Source: Prevotella melaninogenica
GTDB lineage: Bacteria > Bacteroidota > Bacteroidia > Bacteroidales > Bacteroidaceae
Reading direction: 5' to 3'
Length of the DNA: 64,000 nucleotides
Assembly: GCF_018127925.1 (NCBI RefSeq)
Contig: NZ_CP072348.1
Span: forward strand, 379,501-443,500
Within the stretch, counting starts at the first letter, position 1. The number at the start of each line of letters is the position of its first letter. The position numbers and the translations under genes were made by a program. Below, piece after piece: positions 1-64,000 of this stretch. The notes under the pieces were generated by a model that searched no databases, was not told the origin of the DNA, and saw only the letters and a program-made list of their open reading frames with translations.

Positions 1-1316
1 CTGAGAGAAGCTATATGCCAGCATTGGATACGCTGTTACAGATGATTAAAGACAATGGGAAAGCATTTAAGGTAGCCTTTTCACTTTCGGGCGTAGGTAT
101 TGAGCAACTTGAAATGCATGCTCCACAGGTGCTTGACAAACTGCAAGAACTGAATAATACAGGATGTGTAGAATTTCTTGCAGAACCTTACTCTCATGGT
201 TTGGCATCATTAGCTAATGAGGAAAGCTTTAAGTCTGAAGTAAAGCGTCAGGCTCAGAAGATTAAGGAATACTTTGGTCAGACACCAAAGATATTACGTA
301 ACTCATCACTTATTTATAGTGACGATATTGGTTTGATAGCTTCTCAGATGGGCTTTAAGGGAATGTTGACAGAGGGTGCAAAGCATGTCTTGGGTTGGAA
401 GAGTCCACATTATGTATACAACTGTGCTCTTGCTCCTAACTTAAAACTTCTGTTGCGTGATGTGAAGTTGAGTGATGATATCTCATTGCGTTTCAATAAT
501 TCAGATTGGGATGGCTATCCATTGTTTGCTGATACATATATGGCACAGATTGCAGCACTCCCAGATGAAGAGCAGGTAATCGGTATTTTTATGAACCTTT
601 CAGCACTTGGTATAGAACAGCCATTGTCAAGTAATATTCTTGAGTTCTTCAAGGCGTTACCAGTTTGTGCTAAGCAGCAGGGTATTACCTTCTCTACTCC
701 AACAGAAATTTGCATGAAATTGAAGAGTGTTGACAATCTCTATGTGCCAGATACCTTGAGTTGGATGGATGAAGAACGTGATGTCAGCACATGGTTGGGT
801 AATCCAATGCAGCGTGAAGCTTTTAACAAGTTGTATAGTATTGCTGATCGTGTACGTATTGCTAACGACCCACGTATCAATCAAGACTGGGACTATTTGC
901 AGGCAAGTGACAACTTCCGCTTTATGTCAACCAAACCTTCACGTGTTGGAATGGATCGTGGTATCTATGATAGTCCATTTGATGCCTTCACCAATTATAT
1001 GAATATTCTTGGCGACTTCTTGAATCGTGTCAATACGCTTTATCCTGCTGATATTGATAATGAGGAGTTGAATAGCTTGCTTACCACTATCCGCAACCAG
1101 GGCGATGAAATTGAAATGAGAACTAATGATATTAGTAATCTTCAAGCAAAGGTTGACAAATTGGAAGTTGAAGGTGATAAACTCCGTGCGCAGTTAGAGA
1201 CGAAATCGTCAGCGAAGAAGGCTACTACATCAAAAACTGCAGCAAAGAAACCTGTCAAGAAGGCTTCTGCTAAAAAAGCTGTAAAGGCTGTTGCTGAAGA
1301 AGTGAAAGCTAAGTAA
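1..1316 (+). CDS. Glycoside hydrolase family 57 (alpha-amylase-like), 5' end cut by window
   Basis: The reading frame is open from base 3 through the window edge, so the ATG at 15 is internal and the true start lies upstream. The visible protein matches the compact GH57 alpha-amylase type of Bacteroidales, which acts on alpha-1,4-glucans such as glycogen or starch; no signal peptide can be judged because the N-terminus is missing. Visible segments include ATGCCAGCA-encoded YMPAL followed by KVAFSLSGVGIEQLE and EFLAEPYSHGLASL, as in that family. After about residue 350 there is a predicted coiled coil (EIEMRTNDISNLQAKVDKLE) and then a Lys/Ala-rich basic tail (repeated AKKA/KKPVKKA), a low-complexity extension. 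A rho-independent terminator follows directly. The family call is confident; exact substrate is not. Confidence 0.85.
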   Translation, partial: ERSYMPALDTLLQMIKDNGKAFKVAFSLSGVGIEQLEMHAPQVLDKLQELNNTGCVEFLAEPYSHGLASLANEESFKSEVKRQAQKIKEYFGQTPKILRNSSLIYSDDIGLIASQMGFKGMLTEGAKHVLGWKSPHYVYNCALAPNLKLLLRDVKLSDDISLRFNNSDWDGYPLFADTYMAQIAALPDEEQVIGIFMNLSALGIEQPLSSNILEFFKALPVCAKQQGITFSTPTEICMKLKSVDNLYVPDTLSWMDEERDVSTWLGNPMQREAFNKLYSIADRVRIANDPRINQDWDYLQASDNFRFMSTKPSRVGMDRGIYDSPFDAFTNYMNILGDFLNRVNTLYPADIDNEELNSLLTTIRNQGDEIEMRTNDISNLQAKVDKLEVEGDKLRAQLETKSSAKKATTSKTAAKKPVKKASAKKAVKAVAEEVKAK

Positions 1317-1339
1317 GTCTTTTATAACAATACGTTTAA

Positions 1340-1392
1340 CGCTCATATAGCAAACTGGTGAATCTATCAGTTATACTATATGAGCGTTTTTT
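1340..1392 (+). terminator. Rho-independent terminator after GH57 gene
   Basis: A 10-bp perfect stem (cgctcatata at 1340-1349 with tatatgagcg at 1377-1386) is followed by six T. It lies 24 bases after the GH57 stop codon. Confidence 0.85.
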
Positions 1393-1760
1393 ACAAATAA
1401 CGTATTTTTATGTTGTTGTTTTTTGTAAACTGTTTTTATATGATTTGAAGTCGATACATACTCTTTTGGCTTCTAAAAGACGCCTAATAGGCTTGCAAAA
1501 GATGCCCTTTTGAGGTCTAACTAACACCCTTTTGAAGTTCAATTAGGTACCTTTTCTTGTACTACCTTATAATCAATTGATTTTCTTTTAGTTACAAACC
1601 TGCTTTTGATGTGTGTTTTTGCTATTATATGTAGAGGTTTTATCTGAAATTATGTAATGATTTTTTAAAACCTTATTTGAATCTTTGAAGTATTTTAGAA
1701 AAAGTTTTCTGTGTCTGAGAATGATAATAAAAATAGGTAGTGATACAGCCAATATGGGAT
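1393..1760. repeat. Non-coding stretch with degenerate tandem motif
   Basis: No credible gene is seen between the terminator and the UpxY-like gene. Bases about 1462-1575 hold a run of degenerate units of about 22-27 bp built around ccttttga and an aattag or ctaacta core (for example ccttttgaggtctaactaac at 1506 and ccttttgaagttcaattagg at 1528). This style of repeat looks like a dispersed intergenic element, but no second copy is present in this window. Confidence 0.45.
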
Positions 1761-2330
1761 TTATTTCTCCTCCATTGGAACGCAGCACCAGCGGGAGACT
1801 TTAAGCATCACGCCTATGCCTGGTATTTCTTTTAGGAGATAATATTTCTTACTTGAGCGCACCAGTCGACCTGTCATCCCTTTTAATGGTCCAAACTTAA
1901 CAAGAACCTCGTCCCCAGCTTTCATTTGTGCCTCGTCTGAAGATAGGAACTTACGCATCGTTATCTCTGGATTACACATCAAACGGAATTCATACATCTG
2001 GTCGTGGGGGATAAGAGCATACTCTTGTGAATCCTTAGCTTTCTTTACAACGCTAATCTTATAGTTGGCTTCTTGTACAATTTTCTGAAATGAAATGTCT
2101 TCTCCAGGTTTCTTAACAAAGATAAGATTACGAACAACAGGACGAAGAACAGAATGAGGTTTTCTATCATGTCCTTCTACATCGACATATTGTTCTGGAA
2201 CGAAACATTCCAAACCATGACTTGTAAAGTAGGTTCTCACCTCTTCAAGCTTCAGTGTGAATAGCCTCACTGCATACCAAGGCGTTCCATCATCAATGAC
2301 TCCGTCTATATAGCTTGCTGCTGTTGTCAT
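1761..2330 (-). CDS. UpxY-like NusG-family transcription antiterminator
   Basis: A 189-residue NusG paralogue. The N-terminal NGN domain begins with the typical PWYAVRLFTLKLEEVRTYF (about residues 17-35), carries RNLIFVKK near residue 67, and the C-terminal KOW segment GDEVLVKFGPLKGMTGRLVR is at about 138-157. In Bacteroides, UpxY proteins ride with RNA polymerase through long leaders of capsule operons and prevent early termination. Here the gene is not at the head of the polysaccharide locus 26 kb away; it is the last gene of a minus-strand trio, 24 bases after trpG. It could serve a distant locus, or be a LoaP/RfaH-like specialised paralogue. Family call is firm, target unknown. Confidence 0.85.
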   Translation of the reverse strand: MTTAASYIDGVIDDGTPWYAVRLFTLKLEEVRTYFTSHGLECFVPEQYVDVEGHDRKPHSVLRPVVRNLIFVKKPGEDISFQKIVQEANYKISVVKKAKDSQEYALIPHDQMYEFRLMCNPEITMRKFLSSDEAQMKAGDEVLVKFGPLKGMTGRLVRSSKKYYLLKEIPGIGVMLKVSRWCCVPMEEK

Positions 2331-2354
2331 AGTTTGTACAAGAATAATTATTTG

Positions 2355-2924
2355 TTAGATGTGTAACCAATTAGCCATAATCCTTTTCCCATCTGGTGTT
2401 AGAACGCTCTCTGGGTGGAATTGGATGCCATAGATATTATGCGTTCTATGGCGTAATGCCATGATTAGTCTCTCTTTGCTTTCGGCTATTATTTCTAAGC
2501 AATCGGGGAAGTTTGTTTTCTCTACGACCCAACTATGATAGCGTCCCACGAGAAAGGTTTTAGGCAAACCAGCAAATAATGGCGTTTCAACGATTTGTGT
2601 GGTTTCAGTTGTTACACCATGGAAGACATCAGACAAATTCTTCAACTTTGCTCCGAATACCTCACCTATGGCTTGATGTCCTAAGCAAACACCCAAGATA
2701 GGTTTTACCCCAGCATAACGATGAATAACGTCCAATAGTAAGCCAGCTTCTGAAGGAACGCCAGGACCAGGACTTAAAACAATACGATCGTAGTTATTCA
2801 AGTCTTCAAGGGAGAACTGATTGTTGCGAACTACCGTTACATCAACTCCTAATTCCTTTATGAGATGAACAAGATTATAGGTGAAAGAATCGTAGTTATC
2901 AATGATAACACAATTTGTTTTCAT
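2355..2924 (-). CDS. trpG: Anthranilate/aminodeoxychorismate synthase glutamine amidotransferase subunit
   Basis: A 189-residue class I glutamine amidotransferase that supplies ammonia from glutamine to an anthranilate synthase (TrpE) or aminodeoxychorismate synthase (PabB) partner. The catalytic triad is visible: Cys80 in GVCLGHQAIGE and His170/Glu172 in QFHPES. The N-terminal IIDNYDSFTYNL and LSPGPGVP motifs are those of the TrpG/PabA group. It lies 28 bases after trpF, arguing for tryptophan synthesis, but no trpE, trpD, trpC, trpA or trpB is in the window, so the partner must be encoded elsewhere and a PabA role (folate) or a shared role cannot be excluded. Confidence 0.88.
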   Translation of the reverse strand: MKTNCVIIDNYDSFTYNLVHLIKELGVDVTVVRNNQFSLEDLNNYDRIVLSPGPGVPSEAGLLLDVIHRYAGVKPILGVCLGHQAIGEVFGAKLKNLSDVFHGVTTETTQIVETPLFAGLPKTFLVGRYHSWVVEKTNFPDCLEIIAESKERLIMALRHRTHNIYGIQFHPESVLTPDGKRIMANWLHI

Positions 2925-2952
2925 TCGTGTATCAACCTTCTAATCAATAGAC

Positions 2953-3618
2953 TTACTTTACTTTTTCAAGAAAGTCCTTTAGTAAAGCAACATCCTTTAC
3001 CGCTGGTGCTGTCTCAAACTTCTCGTTCACACTGATACCATAGAACTGGGGATAAGAAAAACCTTTAATCTTCTCAACATCTTCGGTACCAATATTTCCA
3101 CTTACAAGGAAAGGAACTTTCCCGTCATACGCTTCCAAAATGCTCCAATCCTTTAGATTATCTTGGATGTCAAAGAGGAAATAATCAACCCCTTCTACAT
3201 ACTCCTTGTATTTCTCAATGTCCTCACGCTTTGTAATGACAATGCGCTTCATAATCTTTATCCCAGCATGAATATCTGGGTCAATGGTACGGCGAAGATT
3301 ATCAATCATCACCATACTTTCTTCTCCATTAAGTTGGACGATATCAAGATTGAAGTTTACAACACGTGTAACAATATTCTGTGGCATGTCATCGGCAAAG
3401 ACTCCACAAAGAGTAGGTCTTTGTTGCTGTTGAGATGAATCGTGTTCAGATAAGGCAGACAGCGTTCCATAATCGGGAATAATACCAGCACATGACGATA
3501 TCTGACTAACATAGCGTTCGCTCTTAGGAAGGAAATCCAATCCTACCCAGTCTATGCCAAGTTGAGAAACTTCGTGAATATTGTGGGCATCACGCATGCC
3601 GCATACCTTTATAATCAT
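2953..3618 (-). CDS. trpF: Phosphoribosylanthranilate isomerase
   Basis: Catalyses the Amadori rearrangement of N-(5'-phosphoribosyl)anthranilate to CdRP in tryptophan synthesis. The (beta/alpha)8 landmarks are present: IIKVCGMR at the start with the catalytic Cys6, WVGLDFLPKSERYV near residue 24, CGVFADD and VQLNGEE in the middle, and FLVSGNIG in the phosphate-binding C-terminal part. At 221 residues it is slightly longer than usual because of a Ser/Gln-rich loop (HDSSQQQQRP near residue 60). It is the first gene of the trio trpF-trpG-UpxY-like. A TAnnTTTG-type box lies about 34 bases upstream of the start. Confidence 0.88.
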   Translation of the reverse strand: MIIKVCGMRDAHNIHEVSQLGIDWVGLDFLPKSERYVSQISSCAGIIPDYGTLSALSEHDSSQQQQRPTLCGVFADDMPQNIVTRVVNFNLDIVQLNGEESMVMIDNLRRTIDPDIHAGIKIMKRIVITKREDIEKYKEYVEGVDYFLFDIQDNLKDWSILEAYDGKVPFLVSGNIGTEDVEKIKGFSYPQFYGISVNEKFETAPAVKDVALLKDFLEKVK

Positions 3619-3651
3619 ATAGATATAAAATTCTCAAATACTTTTACGCTA

Positions 3652-3659
3652 CAAACTTA
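3652..3659 (-). promoter_or_regulatory. Possible -7 box for trpF set
   Basis: On the minus strand this reads taagtttg, matching the Bacteroidetes TAnnTTTG box, 34 bases upstream of trpF. No clear TTTG -33 partner is seen, so confidence is limited. Confidence 0.35.
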
Positions 3660-3770
3660 CATAAAATTATCGAATTATACGCTTGTGAAATGGAGAAAAG
3701 CTCTTTTATTTAGAGGAAAGACGAATTAAGAGGAATGATTCAAGAGTATTCCTATAAAATTAATGTATTT

Positions 3771-3822
3771 AACCTAAATCTCTAAGTTTGTAATTCATAT
3801 TGCAAACTTAGAGATTTGGGTT
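3771..3822. repeat. Long 20-bp hairpin in intergenic DNA
   Basis: The arms 3771-3790 (aacctaaatctctaagtttg) and 3803-3822 pair over 20 bp with a single G-T mismatch around a 12-base loop. There is no T-run on either side, so it is not a standard terminator. It sits between divergent trpF and the small ORF/rpe pair. Confidence 0.7.
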
Positions 3823-3913
3823 CAAAGTGAAAATATTCTTGTAGGAAGATATAATAATATCTATTAGATAGCGTTTAGATGACATATAACTCTCAACAAC
3901 TTATTTTTGGCCT

Positions 3914-4042
3914 ATGGTTAGAATATTTACTTCCGAAGAACTTAAGCCGTCTGAGAAGACGCTTAATATTATCCGACAGATAGCTTATACCTATCGTGTT
4001 ATTAAAATCAATGGGAAGATGCAAACCTTCTGTTTGAATTAA
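3914..4042 (+). CDS. Small conserved-looking protein upstream of rpe (42 aa)
   Basis: The ORF encodes 42 residues starting MVRIFTSEELKPSEKTLNII and ending NGKMQTFCLN. Its stop codon is only 7 bases before the rpe start, which suggests co-transcription and possibly translational coupling. The sequence has a balanced composition, no membrane segment and no signal peptide, and it resembles small hypothetical proteins of about this size common in Bacteroidales; that recollection was not checked. It has no known function. The main alternative is a non-coded leader of rpe. Confidence 0.6.
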   Translation: MVRIFTSEELKPSEKTLNIIRQIAYTYRVIKINGKMQTFCLN

Positions 4043-4049
4043 TATTTAT

Positions 4050-4706
4050 ATGGAAATAATAGTATCACCTTCCCTGCTCTCCGCTGACTTCCTTCATTTG
4101 GATAAGGAGATTGAAATGATTAATGAAAGTGAGGCTGATTGGCTTCACATGGATGTAATGGATGGCGTCTTTGTACCTAATATCTCTTTTGGCTTTCCTG
4201 TGCTTGAAGCAGTAGGTAAGGCATGCAAGAAGCCAATGGACGTACACTTTATGATTGTTCACCCAGAAAACTATATCCAACAGACAGCTGACACTGGTGC
4301 AGCTATCATGAATGTTCAGTATGAGGCTTGTGTTCACTTACATCGAACGATACAAGCGATTCATGCAGCTGGTATGAAAGCTGGTGTGACGCTTAACCCT
4401 TCAACACCTGTCAATGTTCTTGAGGATATCATTGGTGATGTGGATATCGTTCAACTCATGAGTGTAAACCCTGGTTTTGGTGGACAGAAATTCATAGAGA
4501 GCAGTATCAAGAAAGTACAACGCCTTCGTCAGTTGATTGAGCGTGAAGGTAGTAATGCACTGATAGAGGTTGATGGCGGTGTACAGGCTGAGACGGCTCC
4601 TCGTTTAGTTGAGGCTGGTGTCGACATTCTTGTTAGTGGCAGTTATGTCTTTAAGGCTGCAGATCCTAAGGCAACTATCCACTCACTCAAACAATTACAT
4701 AGATAA
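4050..4706 (+). CDS. rpe: Ribulose-phosphate 3-epimerase
   Basis: Interconverts ribulose 5-phosphate and xylulose 5-phosphate in the pentose phosphate pathway. Signature segments are all present in 218 residues: SPSLLSADF at the N-terminus, DWLHMDVMDGVFVPNISFG (metal-binding His and Asp) near residue 30, DVHFMI near 65, MSVNPGFGGQKF near 137 and EVDGGV near 172. Length is normal for the family. The ATG at 4050 is 7 bases after the stop of the preceding small ORF. A convergent terminator hairpin separates it from the sigma factor gene. Confidence 0.93.
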   Translation: MEIIVSPSLLSADFLHLDKEIEMINESEADWLHMDVMDGVFVPNISFGFPVLEAVGKACKKPMDVHFMIVHPENYIQQTADTGAAIMNVQYEACVHLHRTIQAIHAAGMKAGVTLNPSTPVNVLEDIIGDVDIVQLMSVNPGFGGQKFIESSIKKVQRLRQLIEREGSNALIEVDGGVQAETAPRLVEAGVDILVSGSYVFKAADPKATIHSLKQLHR

Positions 4707-4725
4707 TTATAAGGTATAAAAGATA

Positions 4726-4768
4726 CCCTCACTTGTTCTTAACGTGATAGTTAAGAGATAAGTGAGGG
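4726..4768. terminator. Bidirectional terminator between rpe and sigma factor gene
   Basis: The stem ccctcactt (4726-4734) pairs with aagtgaggg (4760-4768), extended imperfectly by gttcttaac/gttaagaga, followed by cattttg. It sits between two convergent genes. Confidence 0.7.
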
Positions 4769-4802
4769 CATTTTGTATCGTTAAGAAAAGAACTATTTGT
4801 TC

Positions 4803-5405
4803 TTATGTTAATTGCAAACTTACTTTGTGTTCACGAACCATTCTCCGCAAGTTGAATATGGCGTAACGCATACGACCAAGGCTGGTATTAATGCTGACAC
4901 CCGTCGTCTCAGCAATCTCTTTAAAAGACATCTCTTGGTAAAAACGCATAAATACCACTTCACGCTGTGTCGCAGGAAGAAGGTTCATCATTCGTTTTAC
5001 ATCTGAGAGTGTCTGACTGTTAATGAATTGACACTCAATGTTATCAATAACAGTATCATCACCACCGACATTGGATAGATCATTATCCTTTGGAGCATCA
5101 ATCACCTTATCTGCACGTTGCGCACGATACCAGTCCATAATCACATTATGAGCGATACGCATAATCCATGCAGAGAACTTACCTGTTGGTGAGTATCTTC
5201 CCTGTTGCAACTTCGTGATAATCTTTACAAAGGTTTCTTGAAACAAGTCATCAGCAGCATCCCTATCACGCACAACGAATAGAATATACGAAAAAAGTTT
5301 CGATTGATTGCGCGATAGCAACAAATCGAAAGCATCGTTGCTTCCTTCAATGTATGACAATGCCAACTGTTCGTCGGTCATCTCATTCAGATTCTTCATT
5401 TTCAA
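4803..5405 (-). CDS. ECF-type RNA polymerase sigma factor
   Basis: A 200-residue sigma-70 family factor with only regions 2 and 4. Region 2 includes DAADDLFQETFVKIITKL and the -10 recognition helix segment FSAWIMRIAHNVIMDWYR (about residues 80-97). Region 4 includes LPATQREVVFMRFYQEMSFKEIAETTGVS, a helix-turn-helix, near residues 145-173. No anti-sigma factor gene is adjacent, and the neighbour downstream is convergent, so control may be transcriptional or by a distant partner. It has its own good promoter at 5472-5503. MKMK and the internal MK two residues later are both possible starts. The regulon is not visible. Confidence 0.88.
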   Translation of the reverse strand: MKMKNLNEMTDEQLALSYIEGSNDAFDLLLSRNQSKLFSYILFVVRDRDAADDLFQETFVKIITKLQQGRYSPTGKFSAWIMRIAHNVIMDWYRAQRADKVIDAPKDNDLSNVGGDDTVIDNIECQFINSQTLSDVKRMMNLLPATQREVVFMRFYQEMSFKEIAETTGVSINTSLGRMRYAIFNLRRMVREHKVSLQLT

Positions 5406-5471
5406 TCTTATTTCTTATGAAGTAGAAGTTTATCGATAGGCTTTTCTAACTTATATAATTATTTGGGAATG

Positions 5472-5503
5472 CAAATATAATCATTTTTCTTATTTAGAGC
5501 AAA
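5472..5503 (-). promoter_or_regulatory. Promoter of ECF sigma gene
   Basis: On the minus strand: -33 box TTTG (5500-5503), 20-base spacer, -7 box TATATTTG (5472-5479). This matches the Bacteroidetes sigma-ABfr consensus; the start codon is about 66 bases further on. Confidence 0.65.
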
Positions 5504-5519
5504 TCTTTTATATAAAAAG

Positions 5520-6005
5520 TCATTCGTCCAACCATTCACTTGCCAGGATATGCTTTTTCATTCCTGGTACTCCCAAGTACTTTTGTTTAATTCCGAAGAA
5601 GGCTATATGTTTACCATAGTTTTGCGGATTGGCTGCTAAGCCTATTTCTTCTTTCATTTGTTTGTTGACCATTTGAATAGAAATAACATTCTCAGGCTCA
5701 GTCTCTTCTGGGTTATCAGCTAATAGGATTGCAGAGTCATACGTGAAAGGTGCTTCCCATTCTGCCTGCTTGATGCTTCGTTTGCAAGCACCAACAATAT
5801 AACCATGTACCCAAACTCCATTATTCCCAAAGTCTCCTTTGATAAATTCCGAAACAGTATAGATCTTTGCTTCATTAGGTGAGTGAGAAGGAGAATGCTT
5901 TTCTGTTTCGTCTTCATTATTATCATCTGATGGTAGAATTGTTTTACCACAACTAAACAATAGTACAGCTGCGAAAAGTAAGAAAAAAAGTTTGTATATC
6001 TTCAT
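5520..6005 (-). CDS. DUF6359-type lipoprotein
   Basis: The likely start is the ATG at 6005 (MKIYKLFFLLFAAVLLFSC), giving 161 residues; an upstream in-frame ATG at 6032 would place a polar stretch before the signal peptide and overlap the promoter. The lipobox LLFSC predicts lipidation and export. After an acidic Asn/Asp/Glu linker comes a domain starting YTVSEFIKGDFGNNGVWVHGYIVGAC, the pattern of OB-fold-like DUF6359 domains found in Bacteroidales surface proteins. Function is unknown. The gene stands alone with its own promoter; an IS66 element lies 245 bases upstream. Confidence 0.7.
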   Translation of the reverse strand: MKIYKLFFLLFAAVLLFSCGKTILPSDDNNEDETEKHSPSHSPNEAKIYTVSEFIKGDFGNNGVWVHGYIVGACKRSIKQAEWEAPFTYDSAILLADNPEETEPENVISIQMVNKQMKEEIGLAANPQNYGKHIAFFGIKQKYLGVPGMKKHILASEWLDE

Positions 6006-6029
6006 AGAATTAAGTTTAATAATCTGATA

Positions 6030-6060
6030 CAAAGGTAAGTAAAGATTATCAATAAGTCAA
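6030..6060 (-). promoter_or_regulatory. Promoter of DUF6359 lipoprotein gene
   Basis: On the minus strand: TTG (6058-6060), 20-base spacer, TACCTTTG (6030-6037), followed 25 bases later by the ATG at 6005. This fit supports the shorter start. Confidence 0.6.
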
Positions 6061-6100
6061 GTGTTGGAGTCGTTTTTCTGAAATTTAGATAAATAAAAAA

Positions 6101-6128
6101 GAGGTTGGTGCAGGAAGCTACCAACCTC
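6101..6128 (-). terminator. Terminator-like hairpin reading leftward
   Basis: The stem gaggttggt (6101-6109) pairs with accaacctc (6120-6128). On the minus strand it is followed by a T-rich run (ttttttattt). No minus-strand gene lies to its right before prfC, so it may insulate the lipoprotein promoter or belong to something displaced by the IS66 insertion. Confidence 0.55.
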
Positions 6129-6249
6129 GAAAATGATTTAGCAAAATATCTAAATCAGTGAAAAACACGTCGCAAATATAGGATAAATAGTGGAATAAAA
6201 CAAATTTTACCAACAAAAAAATAAGTTTTTAACATTGTATGCGCACACA

Positions 6250-7831
6250 GTAACTATTCAGCGGTATCGATCAGTCTGTATTTTCTCCTCTAAAATCTTC
6301 GTATAAAGGCTATAAATATGCTTGTTTTTCTTGCGTATTTCAGATTTTCTTTGTACCTTTATACCTATGAAAGAGCAGGTTACGGACATATCAAAAGTAT
6401 TACAAGGCATGACGGAAGAGATGCGATTATTACGTGCAACTGTTAATCAGCAGTATGCCGAGATTATCAAATTGAACCGTAACATAAATGCTCTGAACCT
6501 CCAAATTCGCAAGAAAGATACGGAACTTATAAACTTACAGGAACGCTTGGCTAAGTATGAAAAACCTGACAACAACTCTAATAACAGCAGCACTCCGCCA
6601 AGCAAGGAGCGTATGAAGGATGAGGTTATCAGAAGAACAAGAAGTCTCCGTAAGCCAAGTGGTAAGAAGGTGGGAGGACAAAAGGGACATGATGGGCATA
6701 AGCTGTCTTGCTCTTCCATACCTGACGAGATAATTGATGAGGTACCCAACTATTGCACTCGTTGCGGAGAATCTTTATCAGATACAGAACGTGTACTTGA
6801 TTATGTGACGCAGGTTATTTCCATTCCAGAGTTGAAGCCCGTAATCAGGGAAATCCGACACTATGTGATGGTATGCAAGAACTGTGGTGAACGTATTCGG
6901 ACGGCACCGAGACGGCGGTCAAACAACGTGGTATATGATTCAAGCGTAAAGACCTTAGTGGTTTATCTGAGTGTCGTGCAATTTCTTCCTTATGGTCGCA
7001 TAGAAAGTTTTTTGCGTGAGGTATTTGGACTCACTCCAAGCGAAGGCTCGCTGGTGAACTGAGTAAATGAGGCAAAGAGAAATGCACAACCTGTGATTGA
7101 TAAGATTAAAGAATATATCAAGTTATCAGCAGTTGTTGGTTTCGATGAGAGCGGCTTGTACTGTAAGAAAAGACTCGACTGGGCATGGATAGCACAAACC
7201 ATTTATTACACACTGCTTTTCCGTGCTAATGGAAGAGGGGCGAAGGTATTAGCAGACAAGTTTGGCGATAGCCTGGAACGAATGACTGCCGTTACCGACC
7301 GCCATAGCGCATACTTTGCACTCCATTTCCTCAATCACCAGATATGCCTTGCTCACTTACTGCGCGAACTGCAATATCTCTCAGAGTTGAACACTAAGCA
7401 AGAGTGGTCTGGGAAAGTAACCAATCTGTTCCGTGAAGCCATTCACGAGCGGAATAGCAATCCGAACGACGTTATAGACAAGGTGTCATGGACCCGACGT
7501 TTAGACAATCTACTCAAACAGAATATAGAGGAGCTTGGTAAAAAGTTTATTACGTTCAGAAAAGGCTTGGTCAAATGCAGAGATTACATTTTCAATTTCC
7601 TCGAAAATCCGATGATACCATTTGACAATAATGGAAGTGAACGTGGAATACGCAAGCTAAAAATCAAACTGAAGAACTCCTGTGCTTTTCGTTCAGACTT
7701 CGGAGCAGACGCTTTCCTTGAACTTCATTCGATTGTAGAAACAGCTAAGAAGCACGACAAAACTCCATATAATGCGATTCAAGCCTTATTTAAGGTTTGA
7801 TAATATATATCAATTATCGCTGAATAGTTAC
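6250..7831 (+). mobile_element. IS66-family insertion sequence, 1582 bp
   Basis: Ends are defined by 14-bp perfect inverted repeats gtaactattcagcg (6250-6263) and cgctgaatagttac (7818-7831). An 8-bp target duplication cgcacaca flanks it (6242-6249 and 7832-7839), the length expected for IS66. Only the large transposase (TnpC-like) is present, without tnpA/tnpB, as in the shorter ISBst12-like members. The copy is probably not autonomous because its transposase has an in-frame stop. Confidence 0.93.
6367..7800 (+). pseudogene. IS66 transposase interrupted by one in-frame TGA
   Basis: Two reading frames in the same phase (to 7062 and from 7063) form one IS66 transposase of about 477 residues, broken only by TGA at 7060-7062. 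The junction reads SEGSLVN-stop-VNEAKRNAQ, where the family has Trp, so TGG to TGA is the likely change. Visible parts: N-terminal coiled coil, zinc finger CTRCGE...CKNCGE at about residues 135-185, DDE residues in VGFDESG, VTDRHSAYF and NNGSERGIRKLKI. The ATG at 6367 (MKEQVTDISK) is preferred over an upstream start inside a hydrophobic stretch. Confidence 0.88.
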
Positions 7832-7839
7832 CGCACACA

Positions 7840-7914
7840 TGGACTAAATATGAAACGGTAGGTTCTTCTGAAATGTGCCGTGATGAAGATGCTGTAATTG
7901 GTGTCAAACGATAA
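7840..7914 (+). pseudogene. Possible C-terminal tail of a gene cut by IS66
   Basis: Immediately right of the IS66 target duplication an open frame reads WTKYETVGSSEMCRDEDAVI and a few more residues to TAA at 7912. With the IS removed the frame stays open leftward only to about 6196 through A-rich sequence with no ATG. It may be the end of a protein largely lost already, or chance coding. Confidence 0.25.
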
Positions 7915-8249
7915 TACCTCTTTATACGAATAGTTTTATTTTTAATTTGCTGTCACTTTTAACACTTTGCGTAACACTGCTGTAAATAAGCAAGTTATAT
8001 TCTTGAAATGACTGACAGAAGTGACAGGAACTTTATTTTTGAGAGAATTGCTTTGCCGTAATCGCTTTTTTATTTTATATTTAGTGATAAGGCGAAAGAG
8101 ATAATGACAACGCAGAAGTCATTCAATGATTATACTGAAATCTAAGGGCTTGTAGTGAAACAGATGTGCCAATATAAAAGAATGATTCCAACAGCAGTCG
8201 TATGTTGGAGGGCTCACACATGAGTGCATGATAAAAAGAATTCGTATAA
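7915..8249. other. Non-coding stretch with a dispersed palindromic repeat
   Basis: No gene seen. It contains one copy of the CTGTCACTT palindromic element (7946-8040) described separately. The remainder is AT-rich and unassigned. Confidence 0.5.
7946..8040 (+). repeat. CTGTCACTT palindromic dispersed element, copy 1
   Basis: The ends ctgtcactt (7950-7958) and aagtgacag (8019-8027) are inverted repeats; a matching element of the same length lies in opposite orientation at 34805-34900. Both share tgctgtcacttttaaca at one end and gacagaagtgacagg at the other, with a diverged middle. Confidence 0.75.
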
Positions 8250-8690
8250 GGATTAACTATTACTCTCAGTGACGGTAAGGTAGACGATAAGTTTTCTTAT
8301 CGTTTGTACAAGAATGCTACAACAACAATCACTTCGTCTGCAGCAAACATTAGCAATGTTGTCTTTGTATGTGATACATATAAAGCTGGTGGTAAGAGTT
8401 TCTTAGGTGATGGCTTTGATTCATCTATGGCAGGATTGTCTGTTTCTGCTGACAAAATTAATGTAACATGGACAGGAGATAAGAACTCTGTTGAGTTTAA
8501 GACTCCTGGGCATCAGGTACGTGTAAAGAAGATTACTGTTACTTTAAAGAGTGAACCTGCAGGTATCAAGGAAGTTAACAATGGTACTGTAAATGAGAAT
8601 GTACCTATCTATAACCTCGCTGGTCAGCGTGTAGGTAAGGATTACAAGGGTGTCGTTATTCAGAACGGTAAGAAGTTTATCAAGAAGTAA
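8250..8690 (+). pseudogene. 3' remnant of a secreted surface protein gene
   Basis: The frame is open from 8250 (after an in-frame TAA at 8247) and reads ITLSDGKVDDKFSYRLYKNA... before the first plausible start (TTG 8304), so coding similarity begins before any start codon: this is a 5'-truncated gene. The body resembles the beta-sandwich repeat found in Prevotella surface proteins (FVCDTYKAGG, TWTGDKNSVEF, HQVRVKKITVTL). The end, GIKEVNNG followed by IYNLAGQRVGKDYKG and VIQNGKKFIKK, is the short C-terminal tail common on exported Prevotella proteins. No signal peptide remains, so it is unlikely to be functional. Confidence 0.6.
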
Positions 8691-9085
8691 ACAGTTTATT
8701 GAGCTGTCTGGTAAATCTCTTTCATTGAATATAGTTATTAGTGTCTTATTTATATAAATGAAGGCATTTCTGAACACGTCTTCTAATCTTTAACCGATGT
8801 GTTGAGTGCCCGCACATGTTGTGTTGATGCTCAGCACATGTTGTGTTGATGCTTAGCATACATGGTGCGGTTGGTAAACAGACATCGTTTTGTGGGTAAT
8901 CACCATTACAATATAAAGGACGGGTAGAAGTCGTTTGCCGTTTGGAAGAGTATGTGTCTCTCTTAAGAAAGAACGATATCTTGATGAACAGAGAGTTTAA
9001 CTTAGGTTTTTAAGTACAATCAAATAGCTTAACTTGTTTGAAATGAGCGTGTTATTAGAGTATTTTACACGTCTAATCATATAAA
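8691..9085. repeat. Non-coding stretch with three 22-bp tandem units
   Basis: Three 22-bp units lie at 8799-8820, 8821-8842 and 8843-8864, each beginning gtgttga and centred on gcacat (for example gtgttgatgctcagcacatg). The same unit family recurs at 14502-14567 and, inverted, at 61744-61815. No gene seen elsewhere in the stretch. Confidence 0.75.
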
Positions 9086-9125
9086 AAAAGCGCCAAAGAA
9101 ACGATATATTCTTTGGTGCTTTTGT
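9086..9125 (-). terminator. Terminator of prfC
   Basis: The stem gcgccaaagaa (9090-9100) pairs with ttctttggtgc (9109-9119) with one G-T pair; on the minus strand it is followed by seven T. It lies about 20 bases past the prfC stop. Confidence 0.85.
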
Positions 9126-9142
9126 TATGTCATATTCTTGAA

Positions 9143-10711
9143 TTAGAATTCACTTGTAAAGTGGAAACGGATATTCTCAAAGTCTTGCTGTGCCATGCTT
9201 AACACATAACCTGAGTCAGCGAGGAAGACGTCACGTCCCTCAATATCCTTAGCCATATACTGATATTTACGCTTCTTGAAGTTTTCTAACTCTTTCTCGT
9301 CGTCAGCCTCAATCCAACAAGCTTTATAGAGGTGTACAGGTTCCCAACGACACTTGGCATTATACTCATGCTCCAATCGATACTGGATAACCTCAAACTG
9401 AAGTTGTCCAACGGTTCCCACGATACGACGGTTGTTGAATTGGTTTACAAATGACTGTGCAACACCTTCATTCATCAGCTGTTCAATACCCTTTTGGAAC
9501 TGCTTAGACTTCATTGGGTCATCGTTCTCAATGTATTTGAATAGTTCTGGTGAGAAGCTTGGTAGACCGCGGAAGTGGATGTTTTCTCCCTCAGTTAGTG
9601 TGTCACCAATCTTAAATACTCCACCGCTATCAGGCAGACCAACGATGTCACCAGGGTAAGCCTCTTCTACAGTACTCTTGCGTTGTGCCATGAACTGAGT
9701 AGGAGAGGAGAAGCGCATCGTCTTTCCATTACGAATGTGGAGATAAGGCTGGTTACGCTGGAACTTACCAGAGCATACCTTACAGAAAGCGATACAACTA
9801 CGATGGTTAGGGTCGATATTGGCTGTAATCTTGAAAATGAAGCCTGTGAACTTTGGTTCACTTGGTTCAACCATACGCTCTTCTGCCTTGGTTGGACGTG
9901 GGCTTGGTGCTATTTCAACGAAACAATCGAGCAACTCTTGAACGCCAAAGTTATTCAATGCAGATCCGAAGAATACTGGTGCAACTTCTGCTCGGCGGTA
10001 AGCTTCAACATCAAAGTCTGGATAAACACCATTGACTAACTCAAGGTCGTTGCGTAGCTGTTCAGCAAAGTCAGCACCTACTTGCTCGTCCAAATCATTA
10101 GAATCGATATCTACTTCAATCTTCTCTGTCACACGCTGTTTGTTCGGTGTGAAGAGGTTCAACTGCTGTTCGTAGATATTATATACACCTTTGAAGCGCT
10201 GTCCCTGACCGATAGGCCATGAGAGTGGACGTACACTAATCTTGAGTTCTTCTTCCAACTCGTCTAAAACCTCGAATGGGTCACGACCTTCACGGTCCAT
10301 CTTATTGATAAAGATGATAACTGGTGTGTTGCGCATACGACACACCTCCATCAACTTACGCGTCTGAGCTTCCACACCCTTGGCAGAGTCAACAACGATG
10401 ATAGCAGAGTCAACGGCCGTCAGTGTGCGATAAGTATCTTCTGCAAAGTCTTGGTGACCAGGAGTATCAAGGATATTTACCTTATAATCTTTATAGTCAA
10501 ACTCCATCACAGAAGTTGATACAGAGATACCACGCTGCTTCTCAATATCCATCCAGTCGGATGTAGCTGTCTTACGTATCTTGTTGCTCTTCACCGCACC
10601 AGCAACCTGAATCTGACCACCGAAGAGAAGGAATTTCTCTGTCAAAGTAGTCTTACCAGCATCTGGGTGAGAGATTATGGCGAACGTTCGCCTGCGTTCT
10701 ATTTCATTCAT
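9143..10711 (-). CDS. prfC: Peptide chain release factor 3 (RF3)
   Basis: A 522-residue translational GTPase that removes RF1/RF2 from the ribosome after peptide release. GTP-binding motifs are intact: [12 protein letters not shown] (G1, about residue 14), DTPGHQDF (G3, near 83) and [13 protein letters not shown] (G4, near 137, typical of RF3). Length matches RF3 rather than EF-G. The end (FHFTSEF) is also family-like. It is 138 bases downstream of rmlD on the same strand, probably with its own promoter, and ends at a strong terminator. Confidence 0.95.
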
Positions 10712-10849
10712 TTGTCTTATATTCTTTGGGAGTAAAAGTCTTGTCAGCTGTTGTTGAAGTGGAGCTAACTAATTAGCTTATAATTCTTTAAATCAATTTA
10801 TAGCTGAACTAAGTCTTATAATCTTCCTTTTTAACTCCTATTATTTGTC

Positions 10850-11725
10850 TTATTCCTGTAAGCCTTTCATGCACTTCTTCAGTGAATCAACCCAATATGG
10901 AATCTTTATGCCAAAGGTTTCCTTAATCTTTGTCTTATCAAGGACAGAGTAGGCAGGACGTGTAACAGGTGAAGGGAACTCGTCGCTGTGGCAAGGTTGG
11001 ATGTCACATGCTGTGTTTCCAGCAAGTTCTGCAATCTTAATCGTGAAGTCATACCAGCTACATACACCCTCATTAGAGAAGTGGTAGATGCCATTATTTC
11101 TTTCATACTTGCGGTTCTCAACGATATCGAAGATGGCATCTGCTAAGTCGCCCGCATAAGTTGGTGTTCCGCACTGGTCGAAAACAACCTTCAGCTGTGG
11201 CTTAGTAGCTGTGAGATTCATCATAGTCTTAACGAAGTTATGACCAAACTCGCTGTAAAGCCATGCTGTACGAAGAATAATATGGTTCACACCAGTAGCT
11301 TGAATCTTCTCCTCACCGTGCAGTTTTGTTAAACCATAAACGCCAGTAGGAGTACCCTTCATATCCTCTTTGCAAGGAGTATTATATGGGTCGCCACCGA
11401 AGACATAGTCTGTGCTGACATGAACAAGCAAGCCACCAACCTCTTTCATAGCCTTTGCAAGGTTCTCTGGTGCAGTCGCATTGAGTAATTCAACAATCTC
11501 ACCCGCTGTCTCTGCTTTGTCCACATTGGTCCACGCAGCGCAGTTGATGATACATTCAATCTTATTGTCTTGTACCATCTTGCGGATGTCTTCGAGATTA
11601 GTAATGTCTAACTTTGTATATCCCTCACATACGTCAGTGAAGATATAGTGGTCTTTACTCTGTTTAGATACAAGCTGTATCTCATTGCCAAGCTGTCCGT
11701 TAGCTCCAGTAACTAAAATATTCAT
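10850..11725 (-). CDS. rfbD: dTDP-4-dehydrorhamnose reductase
   Basis: Catalyses the last step of dTDP-L-rhamnose synthesis, NADPH-dependent reduction of dTDP-4-dehydro-L-rhamnose. The Rossmann motif TGANGQLG is at residues 6-13, HVSTDYVFGGD near 100, and the YxxxK catalytic pair in YGLTKLHGEE near residue 130. Length (291) is normal. rfbA, rfbB and rfbC are not in the window. It starts 12 bases after the DUF4924 gene, forming a LysE-DUF4924-rfbD set on the minus strand. The product could feed the polysaccharide locus at 28-54 kb, though no rhamnosyltransferase is assigned there. Confidence 0.9.
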   Translation of the reverse strand: MNILVTGANGQLGNEIQLVSKQSKDHYIFTDVCEGYTKLDITNLEDIRKMVQDNKIECIINCAAWTNVDKAETAGEIVELLNATAPENLAKAMKEVGGLLVHVSTDYVFGGDPYNTPCKEDMKGTPTGVYGLTKLHGEEKIQATGVNHIILRTAWLYSEFGHNFVKTMMNLTATKPQLKVVFDQCGTPTYAGDLADAIFDIVENRKYERNNGIYHFSNEGVCSWYDFTIKIAELAGNTACDIQPCHSDEFPSPVTRPAYSVLDKTKIKETFGIKIPYWVDSLKKCMKGLQE

Positions 11726-11737
11726 AAGCTATCTCCT

Positions 11738-12346
11738 TTATTCTTCGCCGAAGTTTAAGCCTTCAGTCTTATCCTTAATATAGTAGTCTGACAACATACC
11801 AATGAAGGTTGTTATCTCGTTAAGCGCACGAGTTGTCTCGGGGGTAATCTCTTTCTTCTGTAGACGAAGCATCATCACTCCATAAAGAAGGTCGAAACAA
11901 GTTTCTATCTCACTCTTTCCTAACTGCGCAGCAACACTCTTTAAGCGTTCATCATTTGTACGTGCCATCTTGTCTGCTGTACGCTTTGTCTTACCTCTTA
12001 GCTCAACAATGAAGGGTAAAACACGATAATATTCAGCAGAATAGAACGGAAACTTTGATGATTGCAGCAACTGTGCGTGTAGCTCTGTAAGGTCCTGCAT
12101 GAGCACCTTGTTAATCTGTAGGTGTCCACCTTCTCGACAACCTTCTTGATTCATCATGCGTACAAGGTCGCCAAACCAGTCTTCCTCTTCCTCCTTTTGT
12201 TCTTCGGTGTATTGGAACTGGTCGATATATTCTTTACGGATTCGTGTCAATGAACAACCGTAAGCACGGATAGTATCTTCTATCTGCCACATATAAAGCA
12301 GATATTCTGCTATACTCTTCTTTCTTAATTCCTTAGCTACAAACAT
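11738..12346 (-). CDS. DUF4924 family protein
   Basis: A 202-residue soluble, mostly helical protein beginning MFVAKELRKKSIAEYLLYMWQIEDTIRA, the hallmark of DUF4924, a family restricted to Bacteroidetes. No catalytic motif, signal peptide or membrane segment is seen. An acidic/Gln-Glu-rich stretch (TEEQKEEEEDWFG) lies near residue 48. It sits between the LysE-type transporter (9 bases upstream) and rfbD (12 bases downstream), so the three are probably one transcript. Function unknown. Confidence 0.8.
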   Translation of the reverse strand: MFVAKELRKKSIAEYLLYMWQIEDTIRAYGCSLTRIRKEYIDQFQYTEEQKEEEEDWFGDLVRMMNQEGCREGGHLQINKVLMQDLTELHAQLLQSSKFPFYSAEYYRVLPFIVELRGKTKRTADKMARTNDERLKSVAAQLGKSEIETCFDLLYGVMMLRLQKKEITPETTRALNEITTFIGMLSDYYIKDKTEGLNFGEE

Positions 12347-12355
12347 AAATTACCC

Positions 12356-13042
12356 TTATTCCATTAATCCGTCAATAGTTGGCAGATGATAAAGATTAAA
12401 TACTGTACCTACAAGCATAATGATAGAAAACAGAATGACAACAGAACCTATAACCTTATTTATAATAAGAATACCATTGACATCAAACTTTCCTCTAATC
12501 TTATCTATCAACCATGATAAGCCATACCACCAAAGTAACGCACCAGCAGGGATACAGGTAAAACCGATAATCATCTCTAATGGGCGATTAGGCTGTACGA
12601 AAGCGAATTGTGCGTAACTTGCAATGAAGAGGAAGATAATCATTGGATTAGAGAGGGTTACCAAGAAGGCTGTAACGCCATTATGGAAGAGAGACCCCTT
12701 CTCCTTACCACTCTGATGAGCTTTCTTCATCGGATCAGATTTGAAGCAATAGACTCCAAAGAGTAATAATAATACACTTCCTGTAATCTGTACTATCAAC
12801 TTATATGTAGGGTTTTCTAAAGGTCCCATAATGAAACTCATACCTAACCCTACGATAAGTGCATAAATAGTGTCGCTGATAGCGGCTCCAATACCTGTTA
12901 TAAAACCATACCAACGTCCCTTGTTCAAGGTTCGTTGTATACATAATATTCCAACTGGACCCATGGGAGCTGATGCTATAATTCCAATAAGCAGTCCCTT
13001 AAAGATAAAATCCAGTATATCTAATTGAATAGGAAATTGCAT
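12356..13042 (-). CDS. LysE-family membrane exporter
   Basis: The preferred start is ATG 13042 (MQFPIQLDILDFIFKGLLIG), giving 228 residues; the longer frame to 13090 would add a stretch overlapping the divergent promoter region. About six membrane helices are predicted, and the N-terminal APMGPVGILCIQRTLNKGRW motif with GIGAAISDTIYALIVGLG fits LysE/RhtB translocators, which export amino acids or other small metabolites. The substrate cannot be told from sequence. First gene of the minus-strand set with DUF4924 and rfbD; divergent from the ROK kinase gene. Confidence 0.8.
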   Translation of the reverse strand: MQFPIQLDILDFIFKGLLIGIIASAPMGPVGILCIQRTLNKGRWYGFITGIGAAISDTIYALIVGLGMSFIMGPLENPTYKLIVQITGSVLLLLFGVYCFKSDPMKKAHQSGKEKGSLFHNGVTAFLVTLSNPMIIFLFIASYAQFAFVQPNRPLEMIIGFTCIPAGALLWWYGLSWLIDKIRGKFDVNGILIINKVIGSVVILFSIIMLVGTVFNLYHLPTIDGLME

Positions 13043-13106
13043 GCTTGTTATTTTGGGTGCAAAATTGCAAAAATAATACGAGATAAGCAAATTTACCTAA
13101 CAAAAC

Positions 13107-13138
13107 TTTGTGGCATTCCTCTTTTTTTCATAACTTTG
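13107..13138 (+). promoter_or_regulatory. Promoter of ROK kinase gene
   Basis: TTTG (13107-13110), 20-base spacer, TAACTTTG (13131-13138): a full match to the Bacteroidetes vegetative consensus, 36 bases before the ATG at 13174. Confidence 0.75.
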
Positions 13139-13173
13139 CCCATAGTATATTCAAACTAAAAACTTATTATGTC

Positions 13174-14175
13174 ATGGACGTAACAGAGCAGAAACCAGTT
13201 GTAACTGGATTGGAAAAGCCATTTGTAATTGGCTTGGATTTAGGAGGAACAAACGCAGTATTCGGTGTCGTAGATCAGCGTGGTCAGGTACTTGCCACCA
13301 ATTCTATTAAGACACAGGCTTATAAGACAGTCGACGATTTTGTAGAAGCAGGTGTAGAGGCAATACGTCCTCTCGTTGCAAAATATGGTGGAATAGGTCA
13401 GTTCCGTGCTATGGGTATTGGTGCACCTAATGGTAACTTCTATCGTGGCACGATTGAGTTTGCACCAAACCTCTCATGGGGACACGATGGTGTTGTGCCA
13501 TTGGGCGATATGTTCTCACAGAAGTTGGGTATTCCTGTTGGTCTTACTAATGATGCGAATGCTGCAGCTATCGGTGAGATGCAGTATGGCGTTGCCCGCG
13601 GAATGAAGGATTTTATCATGATTACACTCGGTACAGGTGTCGGCTCTGGTATCGTTATCAATGGTCAGATGGTCTATGGTTCTGATGGCTTTGCTGGAGA
13701 ATTAGGCCACGTAATCATGGTTCGTGGAGAGAAGGGGCGCACTTGTGGTTGTGGTCGTACAGGTTGTTTGGAAACTTATTGCTCTGCAACTGGCGTTGCT
13801 CGTACAGCTCGTGAGTTCTTGCAGAATAGCAAGGAAGACTCTTTGTTGCGTGAGATAAAGCCAGAAGATATCACTTCTTTGGATGTTTCTATTGCTGCTG
13901 GTCGTGGCGATGCACTTGCGAAGCGTGTTTACGAGTTCACTGGCAAGATATTAGGTGAGGCTTGCGCTGATTTCGCAACCTTCTCTTCTCCAGAGGCTTT
14001 TATCTTCTTTGGTGGTCTAACTAAGGCTGGTGACTTATTGATGGAACCAATCATGCGTTCTTATAAGGAGCATGCTTTGGAAATCTTCAAGGACAAACCA
14101 AAGTTCTTGGTAAGTTCGCTTGACGATGCTGCAGCAGCCGTTCTCGGTGCTTCAGCTATTGGTTGGGAATTGTAA
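13174..14175 (+). CDS. ROK-family glucokinase
   Basis: The start is taken at 13174 (MDVTEQKPVV) because the longer frame from 13108 would run through the promoter. The 333-residue product has the ATP-binding motif GLDLGGTNAVFG near residue 17, GAPNG near 92, LTNDANAAAIGE with the catalytic Asp near 125, LGTGVGSGIVINGQ near 153, and the ROK zinc motif CGCGRTGCLETYCSATG near 195. It phosphorylates glucose or a related hexose in the cytoplasm; ROK members can also use N-acetyl sugars, so glucose is the likely but not proven substrate. Confidence 0.87.
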   Translation: MDVTEQKPVVTGLEKPFVIGLDLGGTNAVFGVVDQRGQVLATNSIKTQAYKTVDDFVEAGVEAIRPLVAKYGGIGQFRAMGIGAPNGNFYRGTIEFAPNLSWGHDGVVPLGDMFSQKLGIPVGLTNDANAAAIGEMQYGVARGMKDFIMITLGTGVGSGIVINGQMVYGSDGFAGELGHVIMVRGEKGRTCGCGRTGCLETYCSATGVARTAREFLQNSKEDSLLREIKPEDITSLDVSIAAGRGDALAKRVYEFTGKILGEACADFATFSSPEAFIFFGGLTKAGDLLMEPIMRSYKEHALEIFKDKPKFLVSSLDDAAAAVLGASAIGWEL

Positions 14176-14720
14176 TTAATGATATAAAGTCCAGATTTCT
14201 TTTGAGTTATATGTGCAGTTTGTCTGCTTGTCTACTTGAAAGAGTCTAAAACTTATATATTTAAAGTAGGGACAAACACCCTTGTCAGACATTCTTTTTA
14301 TAATTAAAAGAACTGACTTACGAGGTTGTTTGTCCCTATTATGTTTTATCTATATTACTAATTTTATATGATTTCCTTTTTATGATGATGTCTGTACGCT
14401 GTGTCTAAGTTGATAGAAAGCGGTTTTTCAATAAATTCTTATGTGTGTCTTGCTATCTTGATAGCGATAAAAAGGAATCTTTCTACCCGTATCCTTTCTA
14501 TGTGTTGCTATTCCGCACATCTCGTGTTGATGCCCCGCACATATTGTGCTGATGCTTCGCACCAATGGTGTTGAGTATAGAATGTCTTGCTAAACATTGA
14601 TTAGAAGGAGGCAATTTGTAGTTAGTATAGAATTGTTCCGTCAAAAGTAATCATATGGAAGATTCTTCGTTTGAAAGTTATATCAGGCTTTAAAACTCTT
14701 TATAGACTTTCTTTTTGTAG
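14176..14720. repeat. Non-coding stretch with large hairpin and 22-bp repeat units
   Basis: Bases 14267-14338 form a long hairpin: tagggacaaacacc (14267-14280) pairs with ggttgtttgtcccta (14324-14338) with one bulge, and an inner gtcag...ctgac pair adds to it. It may end ROK transcription, though no T-run follows. Three 22-bp units of the gtgttgatgc family lie at 14502-14523, 14524-14545 and 14546-14567. No gene seen. Confidence 0.65.
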
Positions 14721-14727
14721 TTTTTGT

Positions 14728-14758
14728 TTTGTGTTCTCATTTTTTTAATCTAACTTTG
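14728..14758 (+). promoter_or_regulatory. Promoter of tsaC/Sua5-like gene
   Basis: TTTG (14728-14731), 19-base spacer, TAACTTTG (14751-14758), 42 bases before the ATG at 14801. Confidence 0.7.
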
Positions 14759-14800
14759 CGAATACTTATAATACTTAGAAAGAAAAAACAATAACAGAAG

Positions 14801-15370
14801 ATGAAACAGGAAGACGACATCAAGAAAGCGATTGAAGTGATGAGAAAGGGTGGTATCATTCTTTACCCAACTGATACTGTGTGGGGTATAGGTTGCGATG
14901 CTACCAATGCGGAAGCTGTAGCAAAGGTATATGCCTTGAAACGCAGAGACGATTCGAAGGCTCTTATTTGCTTAGTTGATTCTGATAACCGACTTCAGCG
15001 TTATGTACGCAATGTTCCTGATGTTGCTTGGCAGTTGATAGAAGCTGTTGAGAAACCAACAACATTGATTCTTGATGGTGCTGTTAATCTTGCTCCAAAT
15101 CTGATAGCAGAAGATGGCTCTATAGGTATTCGCATTACAAAGGAGCCCTTCTCACATGAGTTATGCTATCGATTCCAGAAGGCTATTGTAAGTACTTCGG
15201 CAAATGTTAGTGGTGAACCTGCTGCGCAGAATTATCGTGATATCTCACAGGAGATTCTTGATGGTGTTGACTATGTTTGTGAGTCAAGACGTCAGGAACA
15301 CAAACCACATACTCCATCCAGCATTATTAAATTGGCTGCTGATGGCGAAGTAAAAGTTATAAGGAAATAA
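14801..15370 (+). CDS. L-threonylcarbamoyladenylate synthase (TsaC/Sua5/YrdC)
   Basis: Makes threonylcarbamoyl-AMP from threonine, bicarbonate and ATP for the t6A37 modification of ANN-decoding tRNAs. The YrdC domain fills the protein: GGIILYPTDTVWGIGCDA near residue 16, KRRDDSKAL near 46, GIRIT near 109 and IVSTSANVSGEPAAQNY near 127. At 189 residues it is the short form without the C-terminal Sua5 domain. The ClC channel gene begins 12 bases after its stop, so the two are probably co-transcribed from the promoter at 14728-14758. Confidence 0.9.
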   Translation: MKQEDDIKKAIEVMRKGGIILYPTDTVWGIGCDATNAEAVAKVYALKRRDDSKALICLVDSDNRLQRYVRNVPDVAWQLIEAVEKPTTLILDGAVNLAPNLIAEDGSIGIRITKEPFSHELCYRFQKAIVSTSANVSGEPAAQNYRDISQEILDGVDYVCESRRQEHKPHTPSSIIKLAADGEVKVIRK

Positions 15371-15382
15371 TTGAATTGATAG

Positions 15383-17179
15383 ATGAAAGTGTCAGGTAGT
15401 CAGGGGATTATTTCTCAACTTGATAATTGGCGAAAGAATCATGTTTCCAATCGCGAGTTAGTCTTAGTATTAGCGTTTGCTATTGGTCTTCTTGCTTCAT
15501 TGGCAGCATATATTCTTCACTTTATTATCAAATTGATAGAGGAATTAGTAACCTCTGGTTTCGATGTTGCAACGATTAACTGGCTCTATCTCATCTATCC
15601 AATCGTAGGTATTTGGCTGACAAGTCTATTTGTTAAGTATGTTGTACGTGATAATATTTCACATGGTATTACGCGTGTCCTCTATGCTATTTCTACGAAA
15701 CAATCTCGTTTGAAAGCTCATAATACTTGGTCGTCTATTGTTGCTTCTGCCATTACGATTGGTTTTGGTGGTTCGGTAGGAGCAGAGGCACCTATTGTGT
15801 TGACGGGTTCAGCTATTGGTAGTAACCTCGGACGTATCTTTAATTTAGATAATCGCACACTCATGCTTCTTGTGGGTTGTGGTGCAACGGCGGCTGTATC
15901 TGGTATTTTCAAGGCTCCAATAGCAGGATTGGTATTTACATTGGAAGTGTTGATGGTCGATTTGACCATGGCTTCTCTTTTGCCGATATTGATTGCATCA
16001 GTGACGGCAACGTGTTTCTCTTATTTCTTCACAGGTGGTTCGTCAATGTTTCATTTCCAAATGGATAACATTTGGGGACTTGATCGCGTTCCACCGACAA
16101 TCTTGTTAGGTATCGCTTGCGGTTTTGTATCACTCTACTTCATGCGCTTAATGTCATGGTGTGAGAATGGTTATGGGAAACTTTCTTCTAAGCCTTATCT
16201 GAAACTACTTGTGGGTGGCTTAGTGCTTTCTCCACTTATTTTCCTCTTTCCCTCTCTCTATGGTGAAGGCTATGATAGTTTGAGATTGTTTATAGAAGGA
16301 AAGACAGAGGCTGACTGGATGCAAATCATGAGTGGTTCTATGTTTGCTGAAAAGTCAAATTTCTTACTGCTTTATGTGGGCTTAGTTGTAATGACGAAGG
16401 TCTTTGCAACCAGTGCAACAAATGGTGCAGGCGGTTGTGGTGGAACCTTTGCGCCTTCTTTGTTCATCGGTGGCTTTGGTGGTTTCTTCTTTGCTCGTTT
16501 TTGGAATATGGAGCAACTTGGTGTTTATATTCCAGAGAAGAACTTTACGCTCTATGGTATGGCAGCTGTGATGTCGGCTGTGATGCATGCACCTTTGACG
16601 GGTATCTTCCTGATTGCCGAGCTAACAGGCGGTTATCAACTCTTCATCCCATTGATTATCGTGACTATCAGTTCTTATCTTACGATAAATATCTTTGAAC
16701 ATCATAGTATATATGCTGTACGTTTGGCAAAGCAAGGTAAACTCCTCACACACCATACAGACAAGTCTATCCTCACTTTGATGAGTATGGATAAGATTAT
16801 CGATCATGACTTTACATCTGTCGGACCGGATATGGAGATGGGAAAACTTATTCATGCTATCAGTTCAAGTCGCAATGATTATATTCCTGTGCTCGATGAG
16901 TCTCGTAAGTTATTAGGTGAGATTGATATTAACAATCTACGAGATATTATTTTCCGTACAGAACTTTATCACCGTTTCCATGTAAATCAATTGATGTCGC
17001 CACCAGCAGCAATGCTCGGTGTCAACGACCCAATGGAGGATGTGATGAAGACTTTTGAACGTACGGGTGCACAGTATTTACCTGTTGTGAATATTGATAG
17101 CCAGTTGGTTGGCTATATCTCTCGAGCTCGCCTTTATAGTATGTATCGTCAGTTTGTAGCAGATTTTAGTGCAGAATAA
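15383..17179 (+). CDS. ClC-family chloride channel or antiporter with CBS domains
   Basis: A 598-residue membrane protein of about ten or more helices with the ClC selectivity motifs GSVGAEAPIVLTGSAIGS (about residue 130), GIFKAPIAGLVFTLEVL (near 173) and GGCGGTFAPSLFIGGFGG (near 350). The position equivalent to the gating Glu in GxEGP is in the GAEAP segment. The last about 140 residues hold a CBS pair (LMSMDKIIDHDF... and NQLMSPPAAMLGVND...), which often bind adenine nucleotides. It would move chloride or another anion, possibly exchanging for protons, across the inner membrane. Follows tsaC by 12 bases. Confidence 0.88.
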   Translation: MKVSGSQGIISQLDNWRKNHVSNRELVLVLAFAIGLLASLAAYILHFIIKLIEELVTSGFDVATINWLYLIYPIVGIWLTSLFVKYVVRDNISHGITRVLYAISTKQSRLKAHNTWSSIVASAITIGFGGSVGAEAPIVLTGSAIGSNLGRIFNLDNRTLMLLVGCGATAAVSGIFKAPIAGLVFTLEVLMVDLTMASLLPILIASVTATCFSYFFTGGSSMFHFQMDNIWGLDRVPPTILLGIACGFVSLYFMRLMSWCENGYGKLSSKPYLKLLVGGLVLSPLIFLFPSLYGEGYDSLRLFIEGKTEADWMQIMSGSMFAEKSNFLLLYVGLVVMTKVFATSATNGAGGCGGTFAPSLFIGGFGGFFFARFWNMEQLGVYIPEKNFTLYGMAAVMSAVMHAPLTGIFLIAELTGGYQLFIPLIIVTISSYLTINIFEHHSIYAVRLAKQGKLLTHHTDKSILTLMSMDKIIDHDFTSVGPDMEMGKLIHAISSSRNDYIPVLDESRKLLGEIDINNLRDIIFRTELYHRFHVNQLMSPPAAMLGVNDPMEDVMKTFERTGAQYLPVVNIDSQLVGYISRARLYSMYRQFVADFSAE

Positions 17180-17236
17180 ATAGGTATCTGCCGTCTCTTA
17201 CTTATTATCTCACCTCTTGTTAAATTCCCAAAGATA

Positions 17237-18259
17237 ATGAAAAAAGAAAATATACGTATTGTTTTCATGGGTACTCCAGAGTTTGCTGTGGAGTCGTTGA
17301 AAGCATTAGTTGAGAATGGATATAATGTTGTAGCTGTAGTCACACAGCCTGATAAACCTGTTGGGCGTCATCAAGAACAGCTGCAGCCATCACCTGTGAA
17401 ACTCTATGCACTTGAACATAACTTGCCTGTTTTGCAGCCTGTAAAGATGAAGGATGCTGATTTTATAGAAGAATTGCGTTCTTATAAAGCTGATATGCAG
17501 GTGGTTGTTGCCTTTCGTATGTTGCCGGAGATAGTTTGGAGTATGCCTCGCTTAGGTACGTTTAATGTACATGCAGCCTTGCTTCCGCAGTACCGTGGTG
17601 CTGCTCCTATCAACTGGGCGGTTATCAATGGTGAGACCGAGACAGGTGTGACGACCTTCTTCCTTGATAAAGACATTGATACTGGTTGTATTATCCTTCA
17701 AAAGCCGTTTGCTATTCCTGATACAGCTGATGTTGAGTATGTCTATGATGGCTTGATGGTTTTGGGCGCAAAGATTGCCATGGAAACAATTGATCTCATT
17801 GCATCTAAATTGCCTGAAGATAGTCTGGATACCGTTGATTTCTCTGCAGTTCTTGATGGCATAAGTGCTCCTCAAGTGTGTGAAGATGCTGAATTACATC
17901 ATGCACCGAAGATATTTAAGGAGACATGCGAAATCAATTGGAACCAGTCTGCTAAGAAAGTTTATGATTTTGTGCGTGGACTCAGTCCTTATCCTGGCAC
18001 TTGGAGTACACTCTGTTCTATTGAAGACAATGAGGTAAAGCCTTTGATTATGAAGGTTTATAAGACGGCTAAGTCAGACCGCGCATCTATAGGTACCCCT
18101 GGTACGCTCGTCGTAGAAAAGACTCGTCTCTATGTCAATACGTCTGATAACCTCTTGGAGCTTCTCGATATTCAGTTGACAGGTAAGAAACGAATGGATG
18201 TTCGCTCATTCTTAAATGGGTTTAAGGATATAGAGAAGTACCTTTTCCAGACAGAATGA
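17237..18259 (+). CDS. fmt: Methionyl-tRNA formyltransferase
   Basis: Formylates the initiator Met-tRNA using 10-formyl-tetrahydrofolate. The catalytic domain shows RIVFMGTPEFAVESL at the start, the folate signature FNVHAALLPQYRGAAPINWA with the catalytic Asn and His near residue 107, and the DKDIDTG segment carrying the catalytic Asp near 142. The C-terminal domain includes FVRGLSPYPGTW. 340 residues, slightly above the E. coli length. The TGA stop lies inside the first copy of a 20-bp tandem repeat (18251-18300), so the last codons are part of that repeat. Confidence 0.94.
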   Translation: MKKENIRIVFMGTPEFAVESLKALVENGYNVVAVVTQPDKPVGRHQEQLQPSPVKLYALEHNLPVLQPVKMKDADFIEELRSYKADMQVVVAFRMLPEIVWSMPRLGTFNVHAALLPQYRGAAPINWAVINGETETGVTTFFLDKDIDTGCIILQKPFAIPDTADVEYVYDGLMVLGAKIAMETIDLIASKLPEDSLDTVDFSAVLDGISAPQVCEDAELHHAPKIFKETCEINWNQSAKKVYDFVRGLSPYPGTWSTLCSIEDNEVKPLIMKVYKTAKSDRASIGTPGTLVVEKTRLYVNTSDNLLELLDIQLTGKKRMDVRSFLNGFKDIEKYLFQTE

Positions 18260-18300
18260 CGATAGTTTAGACAGAATGACGATAGTTTAGACAGAATGAC
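18251..18300 (+). repeat. 20-bp tandem repeat, 2.5 copies, over the fmt stop
   Basis: acagaatgacgatagtttag occurs at 18251-18270 and 18271-18290, then a half copy at 18291-18300. The first copy contains the fmt TGA; the last half copy is the left arm of the next hairpin. Confidence 0.9.
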
Positions 18301-18382
18301 ATAAAGACATATTCCTTTAATGACATATTTAAACCAAACAACAAAATGTGTTACTAAGGAAATATGTCTTTATGTCATTCTG
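18292..18382. terminator. Long hairpin between convergent fmt and PagL-like gene
   Basis: The first 22 bases (18292-18313) are perfectly complementary to 18361-18382, with further imperfect pairing inward. It probably ends transcription in both directions, although the sequence also belongs to a dispersed repeat family (see 25759 and 27541). Confidence 0.7.
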
Positions 18383-18389
18383 GCTTGTT

Positions 18390-19634
18390 CTATAGCTTCA
18401 TTGGTATTGTTATTTGTAGTTCTGTGAGGTCTGCCTTCGTTGCATGTGCATTAACGCTAAAGCCTAAAGTAAGATTCTTCAGCTTAGGGAAACTATAAAA
18501 CACACCAACTTGTTCATGATAAGGTCTTTCCAAGCCATTGCGTGATTTATAACCCATGTGTCGGTAGAGGTAATAGCCTAAGCTGACACGAACAGACATG
18601 TTACCATAAAAGATCTCGTGACGACCTTCGATGCTCAGTGACCACGGACTATGCTTCTCTCCAGTGTATCCATGTTCTTTATCATGTTGTGCAACCCTAC
18701 TGGCATAATCTCCATAGAAAAGACCAAAGCCTACGCCAGATGCCCAGCGACGTGCATAACGATAGAGTAGGTGAGTATGGAAAGAATAGGATCCGTAGAA
18801 AGTAAACTGCTCCTTACGATAGTCTGGATGTCCTTGTGGAGTTTCAAATTGTGTCTGCTGCCAATCCTCAAGTAAAGTTTTACCACCTATTCCAAGGGTA
18901 AATTCCGTAAACCAATACTTTTGGAAAGGATTTTTAGAAAGTGTGTTCTCCTTTGCAACCTTCGTTGTTTCCTTCTCTGGTTCGTATACAATACCAAGGA
19001 ATGGACCTAAATAGTTTGCACCTTTGTTGGGTCGTGCCATAGCCCCATTGCTATGGTGTGCGAAGTCTAATCCAACCTTTATGCTCCATTCCTTTGCTAC
19101 CTTATATTGTCCGTACAGTCCTGCTGTGAAGAAGATATTAAGGTGTGAACCAATATATTCGTTGTCAATATTGTTCTTTTGGTTATATTTTAGAGAAGTA
19201 TAACCAACGCCAGTACCTAAGTAATAGCCCCACTGCCAGTGTTCACTACGATAAAGTGGGCGGTTAAGCGTACCATATAGGGTTAGGAAGTTACCTAATT
19301 TACTGGTATAATTTACTGGCTGTGCCTCTCCCCATGGGGTATCTTTATGCATAGTAGTCCCATGGTTAAGGTTATAGCGCAGACCAACAGAGAAGGTAGG
19401 GTAGTTATAATCACGTGCAAAATCATTCTCTGTTGGTATGATATTTACTTGTGCAGCTATGGCATGCGTCTCTTTCGCCTTAGTCCAGATACGTGGTTCC
19501 TTGTCTATACATAAAGTTTGGGCAGGCGTATAACGTACCTCTATACTAATTTTAGGTATAGCAATAGAATCACACTCCTCTGCAGAAGCAACTGCAGAGA
19601 GTAGTAAAAATAGTATGAAAAGGAGTTTTCTCAC
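18390..19634 (-). CDS. Acyloxyacyl hydrolase / PagL-like outer membrane protein
   Basis: A 414-residue protein with a Sec signal peptide (cleavage after about SAEE, residue 18-20) and an outer-membrane beta-barrel pattern. FAHHSNGAMARPNKGANYLG (His-Ser near residues 194-195) resembles the catalytic HxS region of lipid A 3-O-deacylase PagL, which trims an acyl chain from lipid A at the cell surface. It is longer than PagL, with extra strands in the second half as in Bacteroidales acyloxyacyl hydrolase-like proteins. It starts 16 bases after the next upstream barrel gene. Lipid A editing is a family-based inference. Confidence 0.68.
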   Translation of the reverse strand: MRKLLFILFLLLSAVASAEECDSIAIPKISIEVRYTPAQTLCIDKEPRIWTKAKETHAIAAQVNIIPTENDFARDYNYPTFSVGLRYNLNHGTTMHKDTPWGEAQPVNYTSKLGNFLTLYGTLNRPLYRSEHWQWGYYLGTGVGYTSLKYNQKNNIDNEYIGSHLNIFFTAGLYGQYKVAKEWSIKVGLDFAHHSNGAMARPNKGANYLGPFLGIVYEPEKETTKVAKENTLSKNPFQKYWFTEFTLGIGGKTLLEDWQQTQFETPQGHPDYRKEQFTFYGSYSFHTHLLYRYARRWASGVGFGLFYGDYASRVAQHDKEHGYTGEKHSPWSLSIEGRHEIFYGNMSVRVSLGYYLYRHMGYKSRNGLERPYHEQVGVFYSFPKLKNLTLGFSVNAHATKADLTELQITIPMKL

Positions 19635-19650
19635 TTGTTTTCAGACGGTA

Positions 19651-20400
19651 TCAGAGCACCTGTATCCTGTAGCCAAGTGTTACTTCCAACATACTGTTTC
19701 GAGCGTTCTTTAATAAATCCTTTGCTTCAGTATCTCTTGCTAACTTTCTAAAGTATAGATTGTAGCGCGCTTCTACCTGCCATTGCTTCCATTCGTAGCT
19801 AACACCAAGAGGAAGTGCGACATCACCACTATGGATATGATTCTTGAGGTTGATATCTTCACCATTTTTCTCTTTGGCATGTGCACTGATAACATATCCT
19901 GCGTGTACTCCTGTAGTGAAACTCCATGGTAAATCTGCCCATGGATACCAACGTACTATATAGTTAGTGTTGATATAATGCAAATTGACATTGTATGGAC
20001 CATATTTTTGTATAATAGGGTTCCCATAGTCGTCTGTGGCGTTGATATTACGATAGTTACCTGACCCTCCTTGATGGCTATATTGCATTTCAACGTCTAT
20101 TGCAAGGTTTTTAGCCACGAAGACTTCAACGTAGGCACCAGCAACAGCCCCCAACTTAAAATTGTTATCAACACCTAAGAGGTTTGATAAGTTTAATCCA
20201 ACTTTTGGGGCTGCATATAAATCCCATACTGTATGCTCACCAGTTGGTTTGGTATCTTGAACAATGGCTCCTTTAACGTCTTGGTAGCCTTCTTTAACAA
20301 CTTCGCCAATACGTTTCACGGCGTTTTTGTTTATTACCTGAGCCTGTCCGTTTGTCCATGCCCCTAAAAGGATGGCAGCAATCAATATAATCTTTTTCAT
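19651..20400 (-). CDS. Outer membrane beta-barrel protein (PorT-like)
   Basis: A 249-residue exported protein: signal peptide MKKIILIAAILLGAWTNGQA with cleavage before Gln21, then alternating aromatic/polar strands typical of the porin-like PF13568 group (APKVGLNLSNLLG, GAVAGAYVEVFVAKNLAIDV, FTTGVHAGYV, and the C-terminal SMLEVTLGYRIQVL). The last residues fit a BAM-recognised C-terminal strand. Function unknown; it likely forms a small barrel and is co-transcribed with the PagL-like gene 16 bases downstream. A TATCTTTG box (minus strand, 20424-20431) is 24 bases upstream of the start. Confidence 0.75.
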   Translation of the reverse strand: MKKIILIAAILLGAWTNGQAQVINKNAVKRIGEVVKEGYQDVKGAIVQDTKPTGEHTVWDLYAAPKVGLNLSNLLGVDNNFKLGAVAGAYVEVFVAKNLAIDVEMQYSHQGGSGNYRNINATDDYGNPIIQKYGPYNVNLHYINTNYIVRWYPWADLPWSFTTGVHAGYVISAHAKEKNGEDINLKNHIHSGDVALPLGVSYEWKQWQVEARYNLYFRKLARDTEAKDLLKNARNSMLEVTLGYRIQVL

Positions 20401-20423
20401 TTTTAGGATAACTGATTCTGTTG

Positions 20424-20431
20424 CAAAGATA
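20424..20431 (-). promoter_or_regulatory. Possible -7 box of the barrel-protein pair
   Basis: On the minus strand this reads TATCTTTG, matching TAnnTTTG, but the -33 partner is weak. Confidence 0.35.
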
Positions 20432-20629
20432 GTGATTTTTCTTCAAACCATTGATATCTTGTGGCTTTTTCATACATATAAAGATAGAGAATAACCTCAA
20501 TTTCGCAGCACTTTTTCTTGTGAGATGATTTTATGTGTTGAGGCGTCTTTTTGCCTCTACATGTGATAACCCAAGTTTAACACCCACTTTCGCCTAATTG
20601 TTACTGTCACCGTACTTTCCTCATTTTTC

Positions 20630-22692
20630 TTATGGGCTCTGTGTCCTACAAATTTTATTCTTTTTGAATGGTGAGTGTTTTAAGTTCAACTTATCGTATA
20701 TCTGTTTTGCTTGCTTCGAAGGACTACTACATTGGCGCATCTCGATGGTTTCACCTAATGGATTCTTCCCTTTTGTGGTGACGAGCTTTTGGGTGCTCAT
20801 ACGTCGTACTATCTCGGTCCAGTAACAGGATTCTCCTTCTCGTTTTAATTGACAACGGATAGTGTTTACCACCCAGTAGGCTAATAAACCGAAGAAAAGG
20901 TGTGCGTCGCTTCGCTCATCTTTCTGATGATAGATAGGACGGAGGTTGAGATCATTCTTTAGTTGTCTGTTCGTACATTCTATCTCACGAATGAGATTGT
21001 AGTATTCCCATGTTACACGTTCAGAAAGTGTCCTGACATTGCTGCGGAGGAAATAGACTCCATGACCAGATTCCATTGCCGAGAGGTCTTTTATCTCCCA
21101 GTCTACACGCAGCATCTGCTTGGGTTTCTTCTCGTTTTTTATGTAGCTTATCTGGTAGAACTTCGCTATAGAAGGGTACTTCTGTATGGCACGTCCTGTA
21201 CGTTCAACAACCTTTTCATAGGTTTTTGTTCCACCTTTCTTGGAGATTCCATTGTTTATCCTCTGCAGTTCCATCTCAAAACGCTCTCTCCAAACCCTGT
21301 TCATGGACGACTCTGTCATAGCTTTCGAAGGAGATGTTATTTCGAGATAATAATCCTTATCATCCTCTGTCTTAACCTCTTTCAGCGTTATCTTCTGCCG
21401 ACGGGCATCCATTACCGTAACACTCTTGTTATCATCACTGAGCGTATAGTCCTTCATTTGCGTACGGGATACGCAGAGATAATTGTAACCCTTTTTCTTT
21501 ATTAACTCCAAGTTCTCTTCTGTGGCAACACCTGCATCCATGACAACAAGCGTATCCTTGCTTCGTGATGGATTCCTCTTTGCCAGCGTATCAATCATAT
21601 TGGGTAGAGACTTGGGATCTGCTGTATTACCCTCTAAGATTGAAGAATAACGTATAAAACCTTCTTTATTGATACATAATGCAAGTACAAGTAGCTTACA
21701 GTCAGAGCGTTTTTCTTTTGAACGACCGAACTTGGCTTTATCGCTATTACGCTTGCTACCCTCGAAATAGAAGTTGGTTAAGTCGAAGAGCATCAACTTG
21801 TTGTCTATATTAAAGAGAACGTCAGTAATGCTGCACAGATGATGCTCTAACTGTTCCTTTAGTTCATATAATTTGTCAGTGATTTTATACAGAGAATTGA
21901 GAGGGTGTGTCAAAATAGACACTTCCTCTTTTTGAAGAAATTGTTGACCTATTTTGTGAAAACCGTCAACCCTTTTTAAAAAAAACAGTCGACTGTTTTT
22001 GAAAAATAGTCGACTGTTTTGATGAAAACTGTTGACTATTTTTGTGGACAGAGTAAGTTTTAGAAAATAAAAAGAGAGAATGTGCCTATTTTGACACACC
22101 CTCCTCCACTATAAAGTTCACCAGCAGCCGAGTTATCGCGCAAATAATAATAAGACGAACGTTCAGAAACTGCATATACTGCGCGAACAATCAATGCTGA
22201 TAAAGCCGTACGTATCGTATTCTCCGTCCAGCCGTTTCTGCGCAGGAAACCCTCTAACTGCAGCTTGTCTATTGTCTGCTTGCAGAGCCACTCTGCACCA
22301 ACATTCCTTGCGTCAGTATAGTTTGCCGTCTCAAGGTCAACGTAGTTCTCATATTTTCTCAGCGATTTCTGCTCTTCCTTATTAAACCGATCGATTCCAC
22401 CTTCTTTCTCCATACGGATCCACCATTCGTCAGCCTTTGCCTGTTCAAAAGGAGTAAGACCGTCAAGATGTTCTATGAAAAGCGAGGGTGTACTTCTCTT
22501 TTTGAAGCGTTCGGTAAGAGCGTATGCAATTTTTCGAACCTGTACAGCAGTAAGTGAAGGTTCGAACCCGATGTTCAACAGAATTAGCGAATGTACATGA
22601 CCCTGCACGTCACGATATGACTCCTTGATGCGATAATAAGGAGCCATGTCGCCTGTGGCAGGGTTGAATCGTGTCTGTACATTTGCGTGCAT
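20630..22692 (-). pseudogene. IS1634-family transposase split by a MITE
   Basis: The N-terminal part runs from 22692 (MHANVQTRFNPATGDMAPYY) to RDNSAAGELYSG, where the MITE interrupts it; coding resumes at NSLYKITDKLYELKEQLE and continues to 20630. Deleting 21901-22103 restores one frame with the junction GELYSG-VNSLYK and a total of 619 residues, so the MITE is a later insertion. The C-terminal part has the DDE features LVVMDAGVATEENLELIKKK and REIECTNRQLKNDLNLRP followed by HLFFGLLAYW. In its present state no full transposase can be made. Confidence 0.9.
21901..22103. mobile_element. MITE, 203 bp, with 22-bp terminal inverted repeats
   Basis: The ends gagggtgtgtcaaaatag (from 21901) and its complement (to 22103) match over 22 bp with one difference. 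Between them there is no transposase; instead about five degenerate units of about 22 bp lie at roughly 21930-22060, each holding a gtcgac or gtcaac core between A/T runs. Removing exactly these 203 bases restores the host transposase frame. Confidence 0.85.
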
Positions 22693-22899
22693 GAGTGCAA
22701 AGTAACAAAATATTTTTGATATGGCTGTGTCCTACAAATCAGATTTTACTCCTCACAACAATACTCTACACTTGATTATCAATCATTTATCAAATTGATA
22801 CTACACAAAACATCCCGAAAATTTATGAAAAATAATTTTGCCGGTTAAACTTGGGATAAGAAGCGACCTTAGAGTGGAATTTGCCCTTGCAGGCGCATA

Positions 22900-24370
22900 A
22901 AATCCCCCACCCAAGCCAATAGGGAAAATGAATGCCACAAAGAAATGCTGTTTATTCAAGGAAAACTTCAGAGTAGTATGCTTTATTGGTATAAAGGTTT
23001 AGAACGTTCTGCCTTCCTGTGCACACCCATTTCGCTGGCACACTGACAAAATGCAGGATAAAGGCTTTCAATCTGCTTGTCTTTTTCAATGGCTTAACCT
23101 TTTCGCTGATACGACGGACGAGATAGAGATAGAAGTTCTTCAGCATGGCGGTAACCATCATGAACACCATGTTCTCAGCCATAAAGGAAAAGGGCAGATG
23201 TGCCCAGCCGAAGTCATTGTTCTGTATGTCGAAGTTCTTTTCACTCGCTCCACGTTTATTGTAAAATGTAATGATGTCTTTCTTGGTTGACACTCAGTCA
23301 TTGGTAAGGATACAGCGATATGTGTATATCACTCCGAACATATCCGTCTGTTTCTTACCATCCTTGTCCCTTAAAGTACTTCGCTGTACGACAAGTCTGT
23401 ATGACTTTCCTTCAATGAGGTTGTCCGTGTTGACGGATGTGACATCGCATTTTTCATAACCAACCTCGATGCTCTTCCATTCTTTCAGTTGGCGGAACTC
23501 TTCATAACGAGTGCCACAGTTGGCAGCACGTATATAGAATGTGTTACAGCGTTGCTCTACAGTTTGGATAATTTCCTTTGAGAACGACCCACAGTCGGCA
23601 CGGAAACGCTCTATTGTCACACCAAGTTCTGAGATTACTCGGTCCATAATGCGACGAAGCGTGTCTTCCTGATGAAATTTCACATTGGTGTTTCCATCAC
23701 GATTCTCACCTCCAACGATAATGCCCCCAATGGAAGCCCAACCAGGGAAGTAGCCAAAATCCTGTTTGTAAGAATACTTTGCATCAAACTTGTGGGCAGG
23801 AATAAACTGATGATCAAAGTCCAAGTCAACATGGCTGCCTACCTTTATAAGCCCCATCTGTCGTATCATTCGCAGAAGTAAGGTGTTCAGTTTCTCTGCT
23901 ACATTGAAGCTATACGACTTTCCAGAGGTCTCGCTCTTATAGACGATGTTTTCTTCGGCAAGCTCCTTAAGTCCACGTCCTACAGTGTTGGCACCAGGCA
24001 TTTGCGTACCAGGTCTCTGCCTGAACTGCTCTATAAGTGTATTGATATCCTCAAGACATTCTCCACCACAAAGGTAACTGAAGAAGAGAGAACCGAAAAT
24101 GCTTCCATGACTAAACGCCTTATCACTGCTACCACGTTTACCCAAGACAGATTCTGTGAGTTTTTCAAAGCCCAACTTTGAAAATACGTCCATAATATGA
24201 TAAATTCCACCGAAAGAAGTGATATTCTCGTTTTTAATTGCTATCTTTGTCATGTCAGTTGTTTTGCTTGTTTTTTATTTAACAGCACTAAGTTAGGTGA
24301 AATTTCTGACATCTCCAAGTGTTTTGAGGACATTGTTGCTCAGGCACTTGGGTTTCTTATAAGATTTTGT
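22900..24370 (-). mobile_element. IS1380-like insertion sequence (ends approximate)
   Basis: Imperfect inverted sequences with the core acccaag lie near 22905-22915 and 24345-24355 and may be the ends. No target duplication was recognised. The transposase fills most of it and is broken by one TGA. Confidence 0.5.
22952..24253 (-). pseudogene. IS1380-family transposase with one in-frame TGA
   Basis: The frame from 24253 (MTKIAIKNENITSFGGIYHI) is interrupted by TGA at 23294-23296 and continues in the same phase to 22952, about 433 residues in all. The junction is RCILTND-stop-VSTKKDIITFYNKRG, where the family usually has Trp, so TGG to TGA is likely. DDE-type residues: DLDFDHQF, RFRADCGSFSKEII, and Glu in KRGASEKNFDIQNNDFGW. 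Without readthrough the product lacks the third acidic residue and would be inactive. Confidence 0.85.
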
Positions 24371-24469
24371 TCTGCGGAATTAAGGAATAATACAGAATGA
24401 CTCTAAGTTTGCAGCAAGAAACTTAAACAGGGTATAATCCCCTTTAGGAAGCAAGGTTGATTCATTACC

Positions 24470-24650
24470 TTTGTTGTTAAAAGGAAGAACCAGCCTACAG
24501 GATAGGGAAACTATAGAATGACTAGGAATTCTATTCCAGCTTATGTTTTATTCCATCCTGTATAGTTGCAGAGACCTAATAGAAAGTCTAGGCTGCGAGC
24601 CTATTTAGAGTCTTGCGTCCAACAACTATTGGCTAGCCTTCCATAAAGTG
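24470..24650 (+). ncRNA. Candidate IS110 bridge RNA region
   Basis: The roughly 290 bases upstream of the IS110 transposase are non-coding and rich in short stems: acaggat (24497-24503) with atcctgt (24555-24561), enclosing atagaat (24513-24519) with attctat (24528-24534); and taggct (24589-24594) with agccta (24598-24603). IS110-type elements encode a bridge RNA in the non-coding end next to the transposase. This is by position and structure only; boundaries are guesses. Confidence 0.35.
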
Positions 24651-24657
24651 CAAAGTT

Positions 24658-25692
24658 ATGAAGAAAGTTTTAATTGGCATTGATTTCTCAAAAGAAAAGT
24701 TCGATGTAGCTATTATCGTTAAGTCAACATCTACACAAGAACATGCATTGTTCGATAACAAAGTTAGCGGTTATCGTAAAATGATTAAGTGGATTAATTC
24801 AGTAGTAGAGGATATTCCATGCTCTTCTTGGTTGTTTTGTGGAGAGACTACAGGGGGATATAGTCGTATGATGAGTGACTGGCTCTATGCGCAAGGATAT
24901 GACGTATGGATAGAAAATGCACTGGTCATCAAACGGACATTTCCTCTAAAACGCCTAAAGAACGATACCGTTGATGCCTTTATGATAGCAGAGTACGCTC
25001 TGCGTTTTGAGGACAGAGTACAGCTGTATGAACCAATGAGTCAATCCCTAACAGAGCTACGAGAGATTTTTCTATACCGTCATCACCTCGTACGACATAG
25101 GTGTAGCTTTGAGGTACGGCGTATAGAAAAACGATTTACACAACAGAAATCCGCTAACAAGAATGTGATAAGTCAGAGTGCCAGACATATCATTACCGAG
25201 ATAAATAAGGAAATAGCCAAGTGTGATGAAAAGATAAAGGAATATATCGAATCAGATAACCAACTCTATAGTATTTTTGCCATTGTCACATCTATGCCAG
25301 GTATTGGAACTATCAACGCTGTCAGTTTAATGGTATATACGAACAACTTTACTAAGTTCGCATACAACCCAAGAAAGATTGCTTGCTACTATGGTATAGC
25401 ACCTTTTGGACGTGATTCTGGCACAAGCGTACACACTGATCCACGAGTGGGCTTTATAGCTAATAAGATGCTCAAATCGCTCCTCACACAGGCTGCATTA
25501 GCCGCTGTACGAACTTGTCCACAGATTGCAAAGTATTATCAAAGGCTTATAGAACGAGGAAAGAAACCTATGGTTGCACTGAATAATGTCAAGAATAAAA
25601 TGATTGCCATTATAACTGCAATGGTCAGAACTGGTTGCATGTATCAACCTGACAACATCTGTTTGGCAACACAAAGTGTAAATATTAAATAA
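24658..25692 (+). CDS. IS110-family transposase (DEDD recombinase)
   Basis: An apparently intact 344-residue transposase. The RuvC-like N-terminal domain has GIDFSKEKFDVAI (first Asp), LFCGETTGGYS (Glu), and LKNDTVDAFMIAEYAL (two Asp) near residue 100; the C-terminal Tnp domain has the SMPGIGTINAVSLMVY segment and the conserved Ser context in FGRDSGTS. Enzymes of this group work as RNA-guided recombinases without inverted repeats. It is the only plus-strand transposase in the 20.5-27.4 kb cluster and one of two that look functional there. Confidence 0.92.
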   Translation: MKKVLIGIDFSKEKFDVAIIVKSTSTQEHALFDNKVSGYRKMIKWINSVVEDIPCSSWLFCGETTGGYSRMMSDWLYAQGYDVWIENALVIKRTFPLKRLKNDTVDAFMIAEYALRFEDRVQLYEPMSQSLTELREIFLYRHHLVRHRCSFEVRRIEKRFTQQKSANKNVISQSARHIITEINKEIAKCDEKIKEYIESDNQLYSIFAIVTSMPGIGTINAVSLMVYTNNFTKFAYNPRKIACYYGIAPFGRDSGTSVHTDPRVGFIANKMLKSLLTQAALAAVRTCPQIAKYYQRLIERGKKPMVALNNVKNKMIAIITAMVRTGCMYQPDNICLATQSVNIK

Positions 25693-26008
25693 ATAGTTAA
25701 AATAAGAAATATTGGAGGTTTTTGACATAGAAAGCATAAAAGTATAGATAATGTTGAGCCATAATGACAAAAAGACATATTTTTAATGACATATTCAATA
25801 TAGTCATTTGTGAATAAATAGGGAATTTCAGTTAATTCCCTCTTAGAGCTCTCCAAGGCAGCCAAAAACTGCATTCTTTTCCTTGGAGAAGGTCCCAGAA
25901 AAAGAATATGCTGTGTTATTTGTTCAAAAATCTCAAATAATGAGTCATATGAGCACACCTGCCCTTTCCATACTATCTATGGACTTGTAAAATTATCCTT
26001 AAGTTTTA
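25693..26008. repeat. Non-coding stretch with repeat and hairpin
   Basis: Bases 25759-25800 are a copy of a dispersed motif (cataatgacaaaaagacata..., then ttaatgacatattcaata) also found near 18295 and 27541. A stem tccaagg/ccttgga lies near 25855-25892. No gene seen; element ends of the IS110 and of the next IS are not resolved. Confidence 0.5.
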
Positions 26009-27376
26009 TTAGGCAGCCTTCTTCACCCTCCGAGCCATCTCCCTTGCGGCAAGAATGGCAGCATTTGCTGTATGGATTCCGAAGAAGAGTAGTAGCCTCT
26101 CGCTAAACATATTGCGTGCCTTGATGCGTCCAAGGCTATAGTGTTGCTTTTGATTTCCAAAGCTACCCTCCATTACCGTAGCTCTGAGGTTTCCAATAAT
26201 CTTTCTCGCTGTCTTGAGACATTCAGCTTCTTCTTTGGGTCTTGGACCTTTTCTAGTGAAACAGGTCGTTATGCCTTTTTCTGTACACATAGTGCGGTTG
26301 GCATTGTTGGCGTATATGGAATCGGCACCTACACGCTTGACTTTGATTCCCGTCAAAGATTCTTGATATTCTATACATAGCTTAAGACGGACACCCTCGT
26401 TGAATGCCTCAAAGCTGTGGTGCTCTATGAATGATATGCCGTCTATCTGTATGTTGTTGACCTTTGCCCCAAACTCTACACGCTTGTTTTCCTTGCCTCT
26501 GACAATAGGACGGAGGTAGGGGCGGTCGATGCTGACGATACGGTGCTTGACTTCCTTGCCGGAGAATAGTTCTGACTGTTGGAGGCATACCTCACGCACA
26601 GCGGACAGCCGCTTTTCTTGTTCTGCCGACAGACAGATGCAAGGACTGTACTGTTTACGCAGACGATTCCATTGGGACAGGAGTTTGGACAGAAGCCTCA
26701 GGAGTCTTCTCCTGAGCTTGCGCGTGGACGAGGCTGTGTGCTTGCGCTGCTTAGCGTATGCAAGCCTGGCCTTGTCAATATTATTATACTTGCTTCTCGG
26801 AATACGCTCTGAGAGGTGTTTACACTCGGAGACCAGCAGAGTGTGAAGCCAATAACAACACTCCCAGAGCAGCTTGATATCCGTAGGAAAACGCAGGTAG
26901 CTCTCGTAACAGGTTGCATCCGTCAAGCACAGGTCTTTGTCTTTAAGGTTGTCTTTCCATTTGGCATACAATATGCCCTGAAAGCTGTCTATGTCAAGAA
27001 ACTGACCAAGACGATTGCGTATGGCACTTACAATCTTTCCATCCTTGATGGGACAGGAGGGGTCTATCAGAACACCACAGAACATCTGCATGTGGATGCT
27101 TCCGTTAAGCATTTCTATCAGACCATCGTCAGACAGACCTGTGTATGACTTAAGGAACATTAGGGCTATTTCTCCTTCACCCGAGAAAAGAGGCTTTTTG
27201 CCTCGCTTGCTCTTATGGCTAAGGTTCGTATACTCTGCTGCCAACTCCTTTAGTGGGAGCTGGGAATGAATGCGTCCAAGTTCGCTTTGTGCAAAGCTTT
27301 CACGATAGCTCTGTAAAAAATCGAACTCTGTAAAGGGCAAAGTTGGTGTTATATCAGAAATTTTTTGTATCTTCAC
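26009..27376 (-). CDS. IS5/IS1182-like DDE transposase
   Basis: A 455-residue transposase that looks intact. The N-terminal region has the DUF772-type helical segment FSGEGEIALMFLKSYTGLSD near residue 65. The catalytic part shows LCLTDATCYESY (Asp), KVKRVGADSIYANNANR (Asp) and a C-terminal RATVMEGSFGNQKQHYSLGR (Glu) near residue 400, then RMFSERLLLFFGIHTANAA-like closing helices. A 6-7 bp G/C-rich stem (cccccga...cggggga, 27397-27424) in its leader could block readthrough from outside. The exact IS group (IS1182 versus other IS5 relatives) is uncertain. Confidence 0.8.
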   Translation of the reverse strand: MKIQKISDITPTLPFTEFDFLQSYRESFAQSELGRIHSQLPLKELAAEYTNLSHKSKRGKKPLFSGEGEIALMFLKSYTGLSDDGLIEMLNGSIHMQMFCGVLIDPSCPIKDGKIVSAIRNRLGQFLDIDSFQGILYAKWKDNLKDKDLCLTDATCYESYLRFPTDIKLLWECCYWLHTLLVSECKHLSERIPRSKYNNIDKARLAYAKQRKHTASSTRKLRRRLLRLLSKLLSQWNRLRKQYSPCICLSAEQEKRLSAVREVCLQQSELFSGKEVKHRIVSIDRPYLRPIVRGKENKRVEFGAKVNNIQIDGISFIEHHSFEAFNEGVRLKLCIEYQESLTGIKVKRVGADSIYANNANRTMCTEKGITTCFTRKGPRPKEEAECLKTARKIIGNLRATVMEGSFGNQKQHYSLGRIKARNMFSERLLLFFGIHTANAAILAAREMARRVKKAA

Positions 27377-28087
27377 GACGATTTATTTTAAGTTTTCCCC
27401 CGATTCTGCCCGTGATGGGTCGTTCGGGGGATTTTATGTAAAGGTACAAATAATATATTATGCTGACAAACAATTAGTTAGAAAAATTCTGAATATCCCT
27501 AAATATGTTATATAGCCATAATGATATATTTTAATTGATGCCATAATGCCATAAAAACATATTCTTTATTGACATATTCAATGCAGGATATATGGCTGGA
27601 GTATTAGGTTTGTCCCTATGCATTATGGCTTTGCTATGTCATCATATGTGAGGGGTATCTCGGTGATTACTCCCCTCCCTTTGGGGGAGGGGCGAGGGGG
27701 AGGGGCCAGTTGGTGGGTCAGGCTTTGTTGCTCATTCTTTCTTTTTTATATCGTGTGCCTGCAATTTTTCTATGAATATTCTTTCTTTTCTCATTTTTTT
27801 TATTTAATTTTGTACCCATAATAAAGGAAATTAGAACTATTAACAGAAAGATTCTGCGAACGAAGCATCTACTGAATTGACCAACACAGTTTTATTGTTT
27901 GGGTTAACGATTGTTACTGTACCACGTCTATTTATTTTTGCCCATTCGTTCTTATGTGGAGTGACCGTGATAGTTGTCAGCCTGCAAGCTATTCATTGTT
28001 TGTAGGGAGAGGAACTATTCTTAAAATCTATCATTATTCTGTTTCGTGTAAATTTTATTTTTTTTAATTTAAAATCTTTCTTTAGAT
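27377..28087. repeat. 711-bp intergenic region before the polysaccharide locus
   Basis: It holds the leader hairpin of the preceding IS (27397-27424), a copy of the aatgacatattcaat repeat (27541-27581) bounded by gccataatg/cattatggc inverted pieces up to about 27630, and a G/C-rich palindrome tcccctccctttgggggagg (27671-27690), which stands out in AT-rich DNA. A TAATTTTG box at 27805-27812 could start transcription of the locus, leaving a leader of about 270 bases before glf. No gene seen. Confidence 0.55.
27805..27812 (+). promoter_or_regulatory. Possible -7 box for the polysaccharide operon
   Basis: TAATTTTG matches TAnnTTTG, but there is no clear -33 TTTG. If used, it gives a long leader, the kind on which UpxY-type antiterminators act. 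Confidence 0.3.
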
Positions 28088-29263
28088 ATGACTATTAAAC
28101 AATATGATTATGTTATAATTGGCGCAGGCCTTTTTGGTGCTACCTTTGCTTATTTGGCTACTAAGCAAGGGAAAAAGTGTATGGTAATAGACAGACGCTC
28201 ACAGGTTGGAGGTAACCTTTATTGTGAAAGGATAGAAGGAATAAATGTACATAGATATGGTGCTCATATCTTTCATACATCTAGTAAGCGTGTGTGGGAT
28301 TTTGTGAATTCTCTTGTTGAATTTAATCGTTTTACTAATGCACCTGTTGCATATTATAAGGGTAAACTTTATAATCTACCTTTTAATATGAATACATTTT
28401 GTCAGGTGTGGGGAGTAACTACACCTGAAGAAGCGCAAAAGAAACTTGATGAACAACGAGAAGAAGCTGTTGCTAGGATGAAGGCTGAGGGAGTTGCCGA
28501 ACCTCGCAATCTTGAAGAACAGGCTCTAGCATTAATAGGTAAGGATATTTATGAAAAACTGATAAAAGGATATACGGAAAAACAATGGGGAAGGAAATGT
28601 ACAGAATTACCAGCCTTTATTATCAAGCGTCTTCCTGTTCGTTTAGTTTACGATAACAACTATTTCAATGATAAATATCAGGGTATTCCTATTGGTGGGT
28701 ATAATAAGCTAATAGATACTTTACTTGAAGGGGTAGAGACGAATACTGATACAGATTTTTTTGAGTGTCAACATTCTTATGACGCAGAGGAAGGGAATCA
28801 TAACTTACAAATTAAAGACTTTAAAGTACAATCTAAAAAACTTGTTTTTACAGGCAAGATTGATGAATATTTTGGATACAGTTTAGGTAAGTTGGATTAT
28901 CGTACAGTTCGGTTTGAACAGGAGGTTTTGAACACTGCTAATTATCAGGGTAATGCTGTTTTCAATTATACAGAAGCAGAAGTGCCTTATACACGTATTA
29001 TAGAACATAAACATTTTGAATTATTTGGGCAGGAGATTTATACTAATCCTAAAACTGTCGTTTCGTATGAATATTCAATGGAATGGCAGGAAGGTATGGA
29101 ACCTTACTACCCTGTAAATGATGAAAAAAATAATGAGCTTGCAAAACAGTATCGTGCATTGGCCGCAACAGAACCTGCTGTTATTTTTGGAGGAAGATTG
29201 GCTGAATATAAATATTATGACATGGCTCCTATTGTTGAACGTGTGATGCGATACTTTTTTTAA
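28088..29263 (+). CDS. glf: UDP-galactopyranose mutase
   Basis: A 391-residue flavoenzyme that converts UDP-galactopyranose to UDP-galactofuranose. The N-terminal FAD motif DYVIIGAGLFGATFAYLA (residues 6-23) is followed by VGGNLYCERIEGINVHRYGAHIFHT, and later segments (WGRKCTELPAFIIKRLPVR, YNKLIDTLLEG, YGGRLAEYKYYDM-like VIFGGRLAEYKYYD) are those of bacterial Glf. It predicts galactofuranose in the polysaccharide. First gene of the locus; the porin-like gene begins 2 bases after its stop. Confidence 0.94.
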   Translation: MTIKQYDYVIIGAGLFGATFAYLATKQGKKCMVIDRRSQVGGNLYCERIEGINVHRYGAHIFHTSSKRVWDFVNSLVEFNRFTNAPVAYYKGKLYNLPFNMNTFCQVWGVTTPEEAQKKLDEQREEAVARMKAEGVAEPRNLEEQALALIGKDIYEKLIKGYTEKQWGRKCTELPAFIIKRLPVRLVYDNNYFNDKYQGIPIGGYNKLIDTLLEGVETNTDTDFFECQHSYDAEEGNHNLQIKDFKVQSKKLVFTGKIDEYFGYSLGKLDYRTVRFEQEVLNTANYQGNAVFNYTEAEVPYTRIIEHKHFELFGQEIYTNPKTVVSYEYSMEWQEGMEPYYPVNDEKNNELAKQYRALAATEPAVIFGGRLAEYKYYDMAPIVERVMRYFF

Positions 29264-29264
29264 A

Positions 29265-30050
29265 ATGTTTTATTTTACATATAAAAGGGTGTTCTTTGTG
29301 AGGTTTTTGATATTAATATTCTTTTTGTTTTTTTCTTCTCGGAATGGTTTTGCAGAAATAAGTGATTCAACGATTTTTGTAGATGCTATAAATGGTAAAG
29401 AATCACCCATAAAGACTTCTTTAGAGTTATCGACAAAATATGTTTGGCGTGGTATTGAATATGGAACAGGTACAGTTACCTTTGCAAAAATATCTTATCA
29501 GAAGAAAAATTTTGATGCATACTTAGAAGGTGTTTACAGCACTAATGGTAGTCATTCTGAAGTTGATCTGGGAATTGGATATACTTATAAAAGGCTTTAT
29601 GTAGGTTTAGCTGATTACTATTATCCCTCTACTGTTAGTAACAAAGATAAATATTTTAATTTAGCTAATAGAAGTACAGGACATTATATAGAAATGTATA
29701 GTATATTGAGTCCAACAAAGATACCTTTTCTGTTAACATTGTCGTCCTATGTTTTTGGTGCAGATAAGAATTTAAAAGGTAGGCAAGCTTTTTCTTCTTA
29801 TGCAGAGTTGGCTTACTTTTATAAATTTAAGGATAACAACATTTTAACTCTTGCCTTAGGGTCATGCTTAAATAAGGGATTTTATACAGATTATAAGTCT
29901 GGATTTAACATAGTCAATGTTTCCCTTAAATATGAAACAAATCTCAAGTTTGGTAGTTTTCATTTGCCAGTTAGTGCGTCTTATATCGTTAATCCTTATA
30001 GGGAGAAATCTTATTTTACATTCTCTCTTTTTCTTAAAAGCAAAATATGA
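29265..30050 (+). CDS. TorF-like outer membrane porin protein
   Basis: A 261-residue exported protein: hydrophobic signal segment about residues 9-30 ending near FAEIS, then a beta-barrel with the family-like opening STKYVWRGIEYGTGTVTFAK, DLGIGYTYKRLYVGLADYYY and NRSTGHYIEMYSIL. It resembles the Gcw_chp/TorF putative porin group. Its stop overlaps the start of the next gene (ATGA), so it is translationally coupled to the choline kinase fusion. That coupling suggests a role in uptake or export of a small molecule for the phosphocholine pathway, which is inference only. Confidence 0.65.
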   Translation: MFYFTYKRVFFVRFLILIFFLFFSSRNGFAEISDSTIFVDAINGKESPIKTSLELSTKYVWRGIEYGTGTVTFAKISYQKKNFDAYLEGVYSTNGSHSEVDLGIGYTYKRLYVGLADYYYPSTVSNKDKYFNLANRSTGHYIEMYSILSPTKIPFLLTLSSYVFGADKNLKGRQAFSSYAELAYFYKFKDNNILTLALGSCLNKGFYTDYKSGFNIVNVSLKYETNLKFGSFHLPVSASYIVNPYREKSYFTFSLFLKSKI

Positions 30051-31648
30051 ATACGGCTGTTATTTTAGCTGCGCGTAAAGAGCAGAATTCTTGTATACCT
30101 TATCCTTTGAAAGAGTTTTTCATAGGAGATGGAAAAAGAACATGTTTACTGGAACGTATTATTCTTATATTGGAAGAATATGGGATTAGTAATATCTTGA
30201 TAGTTGTTGGCTATCAGAAGCATTTATTTACAAAGTTTGCAAATAAGAATGTTCAGCTGATAGATAATGAAGAATATGAATTTACATCTTCAATGGGTTC
30301 GTTAGCTGTTGTAGAACCATATATTAAAGAAGATTTTTTATTAATAGAAAGTGATACATTCTTTGAAAAGAAACTAATAGAAAGAGTATCTAAGGTTGAA
30401 GAAGGCAATTGTTTCTGTATAACAGAAGAGTCTGGAAACAGAGATGAGGCTTTTGTGCAAATAAGGCAAGGAAGAGTACAACGGATATCAAAAGATTATC
30501 ATCAGATTTCTCATATAGATGGTGAGATGATAGGGGTTACTCGTATAAATAAGGAGACTTTTTATCTTATGTGTCGTGCTTATGAACAGTCGACCAATAA
30601 GCGTGTAAATTATGAGTATCTTTTACTTGATAATACAGAACTTATAGATCGTAGATTTCTTATGTTTCCTAATCTAATATGGGGGGAGGCTGACAATGAA
30701 GACGATTTCAGGATGTTGTCAAATTACGTATATCCTCGTCTTCGTAGGAAAGAAAATCCTTATGATAAGGAAAATCTATATAGCCATCTTCGGAAAATCT
30801 TCTCTGAAAAGCACGTTGATGAGACTTGGCAGATAGAACAAATCGGTGGTATGAGTAATAAGAATTTTAAGGTTACTTCACCTGATGGGTGTGAATATGT
30901 ATTACGTGTGCCAGGTATCGGTTCAGAGGGTATGGTTGAGCGAAATAATGAAGATGTGAATGGGATGCTTGGATGTCGTCTCGGTTTAAACCCTTCCATA
31001 AGATATTTTGATAAGAATACAGGTATTAAGCTGGCTGATTTTATTCATAATGCAGAACCTCTTAATGCTGGAACTGTTCAACGAATGTCAAATATGAAGC
31101 AGATAGCAGCTATATTCAGGACGCTACATTCTTCTAAAGTACGTTTTAATAATGAATTTAATATTTTTCATGAAATTGTAAAGTATGAAAAACTTCTAAC
31201 GAAGGCTCGTGGAAAAATGTATGAGGGTTTTGAAAAGGTTAGAGAACAAGTTATGGCTCTTGAGGACTACCTTTTTGAATTAGGTGTTGAAGTGAAGCCA
31301 TGCCATAATGATCTTGTTGCGGAAAATTTCATTATAGATGAAAATGGTAAGATTTTTCTTATTGACTGGGAGTATTCTGGAATGAACGATCCAATGGCAG
31401 ATTTTGCTGCTTTATTTCTTGAAAATAAATTTACAGCAGAGAATGTAGATTATGTCCTTAAAAAATATTTTGATGGCAATGTACCCGAAGGAACTTCTCA
31501 GAAAATTCTTGCTTATCAGGTGTTGTGGGATTACCTTTGGGCTTTATGGACCTGTATCAAGGAAGCGGAAGGGGATGATTTTGGCACTTATGGGTTAGAT
31601 CGTTACAATCGTGCAATTCAAAATCTTAAATCAATAAGTATTAAATAA
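30047..31648 (+). CDS. Fused nucleotidyltransferase - choline kinase (LicC-LicA type)
   Basis: A 533-residue two-domain protein. Residues 1 to about 235 form a sugar-nucleotidyltransferase-like domain (MNTAVILAARK, ILIVVGYQKHLF, LLIESDTFFE), altered at the usual GxGxR loop. Residues about 255-533 form a choline/ethanolamine kinase domain with Brenner motif CHNDLVAENFIID and IDWEYSGMNDPMADFA near 420-455. This domain order recalls the LicCA fusion of oral treponemes, which phosphorylates choline and activates it with CTP. It overlaps the porin gene by 4 bases and is followed directly by the LicB-like permease (TAA then ATG). The exact substrate (choline, ethanolamine or other) is not provable here. 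Confidence 0.82.
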   Translation: MNTAVILAARKEQNSCIPYPLKEFFIGDGKRTCLLERIILILEEYGISNILIVVGYQKHLFTKFANKNVQLIDNEEYEFTSSMGSLAVVEPYIKEDFLLIESDTFFEKKLIERVSKVEEGNCFCITEESGNRDEAFVQIRQGRVQRISKDYHQISHIDGEMIGVTRINKETFYLMCRAYEQSTNKRVNYEYLLLDNTELIDRRFLMFPNLIWGEADNEDDFRMLSNYVYPRLRRKENPYDKENLYSHLRKIFSEKHVDETWQIEQIGGMSNKNFKVTSPDGCEYVLRVPGIGSEGMVERNNEDVNGMLGCRLGLNPSIRYFDKNTGIKLADFIHNAEPLNAGTVQRMSNMKQIAAIFRTLHSSKVRFNNEFNIFHEIVKYEKLLTKARGKMYEGFEKVREQVMALEDYLFELGVEVKPCHNDLVAENFIIDENGKIFLIDWEYSGMNDPMADFAALFLENKFTAENVDYVLKKYFDGNVPEGTSQKILAYQVLWDYLWALWTCIKEAEGDDFGTYGLDRYNRAIQNLKSISIK

Positions 31649-32629
31649 ATGAAAGCAAACACAAAGTTTCTTATTCGAAAAGGATACATCTCTGGAATAG
31701 GCTCTGGTGTAACTTGGGGACTTGACGCAGTACTCCTTGGTATTGTTATGACTATGAGCCCTTTTGTCGAGAACCCAATTTTATTGGTAGGCGGAGCACT
31801 TGTTTGCAGTATGTTACATGATGTTTTTGCTTCAGTTTGGATGATATTAATAATGGGCTTGAAGGGAGAACTTAAGTTTTTTCGAGATGCACTATGTTCT
31901 AAAGATGGATTTTTTTGTATTTTAGGAGCGCTTTTCGGTGGCCCTTTGGCTATGACATTTTATCTGATGGCTATCTCAAAAGGTGGTCCAGCTTTGGCTG
32001 CAACTGTAACAGCGTGTTATCCTTTGTTAGGTTCAATTCTTGCTATATTTATTTTAAAAGAGAAAGTACAACTGCGTGGATGGATAGGTCTGCTAATATG
32101 TGTAGCAGGTATTGTTTGGATAGGGTATTCTCCAGAAAAAAATGAGAACATAAATGTATCACAAGGAGTTTTATTCTCTCTTATAGCAGCGATTGGTTGG
32201 GCTACAGAGGCTGTTATTTGTGGATATGGAATGAAAAATGGCAGGGTTAAGCCGCAAATGGCATTATTACTGCGTGAAGTCACATCTGGTACTGCATATA
32301 TTTTAGTGGTATCTCCTTTAATGTTAGGTGGTTTTGGGGCTTCTCAAGATGGTTTAAGAGCCATTTTCTCCTATCCTCCTTGTTGGAGTTTATTACTGCT
32401 TACAGCATTTGTTGGTATGAGCAGCTTCTTCCTTTGGTATACTTCTATTGATTTGATAGGGGCTGCTAAGGCTCTTTGTTTTAATGTTACTTATTCTTTT
32501 TGGGCAGTAGTTTTCACTTTTATCTTTATTGGAAATCAGCTTTCATGGAATATTGTAATTGGATCGCTGTTGATTATAGGTGGTGTGGCTATAGCTACAC
32601 TTATCCATAAAAAAAAGAAAGAAGTATGA
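31649..32629 (+). CDS. licB: LicB-like choline permease (DMT/EamA transporter)
   Basis: A 326-residue protein with about ten membrane helices in two EamA-like halves (first half ending near LICVAGIVWIGY, second beginning GVLFSLIAAIGWATEAVICG). LicB proteins import choline for cell-surface phosphocholine synthesis. Identity rests on the DMT fold plus position between the kinase fusion and the LicC/LicD genes, all overlapping or abutting. Its stop overlaps the next start by 4 bases. An A8 run lies near its 3' end (about 32609-32616). Confidence 0.8.
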   Translation: MKANTKFLIRKGYISGIGSGVTWGLDAVLLGIVMTMSPFVENPILLVGGALVCSMLHDVFASVWMILIMGLKGELKFFRDALCSKDGFFCILGALFGGPLAMTFYLMAISKGGPALAATVTACYPLLGSILAIFILKEKVQLRGWIGLLICVAGIVWIGYSPEKNENINVSQGVLFSLIAAIGWATEAVICGYGMKNGRVKPQMALLLREVTSGTAYILVVSPLMLGGFGASQDGLRAIFSYPPCWSLLLLTAFVGMSSFFLWYTSIDLIGAAKALCFNVTYSFWAVVFTFIFIGNQLSWNIVIGSLLIIGGVAIATLIHKKKKEV

Positions 32630-33465
32630 ATGCTATAATAATGGCTGCAGGGATGTCATCCCGCTTTATTCCTCTTTCGTGGGAATGTCCTAAGGCCCTT
32701 CTTGAGGTTAAAGGGGAAATATTGATTGAACGTCAAATCAGGCAGCTCAAGGAGGCTGGAGTGACAGATATTACAGTTGTCACTGGCTACATGGCTGATA
32801 AATTTGATTATTTGAGTAGTAAGTTTGGAGTCACGTTGGTTTATAATCCAGATTATGCACGATATAATAATACATCTACTTTAATGTGCGTACTTGACCG
32901 GCTTTCAGATACATGGATATGCTCTTCTGATAATTATTTCACAGAGAATGTCTTTAATGACCAGCCATTAATTTCTCAATACTCTGCTGAGTATTGTGAA
33001 GGTAAAACGATGGAATATTGTCTATCTTTAGACCAATACGATAATATTATCAGTGTAGATGTTGGTGGTTCTGACGCTTGGTATATGGTAGGACCAGTTT
33101 TCTTTTCAGTTGAGTTTTCACGAGTTTTTAAGTATCTCTTACGTAAAGAGTATATAAAAGAGGAAGTGAAGCAAGGATATTGGGAAGATGTATATCTTAA
33201 AAATTTAGGTAAATTACCACTTATGCGTGTTCGTAAATTTGAGACGGGGGTGATTAATGAATTTGATTCTCTTGCAGAGTTACAATGTTTCGACATTTCA
33301 TATATATCAAATACTCGTTCTCTTATTATAAAGAAAATCTGTGATAGTCTTCAGTGCTTAGAAAAAGATATAAAGAATATTCAAAAAGTAAATGTTGGGA
33401 TTCCAGCATTCAGTTTTGAATATCAAGGTGATAGATATATATATAAAAAAGAAGATGAAGTATAA
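32626..33465 (+). CDS. licC: LicC-like CTP:phosphocholine cytidylyltransferase
   Basis: A 279-residue nucleotidyltransferase with the N-terminal signature MNAIIMAAGMSSRFIPLSWE and PKALLEVKGEILIERQIRQL, ITVVTGYMADKFDYL, and CSSDNYF as the metal-binding Asp region near residue 105. These match LicC, which makes CDP-choline from phosphocholine and CTP. A fused nucleotidyltransferase domain is already present in the gene two upstream, so the two may act on different substrates or one may be redundant. The last 11 bases overlap the LicD start. Confidence 0.82.
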   Translation: MNAIIMAAGMSSRFIPLSWECPKALLEVKGEILIERQIRQLKEAGVTDITVVTGYMADKFDYLSSKFGVTLVYNPDYARYNNTSTLMCVLDRLSDTWICSSDNYFTENVFNDQPLISQYSAEYCEGKTMEYCLSLDQYDNIISVDVGGSDAWYMVGPVFFSVEFSRVFKYLLRKEYIKEEVKQGYWEDVYLKNLGKLPLMRVRKFETGVINEFDSLAELQCFDISYISNTRSLIIKKICDSLQCLEKDIKNIQKVNVGIPAFSFEYQGDRYIYKKEDEV

Positions 33466-34369
33466 TGATTCTGAAGAGGATGTTATGTTAAAAAAAACAT
33501 TAATATCTACTTTAAAAGGGTTTGTTAATTTTTGTGAGCAGTATAATCTTCGATATTATGCTGCTTTTGGGACAGCTCTAGGAGCTGTTCGGCATCATGG
33601 AATAATTCCATGGGATGATGATATAGATGTGTATATGCCGCGTGAAGATTATAATAAGTTTTTATCATTAAAGGGTACACTTGAAAGCTCTGAGTATGAG
33701 ATTGTTGATATTGAAAATAAAGGATATTATCTGTATTTTGCAAAATGGTGTCAACGTAACTCTACTCTAATAGAGAAACTTGGAGAACCTGCTTTGGGTA
33801 TTTATGTTGATATTTTTCCTTTGGATTTTTATGATGAAAATTATTGTAAGCCTCTGATTCAGCATAATGAATTATATCGTTATCTATGGCTTATCTATGG
33901 TCATGGGTCTCGTAAACATTCTTTTGCAGAAATCTGTAGTGAGATAAGGCTTATAAGTAAAAAAGGTAAGTTTGGTAGATTGGTTACAGTCTTATTGGAT
34001 ACTTCGGTATTTAAACTATTAAGATTACCATCTCTTTTTCTTATAAGAAAATTTATGAAACGTTTGGAAGAAGCACCAAGATCTTCGTACTATTGGCTTT
34101 ATTCTATTATATCCTGTGAAAGTAAACCTATGCCTATTGAGTGGTTTGGTAAAGGTATAATAATGCAGTTTGAGGATATCAAAGTTCTGATGCCATCTAA
34201 TTATGATGAGTATCTTACTCGTACGTACGGTGATTATATGACTCCACCTCCTATAGATAAGCGTCTAAGTAGTCATGCACGTTATTTTATAGACTTTCAG
34301 CATCGTTATTCTGTAGAGGAGGTTCGTAAATTAAAAAAAAAAGTAATTCTTTGTGATATAATGATCTAA
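33455..34369 (+). CDS. licD: LicD-family phosphocholine transferase
   Basis: The start ATG 33455 (MKYNDSEEDVMLKKTLISTL) is preferred to an earlier in-frame start at 33392 inside licC; it overlaps licC by 11 bases. The 304-residue product carries the LicD core YYAAFGTALGAVRHHGIIPW followed by DDDIDVYMPR (catalytic Asp cluster) and YVDIFPLDFYDE. LicD enzymes move phosphocholine (or related phosphoryl groups) from CDP-choline to a glycan. An A10 run (34333-34342) in the last codons could slip and change the C-terminus. It ends the lic set; a 744-bp gene-free gap follows. Confidence 0.88.
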   Translation: MKYNDSEEDVMLKKTLISTLKGFVNFCEQYNLRYYAAFGTALGAVRHHGIIPWDDDIDVYMPREDYNKFLSLKGTLESSEYEIVDIENKGYYLYFAKWCQRNSTLIEKLGEPALGIYVDIFPLDFYDENYCKPLIQHNELYRYLWLIYGHGSRKHSFAEICSEIRLISKKGKFGRLVTVLLDTSVFKLLRLPSLFLIRKFMKRLEEAPRSSYYWLYSIISCESKPMPIEWFGKGIIMQFEDIKVLMPSNYDEYLTRTYGDYMTPPPIDKRLSSHARYFIDFQHRYSVEEVRKLKKKVILCDIMI

Positions 34370-35113
34370 CATCATTTGTTTTCAATATTTTAATATGTAA
34401 ATTAATGTTGTGTATGAATAGAGTAATATGGTATCATTAAAATATGCTTATTTAAGATTCGAGAGATACTACTATAATTCTTCATGGTGTAAGCTTTTGT
34501 AGTCTTTTATGTTTCTTCGCATTCAATAAGCCTCCTTTATGCCTAGTTAGTCTGTATGTCATTACTGTTTGCACCAATAGCATTTACCATTTACACGATG
34601 AGTGTTAGGTATCCGCACGTTGATAAGGATTGAGAAGAAAAGTTTATGATAACGTATTACTAATATGAAATAAAAGGACATATGATAATGCATGTTATTG
34701 ATTTGGAGACAACTTATTGACATCTTTCACCAATAATGGTTCTGTGGGGGAATACTCCATTGTCATTCCATATCTTTGCTTTCTATGATATTGCTATTTC
34801 TTTAAAATAAAATTTCCTGTCACTTCTGTCATCTGTAATGAACTTTTAAGATGTTGACTTGTAGTGTGTTTATACTAAATGTTAAAAGTGACAGCAAAAG
34901 ACAATGATTGCAATATAGATACTATTTTAAAGAGGAAAAGATTTCTTTTAAGGAAAAATGTACAGGGTAAGTCGTTAGGTACTTTCATTTCTAATTTCAA
35001 GAGTCCTTATTTTAATAAACTTAATTACTTCATCTTTAGAAGAGTCTTAAAATAGATATATAATTCTGAGGATTTTGTTTTTATCGAGAAGTACTCTGTT
35101 TAAATATTAAATT
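34370..35113. other. 744-bp gene-free gap inside the polysaccharide locus
   Basis: No gene longer than about 25 codons looks real. It contains the second CTGTCACTT palindromic element (34805-34900). The gap separates the lic set from the flippase and glycosyltransferase genes, so the locus may be a composite of two modules and a separate promoter may lie here, though no full consensus promoter was found. Confidence 0.5.
34805..34900 (-). repeat. CTGTCACTT palindromic dispersed element, copy 2
   Basis: Inverted relative to copy 1 at 7946-8040. Arms ctgtcactt (34817-34825) and aagtgacag (34886-34894); shared end blocks cctgtcacttctgtca and tgttaaaagtgacagca. Confidence 0.75.
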
Positions 35114-36664
35114 ATGTCTCAAAATGTTTCCAATAATAAAGTAATTGCCAAAAATGCGACAATGTTATATTTTCGTATGTTTTTTACTTTGGCAATTAGT
35201 TTCTATAGTTCCCGAATTGTTTTAAGGGCTCTTGGCGTTTCTGATTACGGTATCTATACTGTTGTTGGTGGCGTTATTGCAATGATAAACGTGTTGACTA
35301 GTTCATTAGGAACAGCAACTTCTCGTTTTTTGACATACTCTTTAGGAAAAGGTAGTTTGCGTGACCTCCAAATAACATTTTCAACGGCCTATTACATTCA
35401 TGTTATGCTGGCTTTATCTTTTTTGCTCCTAGCAGAAACAATAGGATTGTGGTTTGTAAATACACAACTTGTGATTCCTGAAGGGAGAATGGTTGCAGCT
35501 AATTGGGTTTACCAGTCTGCTGTTTTGAGCACTGTATTAGGGATTACTCAGGTACCTTATGATGCTGCTATTAATGCACATGAAAAAATGGGAGCTTTTG
35601 CCTATTTGCAAGTTTTCAATGCAATTTTAAAGCTTGGTATTGCTTTTGTTGTTTTAATAGTAACTATAGATCATCTTATTTTGTATAGTATCCTGTATGT
35701 TTCTTTGTCTATAGCCTTTTTATTATATTATCGCTATTATTGTAAAAGGAATTTTGCTGAATGTAGTTTGATTTTCGTCTTTAAAAAAACATTATTTAAG
35801 CAGATGTTGGCATTTTCAGCGTGGAGTATGTTTGGGAATGTTACGAATACGATTAAAGATCAAGGATTAAATGTATTACTTAATCGTTTTTTTGGTACGC
35901 TACTAAATGCTGCTGCTGGTGTCGCAGGTCAGGTTATGGGAATATTGTCTGCATTTGCGGGGAATATAACTTTAGCTTTTCGTCCTCAGATTGTTAAGGA
36001 ATATGCTGCAGGAAACTATACTCGATTTAATTATCTGATATGCATGGGGACAAAATTTCAGGTTATTGTTTGTATTTTGAGTGTCGTCCCAATATTCTTT
36101 AATTTAGATTTTCTTATGGGACTATGGTTGGACGTTGTCCCTAATGGTGCTGTTGTCTTATGTCAAGTATTATTGATTAATACTATTTTCTTTAGTTTTA
36201 ATCCGTTCATCTATTATGGTGTTGTTGCAACAGGGCATGTTCGTGGTATAAATTTAGCATTAGGAATATCGTATGTAGTTGCCCTTGTGTTATTTTTTGT
36301 TACACTTAAGATAACAGGTTCTTACGTGTTAACATATATAATGAATTTGTTGGTCTCACCAATATCTACTGTGTTTTACGTGATTGTCTTAAAGAAAATA
36401 CTATCAGAATTTGATGTTAAAGCGTTTGTTGTCAATACTTTATTTCCTTTAATTCTACTTGCTTTCTTGTCAATTCTTTTGGCATGGCTTATTACTTTAT
36501 CTTTTGATAATGTATGGATGAAATTATTTGTTACATTGCTAATTTGCACTTCTTTTATATGTAGTATGTCTTATTCCTTTCTTTTAGATGTAAATACGAA
36601 AGTCTTTTGTAAAAACTATATTCTAAAAAAAACATTTTTAAAATACCTGTTTGTTAAAAGGTAA
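35114..36664 (+). CDS. Wzx-type polysaccharide flippase
   Basis: A 516-residue protein with 12-14 predicted membrane helices. The N-terminus (ATMLYFRMFFTLAISFYSSRIVLRALGVSDYGIYTVVGG) is typical of the MATE-like oligosaccharide flippase group that moves undecaprenyl-linked repeat units across the inner membrane. It begins the second module of the locus, and the first glycosyltransferase follows 5 bases after the stop. Substrate specificity cannot be read from sequence. Confidence 0.85.
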   Translation: MSQNVSNNKVIAKNATMLYFRMFFTLAISFYSSRIVLRALGVSDYGIYTVVGGVIAMINVLTSSLGTATSRFLTYSLGKGSLRDLQITFSTAYYIHVMLALSFLLLAETIGLWFVNTQLVIPEGRMVAANWVYQSAVLSTVLGITQVPYDAAINAHEKMGAFAYLQVFNAILKLGIAFVVLIVTIDHLILYSILYVSLSIAFLLYYRYYCKRNFAECSLIFVFKKTLFKQMLAFSAWSMFGNVTNTIKDQGLNVLLNRFFGTLLNAAAGVAGQVMGILSAFAGNITLAFRPQIVKEYAAGNYTRFNYLICMGTKFQVIVCILSVVPIFFNLDFLMGLWLDVVPNGAVVLCQVLLINTIFFSFNPFIYYGVVATGHVRGINLALGISYVVALVLFFVTLKITGSYVLTYIMNLLVSPISTVFYVIVLKKILSEFDVKAFVVNTLFPLILLAFLSILLAWLITLSFDNVWMKLFVTLLICTSFICSMSYSFLLDVNTKVFCKNYILKKTFLKYLFVKR

Positions 36665-36669
36665 ACTGT

Positions 36670-37746
36670 ATGAAAATAGCATATATTGTCAATGGTTTGT
36701 ACAATTCAGCTGGTATGGAGCGTGTTTTAACGGTTCGTGCCAATAGTTTGTGTAATTTATTTGATATTACTTTTATAACAAAAGCTCAAGGTAATAGACC
36801 TGATTATTTCCCTTTAGATAAAACGATTCATAGAATTGATATTGCAGAAGAGGTTCCTTACAGAAAAGGACTGGAACAATGCTTATTGGAAAACAAATAT
36901 GATATTACTGTATCAACTGGTGGAAGTGAATTTTATTTTCTCTATAAAATAAAAGATGGCAGTAAAAAAATTTTTGAGTTTCATTTCTCGTACGACATTT
37001 CTCAAGTCTGGATGAGCCGAGTTAAGAATCCTGTTAAACGTAAAATATTAACAGAATTGCAGAAATTCAGAAGGATTTACATAGCAAGATATTATGATAA
37101 AGTCGTTGTATTGACCAAGACTGATTGTAAGAGGTGGAGTCAGTGGCTTGGCAATGTAACCTATATATACAACCCATTAACTATTGTACCCAAAAATAAG
37201 TCTTTGGTGATGGATATGACGGCTATTGCTGTAGGTCGTCTTGATTATCAGAAGGGATTTGATTTTTTAATAAATGCTTGGGAGATCGTTTTTGCCTCTT
37301 TTCCAGATTGGAAACTTCATATTTATGGAGAGGGAATATTAAGAGAGCAACTTCAAAATTTAATAGATAGAAAGGAATTATCTTCTTCTTTGATATTGTG
37401 TGGTGCTACAAATAATATCATTTCAAAGTATTGTGAAAGTTCTATTTTTATTCTAAGTTCCAGGACTGAGGCTTTTGGGTTAGTTTTAACAGAAGCTGAA
37501 GCTTGTGGGCTTCCTATTGTTGCATTTGACTGTCCCTCTGGACCTCGAGAATTGATAGAAGATGGGGGAAATGGTTTTCTAATTAGACCTGTTGGTAATA
37601 TAGAGCAATTAGCAAATCGTATTATTAAACTGATTTCAGATGCTTCTTTGCGTCAGAAAATGGGGCAGCGGTCTTATGAGTTATCTCAGAAATTTAGTAT
37701 AGAGAATATTTCAAAAGAATGGATTCAGTTATATAATCAGCTTTGA
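36670..37746 (+). CDS. Glycosyltransferase family 4 (GT-B)
   Basis: A 358-residue GT-B enzyme. The acceptor-side N-terminal domain begins MKIAYIVNGLYNSAGMERVL (Gly-rich, AGMERV), and the nucleotide-sugar domain has AVGRLDYQKGFDFLINAWE near residue 182 and SSRTEAFGLVLTEAEACGLPIV, which carries the E-x7-E motif, near 258. It would add one sugar to the lipid-linked repeat unit on the cytoplasmic face. Donor and linkage unknown. Lies between the flippase and a GT2 gene. Confidence 0.87.
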   Translation: MKIAYIVNGLYNSAGMERVLTVRANSLCNLFDITFITKAQGNRPDYFPLDKTIHRIDIAEEVPYRKGLEQCLLENKYDITVSTGGSEFYFLYKIKDGSKKIFEFHFSYDISQVWMSRVKNPVKRKILTELQKFRRIYIARYYDKVVVLTKTDCKRWSQWLGNVTYIYNPLTIVPKNKSLVMDMTAIAVGRLDYQKGFDFLINAWEIVFASFPDWKLHIYGEGILREQLQNLIDRKELSSSLILCGATNNIISKYCESSIFILSSRTEAFGLVLTEAEACGLPIVAFDCPSGPRELIEDGGNGFLIRPVGNIEQLANRIIKLISDASLRQKMGQRSYELSQKFSIENISKEWIQLYNQL

Positions 37747-37797
37747 AGAAATAAGTTACACATATCATATTGCAGAAGTTAAATATCCCTTATTAAT

Positions 37798-38739
37798 ATG
37801 AAAAAAATATCAATACTTATTCCTGCCTATAATATTGCTCATTTGTTACCCAGATGCTTAGAGTCTATACTCTCTCAGAATACTGATAATATAGAAATAG
37901 TAATTGTTGATGATGGTTCTACTGATAAGACTTTAGAATGTATCAATGATTATGCGGCACAATGGAAATGTATAAGAGCTTTTTCAAAGAAAAATGAAGG
38001 AGTTGGAGCTGCGCGTAACTTTTTGTTAGATAAAGCATTAGGAGAATTTATATGGTTTGTTGATGCTGATGATTATGTAGTCGATGGATGTCTTGATACA
38101 ATCCTATTAGAACTTGATAATTCTGTAGATACATTGGTAGTTGCATACAATGATGCCCCATTATTATCTTTTGTCGGTTCAGGAATCGAGTATATAAAGA
38201 AAAGGCATATTAATGGGTATCTTTGGTCAAAGATTATAAGACGAAGTACTATAGAAGATGCTCATGTACGGTTTGAGCCAGCTAGATATTCACAAGAAGA
38301 TTGGTTTTTCTTGATGCAGATTTATCCTTTATTGAAGGAGGTTAAACAAATACCTTTAAAAGCATATTGCTATAGTGATGACAATAATTCTTCTGTAATG
38401 CGTAGTGCTGGGATGGGACATAAAAGAAAGCTTGTCGCAGATTCTCGTGAAACTATCTGCAATTTTAAATCCCTACTTGATGGTATAAAGCAGGAGTCTT
38501 ACGCTGATGATTATGCACAATGGATGAATTTCTCAGCAGCTGGCTACCTTTACAGTTTATTTCCGCTTGATTATTCTATAGAGGATGTTAAGCGTGATCT
38601 TAATATTTTCAGAGAAAAAGGAATTTATCCTGTCAGTAATACAGGAATAAGAAAGTTTAATTTATTTCTAAGTGTAGTCAATCATGAATGGCTTTATATA
38701 TTGGCGATACGTCTATATAGATTATTTCGTAAAAAATAG
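37798..38739 (+). CDS. Glycosyltransferase family 2 (GT-A)
   Basis: A 313-residue inverting GT-A enzyme. KKISILIPAYNIAHLLPRCL opens the nucleotide-binding fold, IVIVDDGSTDKTL gives the first acidic pair near residue 42, and FIWFVDADDYVVDG the DxD-like metal site near residue 86. No membrane helices. Part of repeat-unit assembly; sugar unknown. A 268-base AT-rich gap with no gene follows before the polymerase gene. Confidence 0.87.
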   Translation: MKKISILIPAYNIAHLLPRCLESILSQNTDNIEIVIVDDGSTDKTLECINDYAAQWKCIRAFSKKNEGVGAARNFLLDKALGEFIWFVDADDYVVDGCLDTILLELDNSVDTLVVAYNDAPLLSFVGSGIEYIKKRHINGYLWSKIIRRSTIEDAHVRFEPARYSQEDWFFLMQIYPLLKEVKQIPLKAYCYSDDNNSSVMRSAGMGHKRKLVADSRETICNFKSLLDGIKQESYADDYAQWMNFSAAGYLYSLFPLDYSIEDVKRDLNIFREKGIYPVSNTGIRKFNLFLSVVNHEWLYILAIRLYRLFRKK

Positions 38740-39007
38740 AGATGTGGGTTGTATGATTTCTAATAGATATTTTGAGATAGTTTATTTTTAAGTATGATGC
38801 ATTTGAAATTAATATTCTATTGTTGAACTCGTATATAGAGCTAGAAATATACTCTACAAGTGTATTTCTCATATTAAGCTTGACTATTAGTTTATTTTAT
38901 AAAAACTTTTAATTTATCCTAATCCAAATGTTTATTTCGTTATAAAGAGACAAAAGTATTAGCTTTAATAATGGAACTAGCATAAAGGACTTTTAAGTAC
39001 AATTTAT

Positions 39008-40180
39008 ATGATTTATATCTTTATATATACAGTTATTAGTTTTATTTTTTTTTCTTCTTTCAAAGAAGGTCGATTAACAAGTTCTAACTCCAAACAATTA
39101 GCTTTTTTTCTTTTTATTTTAGCTTTAATTGTAGGGTTAGGAGATATGTTGGGTGGATATGATCGTTATGGATATTGTGATTTATTTGACCATACTGCTG
39201 ATTATGTGCTTGCTGATTTAGATCCTTTTGCAAAAGACTCTGCTATAATGGGCTATTCTAATGAAATGTCCTATGTTATTATAAATGTTTTGATATCGCA
39301 TATTACAGCTAATAGATATATCTTTATATTAATTCTTACTTTTTTGATATATTTTATGCTGTATCTATCATTGAAAGAATATTTGGTAAATTATCCATTT
39401 GGACTTTTGATTTTTACGGCTCTCTTTTTCTTTTTTACATTTACCTACCTAAGGCAGGTATGTGCTACATGTTTCGCTTGGTATGCATTTAGATATGTAA
39501 TTAAGAGGAGAGTAGTTCCTTTTTTAATTTGTTGGTTTATTGCCTATCAATTTCATAATTCTGCTATTATTTTTTTACCGATGTATTTTATTCCAGTAAA
39601 GAAGTTTTCTAAGAAAGCGATCATAATAGCGATGCTTCTATTATTTCTAATTGGAGCTACTGGAGTGTCTGCTAATTTATATTCTCTCTATGGTGAAACT
39701 ACGGGATTTATGGAGCGTACTGAGCAGTATGAAAGATTTGGACATTCTTTTAGGTTTGATTATGTATTGGAGGCTGTTTTCTTTTTGTATGTCATTTTTA
39801 AAAGATACGATAAAATATCAGAGAATAAGGTAAATATTGTTTTCCTTAATGCTTGTCTGGCTTTTTGTGCAATATTATTATTTTTCGTGACTAATTCCAG
39901 TGCTGGTAGACAAGCATGGTATTATATGATAGGAATTATCTATATGATCCCTTATTTGGCAACTGTTGAAAAAAAAACCTTAAATTTTATAGGAGGAATG
40001 TATGTTTTAATAACTGTATTATTTTTGCGTATAGTGATTATGTGGGGAGATTTAATTAATCCTTACAAATCATTTTTAACAGAAGGTCATCGTCCTAATG
40101 ATGTTATTTATGATGAATATGAATATGATAGTAATTATGATAAAAATAAGTTTTATAGATCTATTTTTTATTTAAAATAA
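39008..40180 (+). CDS. EpsG/Wzy-like polysaccharide polymerase
   Basis: A 390-residue integral membrane protein with about ten helices and the central YLRQVCATCFAWYAFRYVIKRR segment, which with a following FHNSAIIFLPMYF fits the EpsG family of Wzy-type polymerases. It would join flipped repeat units in the periplasm. The C-terminus is hydrophilic and Tyr/Asp/Asn-rich (YDEYEYDSNYDKNKF). Contains an A9 run near 39968-39976. The presence of both Wzx and this gene points to Wzy-dependent assembly. Confidence 0.75.
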   Translation: MIYIFIYTVISFIFFSSFKEGRLTSSNSKQLAFFLFILALIVGLGDMLGGYDRYGYCDLFDHTADYVLADLDPFAKDSAIMGYSNEMSYVIINVLISHITANRYIFILILTFLIYFMLYLSLKEYLVNYPFGLLIFTALFFFFTFTYLRQVCATCFAWYAFRYVIKRRVVPFLICWFIAYQFHNSAIIFLPMYFIPVKKFSKKAIIIAMLLLFLIGATGVSANLYSLYGETTGFMERTEQYERFGHSFRFDYVLEAVFFLYVIFKRYDKISENKVNIVFLNACLAFCAILLFFVTNSSAGRQAWYYMIGIIYMIPYLATVEKKTLNFIGGMYVLITVLFLRIVIMWGDLINPYKSFLTEGHRPNDVIYDEYEYDSNYDKNKFYRSIFYLK

Positions 40181-40192
40181 CGTTATCTTTCA

Positions 40193-41262
40193 ATGATAAG
40201 TAATAATACATCTCAAACAATTGCAACATTACGTTTCCCTCTTATAGTTGCGGTAGTTCTTTTACACACTTATATAATAGATCGTCCAATAGGAGGAACT
40301 ATTTATGTTGCCCATGGGCAATACCCTTTTTTTGATTTATTTGCGCATATTTACCAAAGTGAATTTGGGAATATGGCTGTACCTTTATTTTTTTTTATTT
40401 CAGGTTTCTTATTTTTCTGTGGAATGGATAAGTTTAGCTGGCGAATAATAGAAAAAAAACTTAAAAAAAGAGTACATTCTCTTCTTATTCCTTTTTTTAT
40501 TTGGAATGTTGTATTTATTCTTTTTGTAGCTTTAGTTAATGCAATAAGTCCATCTCTTCTTACTTATAAGAAGAGTTTTGTTGATATGACATTTGGAGAA
40601 GTTCTTAATTGCTTTTGGGATTTGAGTCAAGGCTTAATTCCTTTATGGTTTATTCGAGATTTAATGATTATAAATATTTTTTCTCCTATAATATATTTCA
40701 TGTTGAAGAATAAAATTAGTAAATTGATTATCTTGGGCTTTACTTTTTTATTTTTATCTCAAATTTTTCATTATGTTCCTGGAATTGGTATGCGTTGTGC
40801 CTACCCTTATATGTTGGGAGCATGGTTTAGTATTAATGGTAAAGATTTTATTATAGTATTAAAAAATATATTTATCCGTTATCGTTTCTTCTAATTTTAT
40901 TGGTAGGAATCGATACTTATCTATGGAGTAATGACGTTAAGTCGTTTGCTTTAAACAGATTAGCCCAGATTATAGGGATTCTAATAATTCCTTTGTGGGT
41001 GTCTCGTTGTTTAGAAATAGGTTTTTTGCAAAAAAAAGATTTCTTATCTAAAGGCTCTTTTTTTGTGTTTGTTTTTCATATGTTTATCATTTATATTCCA
41101 GCAAAGTTATGGGTGTATGTACTTCCGGTAAACGGTTGGACCGCTACTGTAGCACTTTTGGTTATTCCTATTCTTGTTGCTTATCTCTGTCTAGGTATAT
41201 ATAAGATTTTGTTGATATATGCTCCAAGAATAACAGAAATCGCAGTTGGTGAAAGAAATTAA
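40193..41262 (+). pseudogene. Membrane O-acyltransferase (family 3), frameshifted
   Basis: The first frame (40193-40894) gives an acyltransferase-3 N-terminus: TIATLRFPLIVAVVLLHTYI with the catalytic-type His, then FFFISGFLFF and LLIPFFIWNVVF. It ends at a stop just after VLKNIFIRYRFF. The remainder continues in the next frame; a seventh A in the A6 run at 40861-40866 would give VLKKYIYPLSFLLILLVGID and keep the frame open to 41262, restoring about 356 residues, the same size as the intact neighbour. Either a real knock-out, a slippage-controlled switch or a read error. When intact it would add an acyl group to a sugar. Confidence 0.85.
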
Positions 41263-41263
41263 T

Positions 41264-42313
41264 ATGAATAAGTCGCTATCACAAACAATAAGTTTTCTTA
41301 GGTTTCCTTTGATAATAGGTGTTGTTTTTATACATACAGTTTTTTTCTTACCTGAAAAATTAGAAGGGTATGAAATTTTTAGATATATGTTAGGGTGTTT
41401 AACAGCCTTTGCTGTACCTGTTTTTTTTATCATCTCATCATTCTTGTTCTTTTATGATATGAATGAGTTTGATATACAGAAATGGTCAATAAAGTTAAGA
41501 AAACGTATTAGAACCTTATTAATACCTTATATATTTTGGAATTTGTTCTATTTGCTGTTTATGTTGATAGTGCAGATTTCTTTTTCCAATATAATGGGAG
41601 GAGAAGAACGTAAAATGGTATATAATTATTCATTTCTTGAGCTAATTAATTCATTTTGGAATTTTGGGGGGATGTATTATGGCATGCCGATATTGTATTC
41701 TTTTTGGTTTATAAGGAATCTTATGATATTAAATTTATTTGCTCCAGTATTTTATTTGCTTCTCAAAAGAGTACCCTTTGTTTTTTTTTTGATAAGTTTT
41801 GGACTCTTTGTTTTTAATCCATTTAATTTTATTGCTACTGATATGGACTGGGTAAAGTCAGTCCTATTTTATGGCGTTGGTTCTTTTTTTGCAATTTATT
41901 CTATTGATTTTACTGATTTGAAGAAATTGATTTATCCTTTCGTTACATTTGTCATTTTATCTATTATATTGTTGCCTTTTACTCCAGTTATGGTAGGTTC
42001 TTATTGGTATAAGGTTCTTTTGTTTATAGGTTCATTGACCCTACCTGCAGTTGTCTGTAAAGGAATCTTGAATAAGAATTTGCAGGTAAATAATTATCTG
42101 TCTTCCTCTTCTTTTTTTGTTTACGCTTTTCATTTATTTATAATAATACCGTTTAATAGATGCTGGCCCATGATAATACCTGTAAATAATTGGACTGCCT
42201 CAATAATGTTAATAATGGTACCATTGTTAGTAGTGTTAATTAGTGTATGCATCTATTATTTACTTAAAGCGAACTTTCCTAAATTTACAGAATTAATAGT
42301 TGGTGGTAGATGA
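41264..42313 (+). CDS. Membrane O-acyltransferase (family 3)
   Basis: The start ATG 41264 (MNKSLSQTISFLRFPLIIGV) is preferred to a TTG 18 bases earlier that overlaps the previous gene. A 349-residue protein of about ten helices, closely similar in layout to the preceding frameshifted gene (TISFLRFPLIIGVVFIHTVF, FFIISSFLFFYDM, LLIPYIFWNLFYLLF), so the two look like tandem duplicates. It would transfer an acyl group, probably acetyl, to the polysaccharide from the cytoplasmic side. A T9 run at 41781-41789 lies in its coding sequence. Confidence 0.85.
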   Translation: MNKSLSQTISFLRFPLIIGVVFIHTVFFLPEKLEGYEIFRYMLGCLTAFAVPVFFIISSFLFFYDMNEFDIQKWSIKLRKRIRTLLIPYIFWNLFYLLFMLIVQISFSNIMGGEERKMVYNYSFLELINSFWNFGGMYYGMPILYSFWFIRNLMILNLFAPVFYLLLKRVPFVFFLISFGLFVFNPFNFIATDMDWVKSVLFYGVGSFFAIYSIDFTDLKKLIYPFVTFVILSIILLPFTPVMVGSYWYKVLLFIGSLTLPAVVCKGILNKNLQVNNYLSSSSFFVYAFHLFIIIPFNRCWPMIIPVNNWTASIMLIMVPLLVVLISVCIYYLLKANFPKFTELIVGGR

Positions 42314-42341
42314 AAACTAAAGTTATAAAAAAAATATAGTT

Positions 42342-43346
42342 ATGAAAGAATCTTTTTTAAAATATTCAGTTGCTATCCGTACAATTGGTAAGGCTGGTGA
42401 TAAGTATATTCAAGAACTACAATCACTTCACAACCAAACGATAAAGCCAGAGCATATTTATGTACATTTAGCTCATGGTTTTGAACGTCCGAAAGAGCAA
42501 GTCGGTATGGAGGAATATATTGATACACCAAAGGGTTTGGTACACCAAAGGGCTGCTGCTAATATGGTAGAGGAGGAGTATGTGCTTATAATAGATGATG
42601 ATGTCTATTTCCCAGAAGATGCTGTTGAAAAAATGTATAATGCGTTGCAGGAGTATGGTGTTGATGGTATTGCACCAGACACTTTTCCTACTCAGAATAT
42701 GAGTTTTCTTTCAAAATTAGGGGCGTATATGACAAATACAGTTAAAGGGCGGAGAAATGATGGATGGGCCATACGTATTCAACGTTCTGGAGCATTCTCC
42801 TATAATTCAAAGCCAGAAAAAGGTGCTATTTATCCAACTGAAAGTGCAGCCGGAACAGCAGTTTTTATGAAGACTGAGGTGTGGAAAGCAATTCATTATG
42901 AGCACGAGGTATGGATTGATCTGTATCCTGCTGGTACGTTTGGAGAAGATCAGTTGATGTATCAGAAAATAGTGGAGAATGGATTTAAACTTTTAATGTG
43001 GTATGATTCAGGGGTTGTTCATTTGGATGCGAATACCAATAAAGCAAGTCAGAAATCGTATGATAAAATATATTATCGTGCCATGGCACAGTACCTGACT
43101 TGGTATCGTTGTGTTTATGACTTACCAAGGAATAAATATACTGATAAACTAAAGGATAAGCTAGCTTATGGTCATAGATTTTTGCTGAGTTGTAGCGTAA
43201 GATTGCTCTATTCCATTCTTCATCTCTCTCCAAGATTCTTGACAGCACACATTAAGGGAAATCTTGATGCAAGAAGGTTTGCGAAAAGTAAGGAATATAC
43301 TAGTCTTCCTCCTTTTGTACTCTCTGCGGAGAATAGAGTTTTATAA
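42342..43346 (+). CDS. Glycosyltransferase, GT2-like
   Basis: A 334-residue protein with a GT-A fold: SVAIRTIGKAGDKYIQELQ at the start, HQRAAANMVEEEYVLIIDDD with the metal-binding Asp run near residue 85, and an acceptor/catalytic region FGEDQLMYQKIVENGFKL near 200. It is more divergent from typical GT2 members than the other genes here. No membrane segment. Probable role in repeat-unit assembly; sugar unknown. 18 bases before the next GT2 gene. Confidence 0.78.
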   Translation: MKESFLKYSVAIRTIGKAGDKYIQELQSLHNQTIKPEHIYVHLAHGFERPKEQVGMEEYIDTPKGLVHQRAAANMVEEEYVLIIDDDVYFPEDAVEKMYNALQEYGVDGIAPDTFPTQNMSFLSKLGAYMTNTVKGRRNDGWAIRIQRSGAFSYNSKPEKGAIYPTESAAGTAVFMKTEVWKAIHYEHEVWIDLYPAGTFGEDQLMYQKIVENGFKLLMWYDSGVVHLDANTNKASQKSYDKIYYRAMAQYLTWYRCVYDLPRNKYTDKLKDKLAYGHRFLLSCSVRLLYSILHLSPRFLTAHIKGNLDARRFAKSKEYTSLPPFVLSAENRVL

Positions 43347-43364
43347 TAATAAAGTTCTACGAAT

Positions 43365-44405
43365 ATGGAAACCCCCAAGTTCAGTATAGTTGTCCCTGTC
43401 TACAATGCAGAGGTGTATCTGCATCAATGTCTTGATTCTCTTTTGCGACAAGGTTTGGATAGTTATGAGATTTTATTGGTGAATGATGGGAGTACGGATA
43501 GTTCTCTATCTATATGTAAAGAATATGCAGATGATAATTCAAACATAAAAATACTGAATCAAAGTAATCAAGGGGTTTGTTCTGCACGAAATAATGGTCT
43601 GGAACACGCGACAGGAGAGTGGGTTATATTAGTAGACTCAGACGACTATCTTCTTGACAATGGATTGTATACGGCTTTTTCAGCTGTAGAAAAGCAAGAA
43701 GATTATGACATTATTCAATATAAGAGTAGTTATGATTTCTGGCCTAAGAAGGTACTTACCTCTGAAGTAACTTTTAAGGGAGAAGGGCTTGAGTTGATTC
43801 GAGAGTCTGGTTTTGTCTCTTTCTGTTGGTTATGTTTCTATAGAAGAGATTTCTTGAATGATAATCATATTCGCTTTAATAGTAAATATATTGTTGGAGA
43901 AGATCAACTATTTGTAGCTAATGTTTTTCTTCATAATCCGCGGACAGCTGTTGTATCAACGGATTTGTATCGTTATATTGTACATGAAAATAGTGCTACA
44001 ACCAAGCGTGATGTAAAGTATACAAGGCGTTGTGTTGAAGATTATCTGTCATCTTTTAATGATATATTAAGTATTGCTAAGAATGTAGAAACTAATGATA
44101 GAGACTGTGTGGTAAAAGCTTGTTATAAAGCCTTGAATTCTAAAAAAATGTTCGGTTTTAGTAGAATGTTATCATCTCAATATGATTATGGTTGTTTTAA
44201 GAAAATTAGCTTAAAGGCACAGGAGATTGAATTCTATCCAGTTTTTCCAAATGGAAATGGAATAAAAGAGAAGGTTATAGCTTGGATAATTAATTTAGCC
44301 ATTAAATATTATTTAGTTTATAAGCCTACCTCATGGTTCTTCAATAGTATAGTTGTTAAATTTATTCTCCCACGATTAAGAACAAATATCAAAAATGGAA
44401 AATAA
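43365..44405 (+). CDS. Glycosyltransferase family 2 (GT-A)
   Basis: A 346-residue GT2 enzyme: KFSIVVPVYNAEVYLHQCLD, ILLVNDGSTDSSL near residue 36 and WVILVDSDDYLLDNG near 88. The C-terminal part has an amphipathic/hydrophobic stretch that may associate with the membrane. Its last 11 bases overlap the start of the next glycosyltransferase, so translation is coupled. Donor unknown. Confidence 0.87.
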   Translation: METPKFSIVVPVYNAEVYLHQCLDSLLRQGLDSYEILLVNDGSTDSSLSICKEYADDNSNIKILNQSNQGVCSARNNGLEHATGEWVILVDSDDYLLDNGLYTAFSAVEKQEDYDIIQYKSSYDFWPKKVLTSEVTFKGEGLELIRESGFVSFCWLCFYRRDFLNDNHIRFNSKYIVGEDQLFVANVFLHNPRTAVVSTDLYRYIVHENSATTKRDVKYTRRCVEDYLSSFNDILSIAKNVETNDRDCVVKACYKALNSKKMFGFSRMLSSQYDYGCFKKISLKAQEIEFYPVFPNGNGIKEKVIAWIINLAIKYYLVYKPTSWFFNSIVVKFILPRLRTNIKNGK

Positions 44406-45306
44406 GACCGTAACTATAGTCACCCCTACCTATAATCGTGCAGACAGACTCCCGATGTTGTTTGATAGTCTGTGTAAACAGAGTTGTAAAGACTTTGAAT
44501 GGTTATGTATAGACGATGGAAGTTCTGATGATACAGAAAAAGTGATTAGTCAGTTTATTCGTCAGAATTCACAAAATGAGATAAGTTTTCCTATAAAATA
44601 TATTTATAAAAAGAATGGGGGAAAGCATTCGGCGCTGAATATTGCTTTCAAAGAGACGCAGTCAGAATTATTATTTATTGTTGATTCTGATGATGTTTTA
44701 ACAAATGATGCTGTGGCTTCAATTGTTTCTGATTGGAATAACATAGATGATAAAGGGAATATCTGTGGAATTGGCTATTTGCGTGGATATTCTGAGACAC
44801 AAGAAATTGGTGATAGCTATTCTGCGCATTACTTTATCAGTAATTTTATAGAAGAGCGTTTTAACAGGAATATAAATGGAGATAAGGCTGAAGTTTGGGT
44901 GACTGATAAATTACGTGATTTTCAATTTCCAGAAATAGAAGGTGAGAAATTTATCTCAGAGTCTGTTGCGTGGATATGGCTTGCAAAAAAGTATAATATG
45001 CTTTTTGTCAATAAAATTATCTACATAACAGAATATTTAGAAGGAGGGTTATCTGATTCTGGACGTGTATTGAGGTTTAAATGTCCTACACTAATGGCGT
45101 ATGGTTCTTTAATGACTATGTCTAAGGAATTTTCTATAAAAATACGTATAAAGGAAACATTACTTTATATAGTATATTCTTTCTTTGGGAAAAAAAGCAT
45201 TTGTGAACTTTTACATTGTGAATACAAATTACTTGTTTTTTTTAATTTAGTTCCAGGATATATACTTTATCAATATTGGAAAAGCAAATTTATTTGTAAG
45301 ACATGA
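44395..45306 (+). CDS. Glycosyltransferase family 2 (GT-A)
   Basis: A 303-residue GT2 enzyme: KTVTIVTPTYNRADRLPMLF, WLCIDDGSSDDTEKV near residue 37, YIYKKNGGKHSALN near 72 (the GGKHxALN motif of this subgroup) and LLFIVDSDDVLT near 92. It overlaps the preceding gene by 11 bases. This subgroup often occurs in capsule loci of Bacteroidales; sugar unknown. Confidence 0.87.
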   Translation: MENKTVTIVTPTYNRADRLPMLFDSLCKQSCKDFEWLCIDDGSSDDTEKVISQFIRQNSQNEISFPIKYIYKKNGGKHSALNIAFKETQSELLFIVDSDDVLTNDAVASIVSDWNNIDDKGNICGIGYLRGYSETQEIGDSYSAHYFISNFIEERFNRNINGDKAEVWVTDKLRDFQFPEIEGEKFISESVAWIWLAKKYNMLFVNKIIYITEYLEGGLSDSGRVLRFKCPTLMAYGSLMTMSKEFSIKIRIKETLLYIVYSFFGKKSICELLHCEYKLLVFFNLVPGYILYQYWKSKFICKT

Positions 45307-45327
45307 TGTTAATGATTTGATATATTG

Positions 45328-46437
45328 ATGAGAATATTACAGGTAATAACATCCTTATCTATGGGTGGGGCTGAAATGTTGGTGGTTAATTTGATACCAA
45401 GGTTGCAGGCTTTTGGGAATACTGTGGATTTATGTATCTTTAATGGAAAAGAAACACCATTGACCCATAGATTGAAGAAAGAGAGTCCACAGACAAAGAT
45501 ATATGCGTTAGGACATGGGGTTTATAATCCGCTCTATATATTAAAGCTAATAAAGATAATGAGGAATTATGACATTGTTCATACTCATAATTCATCACCA
45601 CAACTATTTGTAGCTATTGCTAACTTATTTTGTTCTCAGAAGTTGGTCTCTACAGAGCATACAACCTCTAATCGCAAACGTGAATGGAAATGGTATGCAC
45701 CTATTGAGAGTTGGATGTATGGGCAATATAATCATGTGATTTGTATAAGTCAGATTGCTGAAGATAAATTGCGAGAGTATATGGGAGGAGTTTGGTTAGA
45801 TAAAACAAATCCCCAATATAAGCAAATCTCAACGATTAATAATGGTGTAGATGTTAAGGCTATTAGTGATGCAACTCCTGATAATGCCTTGTTGTCATTA
45901 AAGGAACAAAGAAAGGCGATCTTGATGGTAGCTGGATTTCGAGATGCGAAAGATCAGGATACGGTTGTTAAAGCCTTAGGATTACTTGATAACAGTCACT
46001 TTGAGGTTTGGTTTGCTGGTGTTGGTATACGTCAAGAAATTGTTAAGCAGTTAGCAGAGTCACTTGGTGTTAGTGACCGAGTTAGATTTTTAGGCTTACG
46101 TACTGATATTCCAAATGTTCTGAGAGCAGCGGATGTTATCGTAATGTCTTCTCATTGGGAAGGATTGAGTCTTAGTAACGTAGAGGGGATGAGTGCACAT
46201 AAGCCATTTATAGCCTCTGATGTAAATGGTTTGAAAGAGGTTACTAAGGGATATGGTTTACTTTTCCCACATGAGGATGCAAAGGCATTGGCTGAAGAAT
46301 TTAATCGTTTAGCAAGTGATGAAGCTTATTATAATGAGATTGCTGAACGCTGTTACAATAGAGCTTTAGAGTTTGACATCTCAAAAACGGTAAATGGGTA
46401 TAATAATGTTTATAATGGTGTAATTTCTAATGGGTAA
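45328..46437 (+). CDS. Glycosyltransferase family 4 (GT-B)
   Basis: The start is ATG 45328 (MRILQVITSLSMGGAEMLVV); a TTG one codon earlier is possible. 369 residues with the GT4 N-terminal GGAE motif, HTHNSSPQLF near residue 90, and the donor-binding segment MSSHWEGLSLSNVEGMSAHK near 275 (E-x7-E). It probably adds one sugar to the repeat unit. Its 3' end overlaps the start of the next acyltransferase by 8 bases. Confidence 0.87.
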   Translation: MRILQVITSLSMGGAEMLVVNLIPRLQAFGNTVDLCIFNGKETPLTHRLKKESPQTKIYALGHGVYNPLYILKLIKIMRNYDIVHTHNSSPQLFVAIANLFCSQKLVSTEHTTSNRKREWKWYAPIESWMYGQYNHVICISQIAEDKLREYMGGVWLDKTNPQYKQISTINNGVDVKAISDATPDNALLSLKEQRKAILMVAGFRDAKDQDTVVKALGLLDNSHFEVWFAGVGIRQEIVKQLAESLGVSDRVRFLGLRTDIPNVLRAADVIVMSSHWEGLSLSNVEGMSAHKPFIASDVNGLKEVTKGYGLLFPHEDAKALAEEFNRLASDEAYYNEIAERCYNRALEFDISKTVNGYNNVYNGVISNG

Positions 46438-47401
46438 AGATAGAATAGAATATTTAGATTTTGTAAAGTTCGTAGCAATACTCCTTGTATGTGTTGGGCA
46501 TTGTTATGTAATGACACCAAACTTAGATAGCATTGTCCGACCAATCATCTATTCTTTTCACATGCCTTTGTTTATGTTGGTGTGTGGTTATTTTTCTACT
46601 CGTAGCTTAGAAATACCAATTAAATTCCTTTTAGAAAAGAAGAGTAGGTAATTGTTATTTCCTGTTATATCGTGTACTATTATGACTGTTTGTCTATTCG
46701 AGAGGGGGATTCGTATGGAAATTATTGGGTGTGTTTGGTTTCTTAAGAATCTGTTTATATGCTATCTTATAGCAAGATTTGTCAAATACATTAAAATACC
46801 AGTAGAGATAACGCTTCCGCTTTCATGGGTAATACTTTTAATTATTCCTTATGGTGGAACTTTGATGATTAATTTTCTCTATTTTTATTTTTGTATTGGT
46901 TATTTAATCCATAAGCATCTTGATTATCTACAAACTTATAAAGTCCCTTTATTCAGTATTTCACTTGCCTTTTTTATCGTTGCTCTTTATCTGAATTGGA
47001 CAAATCCTCCTGAAAAAGTTGATATAAATTTACTTCTGTATAGCCCTTTTAAATTTATATTACAAGTTTTTGTAGGACTTTCCGGCTCTATAGTCATAAT
47101 AGGTATCTGTGAATTGATATATAAGTTGTTTGAAAAGCGGCAGAGGGCAAAGAGGATTCTATCATATTTTAGTACTATTGGTAGACATACTTTAGGAATA
47201 TATGTCATACAAACTTTTATAATAGAGCGGTTAATAACTGTATATATTAAGTTAAATGAGGCAGTCATTTCACCAGTTTTTACAGATTTTATATTTATTC
47301 CATTGATTGGTAGTGTCTTATGTCTTGTTTGCTATTATGTTGTTCGTTTAACACAACCAATTAAAATAATAAATATTCTTTTTTATGGAGAACAGAAATA
47401 G
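46430..47401 (+). pseudogene. Membrane acyltransferase (family 3) with a nonsense codon
   Basis: The N-terminal part (RIEYLDFVKFVAILLVCVGH, then SFHMPLFMLVCGYF) ends at TAA 46649-46651 after LLEKKSR. The same frame continues to 47401 with the rest of the membrane domain (LLFPVISCTIMTVCLFERG onward; GRHTLGIYVIQTFI near the end). One CAA to TAA change explains the break. The full length would be 323 residues. The final stop TAG spans the left boundary of the following IS5-family element: TA from the gene, G from the element. Confidence 0.85.
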
Positions 47402-48234
47402 AACTTATCTTGACTTTTGTTTCTTTTCACTTTCTTCATCAGAATAACAATAAATGCTATATAATTCCATGCTTGCCAACTGGTCAAAGTAACATCAAAT
47501 CTGTTCAACAGACTTCTGTATGAATCCAACCACGCATTTGTTCTTTCTATGCTGTACCTTTCTTTATACAGTATATCGTCAAACAAATAGCAATCTTGCC
47601 CACCCCCTGCTCTATAATTAAATGCTACATTTGCAAACACACCCATTCTTAGGCACATGTGTCTAAACTCTTTTGCATCGAATCCCGCATCAGCATTGAG
47701 AAATAATCCATCAGTAGAAATATCAGACTTTGTGAGTTGTGAGAATACTTCTTTAACCACTTCTGAAATATTGTACAAATCATTGTGAGAACCTGCAACT
47801 GGAGTGGATATGGCGAGTGGTATTCCCTGACGGTCAGTTACATAAATAGCATTTGTAGTCTTGCTCTTCTTGCGTCCCTGATAGCTCTGACAATCTCCAC
47901 CACGTAATGCTGTAGTATGGCTGCCATCCAAATCTATACTTGACATATCCAAGAAAGATTTATAACGGCCTAGAAGTATTGTCCACACTTTTTGCCATTC
48001 TCCTTTCTTACACCATTTGCGAAAATGTCCGTATACGGTTTTGTAATGAAGAACCTTTGCTGTGAAGAACGATGAAACTGGAAGCATATACCATTGGCAA
48101 CCAGTCTTAAGCTTATAAAGAATGCATTGAATTACCTCGGATAGGCAGCTTTGGCAAATATATCCACGTTTTGCTACTGATAAATGAGGTAGAATTTCAT
48201 TTTTTATTGTATCTTTGTCCAGTACTTTGTACAT
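47383..48234 (-). CDS. IS5-family transposase
   Basis: A 283-residue transposase that looks intact. The N-terminal segment (ILPHLSVAKRGYICQSCLSE, LKTGCQWYMLPVSSF, YGHFRKWCKKGEWQKVW) is the DUF4096-like part; catalytic residues lie in SSIDLDGSHTTALRGG (Asp), LFLNADAGFDAKEF (Asp) and YSIERTNAWLDSYRSLLNRF (Glu), as in the IS427/IS1031 group. The reading frame runs past the IS boundary at 47401: the last six residues and the stop (complement of 47383-47385) are encoded by host DNA. Confidence 0.85.
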   Translation of the reverse strand: MYKVLDKDTIKNEILPHLSVAKRGYICQSCLSEVIQCILYKLKTGCQWYMLPVSSFFTAKVLHYKTVYGHFRKWCKKGEWQKVWTILLGRYKSFLDMSSIDLDGSHTTALRGGDCQSYQGRKKSKTTNAIYVTDRQGIPLAISTPVAGSHNDLYNISEVVKEVFSQLTKSDISTDGLFLNADAGFDAKEFRHMCLRMGVFANVAFNYRAGGGQDCYLFDDILYKERYSIERTNAWLDSYRSLLNRFDVTLTSWQAWNYIAFIVILMKKVKRNKSQDKFYFCSP

Positions 48235-48317
48235 GAGAGGTATTTGAAGCTTGGTTCAATAATACAAAGATAAGAATCCCTCTCTATTTTAACAAAATAA
48301 AAACTCAAGACGACTTC
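47401..48317 (-). mobile_element. IS5-family insertion sequence, 917 bp
   Basis: The ends gaacttatcttgactttt (47401) and, inverted, gaagtcgtcttgagtttt (from 48317) match over most positions. The 3 bases ata flank both sides (47398-47400 and 48318-48320), a TSD length seen in IS5 relatives. The element sits exactly at the stop codon of an acyltransferase gene. Confidence 0.75.
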
Positions 48318-48463
48318 ATAGAAAGTATAAGTTCTTATCTATTGAGGCTTAATCTTACAATGATGGATGAGAGGCTTATTGATTTATAGAGCAGTTGTTT
48401 GAATATGTTCTCGATTTCCTGAATTTACTATAGTTATTAGACGTGTAATGTGAATATTAATTT

Positions 48464-49435
48464 ATGATAGGAAGAAATAGTTTAGTTAAGCTTATAGATT
48501 ACTATTATCGTGAACCTTTGATGAAGTTTAGGATAATGAAGGAGAAAGGGTTCTCTTTGTATACAACGGGTAATAGTTATCCATATATTTTTATGGTAGA
48601 TGGTAGAATTCCACATGGTGGAATGTTTGATAGACTGAAAGGTCTGATTACCATTTATGCTATATCTAAAGCTTTGGGAAAGCCATTTAAATTGAACTGG
48701 AGTTATCCGTTTGTATTAAGTAAGTATCTTGAGCCAAACGAGTACGATTGGCTAATTGATGAGAGCCAAATGAATTTTGGCCTTCTGTCATATAATAATG
48801 TTATAGCCTATGGAGAGATAGTAGACCCTTCTCGTTTATATAAAAAGCGTTCATCCGAAACACATTTCTATTATGGCTATAACTCATTAGATAAGGTGAA
48901 TGCTTATTTTGGAACGAATTACCAGTGGGGCGAGTTGTATAGAGAATTATTCCGTCCAACAACTTATCTTCAACGCTATTTGGACCTGTATCAGTCAGAG
49001 ATAGGAGCTAACTATATCGCAATTCATACACGTTTTATGAATCTTTTGGGTGACAAGATGGAAACGGCTATTAACCCGGAGTTAGGTTCTGATAATCAAA
49101 AGAGTGCATTGGTTGAGTCTGCTATCAATTCTGTAAAGAAGATATCTGAACAGCATCCTAACACAAGAATTCTTATTGCTTCCGATTCTATGGTTTTCAT
49201 TGAGGAGATAAAGAAAGCAAAGCTTGATGTGTATATTGTGCCTGGAACTGTAAAGCACATTGATACTGCTGGTGAAACAGATGATTCTGAGAATATAAAG
49301 ATGTTCACAGACTATTACTTAATCAGTGGTGCGCAAAAAGTCTATAGCTTATGGCATGAAGGAATGTGGAAGAGTGCATTCCCTGAGTATGCTGCAAGAA
49401 TTGGAAATGTGAATTTTGAACGTGTCGAGTTCTAA
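48464..49435 (+). CDS. Possible fucosyltransferase-like glycosyltransferase
   Basis: A 323-residue soluble protein not recognised with certainty. It has the features of GT-B glycosyltransferases of the fucosyltransferase (GT11/GT23/O-fucosyl) superfamily: an N-terminal DGRIPHGGMFDRLKGLITIY near residue 46, an IAIHTRFMNLLGD segment near 186 resembling the HxRxGD donor loop, and ILIASDSMVFIEEI near 240. No membrane helix. It follows the IS5 element and is 3 bases before a GT4 gene, consistent with a role in the same glycan. Alternative: an unrelated conserved polysaccharide gene. Confidence 0.5.
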   Translation: MIGRNSLVKLIDYYYREPLMKFRIMKEKGFSLYTTGNSYPYIFMVDGRIPHGGMFDRLKGLITIYAISKALGKPFKLNWSYPFVLSKYLEPNEYDWLIDESQMNFGLLSYNNVIAYGEIVDPSRLYKKRSSETHFYYGYNSLDKVNAYFGTNYQWGELYRELFRPTTYLQRYLDLYQSEIGANYIAIHTRFMNLLGDKMETAINPELGSDNQKSALVESAINSVKKISEQHPNTRILIASDSMVFIEEIKKAKLDVYIVPGTVKHIDTAGETDDSENIKMFTDYYLISGAQKVYSLWHEGMWKSAFPEYAARIGNVNFERVEF

Positions 49436-49438
49436 ATC

Positions 49439-50551
49439 ATGAAGAAGAAATTAATTCGCGTTACAACTGCAGACATATCTTTAAATAGTTTGCTGAAAGG
49501 TCAGCTGAAGTTCTTGAGCCAATATTTTGACGTTATTGGTGTTGCAAAAGATACAGGTGTTCTGAAGGAAGTTAGTGAACGAGAGGGTATTCGTGTTGTG
49601 GATGCTCCGTTAGAACGTCCTATCAGTTTGGTGAAAGATATAAAGGGGTTGTGGTTTTTGTATCGTCTGTTCTGTAAGGAGAAACCATGGTGTGTACATG
49701 CCAATACTCCTAAGGGAAGTCTTTTGGCAATGATAGCTGCATGGTTTGCATGCGTTCCGCATAGAGTTTATACCGTCACTGGCTTACGTTATCAGGGGGC
49801 TCATGGCTTTTTAAAAATGATTCTTAAGACGATGGAGCGCTTGTCGTGTCTTTTTGCTACAAATGTTATTCCAGAAGGACAAGGGGTATTACATGCTTTG
49901 CAAGAGGATTGCATTACTAAGAAGCCGTTGTGTGTGATTTGGAATGGAAATATTAATGGTATTGATACCGAGTTCTTCACTCCTGTAGAGAATACTCAAG
50001 AAAAGTCTGATTCTTTTACCTTCGTTTTTATAGGAAGAATGGTTAAGGATAAAGGAATGCACGAACTAACGGAGTGTATGCGACAACTGAATTGTCGGTT
50101 AATATTGGTTGGAACATTTGAAGAGGAGGATGCCGTTTCTGCTTCTGATAAAGAGTTTTTGACAACTTCTGAAAAGGTTAAGTTTGTCGGCTGGCAAAGT
50201 GATGTTCGTCCTTTCTTAGCTCAAGCTGATGCACTTGTTTTCCCAAGTTATCGTGAGGGATTCCCAAATGTTCCAATGCAAGCAGGTGCTATGGGCTTAC
50301 CATGTATTGTTACGAATATTAATGGTTGCAATGAAATCATTAAAGATGGACTGAATGGTAAAATTATTGCTGCCCCTCTTAAAGAAGGGTCTGAAGTTAT
50401 GCAACAGGCTTTGCTTAATACTATGAAATGGTTTATTGAGCATCCTGAAGAGGCTAAACGTATGGGACGTAATGCTCGTCCAATGATACGTGAAAGGTAT
50501 GAGCAGAAGGATATTTGGAAGGCTTTAAAAGAATTTTACGATGCTTTATAA
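49439..50551 (+). CDS. Glycosyltransferase family 4 (GT-B)
   Basis: A 370-residue enzyme: KKLIRVTTADISLNSLLKGQ at the start, VHANTPKGSLLAMIAAW and YTVTGLRYQG in the N-terminal domain, then FIGRMVKDKGMHELTECM near residue 197 and PSYREGFPNVPMQAGAMGLP near 275. It resembles PglA/WcaL-type transferases that act right after the initiating sugar. This fits its place two genes before the initiating transferase and its overlap (11 bases) with the GNAT acetyltransferase gene. Confidence 0.85.
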   Translation: MKKKLIRVTTADISLNSLLKGQLKFLSQYFDVIGVAKDTGVLKEVSEREGIRVVDAPLERPISLVKDIKGLWFLYRLFCKEKPWCVHANTPKGSLLAMIAAWFACVPHRVYTVTGLRYQGAHGFLKMILKTMERLSCLFATNVIPEGQGVLHALQEDCITKKPLCVIWNGNINGIDTEFFTPVENTQEKSDSFTFVFIGRMVKDKGMHELTECMRQLNCRLILVGTFEEEDAVSASDKEFLTTSEKVKFVGWQSDVRPFLAQADALVFPSYREGFPNVPMQAGAMGLPCIVTNINGCNEIIKDGLNGKIIAAPLKEGSEVMQQALLNTMKWFIEHPEEAKRMGRNARPMIRERYEQKDIWKALKEFYDAL

Positions 50552-51176
50552 AATAGCACATATCCTACGTGACAAGTTACCTTGGATCTGGGATATTATA
50601 GGGGTTATCAATTCCTTCCTTTTTGGATTAAGGTATGGAAGTAAAATGAAGAATGTTCAGAATATTCTTTCTCATTTTACTAAAACTACAGATGAGGCTG
50701 GTAATGCACTTTTCTATAGGATAGAGAGCCTTGGTAAGGATAATCTTCCTATGTTGGCAAAGATGTTTGCAGAACAGCCTGCGTCAGCCTTTGATTTCTT
50801 TAAACCTCATGGTTTCGATGAACTATCATTGAACAAGTTAGCAAAAGATAAAAGTTTTCTTGCTTATATCGTTGTTGCAGAAGGAACTGTTCAACAAAAA
50901 GTATGTGTTGGATACTTCTTCCAGCGGAGTTTCTTTTGGGGGAAATCCTTTCGTGGGTATATGACGGATTATCGTTGGCAACGTCGTGGTATCAATAAAA
51001 TGATGAATCTATGTGCAACAGAGATTTCTTCATTGTTAGGTCTTAGGGTTTTTGGAACAATCGCGCCAGATAATATTGCTTCTATGAAATCTGCTCAGAC
51101 TGCTAATGATATTCAGATTATTGAAACATTACCTAATGGAGATTACTATGTAGAGTATAAACCAAAGGCAAAATGA
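50541..51176 (+). CDS. GNAT-type N-acetyltransferase
   Basis: A 211-residue protein whose central and C-terminal part fits a GNAT fold: AYIVVAEGTVQQKVCVGYFF, RGYMTDYRWQRRGINKMMNL (acetyl-CoA loop) and RVFGTIAPDNIASMKSAQ. N-terminal about 40 residues are partly hydrophobic. Situated in the pair with the GT4 gene (11-base overlap) and before the initiating transferase and an aminotransferase, it could acetylate a 4-amino sugar (the PglD role) or modify another residue. The substrate is inferred from context only. Confidence 0.65.
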   Translation: MLYKIAHILRDKLPWIWDIIGVINSFLFGLRYGSKMKNVQNILSHFTKTTDEAGNALFYRIESLGKDNLPMLAKMFAEQPASAFDFFKPHGFDELSLNKLAKDKSFLAYIVVAEGTVQQKVCVGYFFQRSFFWGKSFRGYMTDYRWQRRGINKMMNLCATEISSLLGLRVFGTIAPDNIASMKSAQTANDIQIIETLPNGDYYVEYKPKAK

Positions 51177-51180
51177 ACCA

Positions 51181-51463
51181 CGAATTTCTCAAATGTTTTT
51201 GTGTACTACGAATTTCTCTAATTTTGCGAATGTTCTTTGTGTACTGCGAATTTCTTTAATTCCTCGAATGTTCTTTATGGACTGCGAATTTCTCTAATTC
51301 TTCGAATGTTCTTTGTGTACTGCGAATTTTTTTAATTCCTCGAATGTTCTTTATGGACTGCGAATTTCTCTAATTCTTCGAATGTTCTTTGTGGACTGCG
51401 AATTTCTCTAATACCTCGAATGTTCTTTATGGACTGCGAATTTCTCTAATTTCACAAATATAG
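51181..51463 (+). repeat. 38-bp tandem array upstream of GxxExxY gene
   Basis: Six full 38-bp units at 51209, 51247, 51285, 51323, 51361 and 51399 (ending 51436), preceded by a 28-base partial unit (51181-51208) and followed by a degenerate partial (51437-51463). Each unit starts cgaatttctctaatt and has a second half cgaatgttctttatggactg. Units differ by a few substitutions only. Confidence 0.95.
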
Positions 51464-51480
51464 CAAAGCTCTTTCATATT

Positions 51481-51873
51481 ATGCGCGTTGAGAAGGAATT
51501 GGTGTTTAAGAATGAGGCATACCAAATAATTGGTGCTGCAATGGCTGTTCATAATGAGTTGGGTAGTGGGATGCGTGAGGTAGTCTATGGTGATTCTCTT
51601 GAGATAGAATTTAAATTGAGAGGAATTCCTTTTCAACGTGAACAGACGTTCAATATTCTTTATAAGGGTGTAGAGTTACAGCATAAGTTCAAATGTGACT
51701 TTATTTGTTATAAGAATATAATTGTTGAACTTAAAGCTGAAAAAGCGATTACGGATATTGATCGCTCGCAGATTATTAACTATGTGAAGATAACAAAATG
51801 CCCCTTGGGTATACTTGTCAATTTTGGTGAGAGTTCTTTAATGTACGAACGTTATGTCTGTACGAAAGATTAG
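51481..51873 (+). CDS. GxxExxY protein (PDDEXK_3-like nuclease fold)
   Basis: A 130-residue protein. The defining G-x-x-E-x-x-Y motif is GMREVVY (residues 30-36) within MAVHNELGSGMREVVYGDSL. A PDDEXK-like core follows: HKFKCDFICYKNIIVELKAE, giving Asp, then Glu-x-Lys, then ITDIDRSQIINYVKI. This family is widespread in Bacteroidetes and other phyla and has no proven function; the nuclease fold is a family-level assignment. It is unrelated to polysaccharide synthesis and is flanked by two tandem arrays, suggesting that gene and arrays arrived or move as a unit. Confidence 0.85.
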   Translation: MRVEKELVFKNEAYQIIGAAMAVHNELGSGMREVVYGDSLEIEFKLRGIPFQREQTFNILYKGVELQHKFKCDFICYKNIIVELKAEKAITDIDRSQIINYVKITKCPLGILVNFGESSLMYERYVCTKD

Positions 51874-51929
51874 TTTTATTCGTCTTATTTATTATATATA
51901 TAATTAGCCTCATTTTTTCTATCCGTATT

Positions 51930-52089
51930 GTTTTTTATTCGCGTCATTCGTAGTATTCGATAAATTCTAATGAGAGCATCTTTATATTCTATAATTCGTG
52001 CCATTTGTGTCATTCGTAGTTTTAATAGATATGTCTTTATATTCTAAAATTCGTGTTATTTGTGTCATTCGTAGTATTTTAACTCATTT
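51930..52089 (+). repeat. 55-bp tandem array downstream of GxxExxY gene
   Basis: Two good units (51979-52033 and 52034-52089), both with tctttatattct then aattcgtg, atttgtgtcattcgtag; a degenerate one lies at about 51930-51978 (attcgcgtcattcgtagta). Read on the minus strand the unit core is cgaatgacacaaatggcacg, similar to the cgaatg...tggactgcgaatt core of the upstream array. Confidence 0.9.
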
Positions 52090-52096
52090 ATAAGTT

Positions 52097-52732
52097 ATGT
52101 TTTTAAAATGGATATTTGATAAACTCGCATCTTTGTTTGGTTTGCTATTTCTTAGTCCTGTATTATTGGTAGTAGCAATTCTAATCAAGGTGAAGATGCC
52201 TGGTCCTATTTTGTTTTGTCAGAAGCGAGTGGGGCAGTATGGCAAACTGTTTATTGTATATAAGTTCAGATCGATGACAGTCAAGGCAGAGGCTTCTGTG
52301 GCAAGTAGGGATTCAGAAGCAACTTCTATTGCTTCAACTGAACAGTGCCGCATCACACCACTTGGCGAGAAACTTAGACGTTATAAGTTAGATGAGTTAC
52401 CAGAACTCTGGAATGTTCTCAAAGGTGATATGAGTTTTGTCGGTCCACGTCCAGACGTTCCTGGTTATGCAGATCAGTTGCAAGGAGAAGAAAGAGATAT
52501 TTTGAAGTTAAAACCTGGAATAACGGGTCCAGCCAGCTTGAAATATAGAAATGAGGAAGAACTCTTAGCTTCTGTTGAGAATCCTGCTCAATATAATGAT
52601 GAGGTTATTTTCCCTGATAAAGTCAAGTTAAACCTCTATTATTTAAAGAACTATTCCTTTATAAAAGATATTCAAATGATTGTCTGTACAGTTCTCGGTA
52701 AAAAGATGGACTATGCAGGTGAAAAAATATAA
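52097..52732 (+). CDS. Initiating phosphoglycosyl transferase (PglC/WcaJ type)
   Basis: A 211-residue monotopic sugar-1-phosphate transferase: N-terminal membrane-entering helix (FDKLASLFGLLFLSPVLLVV), CQKRVGQYGKLFIVYKFRSM near residue 43, the catalytic Asp-Glu in RYKLDELPELWNVLKGDMSF near 98, then GPRPDVPGYADQL and KPGITGPASL. It starts glycan assembly by moving a sugar phosphate, often a di-N-acetyl or N-acetyl hexosamine, from UDP-sugar to undecaprenyl phosphate. Short form lacking the multi-helix N-terminal region. The aminotransferase follows after 8 bases; the 55-bp array ends 7 bases before. Confidence 0.92.
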   Translation: MFLKWIFDKLASLFGLLFLSPVLLVVAILIKVKMPGPILFCQKRVGQYGKLFIVYKFRSMTVKAEASVASRDSEATSIASTEQCRITPLGEKLRRYKLDELPELWNVLKGDMSFVGPRPDVPGYADQLQGEERDILKLKPGITGPASLKYRNEEELLASVENPAQYNDEVIFPDKVKLNLYYLKNYSFIKDIQMIVCTVLGKKMDYAGEKI

Positions 52733-52740
52733 TTAGTAAA

Positions 52741-54102
52741 ATGGAAAGAAATCGTGTTTTACTTTGTCTCGCTCACATGAGTGGTAACGAGATGAGATAC
52801 ATCCAAGAGGCGTTTGACACCAATTGGGTGGTGCCATTGGGACCAAATGTCAATGGTTTTGAAGATGACTTGAGACGTTTCTCTGTCTCTGTAAGTCCTT
52901 CAGGTGAAAGAAGAAACTTCCTTGAAAAAGAGGAATATCCACAGACAATTATGGCGCATGAGGATAATCCTGATAATCTTTGGAAGGAGTCTTTACCAAG
53001 ATTGGAGGATAAGCGTATTGTAGCACTCTGTTCTGGTACCTCTGCTGTACACCTCGCTTTAGTTGCATTGGGAGTTAAGGCAGGCGATGAGGTCATCTGC
53101 CAGAGTTTTACCTTCTGTGCCAGTTCACATCCAGTAACTTACCTTGGTGCAACCCCTGTGTTTGTTGACTCAGAGAAGGAAACATGGAATCTTGATCCTA
53201 CACTTTTGGAGGAAGCTATTAAGGATAGAATTGCTAAGACTGGTAAGAAACCAAAAGTAATCATCGTTGTTTATCTTTATGGTATGCCTGCAAAGATAAA
53301 AGAAATTCTTGCAGTAGCAGATAAATATGATATCCCTGTTGTAGAGGATGCTGCAGAGGGTTTAGGTTCAAGATACGAAGGACAGGTATGTGGTACCTTT
53401 GGCGAGTATGGTGTTCTCTCATTTAATGGAAACAAGATGATTACTACATCAGGTGGTGGTGCACTTGTTTGTCCTAATGAAGAGGCTCGTAATAATGTGA
53501 TGTTCTATGCAACACAGGCTCGTGAGGGTTATCCGTACTATCAGCATGAGAAGATAGGTTTCAACTATCGTATGAGTAATGTTTGTGCTGGTATCGGTCG
53601 TGGTCAGATGACAGTCTTGGATGAGCATATTGCTCATCACCGTTACATTGCTCATTTGTATGAAGAGGCTTTCAGTAAGATAGATGGTATTACCTTCCAT
53701 GCAAACCCTTCATCGGAGTTCGATTCTAATTTCTGGTTGAATACAATGGTTCTTGACCCTTCTGTTAAGGTGAAAGGTCAGGAGAATGCATATAAGACAA
53801 CAGTACAAGGAGCAGTAGGTGGTGCAGCTGGTGTTATTCATTCAGTAGATAATGCACATACTGATTGTGAACCAAATGCTAATGTTGAGGCTATGCGTGT
53901 CTTCCTTGATAAAGCCAATATTGAGAGCCGTCCTCTTTGGAAGCCAATGCACAAGCAGCCATGTTATAAGGATTGTCCAGCATACGTAAATGGAGTGAGC
54001 GAAAGTCTTTTCAAAGTAGGTATGTGTTTACCAAGTGGACCATTAGTAACAGATGATGATGTGAAATATATTGTGGAGAAGATAAAAGAGGCAATGGAAT
54101 AA
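52741..54102 (+). CDS. DegT/DnrJ/EryC1/StrS aminotransferase (PglE-like)
   Basis: A 453-residue PLP-dependent enzyme, longer than the usual 370-400. Core motifs: ALCSGTSAVHLALVALGVKAGD near residue 96, VVEDAAEGLGSRYEG near 200 (Asp contacts PLP) and LSFNGNKMITTSGGGALV with the Schiff-base Lys near 228. Two extra segments account for the length: about residues 47-92 and about 345-385 (NAYKTTVQGAVGGAAGVIHS region). It would aminate a 4-keto sugar nucleotide; with the adjacent acetyltransferase and initiating transferase this suggests a bacillosamine-like first sugar, but no 4,6-dehydratase gene is in the window. Confidence 0.88.
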   Translation: MERNRVLLCLAHMSGNEMRYIQEAFDTNWVVPLGPNVNGFEDDLRRFSVSVSPSGERRNFLEKEEYPQTIMAHEDNPDNLWKESLPRLEDKRIVALCSGTSAVHLALVALGVKAGDEVICQSFTFCASSHPVTYLGATPVFVDSEKETWNLDPTLLEEAIKDRIAKTGKKPKVIIVVYLYGMPAKIKEILAVADKYDIPVVEDAAEGLGSRYEGQVCGTFGEYGVLSFNGNKMITTSGGGALVCPNEEARNNVMFYATQAREGYPYYQHEKIGFNYRMSNVCAGIGRGQMTVLDEHIAHHRYIAHLYEEAFSKIDGITFHANPSSEFDSNFWLNTMVLDPSVKVKGQENAYKTTVQGAVGGAAGVIHSVDNAHTDCEPNANVEAMRVFLDKANIESRPLWKPMHKQPCYKDCPAYVNGVSESLFKVGMCLPSGPLVTDDDVKYIVEKIKEAME

Positions 54103-54600
54103 GTGCTATCTTTTATAACCCATATTAACCCAAACCGGTCATTAGACCACAATATGTGTATTTCTTTTTATTACGGTATTGTTTCCTGACATCTTTTATT
54201 TTCTTATCGGCATCTTGTTTGTCTTTGTAACTTGACGTAGCTCGCTACGTCTGCGTTACAAATCCAAACAATCTGCTCGAAAATAAAACAAAATATGTTT
54301 AGGAACTAATGCCCGATTTGGGATTAAGGGCTGACGTCGGAGATCTTAATGTCTTCGGTGCCAGCCCTTGTTGTGTTTCTCCATATATTAGATTATGGTA
54401 ATATCTGATTTACCTTGCCTTCTTATCCTATACATAAAATCCGTTGGATTATCAAATGAATAAATAAAAATCTCAATTTTTATTAGGTTTGTATGTCAAG
54501 TGGATAAAAGGCATGATTTTTTTGCCGTTTTTGATATGTACGTGTCGCAAAAGTACGAAAAAAAACTGAACGAACGAAGAAAAGAATAGAAATTTAGTAC
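54103..54600. mobile_element. Intergenic region with a MITE-like palindromic element (54129-54322)
   Basis: The ends cccaaaccggtcattag (54129-54145) and ctaatgcccgatttggg (54306-54322) are inverted repeats, 15 of 17 matching. The middle holds a strong stem: tttgtaac (54224-54231)/gttacaaa (54255-54262) plus gacgtag/ctacgtc. A related end and core occur at 56770-56952. A separate hairpin (aagggctg/cagccctt, about 54327-54369) may end the locus. No gene seen; the right 230 bases are unassigned. Confidence 0.6.
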
Positions 54601-55383
54601 TTATTTTTCAAGTTTTATTTTCTCTTCTTTTTTGATAATATCTTTTACATTATCTGGCGTTGTGGATGGTAATAACATTGTAGAAATCAACGAGTTGATA
54701 ATTGTCGATATGTTTTTTAATTGCGTCGTCTTATTATCTTTATTGGTCGTGTTGTCTGTTATTTTCGACAAAGAATCCTTAGGCAATGTAGCCTCATAAT
54801 TTGTCCAACAAGCAGCAGCCATACGTTTTATCTGTACAAGCCGTCCCTGCACATTTTCTTCCTGTTTATACTGGTTATAAATCTTTTCAGCATTCATGTA
54901 TTGGTCGTATGCTGGTTTCCATGATTGAAGAAACATATTGCATAGGCCTAACCGATAATAGACATCTCCTTTCTCTCGTTCATAACATACGGTTAGTGTT
55001 TTCTCATAATAGGGGATAGCTTCCTTATATTGCTTTAAGTTGAACTTACTTTCTGCAGTTGTATAATAGTAGACTGACCGCTCATGTGGCGCAAATACTT
55101 CCAATTTAGGCATAACACCCTCTAAGTATTTAACAGCTGCTTCATAATCCCAATCATGGTAATAGCAAAGACCTATATAAGCCTTGAAACGTTCGTTAAG
55201 CTTATATTCTTTATCCAATCGCTGAAAGATAAGCAGGGCTTCATGATACTTTGCTGAAGTAAAGTATTCCAGTGCTTTCCCTAATTCTTCAGCATCCTTG
55301 CTCTTTTGTGCAAATGCAGGGATAGAAGTTGTAAGGCATAGCAGAAGCGTTATGATAAATTTTCCCGTTTTTCTTACAGCCAT
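54601..55383 (-). CDS. Exported tetratricopeptide-repeat protein
   Basis: A 260-residue protein with a signal peptide (cleavage likely after SIPAFA, residue 25) and three or four TPR-like helical pairs between residues about 30 and 190 (KALEYFTSAKYHEALLIFQR, RFKAYIGLCYYHDWDYEAAV, YYTTAESKFNLKQYKEAIPY, VYYRLGLCNMFLQSWKPAYD). The C-terminus is Ser/Thr/Asn/Lys-rich. TPRs act in protein-protein contacts; partner unknown. Its start overlaps the HPPK-like gene by 10 bases, so the pair is translationally coupled. Confidence 0.75.
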   Translation of the reverse strand: MAVRKTGKFIITLLLCLTTSIPAFAQKSKDAEELGKALEYFTSAKYHEALLIFQRLDKEYKLNERFKAYIGLCYYHDWDYEAAVKYLEGVMPKLEVFAPHERSVYYYTTAESKFNLKQYKEAIPYYEKTLTVCYEREKGDVYYRLGLCNMFLQSWKPAYDQYMNAEKIYNQYKQEENVQGRLVQIKRMAAACWTNYEATLPKDSLSKITDNTTNKDNKTTQLKNISTIINSLISTMLLPSTTPDNVKDIIKKEEKIKLEK

Positions 55384-55700
55384 ATTATCTTTTTTACAAT
55401 CTTCTCGCCATATTGCGCAAGGTCAATATCAATCAAAACTTTTCCTATTTGATGATTTTCGTGAGAGTCACCCATAGTCTGTTCTATCTCCTTTAAGCAT
55501 TGTATTACTTGGGTGAGAGATAATTTTGTATCAAAAGTTCCTATACAATTCAAGAATTTGTCAGACTTTATTCCAATCGGTTCTGTCCATTGTGTATCAG
55601 AGAATTTGACACCCTCGAAACGTTGTTTCAGTAGTGTCTGAGCTTTGAAAATATTCGCCTCCTGATTAGAATTTGAGCCAAGTGCAATGATTGTCTTCAT
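55374..55700 (-). CDS. HPPK-like folate pyrophosphokinase, short form
   Basis: A 108-residue protein resembling 2-amino-4-hydroxy-6-hydroxymethyl-dihydropteridine pyrophosphokinase (FolK): TIIALGSNSNQEANIFKAQT at the N-terminus, FLNCIGTFDT in the middle and GKVLIDIDLAQYG, equivalent to the R-x-x-D-x-D-L/I metal site, near residue 87. It is about 50 residues shorter than normal FolK and stops just after the metal-binding motif, so it lacks the C-terminal part. It may be a Bacteroidales variant of unknown activity. Overlaps the TPR gene by 10 bases. Confidence 0.6.
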   Translation of the reverse strand: MKTIIALGSNSNQEANIFKAQTLLKQRFEGVKFSDTQWTEPIGIKSDKFLNCIGTFDTKLSLTQVIQCLKEIEQTMGDSHENHQIGKVLIDIDLAQYGEKIVKKIIWL

Positions 55701-55755
55701 GAATACAAAGTTACGTATAAGTTTTGAAATCTTTGTGAGATTTAAGATAATTCAC

Positions 55756-55786
55756 TTTGTATTATATAATAAAACGCGTATTTTTG
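55756..55786 (+). promoter_or_regulatory. Promoter of the glucosaminidase gene
   Basis: TTTG (55756-55759), 19-base spacer, TATTTTTG (55779-55786), 28 bases before the ATG at 55815. Confidence 0.7.
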
Positions 55787-55814
55787 CAGTTATATAATCT
55801 AAAAAGAACTTTTT

Positions 55815-56768
55815 ATGAAGCGATATATCTTCCTTTTTATCTCATTCCTCTATATGTTTTCTACCGTAGCGTCGGGACAGGCAAGGTGGAATCAAGTTTA
55901 TCAATCCTATATTGATCAGTATAAAGACATGGCTATTGAAGGTATGCTGAAGTATGGCGTACCTGCAAGTATCACGTTAGCACAAGGTCTGCTCGAGAGT
56001 GGGGCAGGGCGTGGAAGACTTGTTCTTCTTGGTAATAATCACTTTGGTATTAAATGTCATGGTTGGCTGGGGCGTACGATTTCACATGATGATGATGCAA
56101 AAGGAGAGTGTTTCCGTGCATATGATAGTGCGTTAGAAAGTTTTGAAGATCATTGTAAGTTTCTTCGTGACCGTCCCCGTTATAGTAGTCTGTTCAGTTT
56201 GGATAGATCCGATTATCGTGGTTGGGCGTATGGATTGAAGCGAGCAGGTTATGCTACCAATCCTGTCTATGCACAGAGTCTCATTAATCTTATAGAGCTT
56301 TATAAACTTTATGAATATGATAAGGCGAAAAGTTATGACCGCTTTATGGCTCATCATAGTGGTGAGAATTCTGTTGTCCGTGGCATAGAAAATGGTCGTC
56401 CAAATCCTGTTCAGGTTTTGGGTGCACATCCTATCAATAAATACAATGACAACTATTATGTTATTGTAAGACGAGGAGATTCTTTTAAATCGTTAAGTAA
56501 AGAATTAGAAATTAGTGTAGGTAAGTTGGCTAAGTACAATGAACGTGATAAGCATGAACGTCTGATTCCAGGAGAGTATATCTGGTTGAAGAAGAAACAA
56601 AAGAAAGGTCCGAAGGAGTTTAAGAAGCGTCCATATTATGTACGCAAGTCAGAGAGCTTATACGATATTGCACAACGTTATGGTATTCGTTTGAAGAGTC
56701 TTGTGAAGAAGAACGAAAAGATTGCCGAGCGTGGTCTGAGAATTGGCGATGAGGTGATATTGTATTAA
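55815..56768 (+). CDS. Glucosaminidase with two LysM domains
   Basis: A 317-residue exported peptidoglycan hydrolase. Signal peptide to about residue 21 (VASG-QA). The glucosaminidase (FlgJ/LytG-like) domain spans about 30-170 with YGVPASITLAQGLLESGAGR carrying the catalytic Glu, LLGNNHFGIKC, and RYSSLFSL...YRGWAYGLKRAGYATNP. Two LysM modules follow: YYVIVRRGDSFKSLSKELEI (about 219-265) and YYVRKSESLYDIAQRYGI (about 276-317), which bind glycan strands. It cleaves between GlcNAc and MurNAc in cell wall turnover. Ends with a good terminator. Confidence 0.9.
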   Translation: MKRYIFLFISFLYMFSTVASGQARWNQVYQSYIDQYKDMAIEGMLKYGVPASITLAQGLLESGAGRGRLVLLGNNHFGIKCHGWLGRTISHDDDAKGECFRAYDSALESFEDHCKFLRDRPRYSSLFSLDRSDYRGWAYGLKRAGYATNPVYAQSLINLIELYKLYEYDKAKSYDRFMAHHSGENSVVRGIENGRPNPVQVLGAHPINKYNDNYYVIVRRGDSFKSLSKELEISVGKLAKYNERDKHERLIPGEYIWLKKKQKKGPKEFKKRPYYVRKSESLYDIAQRYGIRLKSLVKKNEKIAERGLRIGDEVILY

Positions 56769-56850
56769 TCCCCAATCAGGCATTAGACTAAAAAATGTTT
56801 AGGCTTTAATGACTATAGGAAGTTAAGATAATTATTAATACACATAAAAA

Positions 56851-56895
56851 AAGCCCTTATTTATCTGCTTATAGATAAGTAAGGGCTTTGTTTTT
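56851..56895 (+). terminator. Terminator after glucosaminidase gene
   Basis: A stem of about 16 bp (aagcccttatttatct from 56851, agataagtaagggctt to 56888) followed by tgtttttt. It lies inside a region sharing ends and core with the element at 54129-54322. Confidence 0.85.
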
Positions 56896-57004
56896 TGTTT
56901 GTCTTTACGCTGTTTACTACGCCTTTGCAACAAATGCAAACAATCTGTTCGACAAGTAAAATAGTTAGAGTTCTTAAGAAATAGATAAGGACCTATGAGA
57001 CTGA

Positions 57005-58258
57005 TTAGAAATCAGTCAGACAGGTATCCAATGCTTTGGTGATAGCCTCTTTGTCGAGGTCTTGCCCAATAAATACGAGTTTCTGCATTCTGTCACCATA
57101 TGGCTCCTCCCAATCTTTCTTCAGTTTAGGATTATTCTCAAGGAACTCGCGCAACTGGAATGGTGGCATAGTAGCATACCATTGACCTGCATTGCGAAGG
57201 CTTACCTGCTTACCAGCCTGCTCAAAGACATAACAAATATCCTTCTCATTAGAGAAATAGCAGAGCCCTTTACAACGAATAATCTGTTTAGGCCACTGAC
57301 GTGCTACGAAATCATCAAAGAAATTGATGTCGAATGGACGGCGTGCATAGTAAACAAAGGTCTGGATATTATATTCCAAAGCTTCACCGCTTTCCTCATT
57401 CTCCAAACTGTGATGATGGTGGCAGTGGTGATGATGATGATCGTGATGGTGTTCGTCATGCTCATCGTGGTGGTGTTCATGCTCATCATGGTCGTGATGA
57501 TGGTCATGTTCATCCTCTTCCTCATCGTGACCTTCAATCTCTGCAATCCATGAAGCAGAGGTAGCAACCTTTTCAAAGTTGAAGTCTCCTGTATTGAGGA
57601 TTTTATCTAAGTCAACATCTCCATAATTACACTCGATAATCTCAGCCTTTGGTTGAAGTGAACGGATAATCTTCTTCACCAGTCCTAATTCCTCTTTGCT
57701 GACGTCATCCACCTTATTAAGAAGGATAATATTGCAGAACTCAATCTGCTGGATAAGTAAGTTCTCAATGTCATCCTCTTGCAAGTCTTTCTTCAAAAGG
57801 TCGTTACCAGCAGAGAACTCATCACACATACGACGTGCATCGACAACAGTCACGATAGAATCAAGTACTGCCTTACCTTTCTTAGCAAGGTCTGGATACA
57901 TTTGTGGATATGCGCAGATAGTCTGTGCGATAGGGGCAGGCTCGCAGATACCACTTGCCTCGATAACAATATAGTCGAACTTTTGCTGTGAAACAATATC
58001 GTTCAATTGCTGCACTAAGTCCATCTTCAGCGTACAACAGATACAACCATTTTGGAGTGCAACGAGCGAATCATCCTTCTGATCGACAACGCCACCTGCC
58101 TCAATGAGGTCAGCATCAATATTCACTTCACCGATGTCGTTGACAATAACGGCAAACTTAATACCTTTCTTGTTGGCAAGAATCTTGTTTACTAACGTTG
58201 TCTTACCGCTGCCTAAATAACCTGTAAGCAGGAGGACAGGAGTCTCTTTTATATTCAT
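57005..58258 (-). CDS. CobW/COG0523 GTPase metallochaperone with His-rich segment
   Basis: A 417-residue G3E-family P-loop GTPase. Walker A is LLTGYLGSGKTTL (residues 10-22), the metal-binding CxCC motif is NGCICCTL (70-77), IEASGICEPAPI follows near 103, and NKVD near 177. Between about 243 and 290 lies a striking His/Asp/Glu-rich stretch with more than 25 His, a likely zinc (or other metal) store. The CobW C-terminal domain (FVYYARRPFDINFFDDFVAR) follows. Such proteins deliver Zn, Co or Fe to client enzymes; the metal is not provable. No Zur-like operator was recognised. Confidence 0.87.
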   Translation of the reverse strand: MNIKETPVLLLTGYLGSGKTTLVNKILANKKGIKFAVIVNDIGEVNIDADLIEAGGVVDQKDDSLVALQNGCICCTLKMDLVQQLNDIVSQQKFDYIVIEASGICEPAPIAQTICAYPQMYPDLAKKGKAVLDSIVTVVDARRMCDEFSAGNDLLKKDLQEDDIENLLIQQIEFCNIILLNKVDDVSKEELGLVKKIIRSLQPKAEIIECNYGDVDLDKILNTGDFNFEKVATSASWIAEIEGHDEEEDEHDHHHDHDEHEHHHDEHDEHHHDHHHHHCHHHHSLENEESGEALEYNIQTFVYYARRPFDINFFDDFVARQWPKQIIRCKGLCYFSNEKDICYVFEQAGKQVSLRNAGQWYATMPPFQLREFLENNPKLKKDWEEPYGDRMQKLVFIGQDLDKEAITKALDTCLTDF

Positions 58259-58375
58259 CTTATGTGTCTTTTGTTTTATAATTCTTAGACTACAAAGTTA
58301 CAAAAAATATGCCAAGTGACATATTCAATACGATGAAATATTGTGTAATTTAGTCTTTCCTATTCCTTAATTGAA

Positions 58376-58413
58376 AAAGAGTGGCTATGCCAATCAAAGC
58401 ATAGCCACTCTTT
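58376..58413 (-). terminator. Terminator of FKBP gene
   Basis: Perfect 15-bp stem (aaagagtggctatgc 58376-58390 with gcatagccactcttt 58399-58413), 8-base loop, T-run on the minus strand. Confidence 0.85.
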
Positions 58414-58469
58414 CGGGGATGTATATTGATATCTAATACCCCTTGTAGACAAAGGGAAGCCCCAACTAC

Positions 58470-58871
58470 TTATCCTATAGAAAACAGTTCTATCTCAAAA
58501 ATCAATGTGGAAAAAGCAGGGATATCACCATCGCGTTTTGTTCCATAACCCTCTTGATAAGGGACATGAATACGCCAATGGTCACCCTTATGCATCGCAC
58601 AGAGTGCCGTTTGAAATCCTGTAATCAGTTCGTTTACACGGAATGCTTCAGGAATACCTCTCTGCCAACTATCGTCGAAAACATTACCGTTAATAAGACT
58701 ACCGCGGTAATGACAGGTAACAATAGAACGCTCAGTAACTTTTCCGTCACCACTTCCTTCTTTTATTACTTCGTACAGAATACCGTTAGGAAGTTTCTTG
58801 ATACCTTCCTTCTGACAAAGTTCTCTAAGGTATTCTTCATTCTTTAATTTGTATTCTTGTTTCTTTCCCAT
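58470..58871 (-). CDS. FKBP-type peptidyl-prolyl isomerase
   Basis: The start is taken at 58871 (MGKKQEYKLKNEEYL), 133 residues; an upstream in-frame ATG at 58910 would add 13 residues without family character. FKBP core: VIKEGSGDGKVTERSIVTCHYRG, NGNVFDDSWQRGIPEAFRVN, ELITGFQTALCAMHKGDHWR, VPYQEGYGTK and FSTLIFEIELFSI. It speeds prolyl cis-trans isomerisation. There is no signal peptide in the short form, so it is probably cytoplasmic, unlike many exported Bacteroidales FKBPs. Followed by a strong terminator. Confidence 0.86.
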   Translation of the reverse strand: MGKKQEYKLKNEEYLRELCQKEGIKKLPNGILYEVIKEGSGDGKVTERSIVTCHYRGSLINGNVFDDSWQRGIPEAFRVNELITGFQTALCAMHKGDHWRIHVPYQEGYGTKRDGDIPAFSTLIFEIELFSIG

Positions 58872-58987
58872 ACATCTTAATTCTATATTAATGCACGCAA
58901 AATTAGCCAATATCTTTTGATTTCACAATTAATTCAATTACTTTTGTTTCGGCATAGTATTTGTTCTATAGCTTATAAACGTACGAT

Positions 58988-59128
58988 ATGAATTTTGATA
59001 GAATAGAGAATGATACACGTCGGGCAGAGTTGATTCGCGTGTTGGAGCATTCAATAGAGCGATTGTCATTGGCAGAGTTGGAAGCTTTGTATTACGACCT
59101 TGTTGCTAAGGATTACATAAGGGAGTAG
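58988..59128 (+). CDS. Small protein upstream of MATE gene (46 aa)
   Basis: The ORF encodes 46 residues: MNFDRIENDTRRAELIRVLE then HSIERLSLAELEALYYDLVA and KDYIRE. The composition is that of a short helical, charged protein, and the stop is 4 bases before the MATE start, so the two are almost certainly co-transcribed. No domain recognised; function unknown. Confidence 0.65.
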   Translation: MNFDRIENDTRRAELIRVLEHSIERLSLAELEALYYDLVAKDYIRE

Positions 59129-59132
59129 CGAA

Positions 59133-60485
59133 ATGCAGTTGTTGGATAACTGGAATAAGGAGATTTTACGCCTTGCCATCCCCTCTATTATAAGTAATGT
59201 GACTGTTCCATTGTTAGGTCTTGTTGACTTGGCAGTGGTAGGACATATTGGGAATGAAACTTATATCAGTGCGATAGCAGTCGGTTCGATGATATTCAAT
59301 GTGATGTATTGGCTATTAGGATTCCTACGCATGGGAACGAGTGGCATGACATCACAAGCATATGGACGACAAGACGGGCAGGAATGTATGAATATTCTTG
59401 TGCGCACACTGACAATAGGAGTGGGAATGGGAGTCCTCTTTATCGTGGCACAGCGTGGTATAGAGTGGGGGATGCTTCGGCTGATGAATACGCCAGAGCC
59501 TTCGTGGCACTTTGTTGCTACCTACTTTAGGATTGTTATATGGGGTGCACCTGCCATGTTGGGACTCTACGGACTGACTGGATGGTTTATCGGAATGCAA
59601 GATACGCGTACGCCAATGGTGGTGGCTGTGTTGCAGAATGTGGTTAATATCCTTGCCTCTTTGTTCTTCGTTTTTGTATTTGACTGGAAGATTGGTGGTG
59701 TTGCAGCAGGTACAGTTTTGGCTCAGTGGGCGGGCTTTGTAGTCTCTTTATATGCTGTATATAAGCGGATAACATCTGGGAAAGAGCGAGGATTGACTTT
59801 GGGGAAAGAACGTCGTGTAGCCTTGCAGACAACCTTCCGTCATGTATTTATCATGAGAGGAGAATGGGGTGAGTTCTTCCGTGTAAACAAAGATATCTTC
59901 TTACGGACGCTTTGTTTGGTGGCAGTGAACTTCTTCTTTACGTCGGCTGGAGGAAAACAGGGAGCTATGATGTTGGCTGTGAATACATTATTAATGACCT
60001 TGTTTACGCTCTTCTCTTATCTGATGGATGGTTTTGCATATGCAGGAGAGGCGCTTAGTGGTAAGTATTATGGCGCAGGGGATAAAGAAGGACTGCGTAT
60101 AACAGTTCGTCGACTCTTTGCCTTTGGTGTCATTATGGCATTGATGTTTACTGCGGTTTACGTCTTTGGAGGTGTAGGTTTCCTTTGTCTTCTCACAAGT
60201 GATATGTCTGTTGTGACAGCTGCACAGCCCTATCTCTTTTGGGCTTACCTTATTCCTATGGCAGGAATGGCAGCTTTTGTGTTAGATGGAGTCTTTATCG
60301 GCTTGACAGCTACTAAGGGGATGTTATTCTCAACAGCTATGGCAATGATAACTTTCTTCGTTGTCTATTATTTGTTTTGGAATAGTTATGGAAATAACGC
60401 CTTATGGATAGCTTTTCTATCGTTTCTTGGAATGAGAGGACTTGCCTCTATTCTCTGGGCACGTAGATATTTAGTAATAATTTAA
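59133..60485 (+). CDS. MATE-family efflux transporter (DinF-like)
   Basis: A 450-residue protein with about twelve membrane helices in two halves. Typical N-terminal sequence: EILRLAIPSIISNVTVPLLG, LVDLAVVGHIGNETYISAIA and GTSGMTSQAYGRQD. MATE pumps of the DinF branch export organic cations or other toxic compounds using Na+ or H+. Preceded by the 46-residue ORF (4 bases) and followed by the metallophosphoesterase after 16 bases, suggesting a three-gene unit. Substrate unknown. Confidence 0.88.
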   Translation: MQLLDNWNKEILRLAIPSIISNVTVPLLGLVDLAVVGHIGNETYISAIAVGSMIFNVMYWLLGFLRMGTSGMTSQAYGRQDGQECMNILVRTLTIGVGMGVLFIVAQRGIEWGMLRLMNTPEPSWHFVATYFRIVIWGAPAMLGLYGLTGWFIGMQDTRTPMVVAVLQNVVNILASLFFVFVFDWKIGGVAAGTVLAQWAGFVVSLYAVYKRITSGKERGLTLGKERRVALQTTFRHVFIMRGEWGEFFRVNKDIFLRTLCLVAVNFFFTSAGGKQGAMMLAVNTLLMTLFTLFSYLMDGFAYAGEALSGKYYGAGDKEGLRITVRRLFAFGVIMALMFTAVYVFGGVGFLCLLTSDMSVVTAAQPYLFWAYLIPMAGMAAFVLDGVFIGLTATKGMLFSTAMAMITFFVVYYLFWNSYGNNALWIAFLSFLGMRGLASILWARRYLVII

Positions 60486-60501
60486 GAAAAAAGATTGTAA
60501 G

Positions 60502-61605
60502 ATGGGTTATGGTTGGATAATCGTGTTTCTTTTGGTCCTTTTGCTGGGCTGTGGATATGTGAGTTGGCATGTATGGCAGATTCTGCCCCTTGCTGTAGTA
60601 GGTAAGTGGATTGTCGTTGGAGCATTGTTGCTTTGCATCCTATGCTTCTTTACTAATTTTATATTGGGTTTGGATAATAAGCCAATGCCAATAGCTATTA
60701 CATTGTATGAACTTGGCAATTCTGCTGTGTTTATCGGGTTGTATCTGTTGTTACTCTTCCTTGTGATCGACTTGGGAAGATTACTTCATCTTGTTCCCCG
60801 TTCCTTCCTTTATAATAGTTGGGCAGGTACATTATCGGTAGTTGTTATTATGATTGGATTATTCGTTTATGGATATTTCAATTATTTGCACAAAGAGCGT
60901 GTACCCTTAACTTTACAGTCAGCAAAACCGATGAAACAACAGCATCGTTTGGTAATGATGACCGACCTACATTTAGGTTATCATAATCGTACAGATGAGT
61001 TCAGAAGGTGGGTTGATAAGGTGAATGAAGAACAACTAGAGGCTATTCTCATAGCAGGAGATATTATTGATGGTAGTATTCGTGCATTAATAGACCAAGA
61101 TATGGCAACTGAGTTTCGTCGTCTGAAGGCTCCTGTTTATGCTTGTTTAGGAAATCATGAGTATCTAAGTGGTGAACCTCGTGCAAAGAAGTTCTATCAA
61201 GATGCAGGGATTCATATGCTCATTGATAAACATAGTGTGGTGCCTTTGGCAGGTGGTGACTCAATTCTTATTGTAGGGCGCGATGATAGGACGAATAAAA
61301 AGCGTGCCAGCCTACAGCATTTGATGAAGTCTGCTCCAAAGGGTTATTATACGATTCTTATGGATCATCAGCCTTATCACTTGGAAGAGGCACAGCAAGC
61401 TGGTATAGACTTCCAACTCTCTGGTCACACGCATTATGGTCAGGTATGGCCTGTAAGCTGGATAGAAGACCTTATTTATGAGGATGCTTTCGGACCTTTA
61501 CAGAAAGGGAATACACAATATTATGTGTCTTCTGGAATCGGTATTTGGGGTGGTAAGTTCCGTATCGGAACAAGGTCCGAGTATGTAGTAGCTGATATCA
61601 AGTAG
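60502..61605 (+). CDS. Membrane-bound metallophosphoesterase
   Basis: A 367-residue protein with three or four N-terminal membrane helices (about residues 1-135) and a calcineurin-like phosphoesterase domain. Metal-binding motifs: MMTDLHLGYHN near residue 152, LIAGDIIDGS near 185, CLGNHEY near 214, MDHQPYH near 288 and SGHTHYGQVWP near 309. This layout (helices plus YaeI/YkuE-like domain) occurs in enzymes that may act on lipid head groups such as UDP-diacylglucosamine, but the substrate here is unknown. Co-transcribed with the MATE gene. Confidence 0.85.
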   Translation: MGYGWIIVFLLVLLLGCGYVSWHVWQILPLAVVGKWIVVGALLLCILCFFTNFILGLDNKPMPIAITLYELGNSAVFIGLYLLLLFLVIDLGRLLHLVPRSFLYNSWAGTLSVVVIMIGLFVYGYFNYLHKERVPLTLQSAKPMKQQHRLVMMTDLHLGYHNRTDEFRRWVDKVNEEQLEAILIAGDIIDGSIRALIDQDMATEFRRLKAPVYACLGNHEYLSGEPRAKKFYQDAGIHMLIDKHSVVPLAGGDSILIVGRDDRTNKKRASLQHLMKSAPKGYYTILMDHQPYHLEEAQQAGIDFQLSGHTHYGQVWPVSWIEDLIYEDAFGPLQKGNTQYYVSSGIGIWGGKFRIGTRSEYVVADIK

Positions 61606-62056
61606 GAATTAACCATTCTGTCTGTTCTGGATGATATGTTTTATAAACCACTTCCCTATATAATGTTTTTGTTATTAGTGGTTTAACTTGTATCATTAAA
61701 TGATATCTATAAGTTTAATTCTTCATCATCTATTATCGTATTCATGCTGCGCACATGTGGTGCGGAGCATGAACACCAATGGTGCGAGGCGTAAGCACCA
61801 TTGGTGTTCATGGCTTAGTGTCTTATAACTTTTTGTTGTGAAGGGGGCGATGCATTGTTGGAAAAGAAGTATAAAACCAAATATAAACGACGAGGTTGGT
61901 AATTATGCGATTAATAAGAAATACGAGTTCATTATTGCCTATCGCCAGATGCGAGATTAAGACAGAATAACTCTAAAGATGTTCCAACGTTTTCTTAATA
62001 AGATAAGTCGTTCGTTACGATGTGTTGAAGAATCTAAAAAGAAAAACAGATATTAG
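61606..62056. repeat. Non-coding stretch with inverted 22-bp repeat units
   Basis: Bases 61744-61815 carry three or four units of the 22-bp family in mixed or inverted orientation (gcgcacatgtggtgcggagc, gaacaccaatggtgcg, gcaccattggtgttcatggc), forming hairpins. No gene seen in the rest. Confidence 0.65.
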
Positions 62057-62088
62057 TTTGCGGTTATCAGAAAATAGTTGTATTTTTG
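62057..62088 (+). promoter_or_regulatory. Promoter of polysaccharide export gene
   Basis: TTTG (62057-62060), 20-base spacer, TATTTTTG (62081-62088), about 110 bases before the ATG at 62198. Confidence 0.65.
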
Positions 62089-62197
62089 CAAAGAATATAT
62101 TTCGATCGATGAAATAAGGAAATAAGTTCCTTTGTTTTCGTTCGTTTTTATTTTGCTAAAATTAATGTTGATAGTTGACTACACGTTATTTGTTCAA

Positions 62198-62998
62198 ATG
62201 AAAAAAATTATTTTCTCCCTCATAGTTACAGCTATGATTATGACCATGACGGGATGTGGCTCAAGTAAGGGCTTTACTTACTTAGAAAACGCTGATTCTA
62301 TTAGCCTTGCTGCTTCACGTGGCTTGTATGATGCGCGCATCATGCCAAAAGATGAATTGACGATTACTGTAAACACTACTGACCCAGATGCTGCGGCTCC
62401 TTTCAATTTGCAGGTGCGTAACCAGTTGGGTAGTGGTAAGCAGGTTGCTTCGGGTGGTGGCTCTTTGCAGGGTTACTTGGTAGACAACTCAGGATTCATC
62501 AATTTCCCTGTAATTGGTAAGATTCATGTAAGTGGCTTGACAAAGCCTGAGTGTGAAGACCTTATCAAGAGTAAGATTCAGCCTTATTTGGCACGCACCG
62601 AGAATCCTATCGTTACTGTTCGTATGAGCAGTTACCATATAACCGTTCTTGGTGAAGTTGGTCATCCAGGTGTTATTCCTGTATCAACAGAGAAGATGAG
62701 TGTTTTGGAAGCAATTGCGCAAGCTGGCGACCTTGGCGTTTATGGAAAGCGTGATAACATTATGTTGATTCGTGAAGATCCAACAGGTCAGAAGCATGTT
62801 GTACGTTTGAATCTCAATGATGCAAACTTGCTTAACTCACCTTATTATTATCTTCAGCAGAATGATGTCCTCTATGTTCAGCCAAATAGTGTAAAGGCTA
62901 AGAACTCAGGTATCGGTAGTTCTACTACCCTCTGGTTCTCTTTCATTGGTATTGTGACATCAGTGGCATCATTGCTTGTAAACGTATTGAGAAAGTAA
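62198..62998 (+). CDS. Wza-type polysaccharide export lipoprotein
   Basis: The start is taken at 62198 (MKKIIFSLIVTAMIMTMTGC), giving a proper signal peptide and lipobox MTGC; the longer frame from 62132 adds an unlikely leader. 266 residues: PES domain around MPKDELTITVNTTDPDAAAP, the SLBB segment YHITVLGEVGHPGVIPVSTE near residue 145, NDVLYVQP near 225, and a C-terminal hydrophobic helix WFSFIGIVTSVASLLVNVL. Wza-like proteins form the outer-membrane channel for capsule or exopolysaccharide. The Wzc-type kinase partner is not adjacent; this may serve the locus at 28-54 kb. Confidence 0.87.
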   Translation: MKKIIFSLIVTAMIMTMTGCGSSKGFTYLENADSISLAASRGLYDARIMPKDELTITVNTTDPDAAAPFNLQVRNQLGSGKQVASGGGSLQGYLVDNSGFINFPVIGKIHVSGLTKPECEDLIKSKIQPYLARTENPIVTVRMSSYHITVLGEVGHPGVIPVSTEKMSVLEAIAQAGDLGVYGKRDNIMLIREDPTGQKHVVRLNLNDANLLNSPYYYLQQNDVLYVQPNSVKAKNSGIGSSTTLWFSFIGIVTSVASLLVNVLRK

Positions 62999-63104
62999 AA
63001 TACTGTCCTTGTAGGGCTTGTATATAGCCTTTCTTAGGATAAAATATAATAGGAATGAGAATATCTTTGATATCCATGTCTTGGGTAGACCTTAGGGTAC
63101 TACT

Positions 63105-63137
63105 AAAAAGAGAGGGTGTGAGAGGTATTCTCTTTTT
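63105..63137 (+). terminator. Terminator after export lipoprotein gene
   Basis: Stem aaaaagaga (63105-63113) with tctcttttt (63129-63137), T-run included in the right arm. Confidence 0.55.
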
Positions 63138-63167
63138 GAATTTAGGGTAACTGATTGTATAAGGATT

Positions 63168-64000
63168 ATGTGTGGAATTGTAGGATACATTGGAACAAAG
63201 CGTGAAGCTTATCTCATTTTAATTAAAGGCTTACAGCGCCTTGAATATAGGGGATATGACAGTGCAGGTGTAGCATTGATAAATAAAGGTAAAGAACTGA
63301 ATGTTTATAAAACAAAAGGAAAGGTTGCTGACCTGGAAGAGTTTTGTTTAGATAAGGACATAACAGGTAATATCGGTATTGCTCATACACGTTGGGCAAC
63401 ACATGGTGAACCTTCTTCATTAAATGCACATCCGCATTATTCACAGTCGAAGAATCTTGCTATTATTCATAATGGCATCATTGAGAACTATGCTGAAATC
63501 AAGCATAATCTCATAGAAAAAGGAATGACATTTCAGTCAGAAACTGATACGGAAGTATTGGTACAATTGATTGATTATATACAGACAAAGAAAAACCTCA
63601 GTTTACTGGAAGCTGTTCAGTTAGCACTTCATCAAATCATTGGTGCATATGCTATAGCTATACTTGATAAGCGCAATCCAGACACTATTATTGCGGCACG
63701 TAAGCAGAGCCCATTAGTAGTGGGCATTGGTGATGGGGAGTTCTTTCTTGGCTCGGATGCCAGTCCTATTGTAGAGTATACGGATAAGGTAGTGTACTTA
63801 GACGATGGGAATATTGCCGTTATGAAGTTAGGAGAAGAACTGAAGGTTGTTAATATTCTAAATGAAGAACTGTCACCAGAGGTGCGTACAGTAGATATTA
63901 ATCTTGGAGAGATAGAGAAAGGAGGCTTCCCTCACTTTATGCTCAAAGAGATTTTTGCACAGCCAGAGTGTTTGAAGAATTGTATGCGTGGGCGTGTACA
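63168..64000 (+). CDS. glmS: Glutamine-fructose-6-phosphate aminotransferase, 3' end beyond window
   Basis: The frame is open from ATG 63168 to the window edge, 277 codons. The product starts MCGIVGYIGTKREAYLILIK; the initiator Met is removed so that Cys2 becomes the N-terminal nucleophile of the glutaminase domain. Other landmarks: RGYDSAGVAL near residue 26, IGIAHTRWATHGEPS near 70, IIHNGIIENY near 98, ETDTEVLVQLI near 122 and GSDASPIVEYT near 195. GlmS makes glucosamine 6-phosphate for peptidoglycan, LPS and amino-sugar synthesis. The sugar-isomerase domains lie outside the window. Confidence 0.95.
   Translation, partial: MCGIVGYIGTKREAYLILIKGLQRLEYRGYDSAGVALINKGKELNVYKTKGKVADLEEFCLDKDITGNIGIAHTRWATHGEPSSLNAHPHYSQSKNLAIIHNGIIENYAEIKHNLIEKGMTFQSETDTEVLVQLIDYIQTKKNLSLLEAVQLALHQIIGAYAIAILDKRNPDTIIAARKQSPLVVGIGDGEFFLGSDASPIVEYTDKVVYLDDGNIAVMKLGEELKVVNILNEELSPEVRTVDINLGEIEKGGFPHFMLKEIFAQPECLKNCMRGRV

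Follow-up and report, generated by a model that had tools for sequence, protein, structure and literature searches.

The GxxExxY nuclease gene of Prevotella melaninogenica described here lies between two arrays of short degenerate words that mirror each other, and the same ends are dispersed in the genome without the gene. We consider this cassette to be, rather probably, a member of a family of mobile units in which the nuclease recognizes its own words, cuts, and drives movement. The broader proposition, to which we give about an even chance, is that GxxExxY units constitute a widespread and undescribed class of transposable elements, in which a single Cas4-like nuclease propagates palindromes of words and enzyme and words diverge together. 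The window, that is, the whole stretch of 64,000 nucleotides that was analyzed, corresponds to positions 379,501 to 443,500 of NZ_CP072348.1 (assembly GCF_018127925.1; referred to below as the source genome), and all positions are given relative to the window. An earlier note on this stretch had proposed that the gene and its arrays form a mobile or self-maintaining unit, perhaps of a homing-like kind. The unit is supported by the present analysis, while homing in the classical sense is not.

The cassette in the window

The nuclease-fold gene (51481 to 51873, plus strand; PF13366/TIGR04256) is indeed enclosed by two arrays, as had been proposed. The left end of the cassette (51177 to 51465, plus strand) consists of the left arm ACCACGAATTTCTC..., with the unit CTGCGAATTTCTCTAATTCCTCGAATGTTCTTTGTGGA in about seven tandem copies. 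The right end (51937 to 52075, minus strand) carries three copies of the right arm, ATTCGTG..ATTTGTG..ATTCGTAGT, the words of which are the reverse complement of the left-arm words. The refined limits of the cassette are 51177 to 52075, and its first position directly follows the stop codon of the preceding gene. Tandem Repeats Finder reported the upstream array as 7.1 copies of 38 bp (51183 to 51451; 87% matches), in agreement with the earlier description, and also with a higher-order period of 76 bp (3.6 copies; 93% matches). The downstream array was absent from the list of this program at a minimum score of 40, and its three cores (51937 to 51954, 51994 to 52020, and 52049 to 52075) were read from the sequence. 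The inverted relation that the earlier note saw between the arrays holds in that both are repeated arms of one palindrome of 68 to 70 bp, which is dispersed in the source genome. Its comparison with terminal inverted repeats is apt, with the modification that each end is a set of 9- to 10-bp words and that tandem duplication of the ends gave the arrays.

The cassette is inserted between two genes of the same strand. The downstream gene (52097 to 52732, plus strand) encodes a bacterial sugar (initiating) transferase, as previously assigned (PF02397; E = 3.1e-56). The upstream gene (50541 to 51176, plus strand), named acetyltransferase in the earlier note, gave no Pfam or NCBIfam match at E = 1e-3. 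In Bacteroides fragilis, CTCTGTGTTCTCTGTGG is part of a published primer near the initiating transferase gene BF2782 (PMC3090145). On the strength of this primer sequence only, a CTCTGTGTTCTCTGTGG word array would lie near or upstream of that gene, as in the window (PMC3090145). Elsewhere in the window, the polysaccharide region contains an IS5-family transposase gene (47383 to 48234, minus strand). Two adjoining open frames at 46430 to 47401 share one reading frame with a single stop codon between them and may represent one interrupted membrane protein gene. Short tandem repeats at 57432 to 57507 encode a histidine-rich loop of a GTPase-like protein (57005 to 58258, minus strand; function guessed from sequence).

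The 130-residue product of the cassette gene belongs to the GxxExxY family, with profile matches above the curated cutoffs for both PF13366 (PDDEXK_3; E = 1.5e-35; 122.5 bits versus a cutoff of 22) and TIGR04256 (GxxExxY; E = 1.3e-39; 135.1 bits versus a cutoff of 35). Its PD-(D/E)XK site is complete (E33, D73, E83-x-K85, and Q97xxxY101). The order E, D, ExK, QxxxY is that of RecB/Cas4-type nucleases, and GxxExxY would accordingly be classed, by its motifs, as a minimal PD-(D/E)XK nuclease of this type. Residues V23, G30, E33, Y36, D73, E83, K85, Q97, Y101, N114, and F115 were invariant in an alignment of 31 proteins. Among 194 distinct relatives, E33 and D73 were kept in 194, K85 and Q97 in 193, and E83 and Y101 in 192, and at least one of E33, D73, E83, K85, and Q97 was missing from L079, L246, L253, and L298 in the 194-protein alignment. 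A sequence-profile search of solved structures returned nothing significant, the top two matches being to T7 endonuclease I (E = 0.11 and 0.16).

PF13366 matches were found in 37 of the 60 genomes searched, including the source genome. A role as a defense gene was rejected on the basis that the window protein had no PADLOC match at 0.01. Likewise, a role as plasmid or phage cargo was set aside: among 72,556 plasmid records, only 8 matched the window protein at E = 1e-5, as did 2 of the 50,697 phage records, PHROGs gave no match at 0.01, and viral contigs contained no relative of the window protein.

Inverted ends at other GxxExxY loci

A total of 221 GxxExxY loci were collected from three sources: the source genome and 60 relatives, genome contigs matched by one Bacteroidales-type protein (of 230 loci, 80 were retained), and additional copies from 36 genomes of the second source. 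These loci comprised 194 distinct proteins, of which 184 had usable flanks. At each locus, the 250 bp upstream of the gene was compared by local alignment with the reverse complement of the 250 bp downstream, which yielded an inverted score. Scores of at least 15 were obtained for 123 of 184 own pairs. In the controls, such scores were reached by 3 of 109 pairs after displacement by 500 bp and by none of 184 shuffled pairs. The median score was 17 for own pairs versus 8.5 for crossed pairs. The own partner ranked among the top 5% of all pairings at 137 of 184 loci and was the best of all at 81, which agrees with the earlier proposal that gene and arrays behave as a unit. The possibility that most GxxExxY genes lack such arrays, raised at the same time, does not apply to this sample, most members of which have matching inverted flanks. 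The window flanks themselves had an inverted-match score of 13. Scores below 12 were found at 40 of the 184 loci, 6 of which had a strong direct repeat instead. In two sets of loci whose flanks were read (31 and 39 loci), the arms mostly start close to the gene and leave no room for a second enzyme gene.

The inverted-flank layout spans many phyla, and the window represents one case of a wider pattern. Among the usable named loci of the second source, 44 of 74 scored at least 15. With phylum groups assigned from record titles, and in a sample drawn by similarity to one protein and not at random across phyla, this score was reached by 7/7 loci of Cloacimonadota, 5/5 proteobacteria-like loci, 4/5 of Calditrichota/Ignavibacteria/Chlorobi, 12/17 of Bacteroidota, 4/6 of Acidobacteriota, 4/6 of Verrucomicrobiota/Lentisphaerae, 4/8 of Chloroflexota, 3/8 of Spirochaetota, 1/4 of Planctomycetota, 0/3 of WOR-3/Stahlbacteria, and 0/5 loci without a phylum group.

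Dispersed copies without the gene

The window-type word pattern ATTCGTGNNATTYGTGNNATTCGTAG, with up to 3 mismatches, matched 39 places in the source genome, while its reversed control matched none. Contig C1 held 36 of these matches and contig C2 held 3, two of them inside the cassette; the cassette itself sits on C2, the larger contig, despite this distribution. At least 16 distinct, complete, gene-less palindromes of 68 to 70 bp with the arms of the window cassette (referred to as minis) were present at unrelated places in the source genome. They were drawn from 30 returned loci, and a scan of 19 further loci of this genome added none. The minis have the form ACTACGAAT...ATTCG(T/C)AGT, with G replacing the first A in one of the 16. 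Their ends are sharp, as the arms are 87% identical in pairwise comparison while the identity of the flanks falls from 37% (0 to 10 bp) to 26% (30 to 40 bp). No enrichment of target duplications of 2 to 10 bp was detected in the 16 minis, and their ends are therefore placed solely by the loss of homology. Window-type minis end in ACTACG/CGTAGT, which, by letters alone, contains GTAG, the type of tag that stands beside the hairpin in REP elements. Five minis folded as single-stranded DNA gave z scores of -4.0, -6.3, -2.0, -4.4, and -7.6 relative to shuffles. Three DNA queries for the empty site of a dispersed mini returned none in clean form.

The 15-mer CGAATTTCTCTAATT, which is repeated in the left array of the window, was found in 18 of 384 fetched loci, with carriers comprising the window cassette, minis of the source genome, single places in both G003 and G026, and the G034 cassette. 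A gene-less element without assigned strand is also located within the window (18249 to 18384) and carries the words of L002, another GxxExxY locus of the source genome, in the form AGACAGAATGACATAAAGACATAT...ATATGTCTTTATGTCATTCTG. The DNA around the minis (L143 to L172) contains other degenerate word families of similar period (TTTGAAC, GTCAACTCGT, and AATTCATAATT types), which may belong to further nuclease lineages.

Arrays without the gene, a case that the earlier note had held against its own reading, do occur, but compact minis are concentrated in genomes with a GxxExxY gene, with exceptions. Of the 60 genomes, 37 had a GxxExxY match, and 14 of these contained at least five window-type words; none of the other 23 did. 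Within the same genus, the corresponding numbers were 14 of 27 and none of 9. G003 and G026, which do not have the window cassette, had 2 and 1 window-type word matches, compared with 39 in the source genome. G026 has no GxxExxY match, yet 13 short matches to the L002-type mini region were found in it; in G003, which has that gene, they numbered 28.

The CACACRGAG pattern was detected in 6 of 60 genomes (G000, 79 matches; G057, 37; G022, 6; G028, 2; G034, 2; G041, 1). A subfamily 2 gene is present in four of these six genomes, that of G057 (L253) having a changed catalytic position. G034 showed no subfamily 2 gene, and the gene of G041 was below the IR threshold. The subfamily 2 genomes G037, G047, G048, G054, and G055 had no CACACRGAG match, and several of their genes have other words. 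In the source genome, inverted CACACGGAG arms with cores of 231 to 289 bp form a repeat family at 20 places (L353 to L372), and these arms are mostly nested in an element of about 370 bp with outer inverted repeats of the form GG(G/T)TCTTC...GGAGTGATAA. As most of the 20 fetched copies are located inside this larger element, the 79 matches in the source genome do not constitute independent support and were dropped as such. This copy number may reflect another mobilizer.

Occupied and empty sites

A lack of empty sites, which the earlier note had named as a refutation of its reading, does not apply, since cassette-free orthologous loci exist in G003 and G026. In G003, only about 60 bp separates the two flanking genes, which share 97.9% (627 bp) and 96.9% (652 bp) identity with those of the window, and the cassette is absent. 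The situation is similar in G026, with flanking genes that are 86.6% and 91.0% identical. The G003 spacer is unrelated to the window and unalignable, and the window junction is not clean. Relatives of the flanking genes abut in G016. In G099, about 290 bp of other DNA lies between them, and neither a GxxExxY gene nor any words were noted there. Because the cassette-free sites contain no words to cut, a homing endonuclease in the classical sense is not supported, and homing into an empty allele was rejected as the main reading. As the flanks in G003 are 97 to 98% identical and the other region compared is only 72 to 74% identical to the source genome, the polysaccharide locus of the window was probably exchanged between species recently.

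A second site, between what we take to be the 2-oxoacid:ferredoxin oxidoreductase alpha and beta genes, exists in empty, mini, and full-cassette form. A search of the 60 genomes returned 30 loci, which were read by eye. Full cassettes were present in 8; in G007, the 77-bp spacer contained one mini, whose words were ACGGACT, and G027 and G019 had words with no gene found. The spacer was 7 bp or less in 10 loci and 12 to 34 bp, without words, in 4 (G079, G060, G073, and G072), while 5 loci had another upstream context. The proteins of the 8 cassettes form one clade (support, 94/94), and descent and loss thus explain part of the presence and absence. The words at this site were ACGGATT (G025), CACGAATT (G031 and G034), CACAGATT (G028 and G032), AAAGATTT (G075), and ACGAATT (G001 and G065). 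On average, a left arm matched the right arm of its own locus better than that of another locus (mean score, 18.0 versus 10.8; permutation p = 4e-4), and in 4 of the 8 cassettes the row maximum was the own pair. At a fixed site, therefore, word differences on the two sides go together. In G033, two separate GxxExxY gene fragments lie beside a second oxidoreductase gene copy (C208, 2376 to 2641) and are possibly a decaying cassette; the first oxidoreductase copy in this genome has an empty 4-bp spacer.

A further site, at a gene that is presumably prfC, is held by two separate lineages, L010/L022 (support, 100/99) and L016, which speaks for movement. L016 and L332, located at other sites, form a group with the window protein; its support of 94/87 is just under the 95/80 mark of the tool, and this grouping speaks only moderately for movement.

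Relationship between words and nuclease subfamily

The arms are composed of degenerate words with a period of 9 to 10 bp, and the word varies between loci. Arm self-similarity was 0.386 at lag 9 and 0.362 at lag 10, compared with 0.274 and 0.245 in displaced sequence. Typical arm forms are CCACGAATTACACGAATTAACACGAATT, CCACAGAGAACACAGAG, and CAACGGATTTCACGGATTAAACGGATT, and the opposite flank carries the reverse complement. Loci with more similar proteins also had more similar words (Mantel r = 0.199, p = 0.002, 138 loci; r = -0.077 in the displaced control), and the proportion of pairs with a word cosine above 0.3 rose from 2% at 25 to 35% protein identity to 77% above 70%. Words in subfamily 2 were predominantly of the AG class (26 AG, 1 AT, 2 ties), while those in subfamily 4, which includes the window protein, were mostly of the AT class (55 AT, 16 AG, 17 ties). 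Subfamily 3 was mixed (9 AG, 6 AT, 3 ties), and subfamily 1 had 2 AT and 1 tie. The Fisher p value of 9e-12 for subfamily 2 versus subfamily 4 is descriptive, because the classes were defined post hoc, from the data themselves, and the loci include related, nonindependent ones.

Proposed mechanism and alternative explanations

The proposed unit would consist of one GxxExxY nuclease gene between two inverted ends, each with about three degenerate words (here of the CGAAT type) spaced 9 to 10 bp apart, a distance close to one helical turn. Gene-less versions of these ends would be short palindromes (68 to 70 bp here) that act as nonautonomous dispersed copies. We infer that the nuclease acts on the repeats and drives their movement. 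It would recognize its own word set in a folded hairpin or cruciform, a form that is probable in view of the palindromic copies and of a word period close to one helical turn. Cutting or trimming at the outer end, which here is ACTACG/CGTAGT, would be followed by joining of the ends at a new position, with host replication or repair assisting and no target duplication arising. Tandem amplification of the arms, together with words that change alike, suggests that cutting and repair also occur inside the arrays.

The same tandem growth of the window arms to about 7 and 3 copies, the 76-bp higher-order period, and the both-side word change among the 8 orthologous cassettes could also be produced by a drive that maintains the repeats where they are. 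The nuclease would then cut the arrays in place, and repair templated by other copies would enlarge and homogenize them, so that the words would change in concert, with insertion at new sites being rare and due to ordinary recombination. However, the dispersed minis have sharp ends and unrelated flanks, G007 holds a lone mini with other words at the oxidoreductase site, and two lineages hold the prfC site, and we regard maintenance in place as unlikely. A quite improbable alternative is that the repeats owe their movement to another enzyme, with the nuclease acting as cargo, as a regulator, or as a hairpin remover kept to limit them. The CACACRGAG pairs of the source genome, mostly inside the ~370-bp element with separate outer inverted repeats, speak for another enzyme, as do the L002-type repeats that G026 keeps without a detected GxxExxY gene. 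In contrast, the gene lies between matching ends at most of the 184 loci in many phyla, the word type follows the nuclease subfamily, and the arms mostly begin too near the gene to accommodate a second enzyme gene. A plain DDE element was rejected, as the unit contains no DDE gene and the 16 minis show no target duplication.

A role in RNA, in which the inverted ends pair around the gene transcript or the operon message and control stability or translation, appears very improbable. Such pairing needs no word that follows the nuclease subfamily, gene-less copies occur at unrelated places, and the cassette is present in some species and absent from others. A known RNA family was likewise discarded, as no Rfam match was obtained at the gathering threshold in 50500 to 52800. 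On the other hand, the five tested minis fold better than shuffles with DNA parameters (z of -2.0 to -7.6), and the window insertion lies between genes of the same strand.

The GxxExxY family, matched in 37 of the 60 genomes searched, is rarely named in the open-access literature, and the present analysis links it to a definite DNA partner. If the mobile-unit reading is correct, the cassette represents a new type of mobile element with an unexpected enzyme, one that would explain a class of degenerate repeats found across many phyla. Each lineage would carry its own readable specificity code, and with over a hundred matched nuclease-word pairs, recognition would be directly testable. The class could also be relevant to the question of how Cas4 acquired its role next to repeats. 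Finally, the both-side word change at orthologous genes would make concerted repeat evolution in bacteria measurable.

Comparison with known systems

Passages that mention the GxxExxY family (PMC8934634, PMC12085832, PMC9756366) describe no flanking repeats and assign it no tested function. No description of a nuclease-hairpin unit was found in a search of open-access papers, and an earlier mention may exist elsewhere.

GxxExxY proteins resemble Cas4/RecB in the order E, D, ExK, QxxxY. Pfam Cas_Cas4 matched 15 of 31 members at E values up to 1 (best, 0.0054), below the curated cutoffs, and PADLOC Cas4b matched 12 of 31 at E values up to 0.01 (best, 4.4e-5). The restriction-enzyme family HSDR_N_2 matched 2 of 31 members with an E value of 0.0014, which is lower than the best for Cas_Cas4. 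In contrast to Cas4, no invariant or nearly invariant cysteine, a feature of the Fe-S cluster, was present in the 31-row GxxExxY alignment, and the unit contains no cas genes. T7 endonuclease I, a Holliday junction nuclease, gave subthreshold matches to the catalytic part in 8 of 31 members at E values up to 1. However, it is a phage enzyme, and its best PDB match (E = 0.11) was not significant. We know of no tie between T7 endonuclease I and repeats.

The Rpn recombination-promoting nucleases (PF04754) have been described as a nuclease family linked to DNA mobilization (PMC5350276). They belong to a different Pfam family than GxxExxY. To our knowledge, Rpn nucleases have no flanking word arrays. 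The miniature elements (MITEs) of DDE insertion sequences are similar to the minis in that gene-less copies are bounded by the ends of the gene-bearing unit. They differ in that PF13366 was the sole family match inside the GxxExxY unit, which has no DDE transposase, and in that no target duplication was found in the 16 minis.

In REP/REPIN-RAYT "REPtrons" and TIRYT "TIRtrons," the gene is located between inverted copies of a palindrome, gene-less hairpins occur in extragenic DNA, and a genome can have several gene types, each with its own repeat group (PMC3116915, PMC3733652). Likewise, the cassette gene is flanked by inverted palindromes that are also dispersed without the gene. As for the minis, no target duplication is known for REP/RAYT elements. 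The GxxExxY unit differs from these systems in its enzyme, which is a PD-(D/E)XK nuclease (only PDDEXK_3 matched at E = 1e-3) and not an HUH tyrosine transposase; in its arms, which are series of degenerate 9- to 10-bp words that can be tandemly amplified; and in the variation of its words between orthologous loci, with both sides alike. The unit is thus REP/RAYT-like in its anatomy but is not a REP/RAYT element, as its sole enzyme is a Cas4-like nuclease and the HUH transposase is absent. Overall, the combination of a nuclease gene, mirror-image arrays, and gene-less hairpins looks like an undescribed type of mobile element.
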